From Terriglobia bacterium (lineage in GTDB: Bacteria > Acidobacteriota > Terriglobia > Acidiferrales > UBA7541): a stretch of 60,515 nt of DNA. This document shows, one piece after another, positions 1 through 60,515 of this stretch. The notes under the pieces were generated by a model. The model had not been told where the DNA came from. It saw only the letters and a list, made by a program, of their open reading frames with translations, and ran no database searches. The stretch is from the NCBI GenBank assembly GCA_020072785.1, contig JAIQGG010000010.1, forward strand, positions 1-60,515, written 5' to 3'. Made by a program: the position numbers and the translations under genes. Positions within the stretch are counted from its first letter, which is position 1; every line of letters begins with the position of its first letter.

Positions 1-149
1 CGGGAGTGGAGATGGTGATGCCGGGGGACAACATTTCGGCGGAGATCACGCTGATCACGCCGGTGGCGCTGGAGAAGGGGCTGCGCTTCGCCATCCGCGA
101 AGGCGGGCACACCGTCGGCGCCGGCGCGGTCTCGGAGATAATCGAGTAA
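1..149 (+). CDS. tuf: Elongation factor Tu, C-terminal fragment (cut by window edge)
   Basis: Only the last 48 codons are present, in the frame starting at base 3. The peptide runs [10 protein letters not shown] and ends [10 protein letters not shown], which is the conserved end of EF-Tu domain 3. EF-Tu delivers aminoacyl-tRNA to the ribosome as a GTP complex in the cytoplasm. The stop codon lies 4 nt before rpsJ, the usual str-to-S10 operon junction, so the fusA/rpsG/rpsL genes are expected to the left. Partial at the 5' end because the window begins inside it. Confidence 0.95.
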
Positions 150-153
150 ACCC

Positions 154-486
154 ATGATGAGACAGGGTGACAAGATTCGCATTCGCCTCAAGGCGTACGA
201 CCACCGGATTCTGGACCAGTCCACCCGGGAGATCGTGGAGACCGCGAAGCGCACCGGCGCGGACGTAGCCGGGCCGATTCCGCTGCCGACCACGATCAAC
301 CGCTGGACGGTGCTGCGGTCGCCGCACGTGGACAAGAAATCGCGCGAGCAGTTCGAAATGCGCACACACAAGCGGCTGATCGACATTCTCGAGCCGACGC
401 CGGACACCGTGGACGCGCTGATGAAGCTGGATCTGCCGCCGGGCGTGGATGTGGAGATCAAGGCCTTCGGGCACGCGGCGAAGTAA
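154..486 (+). CDS. rpsJ: 30S ribosomal protein S10
   Basis: A 110-residue protein, slightly longer than the usual 102-105. It carries the S10 signatures [15 protein letters not shown] near the N-terminus and the [21 protein letters not shown]-type loop in the middle. S10 sits in the 30S head and also acts with NusB in antitermination. It is the first gene of the S10 operon. There are two adjacent ATG codons (154 and 157) and no clear Shine-Dalgarno; with only 4 nt after tuf, translation is probably coupled to it. Confidence 0.97.
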
Positions 487-521
487 GGCAGAAAGAACCT
501 TCGGCGGGAAGAGAGACGCGA

Positions 522-1163
522 ATGGCAGTGAACGGGATCATCGGAATCAAGCTGGGCACCACGCAGGTGTTCCAGAAAGACGGCACGGCGGTGCCGTGCA
601 CGGTGCTGCAGGCCGGGCCGTGCGTGGTGGTGCAGCGGCGCACGAAAGAGAAGGACGGCTACGACGCAGCGCAGCTGGGGCTGGTGGAGTTCGTGAAGCC
701 GCAGCGGGTCACCAAGGCCATGACCGGGCACTTCAAGAAGGCCAACGTGGCTTCGATGAAGGTGCTGCGCGAAGTGCGCATCGAGGAATCGGCCGACGAG
801 ACCAAGACCGGCGACCGCGTGCTGGTGGACCGCTTCACGGCGGGCGAGCTGGTGGACGTCACCGGCGTGAGCAAGGGCAAGGGATTTGCGGGCGGCGTGA
901 AGCGCTGGCACTACCGCGGCGGCGACTCGACGCACGGCTCGATGCATCACCGGGCGCCGGGCGGCATCGGCGGCAGCTCGTTTCCCTCGCGCGTCTGGAA
1001 GAACCAGCATTTCCCGGGACACATGGGACATGCGCGGGTGACGGCGAAGAACCTGGAAGTGGTGCAAGTGGACGCGGAGGAAAACCTGCTGCTGGTGCGC
1101 GGGTCCGTGCCGGGCCCGAGCGGAGCGGTCATTCTGATCCGCAAGGTCAAGCAGGCTAAGTAA
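522..1163 (+). CDS. rplC: 50S ribosomal protein L3
   Basis: A 213-residue L3, normal length. It begins [17 protein letters not shown] and carries the central loop [17 protein letters not shown] followed by [16 protein letters not shown], the extension that reaches the peptidyl-transferase centre. L3 initiates 23S rRNA assembly. The start has a purine-rich site (gggaagag) about 8 nt upstream. A 57-nt spacer with a hairpin separates it from rplD. Confidence 0.97.
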
Positions 1164-1173
1164 GAGGCTCGCA

Positions 1174-1196
1174 CAGCCCGCAAGCGAGCGGGGCTG
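1174..1196 (+). other. Hairpin in the rplC-rplD spacer
   Basis: Bases 1174-1181 pair with 1188-1196 (8 bp with one bulged G), loop of six bases. It lies just upstream of the rplD ribosome-binding site (aaggaaag near 1203). In E. coli, L4 represses the S10 operon through a leader hairpin, but that one is upstream of rpsJ, so a regulatory role here is only a guess. Confidence 0.35.
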
Positions 1197-1220
1197 GGCG
1201 CAAAGGAAAGCGAAAACGTT

Positions 1221-2030
1221 ATGCCGGTCGTGGATGTCGTCAATCTGGATGGGAAGAAAGTCGGCCAGGTGGATCTGGCGGACAGCGTGTTTGCCGCGAA
1301 GGTGAACGCGCATCTTCTGCACGAGGCCTCGCGGTGGTACCTGGCCGGCGAGCGCGCGGGGACGCACAAGACCAAGGTGCGCTCCGAGGTGCGGGGATCG
1401 GGCAAGAAACTCTGGAAGCAGAAGGGCACGGGCCGCGCGCGCATGGGCTCCATCCGCTCCTCGATCTGGCGCAAGGGCGGCACGGTGCACGGGCCGCAGC
1501 CGCGGGATTACAGCTACGCGCTGCCGAAGAAGATGGTGCTGGGCGCGCTGCGCTCGGCGCTGTCGGAGAAGCTGGCGGAGCAGAAGCTGACGATCGTGGA
1601 CGGCTGGGCGCTGGAAACCAACAAGACCAAGGCGCTGCGCACCACGCTGGACAAGTTGAACGGGCAGAAGACCATTCTGCTGGTGGAAAGCGGCGAGAAC
1701 CGCAACCTGCAACTGGCCAGCCGCAATCTAGCAGGCGTGAAGCTGGTGGCGCCGCACGTGCTGCAGCCCTACGACCTGCTGCGGCATGACCGGCTGATCT
1801 GTTCCAAGGATGCCGCGGCGCGGCTGAGCCGCACGCTGAATCCGGAGAAGCCGGCGGTGGAAGCGGGGCTGGTGGCGACCATCGCTCCGGCGCCGGCAGC
1901 CAATGTTTCGGCGGCCCCGGAGAAGAAGGCAGCGGCGCCGAAGGCGGCCGCCAAGAAGGCGGAAAAGCCCGCGGCGAAGAAGGCCGCCAAGCCGGCCAAG
2001 TCTTCGCACAAGGCGAAGGGCAAGGACTAA
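1221..2030 (+). CDS. rplD: 50S ribosomal protein L4 with Ala/Lys-rich C-terminal tail
   Basis: 269 residues against about 200-210 for most L4 proteins. Residues 1-210 are a complete L4, including the exit-tunnel loop ([15 protein letters not shown], then [12 protein letters not shown]). The last ~55 residues are a low-complexity Ala/Lys/Pro tail ending [10 protein letters not shown], likely disordered and RNA-binding. L4 binds 23S rRNA and lines the exit tunnel; in some bacteria it represses its own operon. rplW starts 3 nt after the stop. Confidence 0.95.
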
Positions 2031-2033
2031 GCC

Positions 2034-2330
2034 ATGGCCATGACGCAATTTCAGATCATCCGCCGGCCGATCATCACGGAAAAAGGGCTGGGCGTGAAGG
2101 AAACGCAGCACACGGTGGTCTTCGAAGTCGCCGCGCAGGCGACGAAGACCCAGATCAAGGAAGCCGTGCAGCAGATTTTCAAGGTGAAGGTTGCGGGCGT
2201 GCGCACCGCCAATTTCTTCGGCAAGATGCGGCGCCGTGGGCAGTCGGAAGGCTACCGGCGCGACTGGAAGAAAGCCTACGTCAAGCTCGCCGAGGGCGAG
2301 AAGATGATCGAGTACGCGGAGAACCTGTAG
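2034..2330 (+). CDS. rplW: 50S ribosomal protein L23
   Basis: 98 residues, the usual L23 size. It starts MAMTQFQIIRRPIITEKGL, with the family's RPxxTEK motif, and contains FKVKVAGVRTANFFGKMRRRG, the loop that enters the exit tunnel. L23 is the docking site at the tunnel exit for trigger factor (also encoded in this window, 54532-55818) and SRP. The gene is 3 nt after rplD and probably translationally coupled. Confidence 0.96.
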   Translation: MAMTQFQIIRRPIITEKGLGVKETQHTVVFEVAAQATKTQIKEAVQQIFKVKVAGVRTANFFGKMRRRGQSEGYRRDWKKAYVKLAEGEKMIEYAENL

Positions 2331-2375
2331 GGAATTCCCGCGAGGGCGCGGGCGTGCAGAGGACAAGAGGCAACG

Positions 2376-3197
2376 ATGGGACTCAAGAGCTTTAACCCAT
2401 ACACGGCGTCGCGGCGGTTCATTACCGTCCTGGACAAGAGCGCCATTACGAAAGAGCAGCCGGAAAAGGCGCTGCTCGAACCGAAGAAGCGCTCCGGCGG
2501 CCGGAACAATCATGGTGAAGTAACGTCGTGGCATCGCGGCGGCGGGCACAAGAAGCAGTACCGCAAGATCGATTTCAAGCGCGACAAGACCGGGATCCCG
2601 GCCAAAGTTGCGGCAATCGAATACGACCCGAACCGCTCGGCGCAGCTGGCGCTATTGCATTACGCTGATGGCGACAAGCGCTACATCCTGCATCCGGTGG
2701 GACTGGAAGTGGGAATGACGGTGACGACGGGCGAGGGCGCGGACATTCTGCCGGGCAACGCCATGGCCTTCCGGCACATTCCGCCAGGCACCATGGTGCA
2801 CAACCTGGAACTGTACCCCGGGCGCGGCGGGCAGGTGGTGCGCTCGGCGGGGGGCTCGGCGCAGCTGTTGAGCAAGGAAGGCGATCTGGCGCTGGTCAAG
2901 CTGCCGTCCGGGGAAGTGCGCAAGTTTTCGGTGGACTGCATGGCCACGGTCGGCCAGGTGGGCAACGTGGATCACGAGAATGTAACCTACGGCAAGGCGG
3001 GACGCACGCGCTGGCACGGCAAGCGCCCGACGGTGCGCGGCGTGGCCATGAATCCCGTGGATCACCCGCACGGCGGCGGCGAAGGCCGCGTGAAGGGCAA
3101 CCACCCGCAGACGCCGTGGGGCTTCCCGACGCTGGGAGCCAAGACGCGGCAGAACAAGCGCACGGACAAGATGATCGTGCAGCGGCGCAAGGGTTGA
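2376..3197 (+). CDS. rplB: 50S ribosomal protein L2
   Basis: A 273-residue L2 of standard length. Seen in order: the OB-fold with [18 protein letters not shown], the SH3-like domain, and the C-terminal [15 protein letters not shown] block, whose His is near the peptidyl-transferase centre. L2 is a primary 23S binder needed for subunit association. The upstream site (agaggcaacg) gives a reasonable start. It is followed not by rpsS directly but by a small unrecognised gene at 3245. Confidence 0.97.
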
Positions 3198-3244
3198 AGA
3201 AGAGAACGGGCGGCGCAGTGAGGCGGCCCGCTGAGAGAGAAGCG

Positions 3245-3538
3245 ATGCGAGCGACACGGACAAGTCGTTCCACAACAGGGCGGACGGTGAAGCGCACGGC
3301 GGTCAAGCGCACGGCGGTCAAGGCGGCCGCCAAGCCGGTGGTGCAGCCCCCGGAGCCGGTGCTGTACCGGCTTTGCAAGCCGGGCTGGTCAGTGGTGGTG
3401 GAGCGCGCGCCGCACGCGCAGGGCACACGCTTTGTCTGCCCGTTCTGCCCGCAGTCGCACCGCGTGCCGGGACCGGTGCGGGGATTTAAGAAGATTCGTC
3501 GCGCGCAGTGGGGGCGGCTGCGCCGCGTGGAGGAATAG
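3245..3538 (+). CDS. Small basic CxxC protein of unknown function in the S10 operon
   Basis: 97 residues, unrecognised. The N-terminal third is Arg/Lys/Thr-rich with a short internal repeat (VKRTAVKRTAVK, from a 15-bp direct DNA repeat). The middle has LCKPGW, then FVCPFCPQSH with a single CxxC; the end is basic (FKKIRRAQWGRLRR). It is co-directional, 47 nt after rplB and 6 nt before rpsS, with a purine-rich site (agagagaag) before its ATG. Composition and motif suggest a small nucleic-acid- or rRNA-binding protein, possibly binding zinc as a dimer or with the extra Cys in LCKPGW. In most bacteria rplB is followed directly by rpsS. The coding frame is clean and ends right at the rpsS ribosome-binding site. 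Confidence 0.75.
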   Translation: MRATRTSRSTTGRTVKRTAVKRTAVKAAAKPVVQPPEPVLYRLCKPGWSVVVERAPHAQGTRFVCPFCPQSHRVPGPVRGFKKIRRAQWGRLRRVEE

Positions 3539-3544
3539 AGAGCA

Positions 3545-3880
3545 ATGCCGCGTTCACTCAAGAAAGGGCCGTTTGTGGACGGCCACCTGCGCGAAAAGGT
3601 CGACGGCCTGAACGCGCGGAATGAAAAAAAGGTCGTAAAGACGTGGTCGCGCCGTTCGACGATCGTGCCGGAGATGATCGGGCACACTATCGCGGTGCAC
3701 AACGGACGGAAGTTCATCCCGGTGTACGTGACCGAGCAGATGGTCGGGCACAAGTTGGGAGAGTTTGCGCCGACGCGCACCTTCAAGGGCCACGCCGTGA
3801 AGGCGGCGCTGGAGAGGGCGGCGGGACCGGCGCCCGCAGGAGGCGGCGCGGCAGCAGCACCCGCAGCGCCGAAGGCATAA
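3545..3880 (+). CDS. rpsS: 30S ribosomal protein S19
   Basis: 111 residues; the first ~90 are a complete S19 ([53 protein letters not shown]). The last ~20 residues are an Ala/Pro/Gly tail, extra to the family norm. S19 lies in the 30S head next to S13 and the A-site finger. rplV starts 3 nt later. Confidence 0.97.
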
Positions 3881-3883
3881 GCC

Positions 3884-4393
3884 ATGGCTGACGTGACCAC
3901 GCAATCCGCATCCATCGAAGCGCACGCGCTGTTGCGCTACGTGCACCTGTCGCCGCAGAAGGCGCGGCTGGTGATCGACCTGATCCGCGGGCAGAACGTG
4001 AACGCCGCCAAGCGCATCCTGAAGTTTACGCCGAAGCGCGCGGCGCGGCAGATCGAGAAGGTTCTCGACAGCGCCATCGCCAACGCCCAGGTGAAGGCCG
4101 ACAACGCCGGGACGCCGCTGGACGAAGACGCGCTGTATGTGACCGAGTGTTTTATCAATGAAGGGCCGCGCTGGAAGCGGCTGCGCCCGGCGCCGATGGG
4201 CCGCGCGTTCCGCTACCAGAAACGCACGGCGCACCTCTGGCTGGGCGTGAGCGAACATCACGTGGCCGCGCGGGAGCGCGTGGCGGCCGCGGCGGCGGAA
4301 GCCGAATCGCAGAAGGGCGTCCGGGGCGCCGCGCGGCGTGTGCGCAAGGCCCTGGTGGGCAAGCCGGCAGCGCCGAAGAAGGGCAAGAAGTAA
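3884..4393 (+). CDS. rplV: 50S ribosomal protein L22 with extended C-terminus
   Basis: 169 residues against about 110-115 for typical L22. The core (residues 10-125) has [18 protein letters not shown] and the beta-hairpin region ending in [19 protein letters not shown], which lines the exit tunnel opposite L4. The remaining ~45 residues are Ala/Lys/Arg-rich, like the tails on L4 and S19 here. Translation is probably coupled to rpsS. Confidence 0.95.
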
Positions 4394-4404
4394 GGAGAGC
4401 CAGA

Positions 4405-5082
4405 GTGGGACAGAAGACACACCCGTACGGGTTTCGACTGGGCTACAACAAGCCGTGGAAATCGCGCTGGTACGCCGACCGCGACTACGCGGACCTGCTG
4501 TACGAAGATACGCTACTGCGCCGCGAGCTGAAGGAACGCCTGAAGTCCGCGGGCATCAGCTCGATCGACATCGAGCGCGCCGCGAACAAGCTGGTGGTGC
4601 GCATCTACACCGCGCGCCCGGGCATCATCATCGGGCGCAAGGGCTCGGAGATCGACAAGCTGAAGCAGGAAGTGCAGAAACGCACCAAGCGCGAGGTGCA
4701 CATCGACATCCAGGAAGTGCACCGTCCGGAGCTGGACGCGCAACTGGTGGCGGAATCGATCGCGCTGCAGCTGGAAAAGCGCGTCGCTTTCCGGCGGGCG
4801 ATGCGCAAGGCCGTGGATTCGGCGCTGCGCTTCGGCTGCAAGGGGATCAAGGTGCGCGTGGCCGGGCGGCTGAACGGCGCGGAAATCGCGCGCAAGGAGT
4901 GGTACCTGCAGGGGCGGCTGCCGCTGCAGACGCTGCGCGCGGACATCGATTTTGGCTTCGCGCAGGCCTACACCACCTACGGGGTCATCGGGGTGAAGTG
5001 CTGGGTCTATCAGGGCGAGAACGTTCCGCAACGCGGCGTGCAGCGCACCCGCGAGCGGGCCGCCGCGCCCGCCGCGGTGTAG
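4405..5082 (+). CDS. rpsC: 30S ribosomal protein S3
   Basis: 225 residues, with the KH domain motif [17 protein letters not shown] and the S3 C-terminal domain ([31 protein letters not shown]). The start is GTG at 4405, preceded by taaggag at a good distance; the protein then begins [14 protein letters not shown] as the family does. S3 forms the mRNA entry helicase with S4 and S5. Confidence 0.97.
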
Positions 5083-5123
5083 GGACGAAAGCGCACAGGG
5101 ACTGAGGAAGCGAGACCACAACG

Positions 5124-5540
5124 ATGTTGATGCCCAAGAAAGTAAAGTACCGCAAGCAGCAGCGCGGGCGCCGCTCGGGGAAAGCGTGGCGCGGCGGGAG
5201 CCTGGCGTTCGGGGAGTATGGGCTGAAGGCCCTGGAAGCCGCGTGGATCACCGACCGGCAGATCGAAGCCTCGCGCGTGGCCATCACGCGGTTCATCAAG
5301 CGCGGCGGCAAGCTGTGGATCCGGGTTTTCCCGGACAAGCCGTTCACCAAGAAGCCCGCCGAAACGCGCATGGGCAAGGGCAAAGGCGCGCCGGAGAAGT
5401 GGGTGGCGGTGGTCAAGCCCGGGCGCATCATGTTCGAAATGGCGGGGGTTGACGAAGCGACGGCCAAGGAAGCGCTGCTGCTGGCAGCGCACAAGCTGCC
5501 GATTCTGACCAAGTTTGTCAACCGCGCGGGAGGGCTCTAG
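5124..5540 (+). CDS. rplP: 50S ribosomal protein L16
   Basis: 138 residues. It begins [16 protein letters not shown]; the family usually starts at the second Met (5130), so either ATG is possible. It carries [14 protein letters not shown] and the [17 protein letters not shown] segment near the A site. L16 organises 23S rRNA around the tRNA acceptor arms. rpmC starts 2 nt after the stop. Confidence 0.97.
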
Positions 5541-5542
5541 AG

Positions 5543-5758
5543 ATGCCGCGGCGTATCGAGAAGCTCCGCGAAGCGGATGCGAAAGAACTGGAACTGCAGC
5601 AGCACGAGCTGTCCGAGCAGGTCTTCCGGTTGCGGTTCCAGATGTCCACCGGACAGGCCGAAGCGCTGAAGCGGCTGCGCCAGGCCAAGAAGGACCTGGC
5701 CCGCGTGAAGACCCTGCTGCGCGAGCGGGACCTGGAGAAATCGAGGAATTCGCAATGA
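5543..5758 (+). CDS. rpmC: 50S ribosomal protein L29
   Basis: 71 residues forming two helices, typical L29, with the pattern ELSEQVFRLRFQMSTGQAE then an Arg/Lys-rich second helix. L29 sits at the exit-tunnel rim beside L23. Its stop codon overlaps the rpsQ start (ATGA), a direct sign of translational coupling. Confidence 0.95.
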   Translation: MPRRIEKLREADAKELELQQHELSEQVFRLRFQMSTGQAEALKRLRQAKKDLARVKTLLRERDLEKSRNSQ

Positions 5759-6042
5759 CCAGTGGAACACAGGCAACGCCGGAGCGCCATCAGCGGCAGG
5801 AGCTGGTGGGCAAGGTGACCAGCGCGAAGATGCAAAAGACCATCGTGGTGGAGGTGGCGCGGCTGGTGAAGCACCCCAAGTACCATCGCGTGGTGCGCAT
5901 CTCCAAAAAGTTTTACGCGCATGACGAGCAGCGCGAAGCGCAGCAGGGCGACACGGTGCGCATCATCGCCTCGCGCCCGCTCTCGCGGCTCAAGCGCTGG
6001 CGGCTCGCGGAAGTGCTGACCCGCAAGACGTCGGCGGAGTAA
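5755..6042 (+). CDS. rpsQ: 30S ribosomal protein S17
   Basis: 95 residues from the ATG that overlaps the rpmC stop by 4 nt. The OB-fold core shows [40 protein letters not shown] and the [18 protein letters not shown] end. S17 binds 16S rRNA early in 30S assembly. The N-terminus is about 10 residues longer than in E. coli. Confidence 0.96.
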
Positions 6043-6064
6043 GGGAAGACAGGGGAGCCGAACA

Positions 6065-6433
6065 ATGATTCAGATGCGAACCTGGCTGACGGTGGCCGAC
6101 AATTCCGGCGCGCGGAAGCTGATGTGTATTCTGCCGATCGGCGGCGATGCGGGGTTGAAGGCCGGACTCGGCGACATCGTGACCGCGGCGGTCAAGGAAG
6201 CCACGCCGGAAAGCCCGATCAAGAAGGGAACCGTCGTGAAAGCGGTCATCGTGCGCATGCGCAAGGAACGGCGGCGCAAGGACGGCACGTACATCCGCTT
6301 CGACGATAACGCCGCGGTGCTGATCAACGACGCGAACGAGCCGGTGGGTACGCGCGTGTTCGGGCCGGTGGCGCGCGAGCTGCGGGACAAGAAATTCACC
6401 AAGATCGTCTCGCTCGCTCCGGAAGTGTGGTAG
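6065..6433 (+). CDS. rplN: 50S ribosomal protein L14
   Basis: 122 residues, exactly the usual length. It starts [19 protein letters not shown], very close to the family MIQ..T.L.VADNSGA signature, and ends [13 protein letters not shown]14 contributes to the intersubunit bridge and is the RsfS silencing-factor site. SD-like gggag lies upstream. Confidence 0.98.
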
Positions 6434-6436
6434 GAC

Positions 6437-6790
6437 ATGGCTATGAGCAAACAGGAAGCACAACGACACGTTTTCAGCGTCCGCAAGGGCGACCAGGTGA
6501 AGGTGATGAGCGGGCGCGACCGCGGGAAGACCGGGCGGGTGCTCTCCGTCCTTCCCAAGAAGAACGCCGTGGTGGTCGAGCACGCCAACCTGATCAAGCG
6601 GCACACGCGGCCCAATCCGGGGAAGAACATCAAGGGCGGCATCGTGGAGAAGGAAGCGCCGATCAACGTCTCCAACGTGATGCTTGTCTGCCCCTCGTGC
6701 GGGAAGCACACCCGGGTGGGACACACCGCGATGCCCGATGGCACTCGGACGCGCTCGTGCCGGCGCTGCGCGACGACACTGGACAAGTAG
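6437..6790 (+). CDS. rplX: 50S ribosomal protein L24
   Basis: 117 residues with the KOW motif ([22 protein letters not shown]) and a C-terminal pair of CxxC knuckles ([12 protein letters not shown] and SCRRCATTL) that probably bind zinc. L24 is an assembly initiator on 23S rRNA. It begins 3 nt after rplN. Confidence 0.97.
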
Positions 6791-6809
6791 GAGCGAGGCG
6801 AAGAAATCC

Positions 6810-7373
6810 ATGACCAGCCGAATGCAGGAACGTTACCGGAAGGAAGCGGTGCCCGCGCTGATGAAGCGCTTCGGGTGGAAGAACCCCATGGCCGTGCCGA
6901 AATTGCAGAAGATCACGCTGAACATCGGGCTGGGCGAAGCCAGCCAGAACGTGAAACTGCTGGACACGGCCGCGGTGGAGCTGGGGCAGATCAGCGGGCA
7001 GCGGGCCATGCAGACGCGGGCCAAGAAGTCCATTGCCAACTTCAAGATCCGCAAGGGCATGCCCATCGGCTGCGCCGTGACCCTGCGCGGCGAGCGCATG
7101 TACGAATTTTTGGACCGCTTGTGCAACGTGGTGCTGCCGCGCGTGCGCGATTTCAAGGGCTTGCCCTCCAACGCCTTTGACGGCCGGGGAAACTACACCC
7201 TGGGGCTGAAGGACCAGCTCGTCTTTCCGGAGATCGATTACACCCGCGTGGACAAGATCAAGGGCATGAACATCACCCTGACCACCACGGCGAAGAACGA
7301 CGAAGAAGGCCGCGAGCTGCTGAAGCTGCTGGGTGTGCCGCTGCGCACGGCCAGCGTAGCGAAGGAAGGATAG
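6810..7373 (+). CDS. rplE: 50S ribosomal protein L5
   Basis: 187 residues from ATG 6810 ([18 protein letters not shown]). Family blocks seen: [48 protein letters not shown] and [14 protein letters not shown]5 binds 5S rRNA in the central protuberance. A longer in-frame reading exists upstream but would overlap rplX; 6810 is the family start. Confidence 0.97.
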
Positions 7374-7376
7374 CGA

Positions 7377-7562
7377 ATGGCGCGTACAGCCAAGATTGCC
7401 AAGACCAAGAAGAAGCCCAAGTTCAAGGTGCGGGTGCGCAACCGCTGCCGGCTGTGCGGGCGCGCGCGGGGCTATATCCGTAAATTCGAACTGTGCCGCA
7501 TCTGCTTCCGCGGCATGGCCCTGCGGGGCGAGATTCCCGGGGTAGTGAAAGCGAGCTGGTAA
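7377..7562 (+). CDS. rpsN: 30S ribosomal protein S14, zinc-binding short form
   Basis: 61 residues, the short type-Z S14. Two CxxC pairs (CRLCG and CRICF) form the zinc site, and the end [11 protein letters not shown] is characteristic. S14 lies in the 30S head. 3 nt after rplE. Confidence 0.97.
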
Positions 7563-7572
7563 GGACCATACG

Positions 7573-7971
7573 ATGCAGACTGATCCGATTGCCGATTTTC
7601 TGACGCGCATCCGCAACGCGGTGGCCGCCAAGCACGCCCGGCTGGATGTGCCGGCCTCCAAGTTGAAGGTGGAGATGGCGCGCATTCTCAAGGACGAAGG
7701 CTACATCGCCACCTACAAGATGGTGGACGAGAACAAAGTGCGCAAAACCCTGCGCATTTTCCTGAAGTACACGCCGGACCGCAGAAGCGTGATTACCGGC
7801 CTGCGGCGGATTTCCAAGCCCGGCGCGCGGCGCTACACCGGAGCTCTGGAGATCAAGCCCGTGGTGGGCGGGTTGGGGATCAGCATCGTGACCACCCCCA
7901 AGGGCCTGATGAGCGGCCGGGCCGCGCGCAAAGCCCGCGTCGGCGGCGAAATACTCTGCGAAGTGTGGTAG
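7573..7971 (+). CDS. rpsH: 30S ribosomal protein S8
   Basis: 132 residues. It starts MQTDPIADFLTRIRNA and ends with the S8 signature segment GGLGISIVTTPKGLMSGRAAR and GGEILCEVW. S8 binds the 16S central domain and in E. coli represses the spc operon by binding near rplE; no such mRNA site could be identified by eye here. Confidence 0.97.
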   Translation: MQTDPIADFLTRIRNAVAAKHARLDVPASKLKVEMARILKDEGYIATYKMVDENKVRKTLRIFLKYTPDRRSVITGLRRISKPGARRYTGALEIKPVVGGLGISIVTTPKGLMSGRAARKARVGGEILCEVW

Positions 7972-7995
7972 CCAGCGAAGGACGAGGACAAGACG

Positions 7996-8538
7996 ATGTC
8001 ACGTATCGGGAATAAACCGATTCCGGTGCCGAGCGGCGTGAAAGTGGCGCTGCCGGAGGGCCGTGTCGAAGTGCAGGGGCCGAAGGGCAAGCTGGCGGTG
8101 CCGCTTCCGGCGGGCATTCAATTTGCGCAGAAAGAAGGCGTGCTGACGGCCACGCGAGCCACCGAACAGCACCGCGCGGTGCATGGACTGGCGCGGGCGC
8201 TGGTGGCCAACGCAGTCCGCGGCGTGACCGAGGGCTTCAAGAAGGATCTGGACATCGTGGGCGTCGGCTACCGCGCGGAACTCAAGGGCAAGGCGGTGAA
8301 CTTCGCGCTGGGCTACTCCCACCCGGTGGTGTTTCCGATCCCCGAAGGCATCACCATCACCGTGGAGAAGCAGACGCACCTGGTGGTCAGCGGCGCGGAT
8401 AAAGGGCAGGTCGGGCAGGTGGCCGCGGATCTCCGCGCGCTGCGCCCGCCGGATCCCTATAAGCAGAAGGGCGTGCGCATCACCGGCGAGCGCCTGAAGA
8501 AGAAGGCCGGCAAGGCCGGAGCCAAGGCCGGCGCGTAA
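7996..8538 (+). CDS. rplF: 50S ribosomal protein L6
   Basis: 180 residues. It starts [17 protein letters not shown], with two repeats of the L6 fold and the C-terminal signature [14 protein letters not shown] followed by a short Lys/Ala tail. L6 lies near the sarcin-ricin loop, where translation factors bind. Confidence 0.97.
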
Positions 8539-8550
8539 GGAGAAGCGAAC

Positions 8551-8931
8551 GTGGCTAGGATATCGGTACGCAGGATTTCGCGCGACGAGCACCGCCGGCG
8601 GGTGCATGAGCGCGTGCGCATGAAGGTGCAAGGCACGCCGGAGCGGCCGCGGCTGTGCGTGTACCGCTCGCTGGGGCACATCTACGCGCAGATCATCGAC
8701 GACCGCACGGGAAGCACGCTGGTCTCCGCGAGTTCCGTGGACAAAGAGACCAAGAAGCAGCTCAAGGGCGGCGGCAACATCGCCGCGGCCAAAGTGATCG
8801 GCAAGGTCGTGGCCGAGCGCGCCAAGGCCGCGAAGATCGACAAGGTTGTGTTTGATCGGGGTGGCTACAAATATCACGGCCGCGTAAAAGCGCTGGCCGA
8901 TGCGGCAAGGGAAGCGGGGTTACAGTTCTAA
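8551..8931 (+). CDS. rplR: 50S ribosomal protein L18
   Basis: 126 residues from GTG 8551, preceded by aaggagaag. Motifs: [20 protein letters not shown], and [24 protein letters not shown] at the end. L18 binds 5S rRNA with L5. Confidence 0.97.
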
Positions 8932-8934
8932 CCT

Positions 8935-9498
8935 ATGTCCAAGCAAATTTTACGGGATAGCCTAGCGGTACGGCGGCTGCTGGAAGTCAACCCAGCGGAC
9001 CTCAAAGACGACGTGATCGCGATCAACCGCGTCACGAAAGTCGTCAAGGGCGGCAAGAACATGAGCTTTTCGGCGCTCGTGGTCGTGGGCGACCATCACG
9101 GGCATGCCGGCTTCGGCATGGGCAAGGCGCGCGAAGTGCCCATGGCCATCAAGAAGGGCATCGAGCAGGCCAAGAAGAACCTGATCAAGCTGAACATGAA
9201 GGGCACCACCATCCCGCACCAGGTGCTGGGGCGCTACGGCTCGGCGCAGGTGCTCCTGAAGCCGGCCTCGGAAGGCACGGGGGTGATCGCCGGCGGTCCG
9301 GTGCGCAAGGTGATGCAGGTGGCGGGAATTACCAACGTGATGACCAAGTCCATCGGCACCTCGAACCCGCACAACGTGGTCAAGGCCACCTTCGCGGCGC
9401 TGCTCAGCCTGAAGGACGCGGCGCAGGTCGCGGAAACGCGCTCGAAGACCGTGGAAGAACTGACGGGCAAGCAGAAAACGGCGGGAGAACGCGCATGA
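8935..9498 (+). CDS. rpsE: 30S ribosomal protein S5
   Basis: 187 residues. It has the dsRNA-binding-like N-domain ([20 protein letters not shown]) and the S5 core ([37 protein letters not shown]). S5 affects decoding fidelity with S4. Its stop overlaps the rpmD ATG by 4 nt. Confidence 0.97.
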
Positions 9499-9692
9499 CG
9501 GGCGAGAAAAAACCGGCCGGCACGGTGAAGGTCAAGTGGGTCAAGAGCGATATCGGCAGCACGGATGACATCCGGCAGACCATCAAAGGTCTGGGACTGC
9601 GGAAGATGAACCGCGTCGTCGAGCGGCAGGATACCCCCGAAGTGCGCGGGATGATTCACAAGGTCCGGCACCTCGTGGTTGTGGTGGAGTAA
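9495..9692 (+). CDS. rpmD: 50S ribosomal protein L30
   Basis: 65 residues, typical of bacterial L30. It has [27 protein letters not shown]-type sequence ending in the [13 protein letters not shown] strand. The ATG overlaps the rpsE stop, so translation is coupled. Confidence 0.96.
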
Positions 9693-9701
9693 GGGGCGGA
9701 G

Positions 9702-10199
9702 ATGGCGACCAAACAGACGGGCGAGCGCAAAAAAGAAGCAGGCAGCCGCAGGCCGGTAAGCCTGTCGAACCTCAAGCCCCCGCAGGGCTCGCGCGGGCGC
9801 AAGGTGCGCGTGGGCCGCGGCATGGGCTCGAAGCTCGGCAAGACCGCCGGCCGGGGCAACAAGGGCCAGAAGGCCCGCACCGGCTATCAGCGGCGGCGGG
9901 GTTTTGAAGGCGGGCAGATGCCCCTGCACCGGCGCATGCCCAAGCGCGGCTTTCACAACCCGTTCGGGCAGGCGTTTTCGGTGGTGAACGTGGAAGAGCT
10001 GAACGTGTTTTCGGCGGGCGACACGGTGACCCCGGAACTGCTGCGCGCGCATGGTTTCGTGCGCCGGGCCACGGACCCTATCAAGGTTCTGGGCGAAGGC
10101 GAACTGAAGACCAAGCTGGCTGTGCACGCCCAGGCCTTCAGCGAGTCCGCCAAGCAGAAAATCACCGCCGCGGGCGGAACCTTCGAGGTCGTGGCCTAG
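9702..10199 (+). CDS. rplO: 50S ribosomal protein L15
   Basis: 165 residues. The Gly/Arg-rich N-terminal extension ([19 protein letters not shown]) and [17 protein letters not shown] are diagnostic of L15. L15 is a late 50S assembly protein. secY follows after 7 nt, the normal spc order. Confidence 0.97.
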
Positions 10200-10206
10200 G
10201 GCGCGC

Positions 10207-11604
10207 ATGAACCAATTCCTACAGGCACTGGCGAATCTGTTCCGCATCGAGGACCTGCGGAAGCGGCTGCTGTTTACCCTGGCGCTGCTCGCGGTGTACC
10301 GCATCGGCGCGCACATTCCCACCCCGGGGATCAACACCGCGCTGCTGCAGCAGCTCTTCGAGCAGAGCAAGGGTTCGGTGCTGGGGATTTTCGATCTCTT
10401 CAGCGGCGGCAACTTCCGCCGCCTGACGATTTTCGCCCTGGGCATCATGCCCTACATCACGTCGTCCATCATTTTGCAGCTGCTCACGGTGGTCTTTCCC
10501 TACCTGGAGCGCCTGCAGAAGGAAGGCGAGCTGGGACGGCGCAAGATTACGCAGTACACGCGGTACATGACCATCGCTCTGAGCATCATCCAGTCGGTCG
10601 GTATCGCCTCGACCCTGCAGGCGCAGACCATGAGCGGGCAGTCGCTGGTTTATCATCCCGGCGCGGCGTTCATGCTGATGACCGTCCTGACGTTGACCAC
10701 TGGCTCGGCCTTCATCATGTGGCTGGGGGAGCAGATCAGCGAGCGCGGAATCGGCAACGGCATGTCGCTGATCATTTTCGTGGGCATCGTGGTCGGGCTG
10801 CCGCGGGCGATTGCGGACCTCTACGAAAAAGCCAAGACGGCGGCCTGGGGGCCGTTCACTCCGCTGGCCCTGCTGCTGCTGATCGGGCTGATGATCGCGG
10901 TGGTGGCCTTCATCATCTACGTGGAGGGCGGGCAGCGGCGCATTCCGGTGCAGTACGCCAAGCGCGTGGTGGGCCGCAAGGTGCTCGGCGGGCAGATGAC
11001 CTACCTGCCGCTGCGCGTCAATTCCGGCGGGGTGATTCCGCCGATTTTTGCGAGCTCGCTGCTGGCCTTTCCGGCGACCGCGGCGCTGGTCTTCCCGCAC
11101 TACAAGTTTATTAAGGACATCGGGGACTGGCTGCGGTGGGGCGAACCCCTGTATACGGCGGTCTATGTCACGCTGATTCTGGTCTTCGCGTTTTTCTACG
11201 TGGGGATCGTCTTCAATCCGACCGAGCTGGCCGACAACATGCGCAAGAACGGCGGTTTCATCCCCGGGATCCGTCCGGGACGCAACACCTCGGAGCACAT
11301 CAGCCGGATTCTGAAGCGGCTGACGTTTATCGGTGCGGTGTACCTGGCGATGGTCTGCCTGTTGCCGGAGTGGATGATCGCGGGCATCAAGCTGCACCAC
11401 CTGTGGATGGTCGGGCCGTGGTTTGACGCGCACTTCCCGCGCTGGATTCTGGAAGGGCTGGGCGTGCAATTTTATTTCGGCGGAACTTCGCTGCTGATCG
11501 TCGTGGGCGTGGCCATGGACACGGTGCAGCAGCTCGAGGCCCAGCTGGTCATGCGCAATTACGAAGGGTTTGCACGAAAGGGCCGGGTGCGTAGCCGGCG
11601 GTGA
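10207..11604 (+). CDS. secY: Protein translocase subunit SecY
   Basis: 465 residues with about ten hydrophobic segments. It forms the channel of the inner-membrane Sec translocon. Family motifs: RIGAHIPTPGIN after TM1, the SGGNFRRLTIFALGIMPYI plug region, GISLIIF-like GNGMSLIIFVGI, and the cytoplasmic loop PTELADNMRKNGGFIPGIRPG. Its motor SecA is encoded at 29273. The stop overlaps the adk GTG (GTGA). Confidence 0.98.
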   Translation: MNQFLQALANLFRIEDLRKRLLFTLALLAVYRIGAHIPTPGINTALLQQLFEQSKGSVLGIFDLFSGGNFRRLTIFALGIMPYITSSIILQLLTVVFPYLERLQKEGELGRRKITQYTRYMTIALSIIQSVGIASTLQAQTMSGQSLVYHPGAAFMLMTVLTLTTGSAFIMWLGEQISERGIGNGMSLIIFVGIVVGLPRAIADLYEKAKTAAWGPFTPLALLLLIGLMIAVVAFIIYVEGGQRRIPVQYAKRVVGRKVLGGQMTYLPLRVNSGGVIPPIFASSLLAFPATAALVFPHYKFIKDIGDWLRWGEPLYTAVYVTLILVFAFFYVGIVFNPTELADNMRKNGGFIPGIRPGRNTSEHISRILKRLTFIGAVYLAMVCLLPEWMIAGIKLHHLWMVGPWFDAHFPRWILEGLGVQFYFGGTSLLIVVGVAMDTVQQLEAQLVMRNYEGFARKGRVRSRR

Positions 11605-12317
11605 TCGAGGAGAGCGGCTTGGCCGAAGCCGGACAATTGAAGATACGCCCCCTCGAGAAGCTCGACCGCGCGGTGATCTTTATCGGACCGCCCGGGGCCG
11701 GCAAAGGGACGCAGGCGAAGGAGATTACGCGGCTCTATGGAGCGCCGCACCTCTCGACGGGGGACATGTTCCGGGAACACGTCGAGAAGGGAACGCCCCT
11801 GGGGCTGCAGGCCAAGCCCATCATGGAGAGCGGCGGGCTGGTGCCGGACCCGATCGTGATGGGCATGATCGGAGAGCGGATTTCCCGGCGGGATTGCGCG
11901 CACGGTTTCGTGCTGGACGGCATCCCGCGCACGGAAGCGCAGGCCAAGTGGCTGGGCGAGTTGCTGAAGCAGGATGGTTTCGGGCGGCCCGCGGTGATTC
12001 ACTTTGTGGTGGATCCGGGGCTGCTGTTGAAGCGGCTGACGGGGCGGCGGATGTGCCTGGTGGGCGGCGAGATTTACAATGTGTACGAGCGCCCGCCGAA
12101 GGTGGCCAACCGCTGCGATCACGACGGTGGCGAGCTGGTGCAGCGCCCGGATGACCGCGAAGAAGTGATCGGGCCGCGGCTGAAGGCCTACGAGGAACAG
12201 ACGGCGCCGCTGGTGGAGTACTACCGGTCGCAGGGCCTGCTCGCGGATGTGGACGCGGCCGCGGAAGTGCCGGACGTGACGCGCCGGGTGATGGAGATTC
12301 TGCGCAAAGCGCGGTGA
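11601..12317 (+). CDS. adk: Adenylate kinase
   Basis: Interconverts AMP, ADP and ATP in the cytoplasm. Walker A GPPGAGKGT at about residues 29-37, NMP-binding STGDMFR, DGIPRT and LID-domain GRRMC...CDHDGGEL are all visible. The LID keeps only part of the four-ligand zinc site found in some kinases. From the GTG overlapping the secY stop the protein has 238 residues, about 23 more at the N-terminus than usual; an in-frame GTG at 11673 would give the family-typical start (VIFIGPPG). Position between secY and map is the classical spc arrangement. Confidence 0.95.
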   Translation: MIEESGLAEAGQLKIRPLEKLDRAVIFIGPPGAGKGTQAKEITRLYGAPHLSTGDMFREHVEKGTPLGLQAKPIMESGGLVPDPIVMGMIGERISRRDCAHGFVLDGIPRTEAQAKWLGELLKQDGFGRPAVIHFVVDPGLLLKRLTGRRMCLVGGEIYNVYERPPKVANRCDHDGGELVQRPDDREEVIGPRLKAYEEQTAPLVEYYRSQGLLADVDAAAEVPDVTRRVMEILRKAR

Positions 12318-12321
12318 AGCG

Positions 12322-13095
12322 ATGGCCATTCATCTGCGCAGCGCGGAAGAGTTGGAAAAGATGCACCGCGCCGGGTTGCTGGTGTGGGACGTGCTGACGG
12401 CGCTGCGCAAGATCGTGGCGCCGGGGCTGACCACCATGGACCTCGAGAAGTTCGCCGAGGAGCGCATCGCCGGCAAGCCGGGGCACGCGGCGTTCAAGGG
12501 TTACCGCGGTTATCCCTGCGTGCTGTGCACGTCGGTGAACAGCGAGATCGTTCACGGGATTCCCTCGGCGAAGCGCAAGTTGCGCGAGGGAGACATCATC
12601 TCGATCGATTTCGGGATGGAAGTGGACGGGTACTACGGGGATTCGGCGGTGACCGTGGCGGTCGGGAAAATCCGGCCGGAACTGCAGAAGCTGCTGGATG
12701 TGACCCGGGACGCCTTGGACCTGGCCATCGACAAGATGCGGCCGGGTAACCGCCTGGGCGACGTGGGGCACGCCGTGCAGAGCCTGGTGGAGCAGAACGG
12801 GTTTTCGGTGGTGCGCGAGTTTGTGGGCCACGGCATTGGCACGAAGATGCACGACGAGCCCAACCTGCCGAACTACGGCGAGCCGGGACGCGGCGCGCGG
12901 TTGCAGGAAGGCATGGTCATCGCGGTGGAGCCGATGGTGAACGCGGGCAAGCCGGATGTGCGCATGCGGGATGAGTGGACGGCGGAAACGGCGGACGGCA
13001 GCGCTTCCGCGCATTTTGAGCACACCGTCGCGGTGACGGCCAGCGGGCCGTGGATCTTGACCAGGCCGCGGGATGTAACCGGCCCGGCATGGTAG
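12322..13095 (+). CDS. map: Methionine aminopeptidase, type I
   Basis: 257 residues. It removes the initiator Met from new proteins. The five metal ligands are visible: two Asp (SIDFG and YGDSAV), His in GHGIGTKMHDEP, Glu in VEPMVNAG and Glu in HFEHTVAV. No N-terminal zinc-finger extension. 4 nt after adk; co-transcribed with the translation genes. Confidence 0.97.
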   Translation: MAIHLRSAEELEKMHRAGLLVWDVLTALRKIVAPGLTTMDLEKFAEERIAGKPGHAAFKGYRGYPCVLCTSVNSEIVHGIPSAKRKLREGDIISIDFGMEVDGYYGDSAVTVAVGKIRPELQKLLDVTRDALDLAIDKMRPGNRLGDVGHAVQSLVEQNGFSVVREFVGHGIGTKMHDEPNLPNYGEPGRGARLQEGMVIAVEPMVNAGKPDVRMRDEWTAETADGSASAHFEHTVAVTASGPWILTRPRDVTGPAW

Positions 13096-13110
13096 GGTAA
13101 TTAGGGGCGT

Positions 13111-13374
13111 ATGGCGAAACGCTACGACACAGAGAAGAAGAAGGGCGACTCGGGCAATCCGAAAGAGGATGCCATCGAAGTCATGGCCACGGTGATCGAG
13201 CCGCTGCCGAACGCCATGTTTCGCGTGGAGCTGGAGAACAAGCACCAGGTGCTGGCGCATGTTTCCGGCAAGATGCGCAAGAACTTCATCCGCATCCTGG
13301 CGGGAGACAAGGTCGCGGTGGAATTGTCGCCGTATGACCTGACCCGCGGGCGGATCGTATACCGGTACAAGTAG
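13111..13374 (+). CDS. infA: Translation initiation factor IF-1
   Basis: 87 residues; the S1-type OB-fold ([20 protein letters not shown] ... [19 protein letters not shown] ... [11 protein letters not shown]) is complete. A charged N-terminal extension of about 15 residues precedes it. IF-1 blocks the A site during initiation. It precedes rpmJ, as in many bacteria. Confidence 0.96.
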
Positions 13375-13397
13375 AGTTCCGGCAGGAGCGAGCGAGT

Positions 13398-13511
13398 ATG
13401 AAAGTGCGGTCCTCGGTAAAAAAGATTTGTGACAAGTGCAAGGTGATTCACCGGCGCGGAGTGGTGCGCGTGATCTGCACCAACCCCAAGCACAAGCAGC
13501 GCCAGGGCTAA
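13398..13511 (+). CDS. rpmJ: 50S ribosomal protein L36, zinc-binding form
   Basis: 37 residues, [20 protein letters not shown] then [13 protein letters not shown]. The C-x2-C-x12-C-x4-H pattern is the zinc ribbon of the standard L36. Start ATG 13398 is preceded by aggagcgagcg. It is too short for most gene callers but the family match is unambiguous, and its stop is directly followed by the rpsM ribosome-binding site. Confidence 0.96.
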
Positions 13512-13520
13512 GGAGAACGA

Positions 13521-13910
13521 ATGGCACGTATTGCAGGTGTAGATCTTCCGGTGCAGAAGCGGATCTGGGTGGGGCTGACGTCGATCTACGGGATCGGCCA
13601 GCACCGCGCCAAGGAACTCTGCGCCAAGGCGCACGTGGATCATACCAAAAAGGTGCGCGACCTGACCGAGGAGGAAGTCAACCACCTCCGCCAGGAAATC
13701 GAAAAGGAAGGCCGCGTGGAAGGCGATCTCCGCAAGGAGATCCAGATGAACATCCGCCGGCTGATCGAAATTCAGTGCTACCGCGGGGTGCGGCACCGCC
13801 GCAACCTGCCGGTACACGGACAGCGCACGCACACCAACGCGCGCACCCGGAAGGGTCCGCGGCGCGGCGCGGTGGCGGCGAAGAAGAAGGTCACCGGCAA
13901 GAAGGGTTAA
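13521..13910 (+). CDS. rpsM: 30S ribosomal protein S13
   Basis: 129 residues. It starts [26 protein letters not shown], the family opening, and ends with the basic tail ([17 protein letters not shown]) that contacts P-site tRNA. ATG is preceded by aaggagaacga. First gene of the alpha-operon ribosomal block here. Confidence 0.97.
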
Positions 13911-13977
13911 GTTGCGCGGCGGCGGCAGCGCCGCCGGCAACAAGAAGCAAGCCTGGCCCCGGCCCGAGCCGGGGCCA
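13911..13977 (+). other. Two tandem GC-rich hairpins in the rpsM-rpsK spacer
   Basis: The 98-nt spacer, long for this operon, holds two stems. The first is 13911-13923 with 13930-13941 (12 bp, one bulged G). The second is 13954-13963 with 13968-13977 (10 bp perfect, loop CCGA). Neither is followed by a T-run, so they are not intrinsic terminators. They may be RNA structures that set rpsK translation or protect processed mRNA; this is inference. Confidence 0.5.
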
Positions 13978-14008
13978 CGGCGGAAGATCGAGAGAAACGG
14001 AGTCACAC

Positions 14009-14458
14009 GTGGCAAAGGAACAACAGGGCGCGGCGCCGGAGACAGCAGCAGGCGGAAAACCGGTCGCCAAGCGCAAGAAGGAATTCAAGAAGAAGCGCGA
14101 ACGGCGCACCGTTCCGCACGGTCTGGTGCACATTCAGGCGACGTTCAACAACACCCAGATCACCATCGCCGATCCGGACGGCCGGGTGCTGTGCTGGTCC
14201 TCGGCGGGAGCCATCGGCTTCAAGGGCTCGCGCAAGGGCACGCCCTACGCGGCGCAGCAGGCTTCGCTGGGTGCGGCGGGCACGGCGCGCGACCAGTACG
14301 GAATGAAGAGCGTGGAAGTGCGCGTGAAGGGGCCGGGATCGGGACGCGAGTCGGCCGTGCGCGCGCTGGCTGCGGCGGGGCTGCACATCGTGGTGATCCG
14401 CGATGTCACCCCCATTCCGCACAACGGCTGCCGTCCGCCGAAACGCCGCCGCGTGTAA
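14009..14458 (+). CDS. rpsK: 30S ribosomal protein S11
   Basis: 149 residues from GTG 14009 ([16 protein letters not shown]). The core starts near residue 36 ([19 protein letters not shown]) and ends in the signature [18 protein letters not shown]. The Lys/Arg/Ala-rich N-terminal extension is about 20 residues longer than in E. coli. S11 lies in the 30S platform near mRNA. Confidence 0.96.
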
Positions 14459-14480
14459 GCACAGAACAAAAGTTTGAGGA

Positions 14481-14526
14481 GGGCAGGCAAAAATGCCTGT
14501 CCAACCCGAGAAAGTCGGGGAAGGAG
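14481..14526 (+). promoter_or_regulatory. Tandem hairpins before the rpsD start; candidate leader element
   Basis: Stem 14481-14489 pairs with 14494-14502 (9 bp, one G-U, loop AAAA). A second stem, 14505-14509 with 14515-14519, follows directly, and the rpsD Shine-Dalgarno (aaggag, 14521-14526) comes right after it. The first stem hides an upstream ATG (14493). In E. coli S4 represses the alpha operon by binding mRNA structure; whether this element serves that role is inference. Confidence 0.45.
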
Positions 14527-14534
14527 AAAAGAAG

Positions 14535-15167
14535 TTGGCAAGACACCGAGATGCAATCTGCCGCCTGTGCCGCCGGGAAGGGCAGAAACTGTTTTTGAAG
14601 GGGCTGCGCTGCTTCACCGAGAAGTGCGCGATTGAGAAGCGCAACTTCGTTCCGGGGCAGCACGGGCAGTCGCGGCGCCCCAAGGTCGCCGGCTACGGCC
14701 TGCAGTTGCGCGAGAAGCAGAAGGTCAAGCGCACCTACGGGCTGCTGGAACGGCAGTTCCGCAACTATTTCGAGAAGGCCGAGCGCGCCAAGGGTCCCAC
14801 CGGCGAAAACCTGATCGTGATGCTGGAGCGGCGCTTGGACAACGCGGTGTGGCGTGCGGGGCTGGCGTCCTCGCGGACGCAGGCGCGCCAACTGGTGCTG
14901 CACGGCCACGTGCGGATCAACGGGCGGAAGGTGAACATTCCTTCCTACCTGGTGAGCGTGGGCGAGGAGATCGCGCTCAAGGACAAGATGCACGAGAACG
15001 CCATGGTCCTGGAGGCGCGCAACGTCGCGCAGAGCCAGAGCGCCGTCCCCTGGCTGGAGCAGGACCGCGAGCACTTCAAGGCCAAGGTCGTGGCCCTGCC
15101 CAAGCGCGATGACGTGCAGACGCCGCCGATCAACGAGCAGCTCATCGTCGAGCTGTATTCGAAGTAA
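14535..15167 (+). CDS. rpsD: 30S ribosomal protein S4, zinc-binding form
   Basis: 210 residues from TTG 14535, chosen because the family starts MARHRDAICRLC and aaggag lies 8 nt upstream; an ATG at 14493 would add 14 unusual residues. N-terminal Cys residues (CRLCRREG, then CFTEKC) mark the zinc form. The S4 RNA-binding domain is seen as RRLDNAVWRAGLASSRTQARQLVLHGHV. S4 nucleates 30S assembly and acts in antitermination. Confidence 0.94.
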   Translation: MARHRDAICRLCRREGQKLFLKGLRCFTEKCAIEKRNFVPGQHGQSRRPKVAGYGLQLREKQKVKRTYGLLERQFRNYFEKAERAKGPTGENLIVMLERRLDNAVWRAGLASSRTQARQLVLHGHVRINGRKVNIPSYLVSVGEEIALKDKMHENAMVLEARNVAQSQSAVPWLEQDREHFKAKVVALPKRDDVQTPPINEQLIVELYSK

Positions 15168-15236
15168 ATAACAGAAACAACGGCGCGCTGCGCCAGTCCG
15201 CGGGGTCCGGTGCTGCCGGACAGAAGGAAGGCAACG

Positions 15237-16265
15237 ATGTGGAAGGGTTTTCAAAAGCCGAAGCGTCTTGCGGCCGAGTTGGAGTCGCTTACGGAGAAGT
15301 ACGGCCGTTTTACCGCGCAGCCGTTTGAACGCGGATGGGGCACGACGGTGGGGAACGCGCTGCGGCGCGCGCTGCTGAGCTCCATCGAAGGCGCGGCCAT
15401 TACCGCGGTGAAGATCGAGGGCGTGCTGCACGAATTTTCCTCGATTCCCGGCGTGGTCGAGGATGCCACGGACATCATCCTCAACCTCAAGCAGGTGCCC
15501 ATCAAGCTGAACACGGACCTGCCCAAGACCATCTATCTCAACGTGGAGAATCCCGGCCCCGTGACTTCCGCGATGATCGAAGAGGACGCGGACTTCGCGG
15601 TCCTGGACAAGAGCGTGTACATCGCCACGGTCAGCGAAGGCGGCAAGCTGCAGGTGGAGATGCGCGTGAAGAACGGGCGCGGGTACATGGCCGCGGACCG
15701 CAACTTCGACGAGGATTTGGCCATCGGCTACATCCCCGTGGATTCCATCCACTCGCCGGTGCGCAAGGTGAACTACGCCGTGGAATCGGCGCGCCTCGGC
15801 CAGATGACGGACTACGAGAAGCTAATGCTGGAAGTGTGGACCAACGGGGCCATCACCCCGCAGGATTCCATCGGCTTGGCGGCCAAGCTCGTCAAGGACC
15901 ACATGAGCATCTTCATCAATTTCGAAGAGCAGACGGAGCTTCCCGAGGTGGTCGGAGAGGCCGCCAACGACCCGCGCCTCGAGCACCTGGACCGCTCGGT
16001 CGAGGAGCTGGAGCTTTCCGTGCGTTCCTACAACTGCCTGAAGAACGCCAATATCCAGAGCATCCGCGAGCTCGTGCAGAAGAGCGAGAACGAGATGCTG
16101 AAGACCAAGAACTTCGGCCGCAAATCGCTCAACGAAATCAAGGAAATCCTGCACAAGATGGGCTTGAGCCTGGGCATGAAGTTCGACGAGCACGGCCGGA
16201 TCATCTGGCCGCCGCTTCCGAGCCAGACGGCGCCGCCGGCGACCGAAGAATCGATGGGCCTGTAA
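15237..16265 (+). CDS. rpoA: RNA polymerase alpha subunit
   Basis: 342 residues from ATG 15237, preceded by gaaggaag. The N-terminal assembly domain has [29 protein letters not shown]. The C-terminal domain (from about residue 250) has the [17 protein letters not shown] and [15 protein letters not shown] helices that contact UP-element DNA and activators. The tail is Pro/Ala-rich. Position between rpsD and rplQ is the standard alpha operon. Confidence 0.97.
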
Positions 16266-16283
16266 GGCGGCAAGGGATCTGAC

Positions 16284-16712
16284 ATGAGACATCTGAAATC
16301 GGGATCGAAACTGGGACGCAATCCGTGGCATCGCCGCGCGACGCTGCGCAATCTGGTCACCAACCTGTTCGAACACGGGCGCATCACCACCACGCTGACG
16401 CGCGCCAAGGCGGCCCGCCCGGTGGCGGAGAAGATCATCACCATGGGCAAGCGGGACACGCTGCATTCGCGGCGCCAGGCGGCGGCCTACCTCATGACCC
16501 CCGCCGTCACCCACAAACTCTTCAGTGAGATCGCGCCCAAGTTCGCCGACCGCGCCGGCGGCTACACGCGCATCATTCCCGGCGGCATCCGCGTCGGGGA
16601 CGGCGCCAAGGTCGCCATTCTCGAGCTCGTGGGCTACGAGTTCAAGAAGAAAGAGAAGAAGGCGGCGCGCAAGGAAGAGACCACCGAAAAGGAAGCGGCC
16701 GGCAAGAGCTGA
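16284..16712 (+). CDS. rplQ: 50S ribosomal protein L17
   Basis: 142 residues. It starts [24 protein letters not shown], the L17 signature, with a Lys/Glu-rich tail. Last gene of the ribosomal block; a strong terminator follows 24 nt after the stop. Confidence 0.97.
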
Positions 16713-16736
16713 CGCTCGCTTCGGGAACACTGGCAG

Positions 16737-16768
16737 GCCCGCTCCGGTTCGCCGGGGCGGGCTTTTTT
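16737..16768 (+). terminator. Intrinsic terminator of the ribosomal superoperon
   Basis: An 11-bp GC-rich stem (16737-16747 with 16752-16762, one G-U) with a TTCG tetraloop, followed by six T. It lies between rplQ and the convergent guaB. Confidence 0.93.
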
Positions 16769-16860
16769 CTTTGCGGGAGACGGAAACGAGGACCGGCGGG
16801 GCGTTCGACCTGCGGGCTCCGCCGCGCGGGGGTTCCACGAAGCCCGGCGGAGTCGCGTGT

Positions 16861-18324
16861 TTACTCCTCCATCCGGTAATTTGGCGCTTCGCGCGTGATG
16901 ATGACGTCGTGGACGTGGCTTTCGCGCAGCCCCGCCGAGGTGATGCGCACGAAGCGCGCCTTCGCGGCGAGCTCCGGCAGCGTGGCCGCGCCGACGTAGC
17001 CCATGCCGCTCCGCAGGCCGCCGACCAGCTGGTCGGTCAGCGCCGACAGCGGGCCCTTGTAGGCCACTCGCCCTTCCACGCCTTCCGGGACGCTTTTGCC
17101 GCGCTCCGCGGTTTCCTGGGCGTAGCGGTCGGCGGAGCCGGCCTCCATCGCGCCGATCGAGCCCATGCCGCGGTAGGACTTGAAGGTTCGGCTCTGGTAG
17201 AGAATCGTCTCGCCGGGGGATTCCTCGGTGCCGGCGAAGAGGCTGCCGATCATCACGCAGGAGGCTCCCGCGGCGATGGCCTTGGACACATCGCCGGAAT
17301 ACTTGATGCCGCCGTCGGCGATGACCGGCACGCCGGTGGCCTGGGCCGCGCGCGCCACTTCCATGATCGCGGTGAGTTGCGGCACGCCCGCGCCGGTGAC
17401 CACGCGCGTGGTGCAGATGGAGCCCGGGCCTATGCCCACCTTGATGCCGTCAATGCCCAGGGCGATCAGGTCCTTCGCCCCTTCGTAGGTGGCCACGTTG
17501 CCCGCCACCAGTTGCATCTCCGGCAGCCGCTTGCGGATCTCGGTAATGGCGTTCATCACCCGGTCGGTGTGCCCGTGCGCGGTGTCGATGGCCAGGACGT
17601 CGGCATTGCACTTGGACATCTCCACGGCGCGCTCCAGGTAATCCCCGGTGGCGCCCACCGCGGCGCCCACCCGCAGCCGCCCATGGTCGTCCTTGGCGGA
17701 GCGCGGGAATTCCAGCTTCTTCTGGATGTCCTTGACGGTGATGAGGCCCTTGAGGTTGAAGTCTTTGTCCACCACCAGCAGTTTCTCGATGCGGTGTTTC
17801 TGCAGGATGCGCTCGGCTTCCTCGAGCGTCGTGCCCACCGGCACGGTGACCAGATTTTCCTTGGTCATCACCGCACTGACCGGCAGCGAATGATTCTTCT
17901 CAAAGCGCAGGTCGCGGTTGGTGAGGATGCCCGTGAGCCGCGTGCCGCGGGTGACCGGCAGTCCGGAGATGCGGTACTTGGTCATGATCTCCAGGGCCTG
18001 GCGCAGGGTGATGTCCGGGGAGATGGTCACCGGGTCCACGATCATCCCGCTCTCCGAGCGCTTCACGCGGTCCACTTCCTCGGCCTGGCGGTCCAGCGCC
18101 ATGTTGCGGTGGATCAGGCCGATGCCACCCTGCCGGGCGATGGCGATGGCCAGCCGCGACTCCGTCACCGTGTCCATGGCCGCGGAGACCAGGGGCACGT
18201 TCAGCGGGATCTTGCGCGTGAACCACGTCCGGGTGTCCACCTCCGCCGGCAGCACCGACGATTTCCCCGGCAGCAGCAGCACGTCGTCAAACGTCAAACC
18301 TTCGAGAATCGGACCTTCCATCAT
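16861..18324 (-). CDS. guaB: Inosine-5'-monophosphate dehydrogenase
   Basis: 487 residues from ATG 18324. Oxidises IMP to XMP with NAD+, the committed step of GMP synthesis. Seen in order: [17 protein letters not shown], a CBS-domain pair (about residues 90-205), and the catalytic loop [11 protein letters not shown] with its active-site Cys near residue 303, then the [10 protein letters not shown] flap. An in-frame TTG at 18342 could add six residues, but the family opens at [10 protein letters not shown]. The gene is convergent with rplQ and has its own promoter and structured leader. Confidence 0.95.
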
Positions 18325-18341
18325 TCCGGCTTTGCCCCCCA

Positions 18342-18383
18342 ATGAATGCCTAAAGATGAGTGCCTAAAGATGAGTGCCTCTAA
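18342..18383 (-). repeat. 14-bp tandem repeat, three copies, in the guaB leader
   Basis: Units begin at 18342, 18356 and 18370 (plus-strand form ATGAGTGCCTAAAG; the first and third copies differ slightly). They lie between the attenuator-like hairpin and the guaB start, so they are transcribed in the 5' untranslated region. Confidence 0.8.
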
Positions 18384-18415
18384 AAACGACAAAGCCCAGC
18401 GGGCATCCGCCGGGC
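18382..18415 (-). terminator. Terminator-like hairpin in the guaB leader (possible attenuator)
   Basis: Read on the minus strand, 18415-18407 pairs with 18402-18394 (9 bp with one G-U, loop ATGC), followed by TTTGTCGTTTTT. It lies downstream of the guaB promoter and upstream of the start codon, so it could stop transcription before guaB. The plus strand has a mismatch in the stem and no T-run, which fixes the direction. Confidence 0.7.
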
Positions 18416-18462
18416 CATCCCTGCTGCGCTAATTGGCAAAAGTGCTCCACTGTTAACCAGTC

Positions 18463-18491
18463 ATTGTAGAGGCCCGGGAAAATCCGGTCAA
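18463..18491 (-). promoter_or_regulatory. Sigma-70-type promoter for guaB
   Basis: On the minus strand, TTGACC (18491-18486), a 17-bp spacer, and TACAAT (18468-18463). Both boxes are one base from consensus. Transcription would start about 18456, giving a leader of about 130 nt. Confidence 0.8.
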
Positions 18492-18562
18492 GCGCTGCGC
18501 GGGCTGTGCCCGGCCGGCGGGCGGCTTGCGGCGGGCCCGCGCGTAACGTAGAGTTTTCCTGC

Positions 18563-19540
18563 ATGCTGCCGCCGTTCCAAGCGCATCCCCTGTTGCGCAA
18601 CGCCCACTTGATGACCGTCGCCGCGGCCTTCTGGCGGCGGCGCTTCCTGCTGCCCGCCGCGGAGGACCGCCTGTTCCGCGTGGCGGAGGAGACCCAGATC
18701 CTGGGGCGCTGCCACTGGCAGCCGGGCGAGCGGGGGGCGGCCCCCGCGCTGGTGCTGGTGCATGGCCTGGAGGGTTCCAGCGAGTCCTTTTACATGCTGG
18801 GCATTGCGGAGAAGGCCTTCCAGCGGGGCTTTCACGTGCTGCGCCTGAACCAGCGCAACTGCGGCGGTACGGAACGCCTGACGCCGACGCTCTACAACTC
18901 CGGACTGAGCGGGGATTACCGCGCGATGCTCGAGGAGCTGATCGCGCGCGACGCCCTGCCCGCAATCTGCTTCGCGGGCTATTCCATGGGCGGCAACCTG
19001 GTGTTGAAAATGGCCGGGGAGCTGGGCGATGGCGCGCCCGGGGCGCTGCGCGGGGTCTGCGCGGTCTGCCCGGCCCTGGACCTGGCGGCCTGCGCCGACG
19101 CCCTCGAGAAGCGCGAAAATTATTTCTACCAGCGCCATTTCCTGCGCGGTCTGCTGGCGCGCTACGCGCGCAAGGCCGCGCTGTTTCCCGCGCGCTATCC
19201 GCGCAATGGCTTCGGGGCGATCCGTACGGTGCGCGAATTCGACGACAAGATTACCGCCCCGCAGTTCCGCTACCGCGATGCCCAGGACTACTACACGCAC
19301 TCCAGCGCCCGCCGCGTGGTGGCGCAGATCCGCGTGCCCACGCTGCTCCTCACCGCCCAGGACGATCCCTTCGTGCCCTACGCCCCGTTCCTGGAGGCCG
19401 GCGTAAGCAACAATCCCGCGATTACCTTTGAGGCCCCCGAGCATGGCGGGCATTGCGGATTCATCACGAAACGCCCCGGCCCCGGGCGCTTCTGGGCCGA
19501 GGCTCGGGTAGTGGAGTTCTGCGCGCGCCTGTGCGCCTGA
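18563..19540 (+). CDS. Alpha/beta hydrolase, YheT-like
   Basis: 325 residues from ATG 18563. Opens with FQAHPLLRNAHLMTVAAAFWRR, typical of the YheT/embryogenesis-associated subfamily (N-x-H-x-x-T). Oxyanion-side motif VHGLEGSS and nucleophile elbow GYSMGGN (Ser near residue 143) are visible; the acid is likely in LLTAQDDPF and the His in PEHGGHCGF near the end. Probably a cytoplasmic esterase or lipase; the natural substrate is not known. Divergent from guaB, followed by its own terminator. Confidence 0.85.
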   Translation: MLPPFQAHPLLRNAHLMTVAAAFWRRRFLLPAAEDRLFRVAEETQILGRCHWQPGERGAAPALVLVHGLEGSSESFYMLGIAEKAFQRGFHVLRLNQRNCGGTERLTPTLYNSGLSGDYRAMLEELIARDALPAICFAGYSMGGNLVLKMAGELGDGAPGALRGVCAVCPALDLAACADALEKRENYFYQRHFLRGLLARYARKAALFPARYPRNGFGAIRTVREFDDKITAPQFRYRDAQDYYTHSSARRVVAQIRVPTLLLTAQDDPFVPYAPFLEAGVSNNPAITFEAPEHGGHCGFITKRPGPGRFWAEARVVEFCARLCA

Positions 19541-19560
19541 GTTGGCCGCTTCGCGGTCAC
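19541..19560. repeat. REP-like palindrome, single copy (variant)
   Basis: GTTGGCCGCTTCGCGGTCAC, directly after the hydrolase stop. One base from the 20-bp element seen twice at 20995-21041 and twice at 25667-25713. The stem folds around a TTC loop. Confidence 0.8.
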
Positions 19561-19574
19561 GCCTACAGCCGTAG

Positions 19575-19601
19575 CCGCCCTCTTCACAGGGCGGGATTTT
19601 T
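19575..19601 (+). terminator. Intrinsic terminator after the YheT-like hydrolase
   Basis: A 7-bp stem (19575-19581 with 19588-19594) followed by GATTTTT. It ends transcription ahead of the convergent peptidase gene. Confidence 0.75.
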
Positions 19602-19625
19602 CTTCCTGCCGCGGCTACACCCACC

Positions 19626-20936
19626 TCAGCCCAGCGGCTTTTCCAAGGAGACGGCGAAACCCGGGGTGAGGAGCTGCGCGGGGCCGCTGGCGGTAATCAC
19701 CATGTCGTCCTCGCAGCGCACCCCGTATTCGCCCGGCGCGTAGATCCCCGGCTCATTTGAAAAGGTCATCCCCGGCTCGAGAACGGTCTTGCTGCCGCGC
19801 ACCAGGTAGGGATGCTCGTGGCCGTCCAGGCCGATGCCGTGGCCCAGGCGGTGCGTGAAGAACTTGTAGCCGGGCGTGTAGCCGGCGCTGAGGATGACGG
19901 CGCGCGCAGCGTCGTCCACCGAGCCGGAAAGCCGCCCGGCGCGCGCCGCGCGCAGCGCGGCGTCCTGGGCCTCGCGCACCGCGGTGAACGCCCGGAGCAC
20001 CTTCTCCGCAGGCTTGCCCAGGACGCCGGTGCGCGTCACGTCGGACGCATAGTCCTCCACGGTCGTGCCTCCGTCGATCAGGACCACATCGCCCGCGCGC
20101 AGCTTCTGCGGCTTCAGCGAGCCGTGCGGCAGCGCCGCCGAAGCGCCCAGCAGCACCAGCGCGCCCCCGCGCAGCTTCATCTTCGCGAAGCCGCCTTCGA
20201 TCAGTCCCTCGATCTCCTCCTGCGCCATGCCCTCGCGCAGCGAGGCGAAGACCGCGCGGAAGACGTCACAGGTGGCGGCGCAGGCCAGGCGCATCAGCTC
20301 CAGCTCGTGCTCCGATTTGCGGGCCCGGCAGCCGATGGTCACCGGGTCGGCGGAGGAATAGTCGAAATGCGGCGCGGCGTGGCGCAAATGATCGAAGAAG
20401 GTGAAGCGCGTAGTCTCTTCCACGCCCATGCGGCCCCCGCCGAAGCCCTTCTCGGCCAGCGTGGCGGCGATCAGCTGCGCGGGGCTCTTGTCCTCGGACC
20501 AGACGCGGATGTCAGCGGGGAAGCGCAGTTGCTCGCGCAGGCGGCCCTCTTCGAATGCCGGGCAGACGAAGAAGGGGTCGCCGCTGCGTGGCAGGACCAG
20601 CGCCAGGAGCCGCTCGCTGAGGCCCCAGCGGATGCCCGTGAAGTAGTAGAGCGAAGTGCCCGGCGTGACGAACAGCGCGTCGAAACGCGGGCGCAGCTCG
20701 CTCATGAGCTGTTGCGCATGCTCCAGCCGTCCGCGGAACTCTTCCGGGGTAATCGGCCGCACGCGCTCCCCCAGCGGCTTCAGCCCGGAGAACGCTGCGG
20801 GAAGATCCGAGCCGGAGGCGGCAGCCTCGGCGTTGGCCGCCGCGCCCGCCGGCAGCAGCGATAGCGCCGAAGCGGAGGCGCCAGCCTGCAGGAATTGACG
20901 TCGGGAAAAGCGCGAGTTCGACACAGGTTTTGTCAT
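19626..20936 (-). CDS. Tat-exported M24-family Xaa-Pro peptidase
   Basis: 436 residues. N-terminal twin-arginine signal FSRRQFLQAGASASALSLLPAG, so the enzyme should be exported folded. The creatinase-like N-domain is followed by the M24 pita-bread domain with the metal ligands: Asp in LIDGGTT, Asp in ASDVTRTG, His in LGHGIGLDGHEHP, Glu in NEPGIY, Glu in VRCEDD. The family cleaves X-Pro bonds (PepQ/PepP type); exact specificity is unclear. Periplasmic location suggests scavenging of proline-rich peptides. Confidence 0.9.
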   Translation of the reverse strand: MTKPVSNSRFSRRQFLQAGASASALSLLPAGAAANAEAAASGSDLPAAFSGLKPLGERVRPITPEEFRGRLEHAQQLMSELRPRFDALFVTPGTSLYYFTGIRWGLSERLLALVLPRSGDPFFVCPAFEEGRLREQLRFPADIRVWSEDKSPAQLIAATLAEKGFGGGRMGVEETTRFTFFDHLRHAAPHFDYSSADPVTIGCRARKSEHELELMRLACAATCDVFRAVFASLREGMAQEEIEGLIEGGFAKMKLRGGALVLLGASAALPHGSLKPQKLRAGDVVLIDGGTTVEDYASDVTRTGVLGKPAEKVLRAFTAVREAQDAALRAARAGRLSGSVDDAARAVILSAGYTPGYKFFTHRLGHGIGLDGHEHPYLVRGSKTVLEPGMTFSNEPGIYAPGEYGVRCEDDMVITASGPAQLLTPGFAVSLEKPLG

Positions 20937-20994
20937 GGCGGAGAGAACGATTATCCGGATGAGGGCGGGCTGTCAAGCGGAAGCGATGCGGCAC

Positions 20995-21041
20995 GTTGAC
21001 CGCTTCGCGGTCACACATGCAGTTGACCGCTTCGCGGTCAC
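20995..21041. repeat. REP-like palindrome, tandem pair
   Basis: Two identical copies of GTTGACCGCTTCGCGGTCAC at 20995-21014 and 21022-21041, i.e. at a 27-bp period. Each folds into a 7-bp stem with a TTC loop. They lie between the peptidase start and the Oar-like gene's 3' end. Confidence 0.92.
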
Positions 21042-21122
21042 GCATAGAATCCCCGCCAACCCCTCGGCCGTTTGCGGGAACAGTTGTCCTAGTCTTGTGC
21101 ACCCGCACAAAGCCCTAAAAGC

Positions 21123-21155
21123 ACTAGCGGCGCCGCTCTGAGCGGCGCCGCTAGT
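21123..21155 (-). terminator. Terminator of the Oar-like gene
   Basis: A perfect 15-bp inverted repeat (21123-21137 with 21141-21155, loop CTG). On the minus strand it is followed by GCTTTT, and it sits 29 nt beyond the stop codon at 21184. The T-run is short, so efficiency is uncertain. Confidence 0.7.
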
Positions 21156-21183
21156 CTAACCCAGCAAGAGTAGACCGTGGATC

Positions 21184-24100
21184 CTAGAAGATGACCTTCA
21201 ACGAAGCCTGCATCTTCCGTTGATCCGTCGCTGTGGTTGTGTAGGTTCCGAAGAAGGCCGAGGTCAACGTGTTCTGGAAACCCGAGAAGTTCGCGTGGTT
21301 GAAGACGTTGTACATCTCCCACCGGAATTGCAAGTTCACCTTCTCGGTCACCCGCGTGTTCTTGAGGATTCCCGTGTCGAAGTTGACTAGGTTGTCGAGC
21401 CGGAGCGAGTTGCGCGGGCTCGTCCCGAAATTCCCGAGCAGTGGCTGTGTCAACCCGAACCCGCTGGCATTGCCGCAACCGATGTTCGTTGCTGGGGCAG
21501 GTGGGGCAGGCTGGGGCTCGATGCCAATCTGGCGTCCGCACAGAGTTCCCGGGCCGCCTAAAACAGCTATGCCCGGATTGTCTGGGTTACCGGGAATATT
21601 CGCGGCTGCGGCGCTCCCGAACGGCACTGGTGTGAACTGCGTTGGATCGCCGTTCGCCCGCACTGTTCCTCCACCCAACAAGGAAACGTCTGAGACTCCG
21701 CGGCGAGTCCCGCTGAAGATCGAGGTCGGGAATCCCGACTGAATTGTAAAGATTCCATTGATTGCCCAGCCGTCGAGCGCTTTGCCCGCAATTCCGTGGA
21801 ACCGCTTCGTCCACGGAATTTCCCACACATGACTGATCACAAATCGCTGGCGGATGTCGAACTGAGAACTTGCCCGGTTTGACGCCGGATTGCGCGGATC
21901 CTGGAAGTTCGCCGAGTCGTTCACCAGCACACCCAGCACGTCGGAGATGTCGTCAATCGCGTGGCCATAGGTGTAGGAAGCGTCGAAGCTGAGCCCATGA
22001 CTGAGCTGCTTCAGCACCTCCAACTGCAACCCGTGATAGGTCGACGTCCCGATGCTCTGCACCTGCGTCACCGCGTTAAACCGATGATCGAGGCGAATGT
22101 TAAGCGGACTCAAAAGCGCCGCCTGACCATTCTCCTTGGCGAACGCCGTGGTGAACTGTGTGCGGCGGGTGTCCTCGTCCGCAAGGCTGGTTGCCGGTGC
22201 GGGACGGAGTTCCTGGGGAATAAGGTTGATCGGAATCGAGGCCTGCAGGAACTTCGATTGCGTCGCGACGTAACTTGCCTTGACCACGTAGTCCTTGAAG
22301 AGCCGCACTTCCACGCCGGCATTCCATTGCGCCGTGCGCGGGTTCTTCAAGTTCTGATCCACCGGCGCAATCGCCCCGAAGTTCTGCTGCGTCGCCAGGA
22401 AGGAGCCGACTGCCGCCATGGCATCCGTCTGCGCTTGCGCCGTGCCCGCCATTAGATTGGCGTAGGAGTTGCTCCCGGTTATCGCCGCTCCGTTCAGGCT
22501 GATCGAAGGCATAAACGGCGAGGAGAACCGCAGGTTTGTGATCGGGTTCAGGAAGATGTAGTCATACGCCCATCCATACCCGCCTCGAACCACGAATCTC
22601 CCGCGATTTGGGTTCCAGGCTGCGCCCAGTCGCGGGGCCCAGTTGTTGTTCCGCGCGAAGGCACTGCCGCCGAGGTCTATGCTGCCGAGGGGGCCAGTGC
22701 CACCGCCGCCGATGGGCGAGAAATTGTTCCGATCCAGGTTTGCGAGGATGTTGTTCACTTCGGATACGCCGCCGGCCGACTCGAAACGAATTCCCAGGTT
22801 CAGCGTGAACGTGCTCGTCACCCGATAGTCGTCCTGCGCGAACAGATAAACGTCCGTGGCGCGGTTCCCACGGATGGAAGTTCCAAAGCGTTGGGTATAC
22901 GCGTTCGGGATGCCATTCTGGAAATCCGCCAGGTTCGCAAACGTGATCGTGCCGCGAAGGTTTGAGTCAAAAACGCTATTTGCCTGGTAACGGAGAATGT
23001 CCATACCAAACTTCAGCCCGTGGCTTCCTTTGGACACGGAGACGGAGTCGCTGTACTGGAACGTGTTCTGGACGCGTCCTTGAGGTATGCCGGCCCAAAT
23101 GCCCATCCCATCAAACCCAGAAATTGTGGTCTGCGGTGCATAGGGTGCCGAGAGAGTCGTGAACGGCACGAAGTTCGGGTTGCTCCGGCCAAACGCAAAG
23201 CGAAATTGATTGATCACCGCCGAGGAAAAAATGTGCGTGTGCCCGAAGTTGAACGCACGGTCCGTGGACGTGACATTTGCCCCATAGTTCGGCAAGTTCG
23301 TGAAGATGAACGTGAGACCGGGACTTACGGAGCTAATGGGGTTTGTCCCGTACCTGGACGTTATCATGTCCTTGCCGTTGCGGAACGTCTGATCAATTCG
23401 CACCGACCACGCGTACTGATTGCCCGCATTCGGAGCCGCAGCGTTTAGACTCCCAGAGCTGGATGTCGGCGCGCCTAAAGCCGTGAACAGAGCCTGCGAA
23501 GTCGGATCAGTGATGGCAGCCTGCTCCGTAGGAGTCAGCACGCTGGCAGCGCTGCTGGAGCCGGCGCCCCGGTTCTTTATGCCTTCATAGTGCCCGAAGG
23601 CGAACAAATGGTTCTTGACGATTGGGCCACCCGCCGTGAAGCCCCATTGATTCTGGATGAAGGGAGTCACCTGGCCCGTCGGATGTTCCAGCGTATACTG
23701 ATCAAAGAAGTCGCGCGCATTGAATGCCGAGTTCTGATGGAACCAGTACGCCGTCCCGTGGAATTCGTTGGTGCCCCCCTTCGTGATGATCTGCACCTGG
23801 GCGCCGCCGTTCCGTCCGAACTCTGCCGAGAAGTTATTCGTGATCAGCTTAAACTCTTGCACGGCATCGAGGCTGAACGTGCCCGTGCCGGAAGATCCCG
23901 TCGTCGATATGTCCGTCGCGGTGATGTTGTCCACGGTGATGTTGTTCCCGCGGCCTCGTTGGCCGTTGGCGTTGAAACTGCCCGATCCGAGGAACGGGTT
24001 GTCCTTGCTCACCGGCGCAACCCCTGGCGCCAAAGTCGCATACGCCACAGGATCCCGGCCCAGGTTGGGGAGATCGAGAACGGTCTTGGCATCCAGCGAG

Positions 24101-24513
24101 GTACTTATTTGCGAGCTCGCAACGTCCAAGAGAGTTGCCGCACCCCCTTCGACCGTGACTACCTCGCTCACTGCTCCGACTTCTAGCGAGAGATTGAGGC
24201 GAATCACTTCGCCGCTGCGGATGACCACTGTGGTCTCCAATACCCGGAAACCTTGCTTTTCAATACGTACCCCATAACTTCCAACGTCCAACTGCTGTGT
24301 TGAGAATTCTCCCGAGTCATTCGTGATGACCGTCCGTGTAGCGCCGGTCGCCGCATTTTTGATCGTGACCGTCGCTTGGGATACCGCCAGCCCCTTGGGG
24401 TCAAAGATCGTGCCCTGAAGATCTCCTGTCAGGGCGGCGTAAGCTGGCAGAACCAACAGGAAAACAACCGCCAATCCTAGGACGAACCACTTTGCAAGAA
24501 CTGTATTTCGCAT
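21184..24513 (-). CDS. Oar-like TonB-dependent outer-membrane receptor
   Basis: 1,109 residues. Signal peptide at 1-27 (WFVLGLAVVFLLVLPAYA), a carboxypeptidase-regulatory-like Ig fold at about 30-110 (GTIFDPKGLAVSQATVTI), then a TonB plug (about 120-240, including NITVDNITATD and DAVQEFKLITNNFSAEFGRNGG) and a long beta-barrel ending in Phe, typical of outer-membrane proteins. Such receptors are greatly expanded in Acidobacteriota and probably import large oligomers; the substrate is unknown. SD gaggag 8 nt before ATG. Codon use is visibly less GC-rich than the neighbouring housekeeping genes, compatible with transfer or family-specific composition. Confidence 0.92.
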   Translation of the reverse strand: MRNTVLAKWFVLGLAVVFLLVLPAYAALTGDLQGTIFDPKGLAVSQATVTIKNAATGATRTVITNDSGEFSTQQLDVGSYGVRIEKQGFRVLETTVVIRSGEVIRLNLSLEVGAVSEVVTVEGGAATLLDVASSQISTSLDAKTVLDLPNLGRDPVAYATLAPGVAPVSKDNPFLGSGSFNANGQRGRGNNITVDNITATDISTTGSSGTGTFSLDAVQEFKLITNNFSAEFGRNGGAQVQIITKGGTNEFHGTAYWFHQNSAFNARDFFDQYTLEHPTGQVTPFIQNQWGFTAGGPIVKNHLFAFGHYEGIKNRGAGSSSAASVLTPTEQAAITDPTSQALFTALGAPTSSSGSLNAAAPNAGNQYAWSVRIDQTFRNGKDMITSRYGTNPISSVSPGLTFIFTNLPNYGANVTSTDRAFNFGHTHIFSSAVINQFRFAFGRSNPNFVPFTTLSAPYAPQTTISGFDGMGIWAGIPQGRVQNTFQYSDSVSVSKGSHGLKFGMDILRYQANSVFDSNLRGTITFANLADFQNGIPNAYTQRFGTSIRGNRATDVYLFAQDDYRVTSTFTLNLGIRFESAGGVSEVNNILANLDRNNFSPIGGGGTGPLGSIDLGGSAFARNNNWAPRLGAAWNPNRGRFVVRGGYGWAYDYIFLNPITNLRFSSPFMPSISLNGAAITGSNSYANLMAGTAQAQTDAMAAVGSFLATQQNFGAIAPVDQNLKNPRTAQWNAGVEVRLFKDYVVKASYVATQSKFLQASIPINLIPQELRPAPATSLADEDTRRTQFTTAFAKENGQAALLSPLNIRLDHRFNAVTQVQSIGTSTYHGLQLEVLKQLSHGLSFDASYTYGHAIDDISDVLGVLVNDSANFQDPRNPASNRASSQFDIRQRFVISHVWEIPWTKRFHGIAGKALDGWAINGIFTIQSGFPTSIFSGTRRGVSDVSLLGGGTVRANGDPTQFTPVPFGSAAAANIPGNPDNPGIAVLGGPGTLCGRQIGIEPQPAPPAPATNIGCGNASGFGLTQPLLGNFGTSPRNSLRLDNLVNFDTGILKNTRVTEKVNLQFRWEMYNVFNHANFSGFQNTLTSAFFGTYTTTATDQRKMQASLKVIF

Positions 24514-24893
24514 GTTTACGCACTCCTCGATGAGGTTTTCGAAACGCTAAGACTAACGTTCAGTCGTAAAGTGTTGGCTGTTATTCCAGCACCACTACCC
24601 CCAGTGCTGGATATACGGACTGCCCTGGACTAGAAGTACTGCAAACACTTAGCCAATATCACTAAAATATAAGAGCTGTGTTTCCTGTATTTTAGATATG
24701 TTCATGGTTAGCTATATGCGGTAAATGTATATTTTTCAGAAATGATATACGGTTATTCATAGACTTCATTCTGGCTCAAATCCCTTCATCCACGTTCAAG
24801 CCCCGTTGGTAGAAGGAAGGTAAGTCGCAAAGGTGAGACGAAAAGCAAGGACAATCAAAAGAAATAAAAGAATTCCGAATATTAAGAGGGAAT
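24514..24893. other. Gene-free A/T-rich stretch upstream of the Oar-like gene
   Basis: About 380 bases without a convincing gene. It holds the 5' region of the Oar-like gene, with a small inverted repeat (CCAGCAC/GTGCTGG around 24576-24599), and a strongly A/T-rich block at 24650-24800. No promoter matched well enough to call. Confidence 0.6.
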
Positions 24894-25598
24894 CTAAAGC
24901 TGTTCCATGCTCACTGCGGAGATTTCTTTCCCTTGGATTTTGATTTCGACGGCCAGCGGCGGGCGCAGGTCGGAGCCCTGCACGATAGCCCCGCGTACCC
25001 AGACGTTGCCGGGGCGGCTCATCAGGCGCAGGGGGTCGAAGACCGTACGGCTGCAGGGATCGCCCACCATGGGGTGCTTGGCGCGGAAGCCGTAATCCGT
25101 CGCCAGCTTGTGCATATCGGTGAGGTATTCGAGCTGGCAGCGGCCCAGGGGCACCTCCAGCGAAAAGCCCCAGTAGGAGCTGGCGGAGGACGCCGAGCCA
25201 CCCGGGAGGCGCACCAGCAGCGCCGGCACATTGGCGCCCGTGACGCGGTTGTAAAAGAAGAAGGCTTTCGACGACCACGGTTGGGCCATTTCGCCCACTG
25301 TGGCGATCACCGGCTGGGCCTCGGTGGCCACCGGGGGCGGCGGCGTATCGGCGGGGGCCGGCACCACGATCTGCGGTGCGGGTTCGGCCTGCACGTGCTC
25401 GACGCGCTTCGGGCGCAGGAATACCAGCGCAAACAGCAGCCCGGCGAGCAGCACGAAACCGATGCCGCTGGCCAGCCGCACCGTGGGGCTCAGGCTGGCG
25501 AAGAACCCGGCAGGGCGCGCCGCCGCCGCGGGTTTATCCAGCCCGGGAATCTGCGGCATCTCGACCTTAAAGCGTTCCGGTGATGGCTGATCGGGCAT
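24894..25598 (-). CDS. Single-pass membrane protein of unknown function
   Basis: 234 residues from ATG 25598, preceded by gggaag; a TTG 12 bases upstream is an alternative. A short cytoplasmic N-terminus (rich in Pro and Ala), one membrane helix at about 38-62 (IGFVLLAGLLFALVFL), a Pro/Ala linker, then a globular C-terminal domain of about 150 residues with two Cys. I do not recognise the family. The topology suggests a periplasmic domain. It lies between two REP-like pairs and is not obviously in an operon with the receptor (380-base gap). Confidence 0.75.
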   Translation of the reverse strand: MPDQPSPERFKVEMPQIPGLDKPAAAARPAGFFASLSPTVRLASGIGFVLLAGLLFALVFLRPKRVEHVQAEPAPQIVVPAPADTPPPPVATEAQPVIATVGEMAQPWSSKAFFFYNRVTGANVPALLVRLPGGSASSASSYWGFSLEVPLGRCQLEYLTDMHKLATDYGFRAKHPMVGDPCSRTVFDPLRLMSRPGNVWVRGAIVQGSDLRPPLAVEIKIQGKEISAVSMEQL

Positions 25599-26017
25599 TG
25601 TGCTTCCCAAGAATGGTTTGGAATCCGGCGCGCTATCCCAGGCCGGAAATCCGTAATGAGCAATGAGTTGACCGCTTCGCGGTCACGCTCGTAGTTGACC
25701 GCTTCGCGGTCACGCCTACAAACGCTGCACGAACTGGCCACACGAAACGGCCGCGCTGGGCGGCCATCCCTGCCAGGAAGGACTGCTACCCATGGCCCTC
25801 AGTTTATGCCTGAGGCGCGCAAGTCGCAACTAGGTAGGGGGTTGATCTCCCGGGGAGCCTCTGCCGAGGCGGGTTGTGGAAGGCAGCCTGCCAGGGAGGG
25901 GCCCGGCGGTTTCGGTTATCCTAAACGCCACAGGTGTGCGAGCCGGGGCTTGTTTCATTTCTTGCGCGCGCCTACTGTAAGTGGAGGGTAGCAGTAGGGC
26001 CTGGATCGGCTCGACTC
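25599..26017. other. Gene-free spacer with a REP-like pair
   Basis: About 420 bases between divergent genes. Apart from the palindromic pair at 25667-25713 I see nothing that can be called; some short readings in the 5' part of the next gene extend into it but lack a start context. Confidence 0.6.
25667..25713. repeat. REP-like palindrome, tandem pair
   Basis: Two identical copies of GTTGACCGCTTCGCGGTCAC at 25667-25686 and 25694-25713, again at exactly 27 bp, matching the pair at 20995-21041 in core and period but not in the 7-bp linker. Confidence 0.92.
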
Positions 26018-29000
26018 ATGAGCGCTGACACACGAGCGACGGCGCGCAGCTTTGTGCGCAGCCTGAACATCCTCCTGAAATTCGCACGGCTCTATGAGTT
26101 CGGCCATGCGCGCACCACCGCGCAATTTGACACCACCTGGCGGGAACTGCACACCGCGCTGCAGGAAAGCGGCGGCAGCGGCATCCTGCTGGGCTCCTCC
26201 GGTAACCAGATCCTGATCGACGGCGAGCCCCTCGGCGGAGCAGCCGCCGAACGCAGCTTTGCCCAGCTTCTCTCCTCCGCCGGCATCGCCAGCATCCACT
26301 TCGCTCCCAGCGTGACCCAGGCGCAGTTCGCGCGCTTCGTGCGCGCCTTTCCCACGGGCCACTCCAAGCCCCAGGCCCTGGCCGAACAACTGAAGGCGAC
26401 CCTGGCCGGCGATACCAGCATTCGCCTGAACGAGATCCGCTTCGTGGCCGAAGACGCTTCGACCCCCGGGGTGACGGCGGCGGCCCAGCTCACGGCCAAG
26501 GTTCTGGGCGCGGCCGGCGATAAGTTCAAGGATTTCCTGGAAGACCCCCAGAAAATGTTGCAACTTCTCCTGGCGGCGGAAGGCTCGCGCGCACCGGGCT
26601 CCGGAGCGGCCAGTGGGCCGGGCGGAGGCGGCGGAACCGGCGGCGCTGGTTGGGGCGGCGGCGGATCCGGAAACCTCTGGGATGCCGGTCAAGGCGGAGG
26701 TGGCAGCGGCGCAGGCGGGTCCGGCCAGCCGGGCGGCGGGGAAGGAGTGGGAACAGGCTCTGGCCTAAGTTCCGGGACAGGCTCCGGATTCGGCGCAGGG
26801 GGTACAGGAGCGGGTCCTGGAGGTTCCGGCACCGGCGTTGGCGCAGGCCCCGGCGGTAGCGGGTCGGGCATTGCTTCCGGTGGCCCTGGCGGAGGTGCCG
26901 GAGCGGGTTCCAGCGGTGGCGACGTGCGCCGACACGGAAAATGGCTGGCGGCGAGCGCGTTGCTGCGCGGAAGTCCGGCCGCTGCTGGGGGTCCTGCGGC
27001 ACTCCCGGGTGGCCCCGGCGGGTTTTCGGTGGCCGAGGATGATGTGCGCTCCATGCTCTCCCTGTTTGCGCAGTTGGGCCGCAGCCACAAAGACCCCGAT
27101 GCCAAGGCGGATCTGCCCAATTTCCAATCGCGGCTCTCGGCCATGCCCGTGCGCGCGCAGGTCACCCTGCAGCAGGCCCTGGCCGGGTTGGCAGCCCAGG
27201 CGCCCACCGACAAACCGGATAAACCCATGTTGCTGCGCCTGGCGGAGCACATCGCCATCCGCTTCGCGCTGGACAGCTACGAGCGTGGGGAGCTGCGCGT
27301 CAATGCCGTGAAGCAGATGCTCGACCGCATGAACCAGGAGATCACCGGGCTGCGCAAGATCCTGGGACAGCACGAAGAGGTGATGGCCGGCGCGGGCCTG
27401 CAGGTGCAGAGCTATACCGAGTTGCTGGACCAGGAGTTCTGGGAGCAGGTGCCGGAAGAGAACAAGCGCGAGGTGCTGGCTTCGGACGAAGCCTGGTGCG
27501 TGCCGCCGCGCAACGTGCGCGCCTTCCTCGAGGAGGTGGTCAAGCGCGGCGAACTCAAGACGGTCAACGAAATCCTGCTGAAGTATTGCGCGTGCATCGC
27601 CCTGCCGGCGCCCGAGGCGCGGCGCACCACGGCCATCGGCCTCTCCGAGCTCGCCGCACTCTACGGCAGCGGCGACGGCAGCGCGCTGATCGAAGCGATC
27701 CGGCGGCTGGGCCTCCAGCTGGCAGTGGAGCGCGAACCGGACCTGCAGACCATGATCAGCGCGGCGTTTGTGCGCCTGAGCCAGGAGGCGGCGGGCAAAC
27801 GCTGCTATCCGGCCATGCAGCAGGCTCTGGCCTCGCTGGAAGTCGTGGAGGCGCAGCGGCCGGGCACGCTGCAGAGCCTGCGCCCGCGCATCGGCTCCGA
27901 AGAGCGCCTGCCGGAGTTCGTCGAAGAGGCGCTGCGCGACGGGCGGCTCCCTGATGGACTGCTCGAGATTCTATGCCAGATGCCGCAGGCGGCCCTGCGC
28001 TACGTCACCAGCCGCTTCGGCCGCAGCGGATTCCGGGAGGACTGCGAACTGTTGGCGGAGATCGTGCGCGGGCTGGGCGAGACGAGCGCGTACAACCTGC
28101 TGGAATCGCTGAAAACTGCGCCGGCCGTGGAAGCAGTGGAAACCGTGGGCCTGCTCAGCCAGCTGGAGCCGGAGGCCGTGGGAAAAGTGCTGCCGGTGCG
28201 CCTGGCGCAGTGGCCGCGCACGGCTCACGACCGCGTCGTGCGGCAATTGTCGGCGGCGCCGGCGGAGCACCGGGCGCACCAGTTGGTTGCGCTGTTCGAC
28301 GCGCTGGACCCGCTGATCCAGCCCTCGGCCCTGGACGAAATGGGCATGACGGGGCGTGCGGAGTGCATCCCCAAACTGCTGGAACTGGTCGCAGCGGAGG
28401 GCACCCCCGGCTACGTGCGGCTGAAGGCCATCGAGGCCCTGGGGCGTTTGCGCGCGCAGGCCGCCAGCGCGCCGCTGTTGCAGATCCTCGATTCGCGCCA
28501 GGTGTGGCGCTGGGTGCATGCCATGGAACTGCGCATCGCCGCGGCGCAGGCCCTCCTGCGCATCGATCCGGTCATCGCCATGCAACGCCTGGCCGGCGGC
28601 GGCCTGGAGCGCAAGGACCTGACCTTCGAGCCCATTGACCCGGAGCCCGGCTCCACGGTTATCCGCCAGCGGCGCTACGCGCGCCTGCGCCTGTCGCGCA
28701 GCCTGGCCGCGCTCACCACCAACCTGCGCGAAAATTTCAAGATTGCCGTTGCTGAACTGAACCTCGGCGGAGGCCTGGGTACCAGTGAGCGCCACCTTGC
28801 TCCCGGCACCCTCCTGGCCCTGAAGTTCTCCAGCGGCGTGCGTTCCATCAAGGCCCAGGCGGTGGTGCGCGGGGCGCGTCCGCAAACCCTGGCCTTTGAA
28901 TTCGTAGAGATTGATCTCGAGGAGCGCCTGCGCTTGCGCAAGCTGCTGCTGGAGTCCGGGAGCACGCCGCTGGCCGCCAATGTCGGCAACCGCAGCCACC

Positions 29001-29032
29001 GCCGCGGCCAGGTGGCCGTCAGTCACCCCTAA
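26018..29032 (+). CDS. Large HEAT-repeat-like protein with Gly-rich linker and PilZ-like C-terminus
   Basis: 1,004 residues from ATG 26018 (MSADTRATARSFVRSLN); an in-frame start at 25934 would add 28 unlikely residues. Three parts: an N-terminal helical domain (1-185), a very Gly/Ser-rich linker (about 190-300), and a long helical region with alpha-solenoid character (about 310-870; for example CIPKLLELVAAEGTPGYVRLKAIEALGRL). The end (about 880-1000) opens with RQRRYARLRLS and has NLGGGLGTSE, which looks like a degenerate PilZ fold; PilZ domains bind cyclic-di-GMP, but the RxxxR/DxSxxG residues are not all present. Function unknown, perhaps signalling or motility. Starts its own unit ahead of secA. 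Confidence 0.8.
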   Translation: MSADTRATARSFVRSLNILLKFARLYEFGHARTTAQFDTTWRELHTALQESGGSGILLGSSGNQILIDGEPLGGAAAERSFAQLLSSAGIASIHFAPSVTQAQFARFVRAFPTGHSKPQALAEQLKATLAGDTSIRLNEIRFVAEDASTPGVTAAAQLTAKVLGAAGDKFKDFLEDPQKMLQLLLAAEGSRAPGSGAASGPGGGGGTGGAGWGGGGSGNLWDAGQGGGGSGAGGSGQPGGGEGVGTGSGLSSGTGSGFGAGGTGAGPGGSGTGVGAGPGGSGSGIASGGPGGGAGAGSSGGDVRRHGKWLAASALLRGSPAAAGGPAALPGGPGGFSVAEDDVRSMLSLFAQLGRSHKDPDAKADLPNFQSRLSAMPVRAQVTLQQALAGLAAQAPTDKPDKPMLLRLAEHIAIRFALDSYERGELRVNAVKQMLDRMNQEITGLRKILGQHEEVMAGAGLQVQSYTELLDQEFWEQVPEENKREVLASDEAWCVPPRNVRAFLEEVVKRGELKTVNEILLKYCACIALPAPEARRTTAIGLSELAALYGSGDGSALIEAIRRLGLQLAVEREPDLQTMISAAFVRLSQEAAGKRCYPAMQQALASLEVVEAQRPGTLQSLRPRIGSEERLPEFVEEALRDGRLPDGLLEILCQMPQAALRYVTSRFGRSGFREDCELLAEIVRGLGETSAYNLLESLKTAPAVEAVETVGLLSQLEPEAVGKVLPVRLAQWPRTAHDRVVRQLSAAPAEHRAHQLVALFDALDPLIQPSALDEMGMTGRAECIPKLLELVAAEGTPGYVRLKAIEALGRLRAQAASAPLLQILDSRQVWRWVHAMELRIAAAQALLRIDPVIAMQRLAGGGLERKDLTFEPIDPEPGSTVIRQRRYARLRLSRSLAALTTNLRENFKIAVAELNLGGGLGTSERHLAPGTLLALKFSSGVRSIKAQAVVRGARPQTLAFEFVEIDLEERLRLRKLLLESGSTPLAANVGNRSHRRGQVAVSHP

Positions 29033-29110
29033 TCCCGGGGCCCAGCCACTCTTGCGCCCCGGACCCGCCCGGATCTGGCAACCGCCGGCATTCCCACCCT
29101 GCGGCATTTC

Positions 29111-29140
29111 TTGGCGCAAGTACTGGCAACCAGTTAGAAT
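29111..29140 (+). promoter_or_regulatory. Possible sigma-70-type promoter for secA
   Basis: TTGGCG (29111-29116), an 18-bp spacer, TAGAAT (29135-29140). It lies about 130 nt before secA in the 240-base spacer. The match is moderate. Confidence 0.4.
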
Positions 29141-29272
29141 AATAGTTTACGCGTGTCTCGCCGGACGTAGCGGGTGCGCGCGGCAGTGCGAGCGGGCGCG
29201 TCCCCTCGGCCGGCGGCCGGGACGCGCGGCGGGCCCTCGAAAATCACCGGCGGGAAACGGCGAAGCGAATTC

Positions 29273-32239
<2,967 letters not shown>

Positions 32240-32382
32240 TTTGGCCGGACCAGGCGGTCTCCCAACTTCGTCGGGATAAATTCCGCCCGCCTCACACCTG
32301 ATTCCGCCATTCCGAGTCCCGCCAGGAGCGGTGTAAGCTCCGCGAGGAATTTCCCTACGTTTGATCAGGAGAGCTTGAACAT

Positions 32383-33222
32383 ATGCCCCCAGCACCGATG
32401 CCGCAGCAGCAGGAAAAAATGCCCATCCCGGGCGTGAAGAATCTTGTCGCCGTGGCCAGCGGCAAAGGCGGCGTGGGCAAAACCACCGTCGCCGTGAACC
32501 TCGCCTTGGCCCTCACCCAGCTCGGCTACCGCGTCGGCCTGCTCGATGCCGACGTCTACGGCCCTAACGTGCCGCTGATGCTCGGCTCCACCGCCGAGCC
32601 CCGCGCCACCGAAGACCGCAAGATCTTTCCCGTCGAAGCCCAGGGCATAAAGATGATCTCCATGGGCCTGCTCAGCCCCGGCGACCGCCCCATGATTTGG
32701 CGCGGCCCGATGCTGCACAGCGTCATCCAGCAGTTCCTGCGCAGCGTGCAGTGGGGCGAGCTGGACTACCTCATCGTGGATCTCCCCCCGGGCACCGGCG
32801 ACGTGCAGTTGACGCTGATCCAGACCGTGCCGGTCACCGGCGCCGTGGTCGTGACCACCCCGTCGGTCGTGGCCCTGGCCGACGTCCGCAAAGCCATTGA
32901 GATGTTCCGCCAGGTCAATGTGGAAGTTCTCGGCGTGGTCGAGAACATGAGCGCGTTCATCTGCCCGCATTGCCAGAAACCTGTGGACATCTTCGGCCAT
33001 GGCGAGGGCGCGCGCACGGCGCTGGCCTACGGCGTCCCGGTCCTCGGCGAAATCGAGGTCGATCCGCGCATCCGCATCGGCGGCGATACCGGCCAGCCTG
33101 TCGCGGCTGCCGGCGAAGCCGGCCCCGCTGCGAAGAGTCTCTACGCCATGGCCCGCGCCGTCGTGGCACGCCTCGAAGCTGTCAGCGCCGCCGCCGCCGG
33201 CCCCCAGATCCAGATCGACTGA
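32383..33222 (+). CDS. mrp: Mrp/ApbC-type Fe-S cluster carrier ATPase
   Basis: 279 residues. Deviant Walker A SGKGGVGKTTVAVNLA at about 24-39, LDADVYGPNVP, the DLPPGTGD block, and the CPHC motif (about residue 190) that binds a bridging Fe-S cluster in the dimer. Loads clusters onto apo-enzymes. It lacks the N-terminal DUF59 domain found in many homologues. ATG 32383 has aggaga upstream. Separate from secA by 143 nt. Confidence 0.92.
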   Translation: MPPAPMPQQQEKMPIPGVKNLVAVASGKGGVGKTTVAVNLALALTQLGYRVGLLDADVYGPNVPLMLGSTAEPRATEDRKIFPVEAQGIKMISMGLLSPGDRPMIWRGPMLHSVIQQFLRSVQWGELDYLIVDLPPGTGDVQLTLIQTVPVTGAVVVTTPSVVALADVRKAIEMFRQVNVEVLGVVENMSAFICPHCQKPVDIFGHGEGARTALAYGVPVLGEIEVDPRIRIGGDTGQPVAAAGEAGPAAKSLYAMARAVVARLEAVSAAAAGPQIQID

Positions 33223-33309
33223 GCACTTCTGGAGTGTGCTCCGCAATGCTCTTAATCTTCGCCCGGAACATTCCTGTCTGGAATTTCGTTCCTACACGGA
33301 GAGGTTATT

Positions 33310-34860
33310 GTGGAAACTGAGCGAACGCCCGGCGGGTCCCGCCGCGGAGAAGCGGCGCTTCTCGGTGGGCTCTCTCTTGCGCTGTTTTTTCTGCACATGC
33401 TTGTCAACGGCCGCTATGGCTACTTCGTGGACGAGCTCTACTACCTTGCCTGCAGCCATCATCTCGCTTGGGGGTACGTCGACCAGGCCCCGCTGATCGC
33501 CGTGATCACCTGGCTCGAGCGCGTCACGCTCGGCGATTCGCTCCACGCGCTGCGGTTTCTGCCGGCGCTGGCCGCTGGGTTGAAGGTGCTCCTTGCCGGC
33601 CTGATCGCAAAGGAACTCGGCGCGCGGCGCTACGCGATGACTCTCGCCTGCGTGGCCGTGATCTTCGCTCCGCTCTATCTTGGCCTCGATTCTCTCCTCA
33701 CGATGAACGTCTTTGAGCCCTGCTTCTGGATGGCCTGCGCGCTCGTTGTTTTGAAAATCTTCAATGGTGCGAGCCCGAAGCTCTGGCTGCTGTTTGGCGT
33801 GGTTGCCGGCATGGGCTTGCAGAACAAGCACTCCATGCTCTTCTTCGGTTTTGGTTTGTTTGTCGGCTTGTTGCTGACGAAGCAGAGGCGTCACCTTGCA
33901 CAGCCGTGGATCTGGCTCGGGGGGTTGATTGCCCTGCTGATCTTTTTGCCGAATCTTGTCTGGGAGATTCACCGGCATTTCCCGACGATCGAACTGCTGC
34001 AAAACATCCAAAAAAGCGGGCGCAACACGGAGCTCGGCGTGATCGGCTTTCTGCTGGCGCAGCTTTTTGCCATGCACCCGCTCGCTGCGCCGCTCTGGAT
34101 TGCCGGGTTGTGGCGTCTCTTGCGGGATCGCGAAGGCCGGGGCATCCGCGTCCTGGGCATCACTTACGTGGTGATCCTGGTCTGCATGCTGGCGCTGCAC
34201 GGACGCATCTATTATTTGGCGCCGGCCTATCCCATGCTGTTTGCGGCCGGTGCCATGGCCTTCCAGGAATGGGCCGAGCGGCACTCCTGGAACTGGCTGA
34301 AGCCCGCGTATATCGCGGTGCTCGCGGTGACGGCCGCAATCCTCGCGCCGTTCTTTTATTTTCCGATGCTCAGCGTGCCGCAATACATCGCGTATTCGAA
34401 ATTCATGCACCTGGCTCCTGTCAAGATCGAAAATCACAAGCAGGGGCCCCTGCCGCAGCTCTATGCCGATCAGTTTGGCTGGAAGGAGATGGCGCAAGTC
34501 GTGGCTAACGCCTACTTCAACTTGCCGCCGGAAGAGCGCAAGAGCTGCGCGATCTTTGCCCAGAACTATGGCCAAGCCGGCGCGATCGATTTCTTCGGCG
34601 CGAAAATGGGCCTGCCAAACGCTATCTCCGGTCATCAGAGTTACTACTACTGGGGTTCGCGCGGCTATACCGGCGAATGCATGATCGTGATGGACGACAC
34701 GTACGCGACGTTGTCGCAGGAATTCGAAAGCGTTGAGAAGGTCGGCTCCGTCTATCACCCGCTCTCCATGCCCTACCAGCATTTCGACGTGTATCTGTGC
34801 CGCCGGCCGAAGTTCGGGACCCTCCAACAGCTGTGGCCGCGTTTGAAGCGCTGGGACTAG
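33310..34860 (+). CDS. Membrane glycosyltransferase, GT39/ArnT-like
   Basis: 516 residues from GTG 33310 (gagagg upstream). About 10-12 hydrophobic segments; the first periplasmic loop has YFVDELYYLACSHHLAWGYVDQAPL, whose acidic residue matches the catalytic Asp/Glu of the PMT_2 family. Such enzymes move sugars from polyprenyl-phosphate carriers to lipids or proteins on the periplasmic side. Donor and acceptor cannot be told. Co-directional with its neighbours, but with its own spacing. Confidence 0.85.
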   Translation: METERTPGGSRRGEAALLGGLSLALFFLHMLVNGRYGYFVDELYYLACSHHLAWGYVDQAPLIAVITWLERVTLGDSLHALRFLPALAAGLKVLLAGLIAKELGARRYAMTLACVAVIFAPLYLGLDSLLTMNVFEPCFWMACALVVLKIFNGASPKLWLLFGVVAGMGLQNKHSMLFFGFGLFVGLLLTKQRRHLAQPWIWLGGLIALLIFLPNLVWEIHRHFPTIELLQNIQKSGRNTELGVIGFLLAQLFAMHPLAAPLWIAGLWRLLRDREGRGIRVLGITYVVILVCMLALHGRIYYLAPAYPMLFAAGAMAFQEWAERHSWNWLKPAYIAVLAVTAAILAPFFYFPMLSVPQYIAYSKFMHLAPVKIENHKQGPLPQLYADQFGWKEMAQVVANAYFNLPPEERKSCAIFAQNYGQAGAIDFFGAKMGLPNAISGHQSYYYWGSRGYTGECMIVMDDTYATLSQEFESVEKVGSVYHPLSMPYQHFDVYLCRRPKFGTLQQLWPRLKRWD

Positions 34861-34994
34861 GGCCGAGCGTAGCGCCTTCCTTGTCAGTTCGGGAGCCGGA
34901 TGTTATCTTGGCGTGGCTACGTGTGTGCACTTTTTGGGGTTCCGGCGCAGTACGCGATGGGTCCACGTATGTGCCGAGGAATCAAGGAAATAGC

Positions 34995-35513
34995 ATGATT
35001 CGACCGTATCGTGGCAAGCACCCGCAGATCGCCGCCTCCGTCTTTGTCCACCCCACCGCGGTGATCATCGGCGACGTGACCATTGGCGAAGACTCCAGCG
35101 TCTGGCCCAACGTGGTCATCCGCGGCGACGTGGACTCTATCCGCATCGGCGCGCGCACCAGCGTGCAGGACGCTTCCGTTCTGCACGTCATGCGCGACGA
35201 GTACGAACTCATTCTGGGCGACGACGTGACCATCGGCCACGGCGTGATGCTGCACGGCTGCACCATCGAGCCCTGCTGCCTCATCGGCATCGGCGCCATC
35301 GTTCTCAATGGCGCCAAGATCGGCACCGGCAGCATCGTCGCCGCCGGCTCGCTGATTCCCGAGCGCACCGTCATCCCTCCGGGCAGCCTGGTCATGGGCG
35401 CGCCCGGCAAGGTCAAACGCACGCTCACCGAGAGCGAAAAAGCTACGATCGCGCAGCACGCCCAGCGCTACGTCGGGTACGCCAAGATCTATCGCCAGGA
35501 GTCAGCCGAGTGA
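34995..35513 (+). CDS. Gamma-carbonic-anhydrase-like left-handed beta-helix protein
   Basis: 172 residues from ATG 34995, preceded by aaggaaatagc. Hexapeptide repeats fill residues 15-145 (VFVHPTAVIIGDVTIGEDSSVWPNV onwards). Three His (in VLHV, IGHG and MLHGC) are placed as the zinc ligands of the family, and the helix closes with MGAPGKVKR. Related proteins (PaaY, YrdA, CaiE) form trimers with thioesterase or carbonic anhydrase activity, so the reaction is not certain. A strong terminator follows. Confidence 0.9.
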   Translation: MIRPYRGKHPQIAASVFVHPTAVIIGDVTIGEDSSVWPNVVIRGDVDSIRIGARTSVQDASVLHVMRDEYELILGDDVTIGHGVMLHGCTIEPCCLIGIGAIVLNGAKIGTGSIVAAGSLIPERTVIPPGSLVMGAPGKVKRTLTESEKATIAQHAQRYVGYAKIYRQESAE

Positions 35514-35574
35514 GCGAAACTCTCTTGTCAGCTCGACTTCTCCTCACCGTCATTCCGAGCGAAGCGCGGGTTTT

Positions 35575-35607
35575 GCGCTCCGAACAGGTTTACGGAGCGC
35601 GTTTTTT
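35575..35607 (+). terminator. Intrinsic terminator between the gamma-CA-like gene and hisS
   Basis: An 8-bp stem (35575-35582 with 35593-35600, 10-base loop) followed by GTTTTTT. A second 7-bp inverted repeat (CGTTCCG/CGGAACG) follows without a T-run. Confidence 0.8.
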
Positions 35608-35653
35608 GCGTTCCGGATGGGTTTGCGGAACGAGGAATCTCTCTTAGTCTTTT

Positions 35654-36922
35654 ATGGCGACCAAGACCAAATTTCAAGCCATCCGCGGCACGCGCGATCT
35701 CCTCCCCCCGGAGACCGCGCTGTGGAACCGCGTCGAACAGACCGCTCATGCGGTTTTCAGCACGTTCGGCTTCGGCGAAATCCGCGTTCCGATTTTCGAG
35801 CAAACGGACCTCTTCGCCCGCTCCATCGGACTCGACACCGATGTCGTCTCCAAGGAGATGTACTCGTTCGCGGACCGCGATGAGACCAGTGTGAGCCTGC
35901 GCCCCGAAGCCACCGCCAGCGTCTGCCGCGCCTACATCGAGCACGGCATGCACGCGCTGCCCGCTCCCGTGAAACTGTACTACCTGGGGCCGATGTTCCG
36001 CCGCGAGCGCCCGCAGAAGGGCCGCTACCGCCAGTTCTACCAGATCGGCGCGGAAGTTCTCGGCGGCAGCGACGCTCCCGCGATTGACGCCGAAGTGATC
36101 GAAATGGTTATGGTCTTCTTCGCCAGGCTGGGCCTCGAAGGCGCAAAGCTGCACCTCAACTCCATCGGCTGCCGCGACTGCCGCCCCAAGTACGTCGAGC
36201 TGCTGCGCGCGGAGCTTTCCAAAGTCAAAGAAAAACTCGGCCCGGATAGCCAGCGGCGCATCGAAACCAACCCCCTGCGTGTCCTCGATTCCAAGCTCGA
36301 GAGCGAGCAGGCCCTCATCGCCGCGCTGCCGCGCATCGCCGCGCACCTCTGCGACGCCTGCGCGAAACACTACGCCGCGGTGAAGCGGGAACTCGATCTG
36401 CGCGGCGTCGCTTTCGAGGAAAACTGGCGCCTCGTGCGCGGCCTCGACTACTACATGCGCACCACCTTCGAAATCATCGCTCCGGGCCTGGGTTCGCAGA
36501 ACGCCGTCTGCGGCGGCGGGCGCTACGACGGCTTGGTCGAGCTGCTCGGCGGCCATCCCACCAAGGGCATCGGCTTCGCCATCGGCGAGGACCGCCTGAT
36601 CCTTTCCCTGCAGGAGAGCGGCAAGGCCCCGGCTGTGTGCGGCCGCGACGTCTACATCGCCTGGATGGGCGAAAAAGCCTATGCTACGGCGGTGCGCGCG
36701 GCCAAGCTTTTGCGCGAGGCCGGCTGCTCGGTCGAGCTGCCCGGCACGGAGCAGAAATTCGGCAAGGCCCTGGGCCACGCGGACAAGCTCGGCGCGAAGT
36801 ATGCTTTGATCCTAGGCGAGGACGAAGTCTCGAGCGGCCAGTGGACGCTCAAGACCCTCGCCGACGGCACGCAGCGCAAGTTGAGCGAAGCGGAAGTGGT
36901 CACGGCGATCCCCGCGAAATAG
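35654..36922 (+). CDS. hisS: Histidyl-tRNA synthetase
   Basis: 422 residues, class II. Motifs: FQAIRGTRDLLPPE near the start, SLRPEATASVCRAYIEHG (motif 2 region), YYLGPMFRRERPQKGRYRQFYQ, the His-binding RGLDYYMRTTFE, and GGRYDGLVELLGG. The C-terminal anticodon-binding domain has VYIAWMGEKAYATAVRAAKLLREAG. It charges tRNA-His. Followed by aspS at 124 nt, a pairing common in bacteria. Confidence 0.97.
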   Translation: MATKTKFQAIRGTRDLLPPETALWNRVEQTAHAVFSTFGFGEIRVPIFEQTDLFARSIGLDTDVVSKEMYSFADRDETSVSLRPEATASVCRAYIEHGMHALPAPVKLYYLGPMFRRERPQKGRYRQFYQIGAEVLGGSDAPAIDAEVIEMVMVFFARLGLEGAKLHLNSIGCRDCRPKYVELLRAELSKVKEKLGPDSQRRIETNPLRVLDSKLESEQALIAALPRIAAHLCDACAKHYAAVKRELDLRGVAFEENWRLVRGLDYYMRTTFEIIAPGLGSQNAVCGGGRYDGLVELLGGHPTKGIGFAIGEDRLILSLQESGKAPAVCGRDVYIAWMGEKAYATAVRAAKLLREAGCSVELPGTEQKFGKALGHADKLGAKYALILGEDEVSSGQWTLKTLADGTQRKLSEAEVVTAIPAK

Positions 36923-37045
36923 GCAATTGGCCTTGGTAGCACAGGCGGAACTTGTCCCGACTCGGTCGGGAGCCTATGCAGCGTACACTCAGGCACGGCG
37001 CAAAGCGCACAAGCTTCAGCCCGTGCAACTAGAGGAGAGAACGAC

Positions 37046-38827
37046 TTGCTCGACTTTCTGGGTAATCTGAAACGTACACACTACTGCGGCGAACTGCGCG
37101 CGGCTGACGACGGCCGCGACGTCATCGTCATGGGCTGGGTGGCGCGCCGCCGCGACCTCGGCAATCTGCTCTTTCTCGACCTGCGCGACCGCGCCGGCAT
37201 CGTCCAGGTGGTCTTCAACAAGGAGACCCAGCCCGCGGCCCACGCCAAGGCCGAGCAGGCCCGCTCGGAATTCGTCGTCGCCGTCGAAGGCAAGATCATC
37301 CGCCGCCAGAAGGCCAACCCCGACCTGGCCACCGGCGAAGTCGAAATCATCGCCGGCAAACTGCACATCCTGAACAACGCCAAGACCCCGCCCTTCCCCA
37401 TCGAGGAAGAGATCAACGCCACCGAAGAAACGCGCCTGCGCTTCCGCTATCTCGACCTGCGCCGGCCCAAGCCGCACCGCAACCTCGCGCTGCGCCACAA
37501 GGTCATCCTCGAAATCCGCAAGGTCATGGACGAGCTGGGCTTCCTCGAAGTCGAAACGCCCATGCTCACGCGCTCCACTCCCGAAGGCGCGCGCGACTAC
37601 CTCGTGCCCAGCCGCGTGCACCATGGCCAGTTCTACGCCCTCCCGCAGTCCCCGCAGATCTTCAAGCAGATTCTGATGATCGGCGGCCTCGACCGCTACT
37701 TCCAGATCGTCAAGTGCTTCCGCGATGAGGACCTGCGCGCCGACCGCCAGCCGGAGTTCACCCAGCTCGACGTGGAGATGTCCTTCCCCCGCCAAGAAGA
37801 CATCTTCGGCGTGATCGAAGCCGTGATGGTGCGCGCCTGCGCCGTGGCCGGAATCAAAGCCCAGGCGCCCTTCCCGCACATGCTCTACAAGGACGCCATC
37901 CGCAGATACGGCAGCGACAAGCCGGACCTGCGCTTCGGCATGGAGCTGCACGAGGTCACGGACTGCTTCCCGCCCGAAGCCAAGGCCAAGCTGCAGATCG
38001 AAGGCAGCGTCTTCGCCCTCGCCGCGCCCGGCGCGGCTGGCTATTCCCGCAAGCAGCTCGACGAGCTGGTGGAAAAGGCCAAATCCAGCGGCGCGCGCGG
38101 CGCTTATTTCGTGAAGCTCGCGCCCGAGGGCGTCACCTCCACGGTCGAAAAACTGATCGGTGCGGACAACGTGAAAAAGCTCGCCGCGGCCTGCGGCGCG
38201 AAGACCGGCGACCTCGTCGTCGCCGTCTCCGCCAAGGAGCAGATCAAGGGCACGGAAGCCGCCGCGCTGGTCGCCGGGCAACTGCGCCTGCAGCTCGGCG
38301 AAGCGCTCGGCGTCATCGACAAATCTCAATGGAAATTCCTCTGGCTCACCGGCTTCCCGCTCTTTGATTGGAGCGAATCGGACAAGCGCTGGGTCAGCGC
38401 GCAGCATCCCTTCACCGGCATCGTGGACGAGGACCTGGACAAGCTCGAATCCGCGCCGTGGGAAGTGCGTTCCAAGGGCTACGACCTGGTGCTCAACGGC
38501 GTCGAGCTCGGCTCCGGCAGCATCCGCATCCACCGCCAGGACATTCAGGAGCGCCTCTTCCGCGCCTTAGGCCTCAGCGAGGAGCAGTTGCGCCGCCGCT
38601 TCGGCTTCTTCCTCGACGCCCTGACCTACGGCACGCCGCCCCACGGCGGCATCGCCCTGGGCATGGACCGCGTGGTCATGCTCCTCGCCGGCGAAAAATC
38701 GATCCGCGAAGTGGTGGCCTTCGCCAAAACCACCGCCGCCGTCGATCTCATGGCCGAGTCGCCCTCCGGCGTGGACAAAGATCAACTCGACCAATTGGGC
38801 ATCGCCATAAAGCCTGGCGATAAATGA
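37046..38827 (+). CDS. aspS: Aspartyl-tRNA synthetase
   Basis: 593 residues from TTG 37046, with agaggaga at a good distance and the family opening LKRTHYCGELRAADDG. OB-fold anticodon domain (1-110), class II core with RFRYLDLRRP, motif 2 FRDEDLRADRQPEFTQLD, a bacterial GAD insertion domain (about 300-400), and motif 3 GIALGMDRVVMLLAGE. Whether it also charges tRNA-Asn (non-discriminating) cannot be decided by eye; the gene for GatCAB or AsnRS is not in the window. Confidence 0.96.
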   Translation: MLDFLGNLKRTHYCGELRAADDGRDVIVMGWVARRRDLGNLLFLDLRDRAGIVQVVFNKETQPAAHAKAEQARSEFVVAVEGKIIRRQKANPDLATGEVEIIAGKLHILNNAKTPPFPIEEEINATEETRLRFRYLDLRRPKPHRNLALRHKVILEIRKVMDELGFLEVETPMLTRSTPEGARDYLVPSRVHHGQFYALPQSPQIFKQILMIGGLDRYFQIVKCFRDEDLRADRQPEFTQLDVEMSFPRQEDIFGVIEAVMVRACAVAGIKAQAPFPHMLYKDAIRRYGSDKPDLRFGMELHEVTDCFPPEAKAKLQIEGSVFALAAPGAAGYSRKQLDELVEKAKSSGARGAYFVKLAPEGVTSTVEKLIGADNVKKLAAACGAKTGDLVVAVSAKEQIKGTEAAALVAGQLRLQLGEALGVIDKSQWKFLWLTGFPLFDWSESDKRWVSAQHPFTGIVDEDLDKLESAPWEVRSKGYDLVLNGVELGSGSIRIHRQDIQERLFRALGLSEEQLRRRFGFFLDALTYGTPPHGGIALGMDRVVMLLAGEKSIREVVAFAKTTAAVDLMAESPSGVDKDQLDQLGIAIKPGDK

Positions 38828-38834
38828 CCGGGGG

Positions 38835-39035
38835 ATGCCGAATCTATCCCAATGGATCGAAGGTGTTTTGCGTTTCGGTGTTTTTCTGGCCGCATTCATT
38901 GTAATTGCCTGGCGGAGGAGAAAAAACAGGTTCTTATTCTATGTAGGGCTAGGCCTTGTGACCGCCTATGCTCTGATATTTATCTTTCTTTATTTTCTCT
39001 ATTTTCCTTATTTTAAAGATATTAGAGGGCGGTAA
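38835..39035 (+). CDS. Small two-helix membrane protein, unknown
   Basis: 66 residues. Two membrane helices (about 10-26 and 34-56) separated by a basic turn (AWRRRKNRF), and a short polar tail. Starts 8 nt after the aspS stop; ribosome-binding site is only the G-run just before ATG. The DNA is more A/T-rich than either neighbour. No family recognised; it could be a chance reading frame, though the hydrophobic pattern and location argue for a gene. Confidence 0.5.
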   Translation: MPNLSQWIEGVLRFGVFLAAFIVIAWRRRKNRFLFYVGLGLVTAYALIFIFLYFLYFPYFKDIRGR

Positions 39036-39107
39036 AGCTGGAAGAAACCGCGCAGTCCCCGGTTTCTTGATGACGAACGATGCCGGAGACGAGAGAATAA
39101 GCTGCAA

Positions 39108-40979
39108 ATGTCGCGCATACGCATATTGCCGGAGGCAGTAGCGAACAAGATCGCCGCGGGCGAGGTCATCGAGCGCCCGGCATCCGTCGTCAAGGAGCTG
39201 CTGGAGAACGCGCTGGACGCCGGCGCCAAGACCATCCGCATTGAGGTCGAAGCCGGCGGCAAGCGCATGATCCGCGTCATCGACGAGGGCCACGGCATGA
39301 TGCACGACGACGCCCTGCTGGCCTTCGAGCGCCACGCCACCAGCAAGCTGCGCACCGCCGACGATCTGCTCTCCATCTCCACCCTCGGCTTTCGCGGCGA
39401 AGCCCTGCCCACCATCGCCGCGGTCTCCGTCAGCGTGGCCGACATCTTCTACTGCGTGCCGGCGCGCCGCAAGTTCCTGAAGTCGGATTCGACCGAGCTG
39501 GGGCACATCGCCTCGCTCGTCACCCATTACGCCCTGGCTAATCCCGAGCGCCACTTCGTTCTGACAACGCCCACGCAGGAGATCGTCAACTGCCCTCCGG
39601 CGGAGCGGCTCTCCGACCGCGTCTACCAGCTCTTCGGCCGCCAGGCCCTCGACGAACTGGTGGAGATTCCGGCGGCCTCCGCGCCCTTCCGCGCCGCGAT
39701 CACCGAGCCGGCGCTGGAAGCCGGCGAGGAAGCCGCCACGCTCACCGCCACCGGCTTCACCTCGCGCCCCGAAGTGCAGCGCCCCAACCGCAACGGCATC
39801 TACATCTTTGTGAACCGCCGCCTGGTGCGCGACCGCCTGATCCTGCACGCCATTCACGAGGCCTATCGCAACATCCTGCCGCCCGCGGTTTTTCCCGCCG
39901 TGCTGCTGTTCCTCGAGATGCCTTACGACGAGGTGGACGTGAACGTGCACCCGGCCAAGGTCGAGGTGCGCTTTCGCCATCCGCAGTTCGTGCACGATTT
40001 CACCCGCGACGCCATCCGCCAGGCGCTCACCAAAGCGCGCTCCATCGCCAGCTTCGCCGCGGCCGCCGGCGTGCCCGGTGTGACCCACGGTGCGCCGCAG
40101 GGCGCCGCTGCTTCGGAAGGCGCGCTGCCAGGCCCGCCGCGCGCCATCATTCCACCCATCGGGGAGCTTGGCGTCGGCACCGGCATCGGCTCCGATGGCG
40201 GCACCGGTGCCGGCTCGGACGGCGGCTACGGCGCATTCGACCTGACCGCCGCGCCGCTGCCGCCCGTCGAGCAGCGCTTCTCCTTCGAGCCCGGCACGGC
40301 GTTTCCTGATGCCCCGCGCGTCACCCCGGTGATGGACTGGCCCGGCACCGCCGCCGCGGCCTACGGCGACGCCCCGGCCTCGCTGCCCAGCCCCGGCCAG
40401 ATCGCCGACCTCAAGCCGCTCGGCCAGGTCAGCTCCAGCTTTATCGTCGCGGTCAACGCTCAGGGCCTGTGGCTCATCGACCAGCACGTGGCCCACGAGC
40501 GCGTGCTCTTCGAGCAGCACCTGGAAGCGCGCCGCGCCGGCAAAGTGGAATGCCAGCGCATGCTCGTGCCCCTTGTGGTAGAACTGGCTCCGCGCCAGGT
40601 GGTGGTCTTCGAAAAAATCGCCGAGGAGCTCAACGCCAACGGCTTCGAGGTCGAGCCCATGGGCCCGCGCAGCGTGGCCATCCAGGCGGTGCCCGCGGGC
40701 ATCGCCGCCGCCGACGCCGAGCAGCTGCTCACGGAAATTCTCGACGGCCTCGAGCGCGAAAACGCGGCCATCTCCATCGCCACCCTGCAGGCCAAAATTG
40801 CGGCCTCGGCGGCGTGCCACGCAGCCATTAAAGTGAACATGCCGCTGGACCAGACCAAGATGGAGTGGCTGCTCGCGGAGCTGGCCCGCACCGACGCCCC
40901 GATGAGCTGCCCGCACGGCCGCCCGGTGGTCCTGCGTTATTCGCTGAAGGAGATTGAGCGCGCGTTCCATAGAATTTAA
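39108..40979 (+). CDS. mutL: DNA mismatch repair protein MutL with a shortened ATPase domain
   Basis: 623 residues. GHKL ATPase motifs: IAAGEVIERPASVVKELLENALDAGA, IDEGHGMMHDD and GFRGEAL, then PARRKFL, VNRRLVRDR and VDVNVHPAKVEVRF. A linker with Gly/Pro leads to the C-terminal dimerisation domain (GQVSSSFIVAVNAQGLWLIDQHVAHERVLFEQ) with ACHAAIK and CPHGRPV near the end. Odd: after GFRGEALPTIAAVS (about residue 104) the sequence jumps straight to DIFYCVPARRKFL. About 45 residues normally between these blocks, including the GT of the fourth ATPase motif, are missing in frame. Co-directional with fabI. Confidence 0.93.
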   Translation: MSRIRILPEAVANKIAAGEVIERPASVVKELLENALDAGAKTIRIEVEAGGKRMIRVIDEGHGMMHDDALLAFERHATSKLRTADDLLSISTLGFRGEALPTIAAVSVSVADIFYCVPARRKFLKSDSTELGHIASLVTHYALANPERHFVLTTPTQEIVNCPPAERLSDRVYQLFGRQALDELVEIPAASAPFRAAITEPALEAGEEAATLTATGFTSRPEVQRPNRNGIYIFVNRRLVRDRLILHAIHEAYRNILPPAVFPAVLLFLEMPYDEVDVNVHPAKVEVRFRHPQFVHDFTRDAIRQALTKARSIASFAAAAGVPGVTHGAPQGAAASEGALPGPPRAIIPPIGELGVGTGIGSDGGTGAGSDGGYGAFDLTAAPLPPVEQRFSFEPGTAFPDAPRVTPVMDWPGTAAAAYGDAPASLPSPGQIADLKPLGQVSSSFIVAVNAQGLWLIDQHVAHERVLFEQHLEARRAGKVECQRMLVPLVVELAPRQVVVFEKIAEELNANGFEVEPMGPRSVAIQAVPAGIAAADAEQLLTEILDGLERENAAISIATLQAKIAASAACHAAIKVNMPLDQTKMEWLLAELARTDAPMSCPHGRPVVLRYSLKEIERAFHRI

Positions 40980-41027
40980 CTCTTTAGTAATTGGGCGGGA
41001 AGCAGCCCGCCCTCTGGGGGAAGCGGA

Positions 41028-41792
41028 ATGACGGATACCAAGAAGACCGCGGTTGTTTTCGGGCTGGCCAACAAGCGCAGCATCGCCTGGGCCATCGCCC
41101 AGAAACTCCACGCCGACGGCTGGCAGCTCGCCATCACCTACATGAACGAGCGCCTGGAGATGGAGGCGCGCGACCTCATCGCCGAGCTCCCCGGCGCCGC
41201 GGGCTTCATGTGCGACGTCTCCAGCGACGAGCAGATCACGCAGCTCTTCGCCAAGCTCAAGGAGCGCTACGGCGTGCTGCACGGCCTGGTGCACAGCGTG
41301 GCCTTCGCCCCGGAAGCCGACCTCAAGGGCGCGTTCGTGGACACCTCGCGCGAGGGCTTCCGCATCGCCCACGACATCAGCGTCTATTCCCTGGTGGCGG
41401 TGACACGCGGCGCGGCTCCGCTGATGACTGCGGGCGGCAGCGTCATCACCATGACCTACTATGGCGCGGAAAAAGTCGTCCCGCGCTACAACGTCATGGG
41501 CGTGGCCAAGGCCGCACTGGAAGCCACCGTGCGCTACCTGGCCAACGACCTCGGCCCCAAAAACATCCGCGTCAACGCCATCTCTGCCGGGCCCATCAAG
41601 ACCCTGGCCTCCCGCGGCATCTCCGGCTTCGGCGAAATGCTCCGCGCCCAGGCCGAGCGCGCCCCGCTCAAGCGCAACGTCGAGCCCAGCGAGGTCGGCG
41701 CCGCAGCCAGCTTCCTGCTCTCCGACGGCGGCTCGGGCATCACCGGCGAAACGCTGTACGTGGATTGCGGCTCGAACATCGTGGCCTACTGA
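41028..41792 (+). CDS. fabI: Enoyl-[acyl-carrier-protein] reductase (NADH)
   Basis: 254 residues, SDR fold. N-terminal GLANKRSIAWAIAQKLHADG replaces the classical GxxxGxG, as in FabI, and the active site is YYGAEKVVPRYNVMGVAKAALE (Tyr, Met, Lys). It completes each round of fatty-acid elongation in the cytoplasm. It ends ISGEIL-like ITGETLYVDCGSNI. cmk follows after 23 nt. Confidence 0.96.
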   Translation: MTDTKKTAVVFGLANKRSIAWAIAQKLHADGWQLAITYMNERLEMEARDLIAELPGAAGFMCDVSSDEQITQLFAKLKERYGVLHGLVHSVAFAPEADLKGAFVDTSREGFRIAHDISVYSLVAVTRGAAPLMTAGGSVITMTYYGAEKVVPRYNVMGVAKAALEATVRYLANDLGPKNIRVNAISAGPIKTLASRGISGFGEMLRAQAERAPLKRNVEPSEVGAAASFLLSDGGSGITGETLYVDCGSNIVAY

Positions 41793-41815
41793 ACGACGAT
41801 TTCACCAGCCGCTTC

Positions 41816-42538
41816 ATGGCCAAACTCACCATCGCGATTGACGGCCCGGCGGGCTCGGGCAAGAGCAGCGTGGCGCGGCGCGTCGCTGAGCTGCTCGGGT
41901 ATCTGTATCTGGACAGCGGCGCGATGTACCGCGCCCTGGCGCTGAAGGCCCTCGAGCGCGGCGTGCCTCTGGAAGACGAGGCGCAACTCGACGCCCTGGC
42001 GCGGGAGACGCACGTCGAGCTGCGCGCGCCCTCGGCGGAGCAGATCGCCGCGGGAGTGAAGAACCGCGTCTTTCTCGACGGCCGCGAAGTGACCGCGGAG
42101 ATCCGCACGGACCAGGTGGCCCAGGCCGCCTCGCGCCTGGCGACCATCGCCGGCGTGCGCGCCGTGCTGGTCGCCGAGCAGCAGCGCGCCGGCGCCGGCG
42201 GCGGCGTGGTCATGGAAGGCCGCGACATCGGCACCGTCGTCTTCCCCCGCGCCGAGCTGAAGATTTTCCTGGACGCCTCGCCGGAAGTGCGCGCCGAGCG
42301 CCGCTGGAAAGAGCACCAGGAAAAGGGCGAAAGCATGCCGCTGGACGAGGTGCTCGAGGAAGTGCACGAGCGCGACCAGCGCGACCGCGAGCGCAAAGTT
42401 TCTCCGCTCCTGCGCGCCCCCGATGCCGTCTTCGTGGATAACACCGCCATGAACGCCGAAGAGACCGCGCGGCTCATCGTGCTGCTGGCCGCGGAACGCG
42501 CGAAAGAACCGGCTCGCGGCGCGGGGAGGGAAGCGTGA
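41816..42538 (+). CDS. cmk: Cytidylate kinase
   Basis: 240 residues from ATG 41816 (MAKLTIAIDGPAGSGKSSVARRVAE). Walker A GPAGSGKS at 9-16; YLYLDSGAMYRALALKAL, then GRDIGTVVFPRAELKIFLDASPEVRAERRW (LID). Phosphorylates CMP/dCMP. Its stop overlaps the next gene's ATG (TGATG). Confidence 0.96.
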   Translation: MAKLTIAIDGPAGSGKSSVARRVAELLGYLYLDSGAMYRALALKALERGVPLEDEAQLDALARETHVELRAPSAEQIAAGVKNRVFLDGREVTAEIRTDQVAQAASRLATIAGVRAVLVAEQQRAGAGGGVVMEGRDIGTVVFPRAELKIFLDASPEVRAERRWKEHQEKGESMPLDEVLEEVHERDQRDRERKVSPLLRAPDAVFVDNTAMNAEETARLIVLLAAERAKEPARGAGREA

Positions 42539-44367
42539 TGCGCATTCTGCTGATTCTGGTGCTGGTGATTGCCGGCGGGCTGCTGGCCCTGCCGCGCGCG
42601 GTGATGGCGCAAGCCAGGAGCGCCGCGGACGCGCCGCAGGAAGCCGCGCGCAAATTCCGCGTGTATCTCGAGGACGACTGGAAGCGCTGGATGGCCGAGG
42701 CTCCGGAGATAGCCACCGAGGTGGGCTTTCCCGGGCAGAACCGCCGCTGGACCGACGATTCCCCGGAAGGCATCGCGCGGCGCAAGCGCCTGCTGGATGA
42801 CAGCCTGGCCCGGCTGCAGGCCATTTCGCGCACAGCCCTGCCGGAAAGCGAGCGCCTGAACTACGACCTCTACCGCCAGCTTCTGGAGGCCGCGGAAGAG
42901 GGGCAGCAGTACGGCGACGATCCCATGCCCTTCCAGAGCGTGGCGCAGTGCAATCTGTGGATGCCGGTGAACCAGATGGAGAGCATCGGGGCACGGGCTG
43001 CCAGCACGCTGGCCCTCACGCCGCACCAGACGGTGGCCGACTACGAGGACATCCTGGCGCGGCTGGAAGCGCTGCCCCGCGCAGTCGAGCAGACCCAGGC
43101 CCTGCTGCAAGAGGGCCTGAAGCGCGGCTACACCCCGCCGCGTGTGCCGCTGCGCGATCTGCCGAAGCAGGTTGCCGATCTCGTTCCCGCCGATCCGCTG
43201 GCCAGCGCGCTGCTCGCGCCCTTCACGCAGTTTCCGGCGGGATTTCCGGAGCCCGAGCGGGCGCGGCTCACCGAGCGCGCGAAGACGGTTTACACGAGCG
43301 GCGTCGCCCCGGCCTTCCGCAAGCTGCATGACTATCTCGCGGAGACGTATCTCCCGGCGTGCCGCGAAAGCATCGCGGCCACCGCGCTCCCCGACGGCCA
43401 GGCCGCCTATGCCTTCCGCGTGCGCTGGCAGACCACCACGAATCTGACGCCGCAGCAGATCCACGCCATCGGCCTCGCCGAAGTGCAGCGCATCCGCGCG
43501 GAGATGGACCAGGTCATCGCCGCCTCCGGCTTCCGGGGCAGCTTCCACGACTTCACGGAATTCCTGCGCACCGACCCGCGCTTTTTTTACGATAAGCCGG
43601 AAGATCTCGTCAACGGCTACCGCATCATCGCCAAGAAGATCGATCCGCAGCTCGCGCCGCTCTTCGGCAAGCTGCCGCGGCTGCCCTACGGCGTCACGCC
43701 CATTCCGGCCTTCAAGGCGCCCTCGCAGACGACGGCGTATTACCAGCCGGGCGCGCCGCAGGCCGGCCGCGCGGGCCAGTTTTTCGTGAACACCTACAAG
43801 CTCGAGGCCCGCCCCAAGTGGGAGATGGAAGCGCTCTCCATGCACGAGTCCGTCCCGGGGCACCATCTGCAGATCGCCCTGGCGCAGGAGCTCGAAAACG
43901 TTCCGGAATTCCGGCGGTACATCGGTTACTCGGCTTTTGTGGAAGGCTGGGGGCTCTATTCCGAAAGCCTGGGCGAGGAGATGGGCTTCTACAGCGATCC
44001 CTATTCCCAATTCGGGCAGCTCGCCTATGAAATGTGGCGCGCTGTGCGCCTGGTGGTGGATACCGGGATGCACTCCATGGGCTGGAGCCGCCAGCAGGCC
44101 ATCGATTATTTCCGCGACCACACTGGCAAGACCGATCAGGACGTCACCGTCGAAGTGGACCGCTACATCGTGTGGCCCGGCCAGGCCCTGGCCTACAAGC
44201 TCGGCCAGCTGAAGATCCGCGAGTTGCGCCACGAGGCTGAGACAAAGCTCGGCGCAAAGTTCGACATTCGCAAGTTTCATGATGCTGTGCTGGAAAATGG
44301 AGCGGTGCCGCTGAACGTGCTGGAAGCGCACATGAAGCAGTGGATGGACAAGCAAGCGACGCACTGA
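42538..44367 (+). CDS. DUF885-family exported zinc hydrolase
   Basis: 609 residues from ATG 42538, chosen over GTG 42535 because the ggaggg site is then 7 nt away. Signal peptide at 1-24 (ILLILVLVIAGGLLALPRAVMA), so periplasmic or membrane-attached. The family's zinc-binding HESVPGHHLQ motif is near residue 436, followed by Glu residues in VEGWGLYSESLGEE. DUF885 proteins resemble M3/M32 metallopeptidases; substrate not known. Translationally coupled to cmk. Confidence 0.88.
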   Translation: MRILLILVLVIAGGLLALPRAVMAQARSAADAPQEAARKFRVYLEDDWKRWMAEAPEIATEVGFPGQNRRWTDDSPEGIARRKRLLDDSLARLQAISRTALPESERLNYDLYRQLLEAAEEGQQYGDDPMPFQSVAQCNLWMPVNQMESIGARAASTLALTPHQTVADYEDILARLEALPRAVEQTQALLQEGLKRGYTPPRVPLRDLPKQVADLVPADPLASALLAPFTQFPAGFPEPERARLTERAKTVYTSGVAPAFRKLHDYLAETYLPACRESIAATALPDGQAAYAFRVRWQTTTNLTPQQIHAIGLAEVQRIRAEMDQVIAASGFRGSFHDFTEFLRTDPRFFYDKPEDLVNGYRIIAKKIDPQLAPLFGKLPRLPYGVTPIPAFKAPSQTTAYYQPGAPQAGRAGQFFVNTYKLEARPKWEMEALSMHESVPGHHLQIALAQELENVPEFRRYIGYSAFVEGWGLYSESLGEEMGFYSDPYSQFGQLAYEMWRAVRLVVDTGMHSMGWSRQQAIDYFRDHTGKTDQDVTVEVDRYIVWPGQALAYKLGQLKIRELRHEAETKLGAKFDIRKFHDAVLENGAVPLNVLEAHMKQWMDKQATH

Positions 44368-44472
44368 CGCCGCGCGAGTCTGCCCCGGCCGCCGAAAAAG
44401 TCCGGAGAGAGATTCCCCAGGGGCTGAAAAGTTTGCGGCGTAACAAACAGCAGGAGCCCGCCTAAACGGTCG

Positions 44473-45084
44473 TCAGATGAACACGGAGGCGTTTCCTTGC
44501 GCGTCGAAGTACATCGAAGGCAGCGCGAAGATTAGAAACGCCGTGAGCCACCACGGAATCATGCAGGCCAACGTACGACGACCGCCAGCACGCCAGCCTG
44601 AAACCAGTGCGGCTATGAAGCAAACCGATAGGCAAGTCAAACCCGTCCTGAATGGACAGGTGAGAACCCAGAATCCAGCCTCCGCCCCATCCGGCGTCAG
44701 GAAATATCCGTACGTGAGACCCGAACGTGGAACGAGCATTGTGAAAGCCTGCCTCTGCCAAAACCAGATTAAGAGAATGGCTACGAGAGCAGCCAGGAAA
44801 GGAAGAAGCGTTTTTGTGCGACGGAATACGACCTGATTGAGCCAGGTAGCGGAGACGAACAGCGCCACGCACCATCCCACCATGACGAAGGGCAATGTGT
44901 CCATCCCATATCGCTCACCAATGACCATCGTGACCCGAGTGGCGCAGAGCCCAACAACAAAGGGGAGGATAGTCGAAAGTGCGACTTGCATCGTTGCTGG
45001 TTTTTCTGGAACAGCCATCATATGCGGAAGGTCCTGGGATTGAGTTTTCGACCAACAGCGAGTTAAGACACCTAAGCCTAGCAT
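44473..45084 (-). CDS. Multi-pass membrane protein, unknown, in accessory island
   Basis: 203 residues if the ATG at 45084 is used; adjacent ATGs at 45021/45018 would remove 21-22 residues and neither has a good ribosome-binding site. Four to five hydrophobic segments (for example FVMVGWCVALFVSATWL and LLPFLAALVAILLIWFW). No family recognised. Its DNA is clearly less GC-rich than cmk or the DUF885 gene. Bounded on its right by palindromic element E1. Confidence 0.7.
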   Translation of the reverse strand: MLGLGVLTRCWSKTQSQDLPHMMAVPEKPATMQVALSTILPFVVGLCATRVTMVIGERYGMDTLPFVMVGWCVALFVSATWLNQVVFRRTKTLLPFLAALVAILLIWFWQRQAFTMLVPRSGLTYGYFLTPDGAEAGFWVLTCPFRTGLTCLSVCFIAALVSGWRAGGRRTLACMIPWWLTAFLIFALPSMYFDAQGNASVFI

Positions 45085-45104
45085 CCGGAGATAACTTTCC
45101 CAAC

Positions 45105-45172
45105 GCCCAATTAACGCTGCTAACCGGACATCTGGGGTACTGGAACGGCAGATGTCCGGTAATCCGACTACT
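45105..45172. repeat. Boundary palindrome E1 (cassette-like repeat)
   Basis: Perfect 12-bp inverted repeat, 45123-45134 with 45149-45160 (ACCGGACATCTG and its complement), 14-base loop. Flanks AATTAACGC on the left and CCGACTAC on the right match E2-E4. A second CGGACATCTG lies at 45231, at the end of the next gene. Confidence 0.8.
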
Positions 45173-45223
45173 CAGGAGTTATCCATTCGGTGTGCTATAA
45201 ACAGACGACTTCAGTCACCTACC

Positions 45224-46066
45224 TCATTTTCGGACATCTGTTGGAACAACATCTTCTTTGTGGTCGATTATCAAGTACAGGACATTGTTCTCGAATCGTC
45301 CGGCCATCCTCTGATCATCACCACTGAAGTAGGTTACGCGTGCGGTTACGTTAACTTCGCCAAACGCTTTTTGAATCCTCTCGACCATGCGCTTCGCAGC
45401 CGGTGTGCCAGGTGCAAGAGTGCCGATCTCAATACCTTGATCGCGAGTCATCCTTGACCTATTCGGGCCGAAGGTCTGCCACTTGGCGGATTTGAACGCG
45501 ACGGTGAAGTCGTCCGCATAGTCGCCACTCTCGCTATCCAACATTTGAGAGTAAATTGAAATAGGATTTGGTTCATCTCCCAAGATCCTCGCGAGCTTGG
45601 CTTGTTGCTCCGTCGTCAGATGACGCGGTTTCATTTTGTTTTCCAGACGTGCCCGGGCTAACCTTTCACTTTCAGCTTTCTGATTTGCTTGTGCGGCACT
45701 ATTTCCAGCGGATGCTATCTGAGCCTCGAATCCTTTCGCAAGGGCTTCACCTTGTGCCGCTCGATCATTTGCTTTAGCCGCATGTTGATTCGCAACCGCT
45801 GCCTGCTGGGTCAGCGCTGCTATTTCACCGTTAGCTATAGTCTCAAGGTGCCTCGATAACGCGAAAATTCCGCCATCGGCTAGTAGTTCGCCAGCGACAC
45901 CGATAATCACAAACATTTCGAAGACTTTAACCCACCGCTTGAGGTTTTCGCGATACTCGCCGACAAGACCGATAACGAGAAGCACACCGAACAGCAGTAG
46001 AAGTATTTCGGACACACCTAGCCAAGTTGATGTCGTGGATTTCGATAGCGAGGTTAGAACACCCAC
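45224..46066 (-). CDS. Membrane-anchored coiled-coil protein, unknown
   Basis: 280 residues from GTG 46066, which directly follows an in-frame stop. Two membrane helices (about 18-36 and 49-66), then a long Ala/Gln-rich coiled coil (about 85-145), then a globular C-terminal domain of about 120 residues (EPNPISIYSQMLDSESGDY...IIDHKEDVVPTDVRK). The family is not named here; similar architectures occur in genomic islands. Sits alone between E1 and E2. Confidence 0.75.
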   Translation of the reverse strand: MGVLTSLSKSTTSTWLGVSEILLLLFGVLLVIGLVGEYRENLKRWVKVFEMFVIIGVAGELLADGGIFALSRHLETIANGEIAALTQQAAVANQHAAKANDRAAQGEALAKGFEAQIASAGNSAAQANQKAESERLARARLENKMKPRHLTTEQQAKLARILGDEPNPISIYSQMLDSESGDYADDFTVAFKSAKWQTFGPNRSRMTRDQGIEIGTLAPGTPAAKRMVERIQKAFGEVNVTARVTYFSGDDQRMAGRFENNVLYLIIDHKEDVVPTDVRK

Positions 46067-46448
46067 CTATTTCATCTGGCCGTACGCGAGGTACAACTCT
46101 TGCGCCCGCTTGACGGCCTTCGTTCAACTTAACAGATTACTCGTGAAGCCTTTCGCCAGCAACCTTATGGCAGGCGTCGTATCGGCATTCTACAACTTGC
46201 ACCTGCAGCTTGGTGAGCCATGACTCCTGATTAACGCGCTAACCGGACAACTGGTTTTCACATGTCCGGTAAGCCAACTACACATCCAATTGGTGCGGGG
46301 CTTCGTCTATCCCCCTATAGACTTCACTGAGGGCACTCTCTATCCCGTAGTATGAAACGCCCGGAGAGAAACGAAATCAAGATTCCAACGCGGTAGATAT
46401 ACTAGCCGGTGATAGCATGTAGCTCCGGGGGGAAGAAGGTCCGATCCT
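46067..46448. other. Spacer holding boundary element E2
   Basis: About 380 bases between divergent genes. Contains E2 at 46221-46283; otherwise no convincing gene. Confidence 0.6.
46221..46283. repeat. Boundary palindrome E2 (cassette-like repeat)
   Basis: ACCGGACA (46242-46249) pairs with TGTCCGGT (46263-46270), and the stem continues outward GCT/AGC after one mismatch. Left flank CTCCTGATTAACGC and right flank AAGCCAACTAC are shared with E4 and E3. The similarity runs on to about 46310. Confidence 0.85.
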
Positions 46449-46814
46449 GTGTCGGAGAATAAGCTCAACCGAAGGTTGCAAGCCCTACAGCAGCGAGTAG
46501 ACCTCGTTCAGGCTCTCATGAGCTTCTTGAAGAAGCATCCGGCCATCGTTCCATACTGCACGTTGAAGCCGATGAGCACGGGGACAGGTCTGTACTTCGA
46601 GGAGAAGGGCTTCATCCGGCCAGTCTGGAACAACGGACCCACTCTGCGACTTGAGAGGTATATCGAGGATTGGGAAAACGACGGCGACCGGAGAATTGTG
46701 TCCGACAACATCTCTGCAATATCCCCGGATGACCTGGCACATCTTCTCAAAGAGGAGTTAAAGGTGGACCTTAGCAAGAAACCGGGTTGGGAAGAGGGCA
46801 ATGACGAGGACTAA
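46449..46814 (+). CDS. Small acidic hypothetical protein
   Basis: 121 residues from GTG 46449 (aagaaggt upstream). Predicted as mixed helix/strand with no membrane segment: an N-terminal amphipathic helix (LQALQQRVDLVQALMSFLKKH), a central region with RLERYIEDWENDGDRR, and an acidic end. I do not recognise it. It is the only plus-strand gene between E2 and E3. Confidence 0.65.
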   Translation: MSENKLNRRLQALQQRVDLVQALMSFLKKHPAIVPYCTLKPMSTGTGLYFEEKGFIRPVWNNGPTLRLERYIEDWENDGDRRIVSDNISAISPDDLAHLLKEELKVDLSKKPGWEEGNDED

Positions 46815-46840
46815 GATGGCAGGATTACCGTGTAAGTCCC

Positions 46841-46893
46841 CATTGACATGCTTATCGGATAAGTGGTTTTTACTTGTCCGATAAGCCAACTAC
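46841..46893. repeat. Boundary palindrome E3 (cassette-like repeat)
   Basis: 15-bp stem, 46850-46864 with 46872-46886, one G-U, 7-base loop. Compared with E2, the stem carries paired changes (ACCGGA to ATCGGA on the left with TCCGGT to TCCGAT on the right), so pairing is kept while sequence changes. Right flank GCCAACTAC is identical to E2. Confidence 0.85.
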
Positions 46894-46997
46894 GCGTCCA
46901 CTGAGAGGGGAGCTTCTTGCGACCAACCTCATCTATTTGACTGATCGGAGATTTCCAGCCTCTGCCCGTTGACTAGATGCAAATCAGCAAAACACGG

Positions 46998-47741
46998 TCA
47001 ATGCTTAACGATGAGGACTGTTACTCCCGGCGCGCTCTCCAGATCGTGTTTGAATTCCGCCTCGTCCCGTATCACTCCAATGTCGTACACAACGTAGAGT
47101 TGTCGGTCGTAACGATTGCTGTACATGCGGATGTCCGCGTTAATCTCATCCACGATGGCCTTCAGCTTCTCAGAAGTTTTGATGAGTTTGACCTCAAGGC
47201 AAAGTTTAAAGTCCGGAAAAACAAAATCTGGAATAGATTCCTTGCCAGAAGTCTTCACGCGGCCCGTTTCTCGGTCGTAGGACAGGCCCTTGGCCATGCC
47301 TCTACCAACAAGAAGCGTCTCTATGCTGTTTTGAATATCCACTTCCCTTTCGGGCGTGCCATACACAGCTTTGCGCAGATTGTCCCGTATAAAGGCTGTT
47401 AGCCTATGCGTTTCGTCTTCGGCATAACCGATCTCACCTTCTAGCGTCGACTTGAGTAGGAGAACGCTGGAATGCGCTTGGTCGAAGTAGCTTTTTTGCT
47501 GAATACCAATTGTGTCCCCATGGCCGGGTATCCTGCTCAGGTCGAAGCCGTAGATTTGGGGTCCTGCTGGTAGGAGAGGTACTGCTTCATTGGCCAAGTC
47601 ATTATACTTAGCAATGAAGGTCCTATAGCTACTGTACTTCCAAACGTCGTCAGGACGTGCCGAGCTAATGCTGTAACGCATCGCCTCAATGAGTGCGTTA
47701 ACCTTGCTTAGCAATCGCCGTAACTGTTCTTTTCGCTCCAT
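46998..47741 (-). CDS. Putative PD-(D/E)xK nuclease-fold protein
   Basis: 247 residues from ATG 47741. N-terminal helical half (about 1-115). The C-terminal half has IPDFVFPDFKLCLEVKLIK (about 165-183), i.e. a PD...D...ExK arrangement typical of restriction-endonuclease-like folds, followed by the helix LKAIVDEINADIRMYSNRY and a strand RQLYVVYDIG. That pattern is common to orphan nuclease-like proteins in defence islands. Activity is inference. Lies alone between E3 and E4. Confidence 0.7.
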   Translation of the reverse strand: MERKEQLRRLLSKVNALIEAMRYSISSARPDDVWKYSSYRTFIAKYNDLANEAVPLLPAGPQIYGFDLSRIPGHGDTIGIQQKSYFDQAHSSVLLLKSTLEGEIGYAEDETHRLTAFIRDNLRKAVYGTPEREVDIQNSIETLLVGRGMAKGLSYDRETGRVKTSGKESIPDFVFPDFKLCLEVKLIKTSEKLKAIVDEINADIRMYSNRYDRQLYVVYDIGVIRDEAEFKHDLESAPGVTVLIVKH

Positions 47742-47870
47742 TGCGTGTGCATCATATCAAGGCCATGAAGGCCCTTCCATTCAAGCGGAAGTCCTTGTTA
47801 CCAGGGAATACACCAGAACATGTCACGAGTTGAGCTTCAATCCATTACCCGGCTCAAATTCGATGCAAGC

Positions 47871-47930
47871 TAACTCCTGATAAACGCAGCATTAACCGGA
47901 CAAATGGAATTTTCAAAGCCGCGTCCGGGG
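47871..47930. repeat. Boundary palindrome E4, degenerate copy
   Basis: Left flank CTCCTGATAAACGC then TTAACCGGACA match E2 closely. The right arm is reduced: CCGGAC (47896-47901) pairs with GTCCGG (47923-47928), 6 bp. The conserved GCCAACTAC flank is missing, so this is probably a decayed end copy. Confidence 0.65.
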
Positions 47931-47972
47931 TGGCATAAACAGGGGGATGTATTCACTTACCCCGAAATTAAA

Positions 47973-48001
47973 TTGACTGGATGGTACCCTAGCCGTATAC
48001 T
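47973..48001 (+). promoter_or_regulatory. Near-consensus sigma-70 promoter with no gene downstream
   Basis: TTGACT (47973-47978), 17-bp spacer, TATACT (47996-48001). The transcript would start near 48008 and run towards, and antisense to, the 3' end of rho. Just after the start, GCGCGGA and TCCGCGC (48017-48052) can pair to give a 5' stem. Confidence 0.6.
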
Positions 48002-48477
48002 TAGTTTGTTTCAAGCGCGGAGGAGAAGGGAAGTCCACTCTCTTGTCCGCGCAACCCGCCCGCAGGCTGATATCCTTCCCAGGTAACCACTGTACAAACG
48101 TCCGCGCCCCACACCCTTTCCTGCAACCCCTTCAGAATCTGCAGTTACGCACTCTTTCGCATCAATCTCAATCTGCGCCGCTTAAAGCTCTTTTGTTTGA
48201 TACTCTTGCGCATTCTTCAAAAGAGCAGTATCCGCTAAGTCTTTCAGATTCAAATACAACCGCACTCTTTGCGAAAAACAACGGGGGTGGGGGTAGGGGG
48301 TCCGTCCATAATCCTCGACCAATACTTGAAGTTCTTGCTCTATCTCCGCAAGTGCGCAGAGGGAAAGCAGCTTCGCGGCGGTTCGGGAGTTGCTGGCGAT
48401 CAAACGGAGACGGCTTCCACGCGCTGGATGGCCGCAAAATACCACGCCATAGCCTTCAGTTCGGGGAAACCGATCCT

Positions 48478-48505
48478 CGGGGAAACGTTTCGGAACGTTT
48501 CCCCG
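48478..48505. repeat. Perfect 12-bp inverted repeat downstream of rho
   Basis: CGGGGAAACGTT (48478-48489), loop TCGG, then its exact complement (48494-48505). It lies 39 nt beyond the rho stop. There is no T-run on either side, so it is not a classical terminator; it may be an end-protecting stem or a protein site. CGGGGAAAC also occurs 16 bases upstream (48462). Confidence 0.75.
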
Positions 48506-48543
48506 CCGGCGGGTTCGCAGCGCGCGGATCAAAAAAAGACAGT

Positions 48544-49803
48544 TTAGGTTGGGGCGGACATGGAGCCGAGGAACTCGCCATTGGACTTGGTCTTGGTCAG
48601 GCGGCTGAGGAGCAGTTCCATGGCTTCCACGGTGGAGAGCGGGCTGAGCACTTTGCGCAGCACCCAGATGCGGCTGAGCTCGTCGGGCGGGAGCAGGATT
48701 TCGTCCTTGCGCGTGCCGGAGCGCTGGATGTCGATGGCCGGAAAGACGCGCTTGTCGGAGAGGCGGCGGTCCAGGTTGATCTCCATGTTGCCGGTGCCCT
48801 TGAACTCCTCGAAGATGACGTCGTCCATGCGGCTGCCGGTGTCGATGAGGGCGGTGGCGATGATGGTCAGCGAGCCGCCTTCCTCGATGTTGCGCGCGGC
48901 GGCGAAGAAGCGCCGGGGGCGCTGCAGGGCGTTGGCGTCAATACCGCCGGAAAGGACTTTTCCGGAAGGCGGGGTGACGGAGTTATAGGCGCGCGCCAGG
49001 CGGGTGACGGAGTCCAGGAGGATGACCACGTCGCGCTTGTGCTCGACCAGGCGCTTGGCCTTTTCCAGGACCATTTCCGCGACCTGCACGTGGCGCTGCG
49101 GAGCTTCGTCGAAGGTGGAGCTGATGACCTCGCCCTTCACGGTGCGCTGCATGTCCGTGACTTCCTCGGGCCGCTCGTCAATGAGGAGCACGATGAGGGC
49201 GACTTCCGGATGATTGGTGGTGATGGAATTGGCGATGGACTGCAGCATCATGGTCTTGCCGGTGCGCGGCGGGGCCACGATCAGGCCGCGCTGGCCCTTG
49301 CCCACCGGGCAGAGCAGGTCGAGGACGCGCCCGGTCAGGTTTTCCTTGGTGGTCTCCATCTTCAGGCGGCCCTGGGGATAGAGCGGGGTCAGGTTGTCGA
49401 AGAAAATCTTGCTGCGGGCCACTTCGGGGTCCTCGAAATTGACCGCTTCCACCTTGATCAGCGCGAAGTAGCGCTCGCCGTCCTTGGGCGGGCGCACCTG
49501 GCCGGAGACGGTGTCCCCGGTGCGCAGGTCGAACTTGCGGATCTGCGAGGGCGAGACGTAGATATCGTCCGGCCCGGGGAGATAGTTGTATTCCGGGGCG
49601 CGGAGAAAGCCGAAGCCGTCCGGGAGGCATTCCAGCACGCCTTCGGAGAAGATCAGGCCGTTCTTCTCGGTCTGCGCGCGGAGGATCTGGAAGATCAGCT
49701 CCTGCTTGCGCATGCCCGAGGCGCCGGGGATGTTCAGCTCCTTGGCGACTTTCGCCAGGTCCGCTATGTTCTGTTCTTTCAGTTCCGCAAGACTAATGCT
49801 CAT
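48544..49803 (-). CDS. rho: Transcription termination factor Rho
   Basis: 419 residues, standard length. N-terminal helical domain [25 protein letters not shown], cold-shock-like RNA-binding domain ([29 protein letters not shown]), Walker A APPRTGKT near residue 180, the Q/R-loop region and [28 protein letters not shown]. Hexameric RNA-dependent ATPase that ends transcription. ATG 49803 with aaggaaac upstream. Begins a separate unit after lon. Confidence 0.97.
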
Positions 49804-50017
49804 GTACTTGTTTCCTTCGTGAGTTTCTGAATACCGGGATTTACCGATGAAAGCCTAGAAATTCCGGATTGTTTCCAAGGCGGCGCACCGCACTGGCGGA
49901 TGAAAACTTCTTACCCGGCCAGGATGGGCAAACCAGATTCCCTGCCACTGGTCGCAGCGCCGGACCCCGCAAACCCCTGCGGCCCGCAAGGCGGACCGGG
50001 TCCGAACCGGACGCTGC

Positions 50018-52423
50018 TTAGTTGGTCAAACTCGAGTCTTTGTCGGCGACGGCGGTAAACGTCTCCGCTACGGGCGCGACGGCGGCATGTTCCGGAAGCA
50101 CGATGGGCCGCTCGAGCGCAATCTGCAGCACTTCATCCATGGTCTCGACAAGCTGAATCGTGAGACTGGAGAGGATCTCCTGGGGGATGTCCGCCAGGTC
50201 CTTCTCATTGTCCTTCGGAAGCACGATGGTACGCAAGCCCATTCGGTGGGCGGCCAGGAGTTTTTCCTTGACCCCGCCGATGGGCAGAACCTTGCCGCGC
50301 AGGGTGATTTCCCCGGTCATGGCCAGGTCGCAGCGCACCGGAATCTTGGTGAGCGCGCTGACCATGGAAGTGCAGATGGTGATGCCCGCGGAGGGGCCGT
50401 CCTTGGGGATGGCGCCTTCCGGCACGTGCACGTGAATCTCGAGATTGCGGTAAAAATCCTTGGGCAGGCCGAACTGCGCGGTGCGCGAGCGGATGTAGCT
50501 CATGGCCGCCTGCGCCGATTCCTGCATGACGTCGCCGAGCTTTCCGGTGAGCGTCAGGCGTCCTTTGCCTTCCATCAGCGTGGTTTCCGTGGACAGCACG
50601 CAGCCGCCGACTTCCGTCCAAGCCAGGCCGGTGGTCAAGCCGACCTCGTTTTCCTTGCCCGCCCAGATTTCACGGAACTTCAGGATGCCGAGGAATTCGC
50701 CGGCGTTTTCCGGGGTGATCTCGATACTGACGGCGGCGCCGCCGGTGACGACCTTGCGGGCCACCTTGCGCGTGATGTTGTGGATCTCGCGCTCCAGGCT
50801 GCGCACCCCGGCTTCATGGGTGTAGTGGCGGATGATGTGCAGGAGTCCCTCGTCGGTATACTTCAGGTTTTTTTCGGCCACGCCGCAGGCTTTGCGCGCC
50901 TTGCGGACCAGGTAGCGCTTGGCGATCTCCAGCTTTTCCTGCTCGGTGTAACCGGGGAGGCGCAGGATCTCCATGCGGTCCTGCAGGGGCTGGGGGATGG
51001 TGTGCAGCACGTTGGCGGTGCACACGAACATCACTTTGGAGAGGTCGTATTCCACGTCGAGGTAGTGATCCACGAAAGCGTGGTTGAGCTCCGGATCCAG
51101 GACTTCCATCAGCGCGGAGGAGGGGTCGCCGCGGAAGTCGGTGGACATCTTGTCCACTTCGTCCAGCACGAAGATGGGATTGGTGGTGCCGGCCTTCTTC
51201 ATCATCTGGATGATCTGGCCGGGGAGCGCGCCGATGTAGGTGCGCCGGTGCCCGCGGATTTCGGCTTCATCGCGCACTCCGCCGAGCGAGACGCGCACGA
51301 ACTTGCGACCCGTGGCCCGCCCGATGGAGGTGGCCAGAGAGGTCTTGCCCACGCCCGGAGGCCCCACAAAACACAGGATCGAGCCCTTGGGATTCTTCAC
51401 CAACTGGCGCACCGCGAGAAATTCGAGGATGCGCTCCTTGACCTTGTCCAGGCCATAGTGCTCATCGTTGAGGATCTTCTCCGCGGCGGCGATGTCGCGG
51501 ATCTCCTTGGAGCGCTTCTTCCAGGGCACGGCGAGGAGCCAGTCCAGATAGTTGCGGCTGACGGTGGATTCCGCGGACATCGGGGGCATTAGCTCCAGGC
51601 GCTTGAGCTCCTGCACGGCCTTTTCATGGACGTCCTTGGGCATGCCCGCGGCGTCGATCTTCTTTTTGAGCTCGTCGGTTTCGTTTTTCTCGCCGCGCCC
51701 GAGCTCCTTCTGGATGGCCTTGAGCTTTTCGTTGAGGTAGTACTCTTTCTGGGCCCGCTCCATCTGGCGCTTGACGCGGGTGTTGATGTTGCGGTCCACG
51801 TTGAGCTTCTCGATTTCGATTTCCAGGATGTCCGTGAGGCGGTTGAGGCGCTCGAGGGGGTCCACGGTCTCCAGGAGGTCCTGCTTCTCGTCGACGGGGA
51901 GCTGCAGGTTGGCGGCGATGGTGTCGGCGAGGCGCGAAGGATCTTCCACGCGGGCGGCGGCGATCATGGTCTCGTAATTCATGCTCTGCGAAAGCTTGAC
52001 GAACTGTTCGTACAGGGCGGTGATCTTCTGCACGGTCTGATCGGTCTGCGGGGAAGGCTCGACGCGGGCCGTCAGCAGGCGCAGATTGGCGCGGAAGAAG
52101 CCCTCTTCGCCGGTGACCGAAAGCGAGCGGGCGCGCTCGACGCCCTCGACCAGCACCTTGATGTTGCCGTCGGGCAGTTTCACGCTCTGGACGATATTGG
52201 CGAGCGTGCCCACGGCGTAGATCTCGTCGGGCTTGGGGTCATCCACCGAGGCGTCGTGCTGCGTGGCCAGGAAGATCTTCTTGTCGCCGACCAGCGCCTC
52301 TTCGAGCGCGCGCACCGAGGCTTCCCGCCCCACGATGAACGGGGTCATCTGCTGCGGGAAGATGACCATATCGCGCACCGGCATCATGGGTACGCGCTTC
52401 ATATCTTTTTCGCGGTTGAACAT
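50018..52423 (-). CDS. lon: ATP-dependent protease Lon
   Basis: 801 residues. LonA type: N-terminal substrate domain ([23 protein letters not shown]), AAA+ Walker A GPPGVGKT near residue 353, and the protease domain with the Ser in PKDGPSAGI (near 676) and Lys in [11 protein letters not shown] (near 718). It degrades misfolded and regulatory proteins in the cytoplasm. 39 nt after clpX, in one run with tig, clpP and clpX. Confidence 0.97.
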
Positions 52424-52462
52424 AGGGCCCCTGAACTTCTCTCAGCGCCTGGAAAGCCGGCC

Positions 52463-53716
52463 TCAGCCGGCCTTTTCCAGCAAGCTCCAGTTGATTTCGT
52501 GGGTGCGCACCATCTCCGCGGTGACCACGAAGTCGCGCAACTTGCGCTGCATCGGCAGGTGATACATCAATTCCAGCATCAGGTCTTCCAGGATCATGCG
52601 CAGGCCGCGCGCGCCGACCTTGCGCTGCAGGGCCATGTCGGCGACCGTTTCGAGGGCGTCGTCGGTGAAGCGCAGGCGCACATTTTCGAATTCGAACAGC
52701 CGCTGGTACTGCTTCAGCAGGGCGTTCTTCGGCTCGGTGAGGATGCGTACCAGGGCATTCTTGTCCAGATCGTTCATCACCCCCACCACCGGGAGGCGCC
52801 CGACGAATTCCGGAATCAGGCCGTAGCGGATGAGGTCCACCGGCTGCACGTGCTCGAGAATTTCGGTGTTGCGGCGCTGCGGCGTCGAGGGAGTGGCGTC
52901 GGTATGGAAACCCAGCGAGCGGCGCCCGGAGCGCTTCTCGATGACCTTTTCGAGCCCCACGAACGCGCCCCCGCAGAGGAACAGGATATTCGTGGTATCC
53001 ACCGGCGTGAATTCCTGGTGGGGATGCTTGCGGCCGCCCTGCGGCGGCACGTTGGCGATCGTGCCTTCCAGTATCTTGAGCAGCGCCTGCTGCACGCCCT
53101 CGCCGGAAACGTCCCGGGTGATGGAGGGGTTCTCGTCCTTTTTGGCGATCTTGTCGATCTCGTCGATATAAATGATGCCCTGCTGGGCCTTCTGCACGTC
53201 GCCGTCGGCGTTCTGCAGCAGCTTCAAAATGATATTTTCCACGTCCTCGCCGACGTAGCCCGCTTCGGTGAGCGTCGTGGCGTCCACGATGGCGAAGGGC
53301 ACGTCCAGCATGCGCGACAGGGTCTGCGCCAGCAGGGTCTTGCCCGTGCCCGTGGGACCGATGAGCAGGATGTTGGACTTCGTCAGCTCGATCTCGCCCG
53401 GCTGCTTGTTCAGGAAGATGCGCTTGTAGTGGTTGTACACCGCCACGGCCAGCTTCTTCTTCGAGCGGTCCTGGCCGATCACGTAGCCGTCCAGAAACTG
53501 CTTGATCTCCGGGGGGCGGGGCAGGCGCTTGGCGGGGGCCGCCGCGGTCTGCTCCTTCTTCTCGTCCTCGAGGATGGTCTGGCAGACGTTCACGCACTCA
53601 TTGCAGATATAGGCGCGCGGGTAGTCGGACGGAGAGCTGATCAGCTTTTCCACCTGCTCCTGCGTCTTATGGCAGAAGGAACAGCGCAAGGGCTCGTCTG
53701 GATTAAATTTTTTCAC
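52463..53716 (-). CDS. clpX: ClpX, ATPase subunit of ClpXP
   Basis: 417 residues from GTG 53716. N-terminal zinc domain with four Cys (RCSFCHKTQ and CNECVNVC), Walker A GPTGTGKT near residue 122, GYVGEDVEN pore loop region, Walker [11 protein letters not shown], and the IGF-type ClpP-docking loop somewhat altered (sequence near [10 protein letters not shown]). Unfolds tagged proteins for ClpP. Confidence 0.97.
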
Positions 53717-53865
53717 CGGCGTGATGGCCTCATGAAATCTTCGCCGCGGCGAAGTTTTACTTTCCTTAGTCTAGGCCGAATTTTCTCCGAGCGCGAACGA
53801 GAAACCCCGGAACGCTACTAACTGATTGAGCATCGCGCGGGGACGGCGGCGGGCCCGGCAGGCGC

Positions 53866-54486
53866 CTAGCGCTGCTTGTAAATGATGTCGTCAATGAGCC
53901 CGTATTCCTTGGCCTGCGCCGCGGTCATGATGAAATCGCGCTCCACGTCCTTCTCGATGCGCTCCAGGGGCTGCCCGCTGTGGTGCGCCAGCAGCTTGTT
54001 CAGGGTATCGCGCATGCGCACGATCTCCTTGGCGTGGATGTCGATGTCCGTGGCCTGTCCGCCCAGGCCGGAGATCCACGGCTGGTGAATCAGGATGCGC
54101 GCGTTGGGCAGCGCGAAACGCTTTTTCGGCGCGCCGCCGGCCAGCAGCACCGCCGCGATGGAGGCCGCCTGGCCCACGCAGGTGGTGACCACGTCCGGCT
54201 TGACGAACTGCATGGTGTCGTAGATGGCCAGCCCCGCGGTAATCGAGCCGCCCGGGGAATTGATGTACAGCTGGATGTCCTTCTCGGGATCCTCGGCCTG
54301 CAGGAAGAGCATCTGCGCCGCCGCCAGGTTGGCCACATGGTCGTCAATCGGCGTCCCGATGAAGATGATGTGTTCCTTCAGGAGGCGGGAAAAGATGTCA
54401 TAGGCGCGCTCGCCCCGGCTGGTCTGCTCGACCACCATGGGTACGAGGGTTGTGCCGTGATAGGAAGGTCCGTCGTAATTTTTCAT
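53866..54486 (-). CDS. clpP: ClpP, proteolytic subunit
   Basis: 206 residues. [29 protein letters not shown] is the family opening, the active Ser lies in [15 protein letters not shown], His in ARILIHQP, and Asp in the C-terminal third. Forms a double-heptamer chamber with ClpX. The gene starts 45 nt after the tig stop. Confidence 0.97.
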
Positions 54487-54531
54487 GGTATGGAAAATTG
54501 CGCTCGCAGGATCCGGATTCGCCCTGCTTCC

Positions 54532-55818
54532 TTATTTTGCTTCGGTTGCGGCTGCGGCGACCGTCCGAATGCGGGCATTCTGCGCGAGCCAGTCAAGAGT
54601 TTTGTCACTTCGCAGCTTGGCTTTCATCCTATCGAGCGACCCCTGCTTTGTCAACCGAGCGCGGATGGCCTCCGCCGATTCGCCGCTGTGTCCGGCGAGG
54701 TGTTCGATCTCCGCGTCGACGTCCGCTTCGCTCACGTCGATCTTTTCCTCCGATGCGATGCGGTCCACGATCAGCTCCGCCTTCACGTCGTCGCTGGCGC
54801 GCTCCTGCTGGCGCTTGCGCAAGGACACCCAGTCCAGATTGACGGCCCGCGGATCCACGCCCTGGGAGGCCAGCGAGCGCACCACGCGTTCCAACCGCAC
54901 GTCCATCTGGTGCTCGACCAGGGCCTCCGGCACCGGGAAGTCGTGCCGCTTGACCAGGGCGGCCAGCAGCTTCTCGTGCACCTGCTCCTTCTTGCGGTGG
55001 TCGCGCGCCTCTTCCATGCGCTTGCGGATGTCCGCGCGCAGTTCGTCGAGGGTTTTCAGGTCGCTCACGTCCTTGACGAATTCGTCGTTCAGCTCCGGCA
55101 GCTTCTTGGTCTTCAGCCCCAGCACGTCCACGGCGTAGCGATAGGTTTTGCCCACCAGCTTGGCGTCCGGGTAGTCCGCCGGATAGACCACCTCGAACTC
55201 CTTGTGGTCCCCGGCGTTCACGCCCTGCAGATTTTCGTTGAATGCTTCGAGCGTCTCTTCCGCGCCCAGGTGGCACAGCACGCGCTCCGCCTCGATGGGC
55301 TCGCCTTCGCCAGCCGGCGTGCCGTGCAGCTTCATCTCCACGAAATCATTTTTCTCCGCCGGGCGCCCCTCCACCGGAGCGAACGTGGAGGCGCGTTCGC
55401 GCATCTCCTCCAGCGTCTTGGCCACGTTGTCGTCCGTGACGTTCATCTCCTCGACTTCGACCTCCAGGCCCTTATATTCGGCCAGCGCGAAGTCCGGCAT
55501 CACTTCGAAGCTGGCGCGAAACTTCAGCGGGCCGCCCTCGGCGTAATCCAGCTTGTCCACCTGCGGCTGCGAGACCGGGGTCAGCTTCTGCTCCGCCACC
55601 GCCCGCTCCACGTGCTCCGGCACCAGCGACTGCAGTACTTCGCCCTTGATGTCCTCGGCGAAGCGCCGGCGGATCAGCGACAGCGGCGCCTTTCCGGGCC
55701 GGAAGCCCGGCACGCGGGCCACCCGCGCCAGTTCGCGGGCCACCTTCTCGGCCGCCTTCTGCACCTCTTCGGCGGGCACTTCCAGTTCCAATTCGCGGCG
55801 GCAGCTTGCTTCGCTCAT
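54532..55818 (-). CDS. tig: Trigger factor
   Basis: 428 residues. Ribosome-binding N-domain with the signature VARVPGFRPGKAPLSLIRRRF (contacts L23, encoded at 2034), a peptidyl-prolyl isomerase (FKBP-like) domain at about 150-245 (AEKNDFVEMKLHGTPAG) and a helical C-domain. It shields nascent chains at the tunnel exit. First gene of the run with clpP, clpX and lon; ATG 55818 with aaggaag upstream. Confidence 0.96.
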   Translation of the reverse strand: MSEASCRRELELEVPAEEVQKAAEKVARELARVARVPGFRPGKAPLSLIRRRFAEDIKGEVLQSLVPEHVERAVAEQKLTPVSQPQVDKLDYAEGGPLKFRASFEVMPDFALAEYKGLEVEVEEMNVTDDNVAKTLEEMRERASTFAPVEGRPAEKNDFVEMKLHGTPAGEGEPIEAERVLCHLGAEETLEAFNENLQGVNAGDHKEFEVVYPADYPDAKLVGKTYRYAVDVLGLKTKKLPELNDEFVKDVSDLKTLDELRADIRKRMEEARDHRKKEQVHEKLLAALVKRHDFPVPEALVEHQMDVRLERVVRSLASQGVDPRAVNLDWVSLRKRQQERASDDVKAELIVDRIASEEKIDVSEADVDAEIEHLAGHSGESAEAIRARLTKQGSLDRMKAKLRSDKTLDWLAQNARIRTVAAAATEAK

Positions 55819-55985
55819 TCGTCTTCCTTGTCTGGTGTGGCGCCGGGCTGGCCCGGGCGCTCTTCACGCTGGAAATAGATCCTCGCGCTGACTTGGGTTG
55901 CACACTGCGTCGCGCCTTCACTGCTTGGGACGCTTCCGAAAGTGGCAGGAAAAGGCCAACCGGCGAGAAAGCAACGCGAAGTTTA

Positions 55986-56014
55986 AGTATAGGGCAGGCC
56001 TCGCGGACCGTCAA
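55986..56014 (-). promoter_or_regulatory. Sigma-70-type promoter for tig-clpP-clpX-lon
   Basis: On the minus strand TTGACG (56014-56009), 17-bp spacer, TATACT (55991-55986). Start about 55979, leaving a leader of about 160 nt before tig; the leader itself holds nothing else I can call. Confidence 0.8.
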
Positions 56015-56056
56015 CGGCGCCGGGGGATGGGAGATAGAGCTTTCTGAAACTGCCCT

Positions 56057-56108
56057 CCCCCTGCGCCGAACCGCCCCCTGCAGCTCGGCGCAGGGGGCGG
56101 TTCGGCGC
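56057..56108. other. Long perfect inverted repeat with two alternative folds
   Basis: 56063-56081 is the exact complement of 56090-56108 (19 bp, 8-base loop). Alternatively 56057-56069 pairs with 56085-56097 (13 bp, perfect). The two folds share bases and exclude each other. It lies upstream of the tig promoter and of the plus-strand gene at 56241. No T-run follows on either strand. Confidence 0.8.
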
Positions 56109-56240
56109 GCCATACTGGAGACCGGCCCCCTGTTTCTGGCCACAGCCCTGAGGCTGGCTTGACACCAGAGGGTGGCTGGCATATGGTTTTGCGCAAAGAT
56201 AAGGTTGAAATCGGAAGTTCCGGTTAAATGGCCGGAAATC

Positions 56241-56855
56241 ATGTTTGATAAGGTCCGACTTGAAGAACTGCTACGCTTCGTATTCTCTGGGGGTGTGTTC
56301 CTCATAGCGCTGTTCCTCACTGGTCCATCCTTTCAGAGGGATGCACTAAAAATAAAGGGAATCGGAGACGCAACCGTGCTCGTTGGTCTCGTGATGCTCC
56401 TTGGAAGCCTGATCTACACCTTGAACCGCGCCCTCACATTCCCCCTCACTATCTTTCCTCTTGCACTGACCTTGCCGGCCTTGTTCCGCGTATACCCGTT
56501 TGAGAAGCGGTTTTGGGTGCCTTTCCAAATGTCCGAACTCGAGCGGCACATGGAAGATATGCGGTACGGTCTGCGGGAGAGGAAAGACGTTCTCTACTCG
56601 GTATGGAATGATTGGGGAACCCAAGTCCATTTCTTGTATTCCTGCTCGCTGGCAATTCTCTTGGCCCTAATCTGGGGCGGCCAATTCGAGGGACACGCGC
56701 ACCGGAAGCTGCTGCTCTTTACTGCGGTGGTGTTCTATTTAGGTGGATTGGTGCATCACGTCCGCTTGCTTTACAGTATCAATGTGGTATGGAAAGACGA
56801 GATAAATCGAAAACTTTCGAAAAACCCTACGCCCACCGAAACACAATCTCGCTAA
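56241..56855 (+). CDS. Four-helix membrane protein, unknown
   Basis: 204 residues from ATG 56241 (MFDKVRLEELLRFVFSGG); an in-frame GTG at 56172 would add 23 residues. Membrane helices at about 12-30, 45-65, 68-82 region and two near 130-175 (LYSCSLAILLALIWGG, LLLFTAVVFYLGGLVHHV). The soluble loop between them is acidic and has W-x-P. DNA is more A/T-rich than tig or purU. No family recognised. Confidence 0.7.
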   Translation: MFDKVRLEELLRFVFSGGVFLIALFLTGPSFQRDALKIKGIGDATVLVGLVMLLGSLIYTLNRALTFPLTIFPLALTLPALFRVYPFEKRFWVPFQMSELERHMEDMRYGLRERKDVLYSVWNDWGTQVHFLYSCSLAILLALIWGGQFEGHAHRKLLLFTAVVFYLGGLVHHVRLLYSINVVWKDEINRKLSKNPTPTETQSR

Positions 56856-57627
56856 TTCCAGTCTAAAGTTGCGCGGTAACGGGCCACTGATAAAATGCGC
56901 CGCCAGCAAAATGGTCAGAGAAATTGTGTGAACTGAAGCTTGCTCATGATTCGCGCAGGGGGTCCAAGGAATGGACCCAAACCGAACAGCCCTACTGGGC
57001 CCGCTGTTTCTGGCCCACCACCGCGCGGCAGGGGGATGGCCTGAGTGCAAGGCCGCTCCCGCCGCTGAGGAGCTAACGCGTAGCTAGTCCCCGGTCGGAA
57101 ATCTCTAGCTCCCCTCATTCTCCTCATCCCATTCAACTAGCATGTATTCCAACAAAGCAGTTTCTAGAGCACCTCCCAAAGCCACCGCAGCCATAAACTA
57201 ATCCCTTCCTGATCCCAACTTGTCGGCCTGACTTTGGTAGAACTTGAGGAGCAAATTGACTTCGTCCCCGTGTTTTGTTCCTGTCAAATGGCCCATCTTC
57301 ATTCCTCCGGCATGGATTCCAAAAAGGTTTTATTCTAGATTCTAGTCGCCATGGTCTTGAGATCGACTTCAGCTACTCGCCGCTCCCTTACGACTGCTCA
57401 ATCTTTCTTTGCGAACAAGATAATAATGGGTTTCATTTTCGGCGCTGAGCATTTTTACCCACGTGGAACCACTGCTTAGATGTGAAATGCAATGCGAGTG
57501 GCAGACGAAGAAGAGGGCAGTTTAAAAACCGCCTATCTCCTATCCCATCAACAGCACCGGAGTTTTGGACGGTTTCCCTGCGGGGCGGCGGTTTCAGGTA
57601 CAATCTGTATTTTTGCGGGAGATGCAG
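56856..57627. other. Gene-free stretch before purU
   Basis: About 770 bases without a convincing gene on either strand. It includes a small inverted repeat (GGGTCCA/TGGACCC near 56959-56977), and CTGTTTCTGGCC around 57003 repeats a stretch near 56131. No promoter could be called for purU with confidence. Confidence 0.55.
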
Positions 57628-58482
57628 GTGAAAAACAGCGCCATTCTTCTCGTGCAGTGTCCGGACCGCAAAGGTCTCGACGCCACGCTTGCCGATTTCG
57701 TCTACCGCCATGACGGCAACGTGCTGCATTTCGAGCAGCACGTGGCCGCCGAGGTGGGCCTGTTCCTGGCGCGCATCGAATGGGACCTCGCCGGCTTCCA
57801 GATGGATTTGAAGGACTTTCCGCGCCTGTTTGCCCCGGTCGCCGAGCGCTTCCAGATAAAGTGGGAGCTGGCGCTTTCCGCACACCGGCCGCGCGTGGCC
57901 CTGTTCGTCTCCAAGTACGACCACTGCCTGGTCGATCTGCTCTACCGCTGGCACAGCGGAGAGCTGCGCTGCGAGATCCCGCTGATCATCAGCAACCATC
58001 CCGAAGCCAAGCGCCACGCCGATTTCTACCACATCCCCTATCACGTCATCCCGGTGAGCAGGGAGAACAAGCCCGAAGCCGAGCGCCGGGAGCACGAACT
58101 CCTCGGCGAGCACGGCATCGAACTGGTCGTCCTGGCCCGCTACATGCAGGTGCTCTCCGCGGATTTCATCCGCCACTATCCCCAGCGCATCATCAATATC
58201 CACCACTCCTTCCTCCCGGCCTTCGTCGGCGCCCGGCCGCACCAGCAGGCCTTCGAGCGCGGCGTGAAGCTCATCGGGGCCACCGCCCACTATGTCACCG
58301 AAGTCCTCGACGACGGCCCGATCATCGAGCAGGGGGTCACGCGCATCTCGCACCGCGACGCGCTCGAAGACCTGGTGCAGAAGGGGCGGGACCTCGAAAA
58401 AGTGGTCCTCTCCCGCGCCGTCGCCTGGCACCTGGAAAACCGCATCCTGCTCTACGGCAACAAAACGGTGATTTTCGATTAA
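57628..58482 (+). CDS. purU: Formyltetrahydrofolate deformylase
   Basis: 284 residues from GTG 57628, for which ggag is 6 nt upstream; the ATG at 57622 has its purine run too close. N-terminal ACT domain (ILLVQCPDRKGLDATLADFVYRHDGN), then the formyltransferase-fold catalytic domain with VLARYMQVLS, NIHHSFLPAFVGARPHQQA (Asn and His of the active site) and VLDDGPIIEQG (Asp). It frees formate and THF from 10-formyl-THF, supplying formate to purine synthesis. Confidence 0.94.
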   Translation: MKNSAILLVQCPDRKGLDATLADFVYRHDGNVLHFEQHVAAEVGLFLARIEWDLAGFQMDLKDFPRLFAPVAERFQIKWELALSAHRPRVALFVSKYDHCLVDLLYRWHSGELRCEIPLIISNHPEAKRHADFYHIPYHVIPVSRENKPEAERREHELLGEHGIELVVLARYMQVLSADFIRHYPQRIINIHHSFLPAFVGARPHQQAFERGVKLIGATAHYVTEVLDDGPIIEQGVTRISHRDALEDLVQKGRDLEKVVLSRAVAWHLENRILLYGNKTVIFD

Positions 58483-58573
58483 AGATAAAGTGGGAAATTG
58501 GAAGGGTGAAAAAGTTCAAACGTTGGAGCGCGGAAGGATGTCCCGTCGCGACGGCAGGTTTCCTCCGACCCTA

Positions 58574-59692
58574 TTACTCCTGCGCATTCCCCTGCAATAG
58601 ATCCGCATGCAGCAGGCGGTGAAAGAGATGCTCCCCTGCTTCGCGGCGCACCGAGAGCCGGCCCGCGACGTAGGCGCGCGAACCCAGCCCGCGCTGCACC
58701 GCGTCGCAGATGGCCATGTCCTCGTCCTGGACTTTTTCGCTCACCGCGATGCTCTGGCGCTTGTGCTCCTCCGCGGCTGGGCTGGTGTCCGCGAAGTAAT
58801 AGTCAAAGACCACCGCGCAGCGGTCTACCGCCAGCGGCAGCACCAGGTTAGTGTCCATCACTCCCGCGTAGGCGTTGATCATGAAGTTCGGATACACCCA
58901 AAGGTAGAAGGCCCGGCCCTGGCGCGTCGCGGAAACCGCCGTTTCCGATCCCGCGTCCGCAGAGAGCGGGCTGGACTGCAGGCAGCAGCGCTCGTAATTC
59001 TCAATGGTGTACTGCGGGTAGTCGATCACACTGCTCAGGCCTTTGTGCGCGTGCGGCACGTGGTAGCCGCCGTCGAGGTAATTGTCCACGTACACCTTCC
59101 AGTTGCAGTGCAGGGTGTACACGCGGCGGTCGAAGAAGCGCAGCTTCTGGGCCAGCTCGAGCGGCGCGGTCAGGGCCACGGCCTGGCCCAGAAACTCCGC
59201 CAGCGGCGGCGCGCTCCCGCCGAGGTTCACGAAGACGAAGCCCTCCCAGGTGTCCACGCGCACAGGCACCAGCCCGTTCTTCGCGCGATCGAAATCGCAC
59301 ACGCCCTCGAATTCCACCATGCCCTTCAGCGCCCCGTCATTCGCGTAGGTCCAACCGTGATACGGGCAGCGAAACTGCTTCGCGCAGCCCTGGGCCTCGG
59401 TCACCACCGCCGCCGCATGGTGGCGGCACACGTTGTAGAACGCGCGCAGTTGCCCGTCCTCGCCGCGCGCCACCACGAGCGGCTCTCCGGCCACATCCGC
59501 GGTGAAAAACTGGCCCTTCCCGCGCACCTGCTCCGCCCGCCCGGCCACCTGCCAGCCCGCGCGGAAGACGCTCTGGCGCTCCAGCCCGGCGATGCGCGCA
59601 TCGAAGTACCACGGCGCGGGAATCGTCCACGCGCGCTCCAGGGGAGCGGCCGGATTGTACAGATAGAGGATCTCGCGAACGCTGCGCTCCAT
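58574..59692 (-). CDS. Rieske-type ring-hydroxylating oxygenase, alpha subunit
   Basis: 372 residues from ATG 59692, with gaggt 7 nt upstream; a longer reading to 59821 adds an unlikely N-terminus. Rieske 2Fe-2S ligands are CRHHAA and CPYHGW (about residues 87-110). The mononuclear iron site appears as Asp/His/His in VDNYLDGGYHVPHAHKG, with a later Asp in DEDMAICDAVQRG. Family members oxidise aromatic rings or quaternary amines (carnitine, choline, stachydrine). The substrate is not clear, and no reductase or ferredoxin partner is adjacent. Confidence 0.9.
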   Translation of the reverse strand: MERSVREILYLYNPAAPLERAWTIPAPWYFDARIAGLERQSVFRAGWQVAGRAEQVRGKGQFFTADVAGEPLVVARGEDGQLRAFYNVCRHHAAAVVTEAQGCAKQFRCPYHGWTYANDGALKGMVEFEGVCDFDRAKNGLVPVRVDTWEGFVFVNLGGSAPPLAEFLGQAVALTAPLELAQKLRFFDRRVYTLHCNWKVYVDNYLDGGYHVPHAHKGLSSVIDYPQYTIENYERCCLQSSPLSADAGSETAVSATRQGRAFYLWVYPNFMINAYAGVMDTNLVLPLAVDRCAVVFDYYFADTSPAAEEHKRQSIAVSEKVQDEDMAICDAVQRGLGSRAYVAGRLSVRREAGEHLFHRLLHADLLQGNAQE

Positions 59693-59860
59693 GAACCGCA
59701 CCTCGGCTTGCACGTCTGGCGAGCCCGCGCGAGCGGGCTCGCAGAGGAGTTCATACTCCGAAACGATAATTCTGCATAGGAAAAATAGAAAAGGGAAGGG
59801 CTCGGGAAGCCCCGCAGGCAATTCTTCGCTTACTTTTGCAACTCTTCGACGTCTTCTCGC

Positions 59861-60364
59861 TCAGCGTCCGCTGGCCAGGCGCACGACCTGCACCGAACAG
59901 GGCGCATGGCGCACCACGAATTCCGCCACGCTCCCCAGCAGGAAGCGCTGCACGCCGCGCCGGCCGTGCGAGCCGATCACAATGAGCCCGGCATGCCAGG
60001 CCGCCGCCGCATCGATGATCTTCTCCCGGATGTCGCCTTTCTCCACCGCCGCTTCCACCTTAAAACCGGCCGCGCGCAGGGTCTGTGCCGTGCGCTCCAC
60101 GAGCTCCCGCGCCTGCTTCTCCTGCGCTTCCAGTTCCGATGGATCCAGGAGCGCGATTAAGTCTCCCGACTTCACCTGCGTCCCTTCCTCCACCAGCAGC
60201 TTCAGAATCCGCCCCTGAATCTGCGAGCTCACCACGATCTGGTTCGCATCCACTGTCCCCACCAGCACCAGGTCATCCCCGCTTGGCGTAGAGAAGAAGT
60301 AGTACCCCGAAGCAATCGCCACGATGATTCCCAGCAAAATCAAAAATTTGATCCGAGCACTCAT
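59861..60364 (-). CDS. Hybrid HlyD-type N-terminus fused to C-terminal half of a UspA domain
   Basis: 167 residues from ATG 60364, with aggag 7 nt upstream. Residues 1-25 are a membrane anchor ([18 protein letters not shown]); 33-80 match membrane-fusion (HlyD/EmrA) proteins: [20 protein letters not shown], then [17 protein letters not shown]. From about residue 88 the protein is the second half of a universal stress protein, with [10 protein letters not shown] and the ATP motif G-x2-G-x9-G-S. The N-terminal strand and first Asp of UspA are absent. The two halves would normally be in different compartments. It could be a real gene fusion by deletion, or an assembly join. Confidence 0.8.
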
Positions 60365-60408
60365 CACCAATCTCCTAAGATCCCGGCTCTAGAGGTAATC
60401 GAGAGGGT

Positions 60409-60458
60409 GCCCCGTTCTAGTCGCTCCGATTTGTGGAGCGACTAGGGCGGGGCTTTTT
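60409..60458 (+). terminator. Strong plus-strand intrinsic terminator with no plus-strand gene before it
   Basis: A 19-bp stem (60409-60427 with 60435-60453, two G-U pairs) then TTTTT. It points rightwards, but the genes to its left are on the minus strand. The stem lies 44 nt upstream of the hybrid gene's start. The remaining 57 bases to the window edge show nothing I can call. Confidence 0.8.
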
Positions 60459-60515
60459 CGTGCGCACCATCACCGCCCTCTGTTTGATCCCCACTCCCAT
60501 CACGGCCGCCGCGCC

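Follow-up and report, generated by a model that had tools for sequence, protein, structure and literature searches.

The locus considered here raises the question whether single genes lying between similar palindromic repeats form an array of mobile cassettes and, if this is the case, whether the repeats belong to an integron. The window, i.e. the whole stretch of 60,515 nucleotides of a Terriglobia contig that was analysed, had originally been predicted to contain four such repeats (E1 to E4), either as a divergent type of attC or as another kind of element that mobilises small genes. Based on the results described in the following, we regard it as a mobile gene-cassette array that is integron-like in its behaviour and is moved by a site-specific recombinase acting at core sites within the repeats, with a probability of about 0.52.

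Of the four copies predicted to lie in the same orientation, three were recovered as complete elements by R1, a covariance model built from the element sequences of four genomes: E1 (45102 to 45177, 68.2 bits), E2 (46222 to 46287, 75.2 bits) and E3 (46834 to 46899, 58.1 bits), all on the minus strand. Since E1 to E3 were part of the training set, these scores are circular, which does not apply to matches outside the genus. In the core scan, E1 showed a left core at 45152-45179 with a score of 41.4 and, beyond the loop, a right core at about 45103-45130 with a score of 4.5, the weakness of which is due to a one-base insertion (GCAGCG). The left core (46262-46289) and the right core (46223-46250) of E2 scored 22.4 and 44.2, and both cores of E3 (left 46874-46901, right 46835-46862) are partly degenerate, with scores of 18.7 and 18.1. 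The fourth copy, E4 (47872 to 47944, minus strand), turned out to be half an element, in which the L'/R' half alone is recognisable (R1 18.7 bits, E about 0.01), but it is supported by an ortholog in congener G007 (contig C28), where the homology to the window starts at 47876 and continues towards rho (BLASTN). E4 forms the proximal end of the array, adjoining rho, and the half kept is the one nearest to the array. Searches for tRNAs and Rfam families gave nothing that overlaps or explains the elements.

The correct orientation of the array is that of the minus strand. A plus-strand reading was dropped, since only the reverse complement shows a GTT core like that of attC and places the elements in a 3' position. 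In this functional orientation, genes 1, 2 and 4 follow the direction of the array and gene 3 is opposite to it, which agrees with the one opposite gene noted before. Starting from rho, gene 4 (46998 to 47741, minus strand, 247 aa) encodes a DpnII/MboI-type nuclease domain (Pfam PF18742, E 7e-10; PADLOC Aga_Helical-REase, E 1e-8) and is followed by E3. Gene 3 (46449 to 46814, plus strand), encoding an acidic protein of 121 aa without a match in Pfam or PADLOC, is antisense to the array and followed by E2, and gene 2 (45224 to 46066, minus strand), encoding a membrane/coiled-coil protein of 280 aa for which Pfam gave one sub-threshold match and nothing better, is followed by E1. The prediction of one main gene between neighbouring copies was confirmed for E1 to E3. 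Beyond E1, an open reading frame for a membrane protein of 203 aa (gene 1, 44473 to 45084, minus strand) has a homologue in another context in G012 (74% at the DNA level), and no terminal element lies beyond it in the window. At this distal end (44463-44480 of the window) a terminal element is also missing in G007, the distal junction of which keeps a truncated left arm (CTCCTGGTCA).

When the 11 contigs (3.73 Mb) of the genome to which the window belongs were searched with the 19-base right-hand motif, allowing up to 3 mismatches, E1 to E3 and three weak places were found, compared to one place for the reversed control. E1 to E3 are real and beyond chance. With BLASTN of the window region, several congeners showed matches to the element alone (E 1e-10 to 1e-4), often near contig ends, and E2 alone was matched in G033, G022, G008 and G007. 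R1, as a structure-aware model, matched 30 of the 36 genomes of the genus and revealed multi-element arrays in the congeners G022, G033 and G018. Strong arrays of up to 73.5 bits were also found in a second genus of the family, g26 (G118 and G202), which was outside the training set, and copies of 55-74 bits occurred in genera absent from it. In a phylum-wide draw, 5 of 396 genomes, the window's own among them, showed a match at E<=0.001, those outside the family being very few. Altogether, the element family comprises more than 100 members in one family of Acidobacteriota (Terriglobia), and G202 carries at least 21 of them; dispersed lone elements also occur. The genomes are draft assemblies, mostly derived from metagenomes, and exact pattern matches among named records were soil Acidobacteria/Terriglobia MAGs. 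Among viral contigs, one match was obtained, a host array beside a prophage: L242 (IMGVR_UViG_3300037364_000022), classed as viral, comprises a prophage-like region with a terminase-like gene and a large serine recombinase next to a cassette array of the host, the elements of which lie at 12550 and 13168.

In the reverse complement, the consensus of the element consists of a left half, ACTCCTGATTA-GTCGGA-TTACCGGACAA, and a right half, TTGTCCGGTTA-GCGCGT-TAATCAGGAGT, separated by a variable loop of mostly 17-21 nt (range 6-41). With a length of about 66-76 nt, the element is longer than first described. Each half resembles a core of ~28 bp, in which two similar arms of ~11 bp surround a conserved spacer of ~6 bp, and the two halves are mutually inverted; judged by conservation, the cores would thus have an 11-6-11 geometry. 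Alignment, folding and the core scan revealed an imperfect palindrome of four boxes with a variable loop in the order R''-spacer-L''-loop-L'-spacer-R'. The best-conserved positions include the spacers GTCG and GCGTT, mostly with 1.5-1.9 bits, R' reads GTTWAYC, and a GCGTTA motif is found at the right end of the element. Although E3 and E2 indeed differ by a paired change, as first described, 124 elements pair about as predicted for independence, and the description as covarying palindromes fails beyond E3. In the inner arms, Watson-Crick pairing was close to the expectation for independent columns, with slightly more pairing than expected at one C-G/T-A column. The outer arms (R'' and R') showed zero covariation, which is also the expectation if the cassette that follows supplies R'. 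Since pairing lies at the level of independence, the element is conserved by sequence: this holds true for arms and spacers, and compensatory change is almost absent. The assumed selection on structure rather than on sequence is thus reversed.

The behaviour of the units was determined by comparison of related loci. Across 72 cassettes, spacing and length showed a median of 1.0 kb, with about one gene per unit in arrays of one direction; the main open reading frame is oriented with the array in 30 cassettes and against it in 22, and its orientation is unclear in 20. A comparison of the window with G007 showed a common flank with a DUF885 gene up to position 44462 and a common rho flank from E4 (47876), while everything in between, i.e. 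the variable block from 44463 to 47875, differs completely in content. G007 thus keeps the flanks and E4 and holds entirely different genes. In addition, single cassettes with identities of 92-99% were found in unrelated neighbourhoods, with breaks that lie near GCGC|GTTAATC at the right core or at GT|CGGA in the left core. Contig C138 of G033 and contig C120 of G165 share, at 93% identity, a unit of ~640 bp that carries a gene for an AHSA1-domain protein of 146 aa. The sequences on either side of the unit are unrelated, and both breaks fall in right cores, at about GCGC|GTTAATC. G165 is assigned to another family and its 16-kb contig is possibly mis-binned, but the junctions hold either way. 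Furthermore, two cassettes from separate contigs of G118 (99% and 93% identity) occur on the same contig of G311 (5.4 kb). The first starts at CGCG|TTAATCAGG and the second ends at CTCCTGATTGGT|CGGA, which corresponds to the left-core spacer (GATTGGT|CGGA).

Among the partial cases, the break lies at the right core for L127/L140 and at the left arm for L123/L131, for L121 compared to contig C278 of G311 (L273, 3' end) and for L121 compared to contig C30 of G311 (L274). Three junctions were located outside the spacer, at the outer end of the left arm. Right-core breaks would fit the G|TT of R' to within one or two bases, but are blurred by conserved flanking sequence; some breakpoints are blurred due to the mutual similarity of the elements, and left-core breaks were seen as well. 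Altogether, cassette behaviour was shown by content replacement specific to one locus, by the sharing of single cassettes and by breakpoints in the cores. Together with the element families across genomes, the replacement at one locus and the cassettes shared between unrelated contexts support the view that the array mobilises single genes, as originally predicted.

Two other kinds of mobile elements were observed at these sites. An IS110/IS1111-type element interrupts cassette elements at the same base, after GGACA at the end of L'', at three sites in two genera (L181:7290-8559, L026:116 and L241:6975, the last copy apparently without most of the transposase). The transposase at L181:7346-8185 comprises the Pfam domains Transposase_20 and DEDD_Tnp_IS110, and the subterminal inverted repeats of the element are AACAATGTCGGC/GCCGACATTGTT. 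Moreover, a unit of ~205 bp with imperfect terminal inverted repeats is located in the spacers of the cores, where 2 bp (CG or GC) appear to be duplicated. Many copies occur across the family, among others at L121:7303-7520, L028:2688-2892 and 6759-6963, L099:4588-4792, L100:1000-1204, L281:2231-2435 and L139:8030-8234; an autonomous relative was not found in the sequences examined.

These observations can be brought together in the following explanation. A cassette would consist of one gene and one element, in which a short variable loop separates two inverted core-like half-sites. Strand exchange inside the cores would be carried out by a site-specific recombinase, probably from the tyrosine (Xer/IntI) superfamily, and recombination between the equivalent cores of two elements of the same direction would excise or insert a cassette. 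Junctions would usually form in the right core (GCGC|GTTAATC); the left core (GT|CGGA) would serve as well. The identity and class of the enzyme, the strand chemistry and the separate action of the two cores of one element are parts of the explanation which we infer. A serine recombinase was considered as well, because the ~205-bp unit inserts at the central dinucleotide, a position that is compatible with a serine-type crossover. That a site-specific recombinase acts on the cores is the most likely reading, its main rival being a highly divergent attC/IntI lineage. To a wider version we give slightly less than an even chance, namely a cassette system independent of integrons, with two inverted core sites per joint and an uncharacterised recombinase (tyrosine or serine), which would be confined to one family of soil Acidobacteriota and would shuffle hundreds of single genes, oriented either way.

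The search for the recombinase gave no gene that consistently adjoins the arrays. For IntI, the integron integrase with its characteristic extra domain (TIGR02249), none of the 36 genomes of the genus was above the cut-off (best 115 of 265 bits), and among 299 genomes of the class four were above it, all outside the host family f1. The genuine integron integrases with about 460 bits on contig C8 of G057 (L141) and contig C34 of G066 (L142) belong to another family of the same class. In the element-rich G202, a search for tyrosine recombinases found XerC, XerD, one fragment and nothing else. A tyrosine recombinase of 394 aa common to G000, G022 and G118 (35 of 89 genomes of the family) was rejected, because it is absent from the element-bearing G007, G033 and G202. 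Trios of RIT-like tyrosine recombinases were restricted to one genome, G018, and unlinked to the arrays; in its contigs C234 and C21 (L104, L105 and L117), tyrosine recombinase genes lie side by side in several groups of three, which resemble RIT elements. A phage-type integrase of 396 aa (L107:4278-5468), located 0.7 kb upstream of the array on contig C105 of G033 and pointing away from it, had no relative in the loci examined from G118, G202 and G000. Within the loci examined, serine recombinases were found only beside one element (L139) and in a prophage. In total, three candidate recombinase families were rejected due to a lack of linkage or of phylogenetic fit.

The locus works like an integron, whereas membership in the integrons is not supported by the data and a divergent attC is not established. 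CALINs are clusters of attC sites which by definition lack an integrase locally. As in chromosomal integrons and CALINs, each one-gene unit carries one hairpin-forming element with four boxes and a variable loop, the boundary of the unit appears to lie at or next to GTT, gain, loss and reshuffling are precise, and assemblies are fragmented at the arrays. It is therefore conceivable, though we consider it rather unlikely, that the locus represents a degenerate or very divergent integron, in which the elements would be an Acidobacteriota lineage of attC and the arrays CALINs with an IntI that was lost or acts in trans. Besides the attC-like order of parts, the GCGTTA at the right end and the one gene per unit, this would be in line with the genuine IntI in other families of the class, with the integrons reported from Acidobacteriota (PMC8618304), with the published attC model for Acidobacteria (PMC8352920) and with the ability of CALINs to be mobilised in trans (PMC9668308). 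The fixed hairpin position entered by the IS110/IS1111-type element is likewise shared with the IS1111-attC group (PMC11187229), although here it is the GGACA end of L'' that is hit, in an element other than attC. On the other hand, the clean GTTRRRY core that had not been found before is indeed lacking, as none of 133 elements contained a RYYYAAC/GTTRRRY pair with a simple finder that recovers known class 1 attCs, and R1 gave no match when run on genuine attC sites. Further differences from integrons and CALINs are the absence of an IntI above the cut-off in the host family genomes tested, the long arms and spacers conserved by sequence without covariation, the near-random gene orientation (30:22) and the use of the left core as a second junction.

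The housekeeping recombinases XerC and XerD could act on two inverted dif-like cores per element, which appears improbable to us. They are the sole intact tyrosine recombinases seen in G202, an arm-spacer-arm layout would be suitable for them, and, as in Xer sites, the arms start with TTA at the spacer; otherwise, the core arms are unlike the bacterial dif consensus, and XerC/D occur equally in those family members that lack elements. A similar action has been proposed for the pdif modules, in which XerC/XerD sites flank genes on Acinetobacter plasmids. Here as there, two inverted arm-spacer-arm sites bound movable genes of either orientation, but in the present case both sites lie within one element of ~70 nt, the arms are not dif-like, and the arrays are chromosomal and belong to Acidobacteriota. 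Least probable of all, and by our estimate very improbable, are intergenic palindromes of the REP or MITE type in an array reshuffled by ordinary homologous recombination or by chance. REP/BIME palindromes, which have RAYT transposases, are likewise lineage-restricted, imperfect and located between genes, and the lone dispersed elements as well as the other MITE-like repeats in the same islands would fit this origin. It does not account for arrays of one direction with about one gene per unit and a median spacing of 1 kb, for a spacer that is the best-conserved part of the element, or for core-precise exchange of genes with breakpoints between elements too unlike for homologous recombination.

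Integrons are the textbook collectors of single genes. If the reading as a cassette system separate from integrons is true, a second system that forms such arrays from other sites and apparently by another enzyme would mean that cassette capture evolved in more than one form. Abundant soil bacteria would then hold a pool of cassettes that attC-based searches may miss, and the search for a new recombinase with defined substrates would become concrete.

A further conserved sequence of ~50-57 nt, CCTTCCATGAGAAGGCCGGTGAGTGTCAAGTCGGTTTTTCTTTTT, was found in 20 of the 36 genomes of the genus, for example at the start of L273, at L274:1405, at L278:3382 and in L288, L291 and L305, among others. It is often preceded by bases that also precede the left core and is often followed by a conserved leader, and in at least one case the next gene is NHL-repeat-like.
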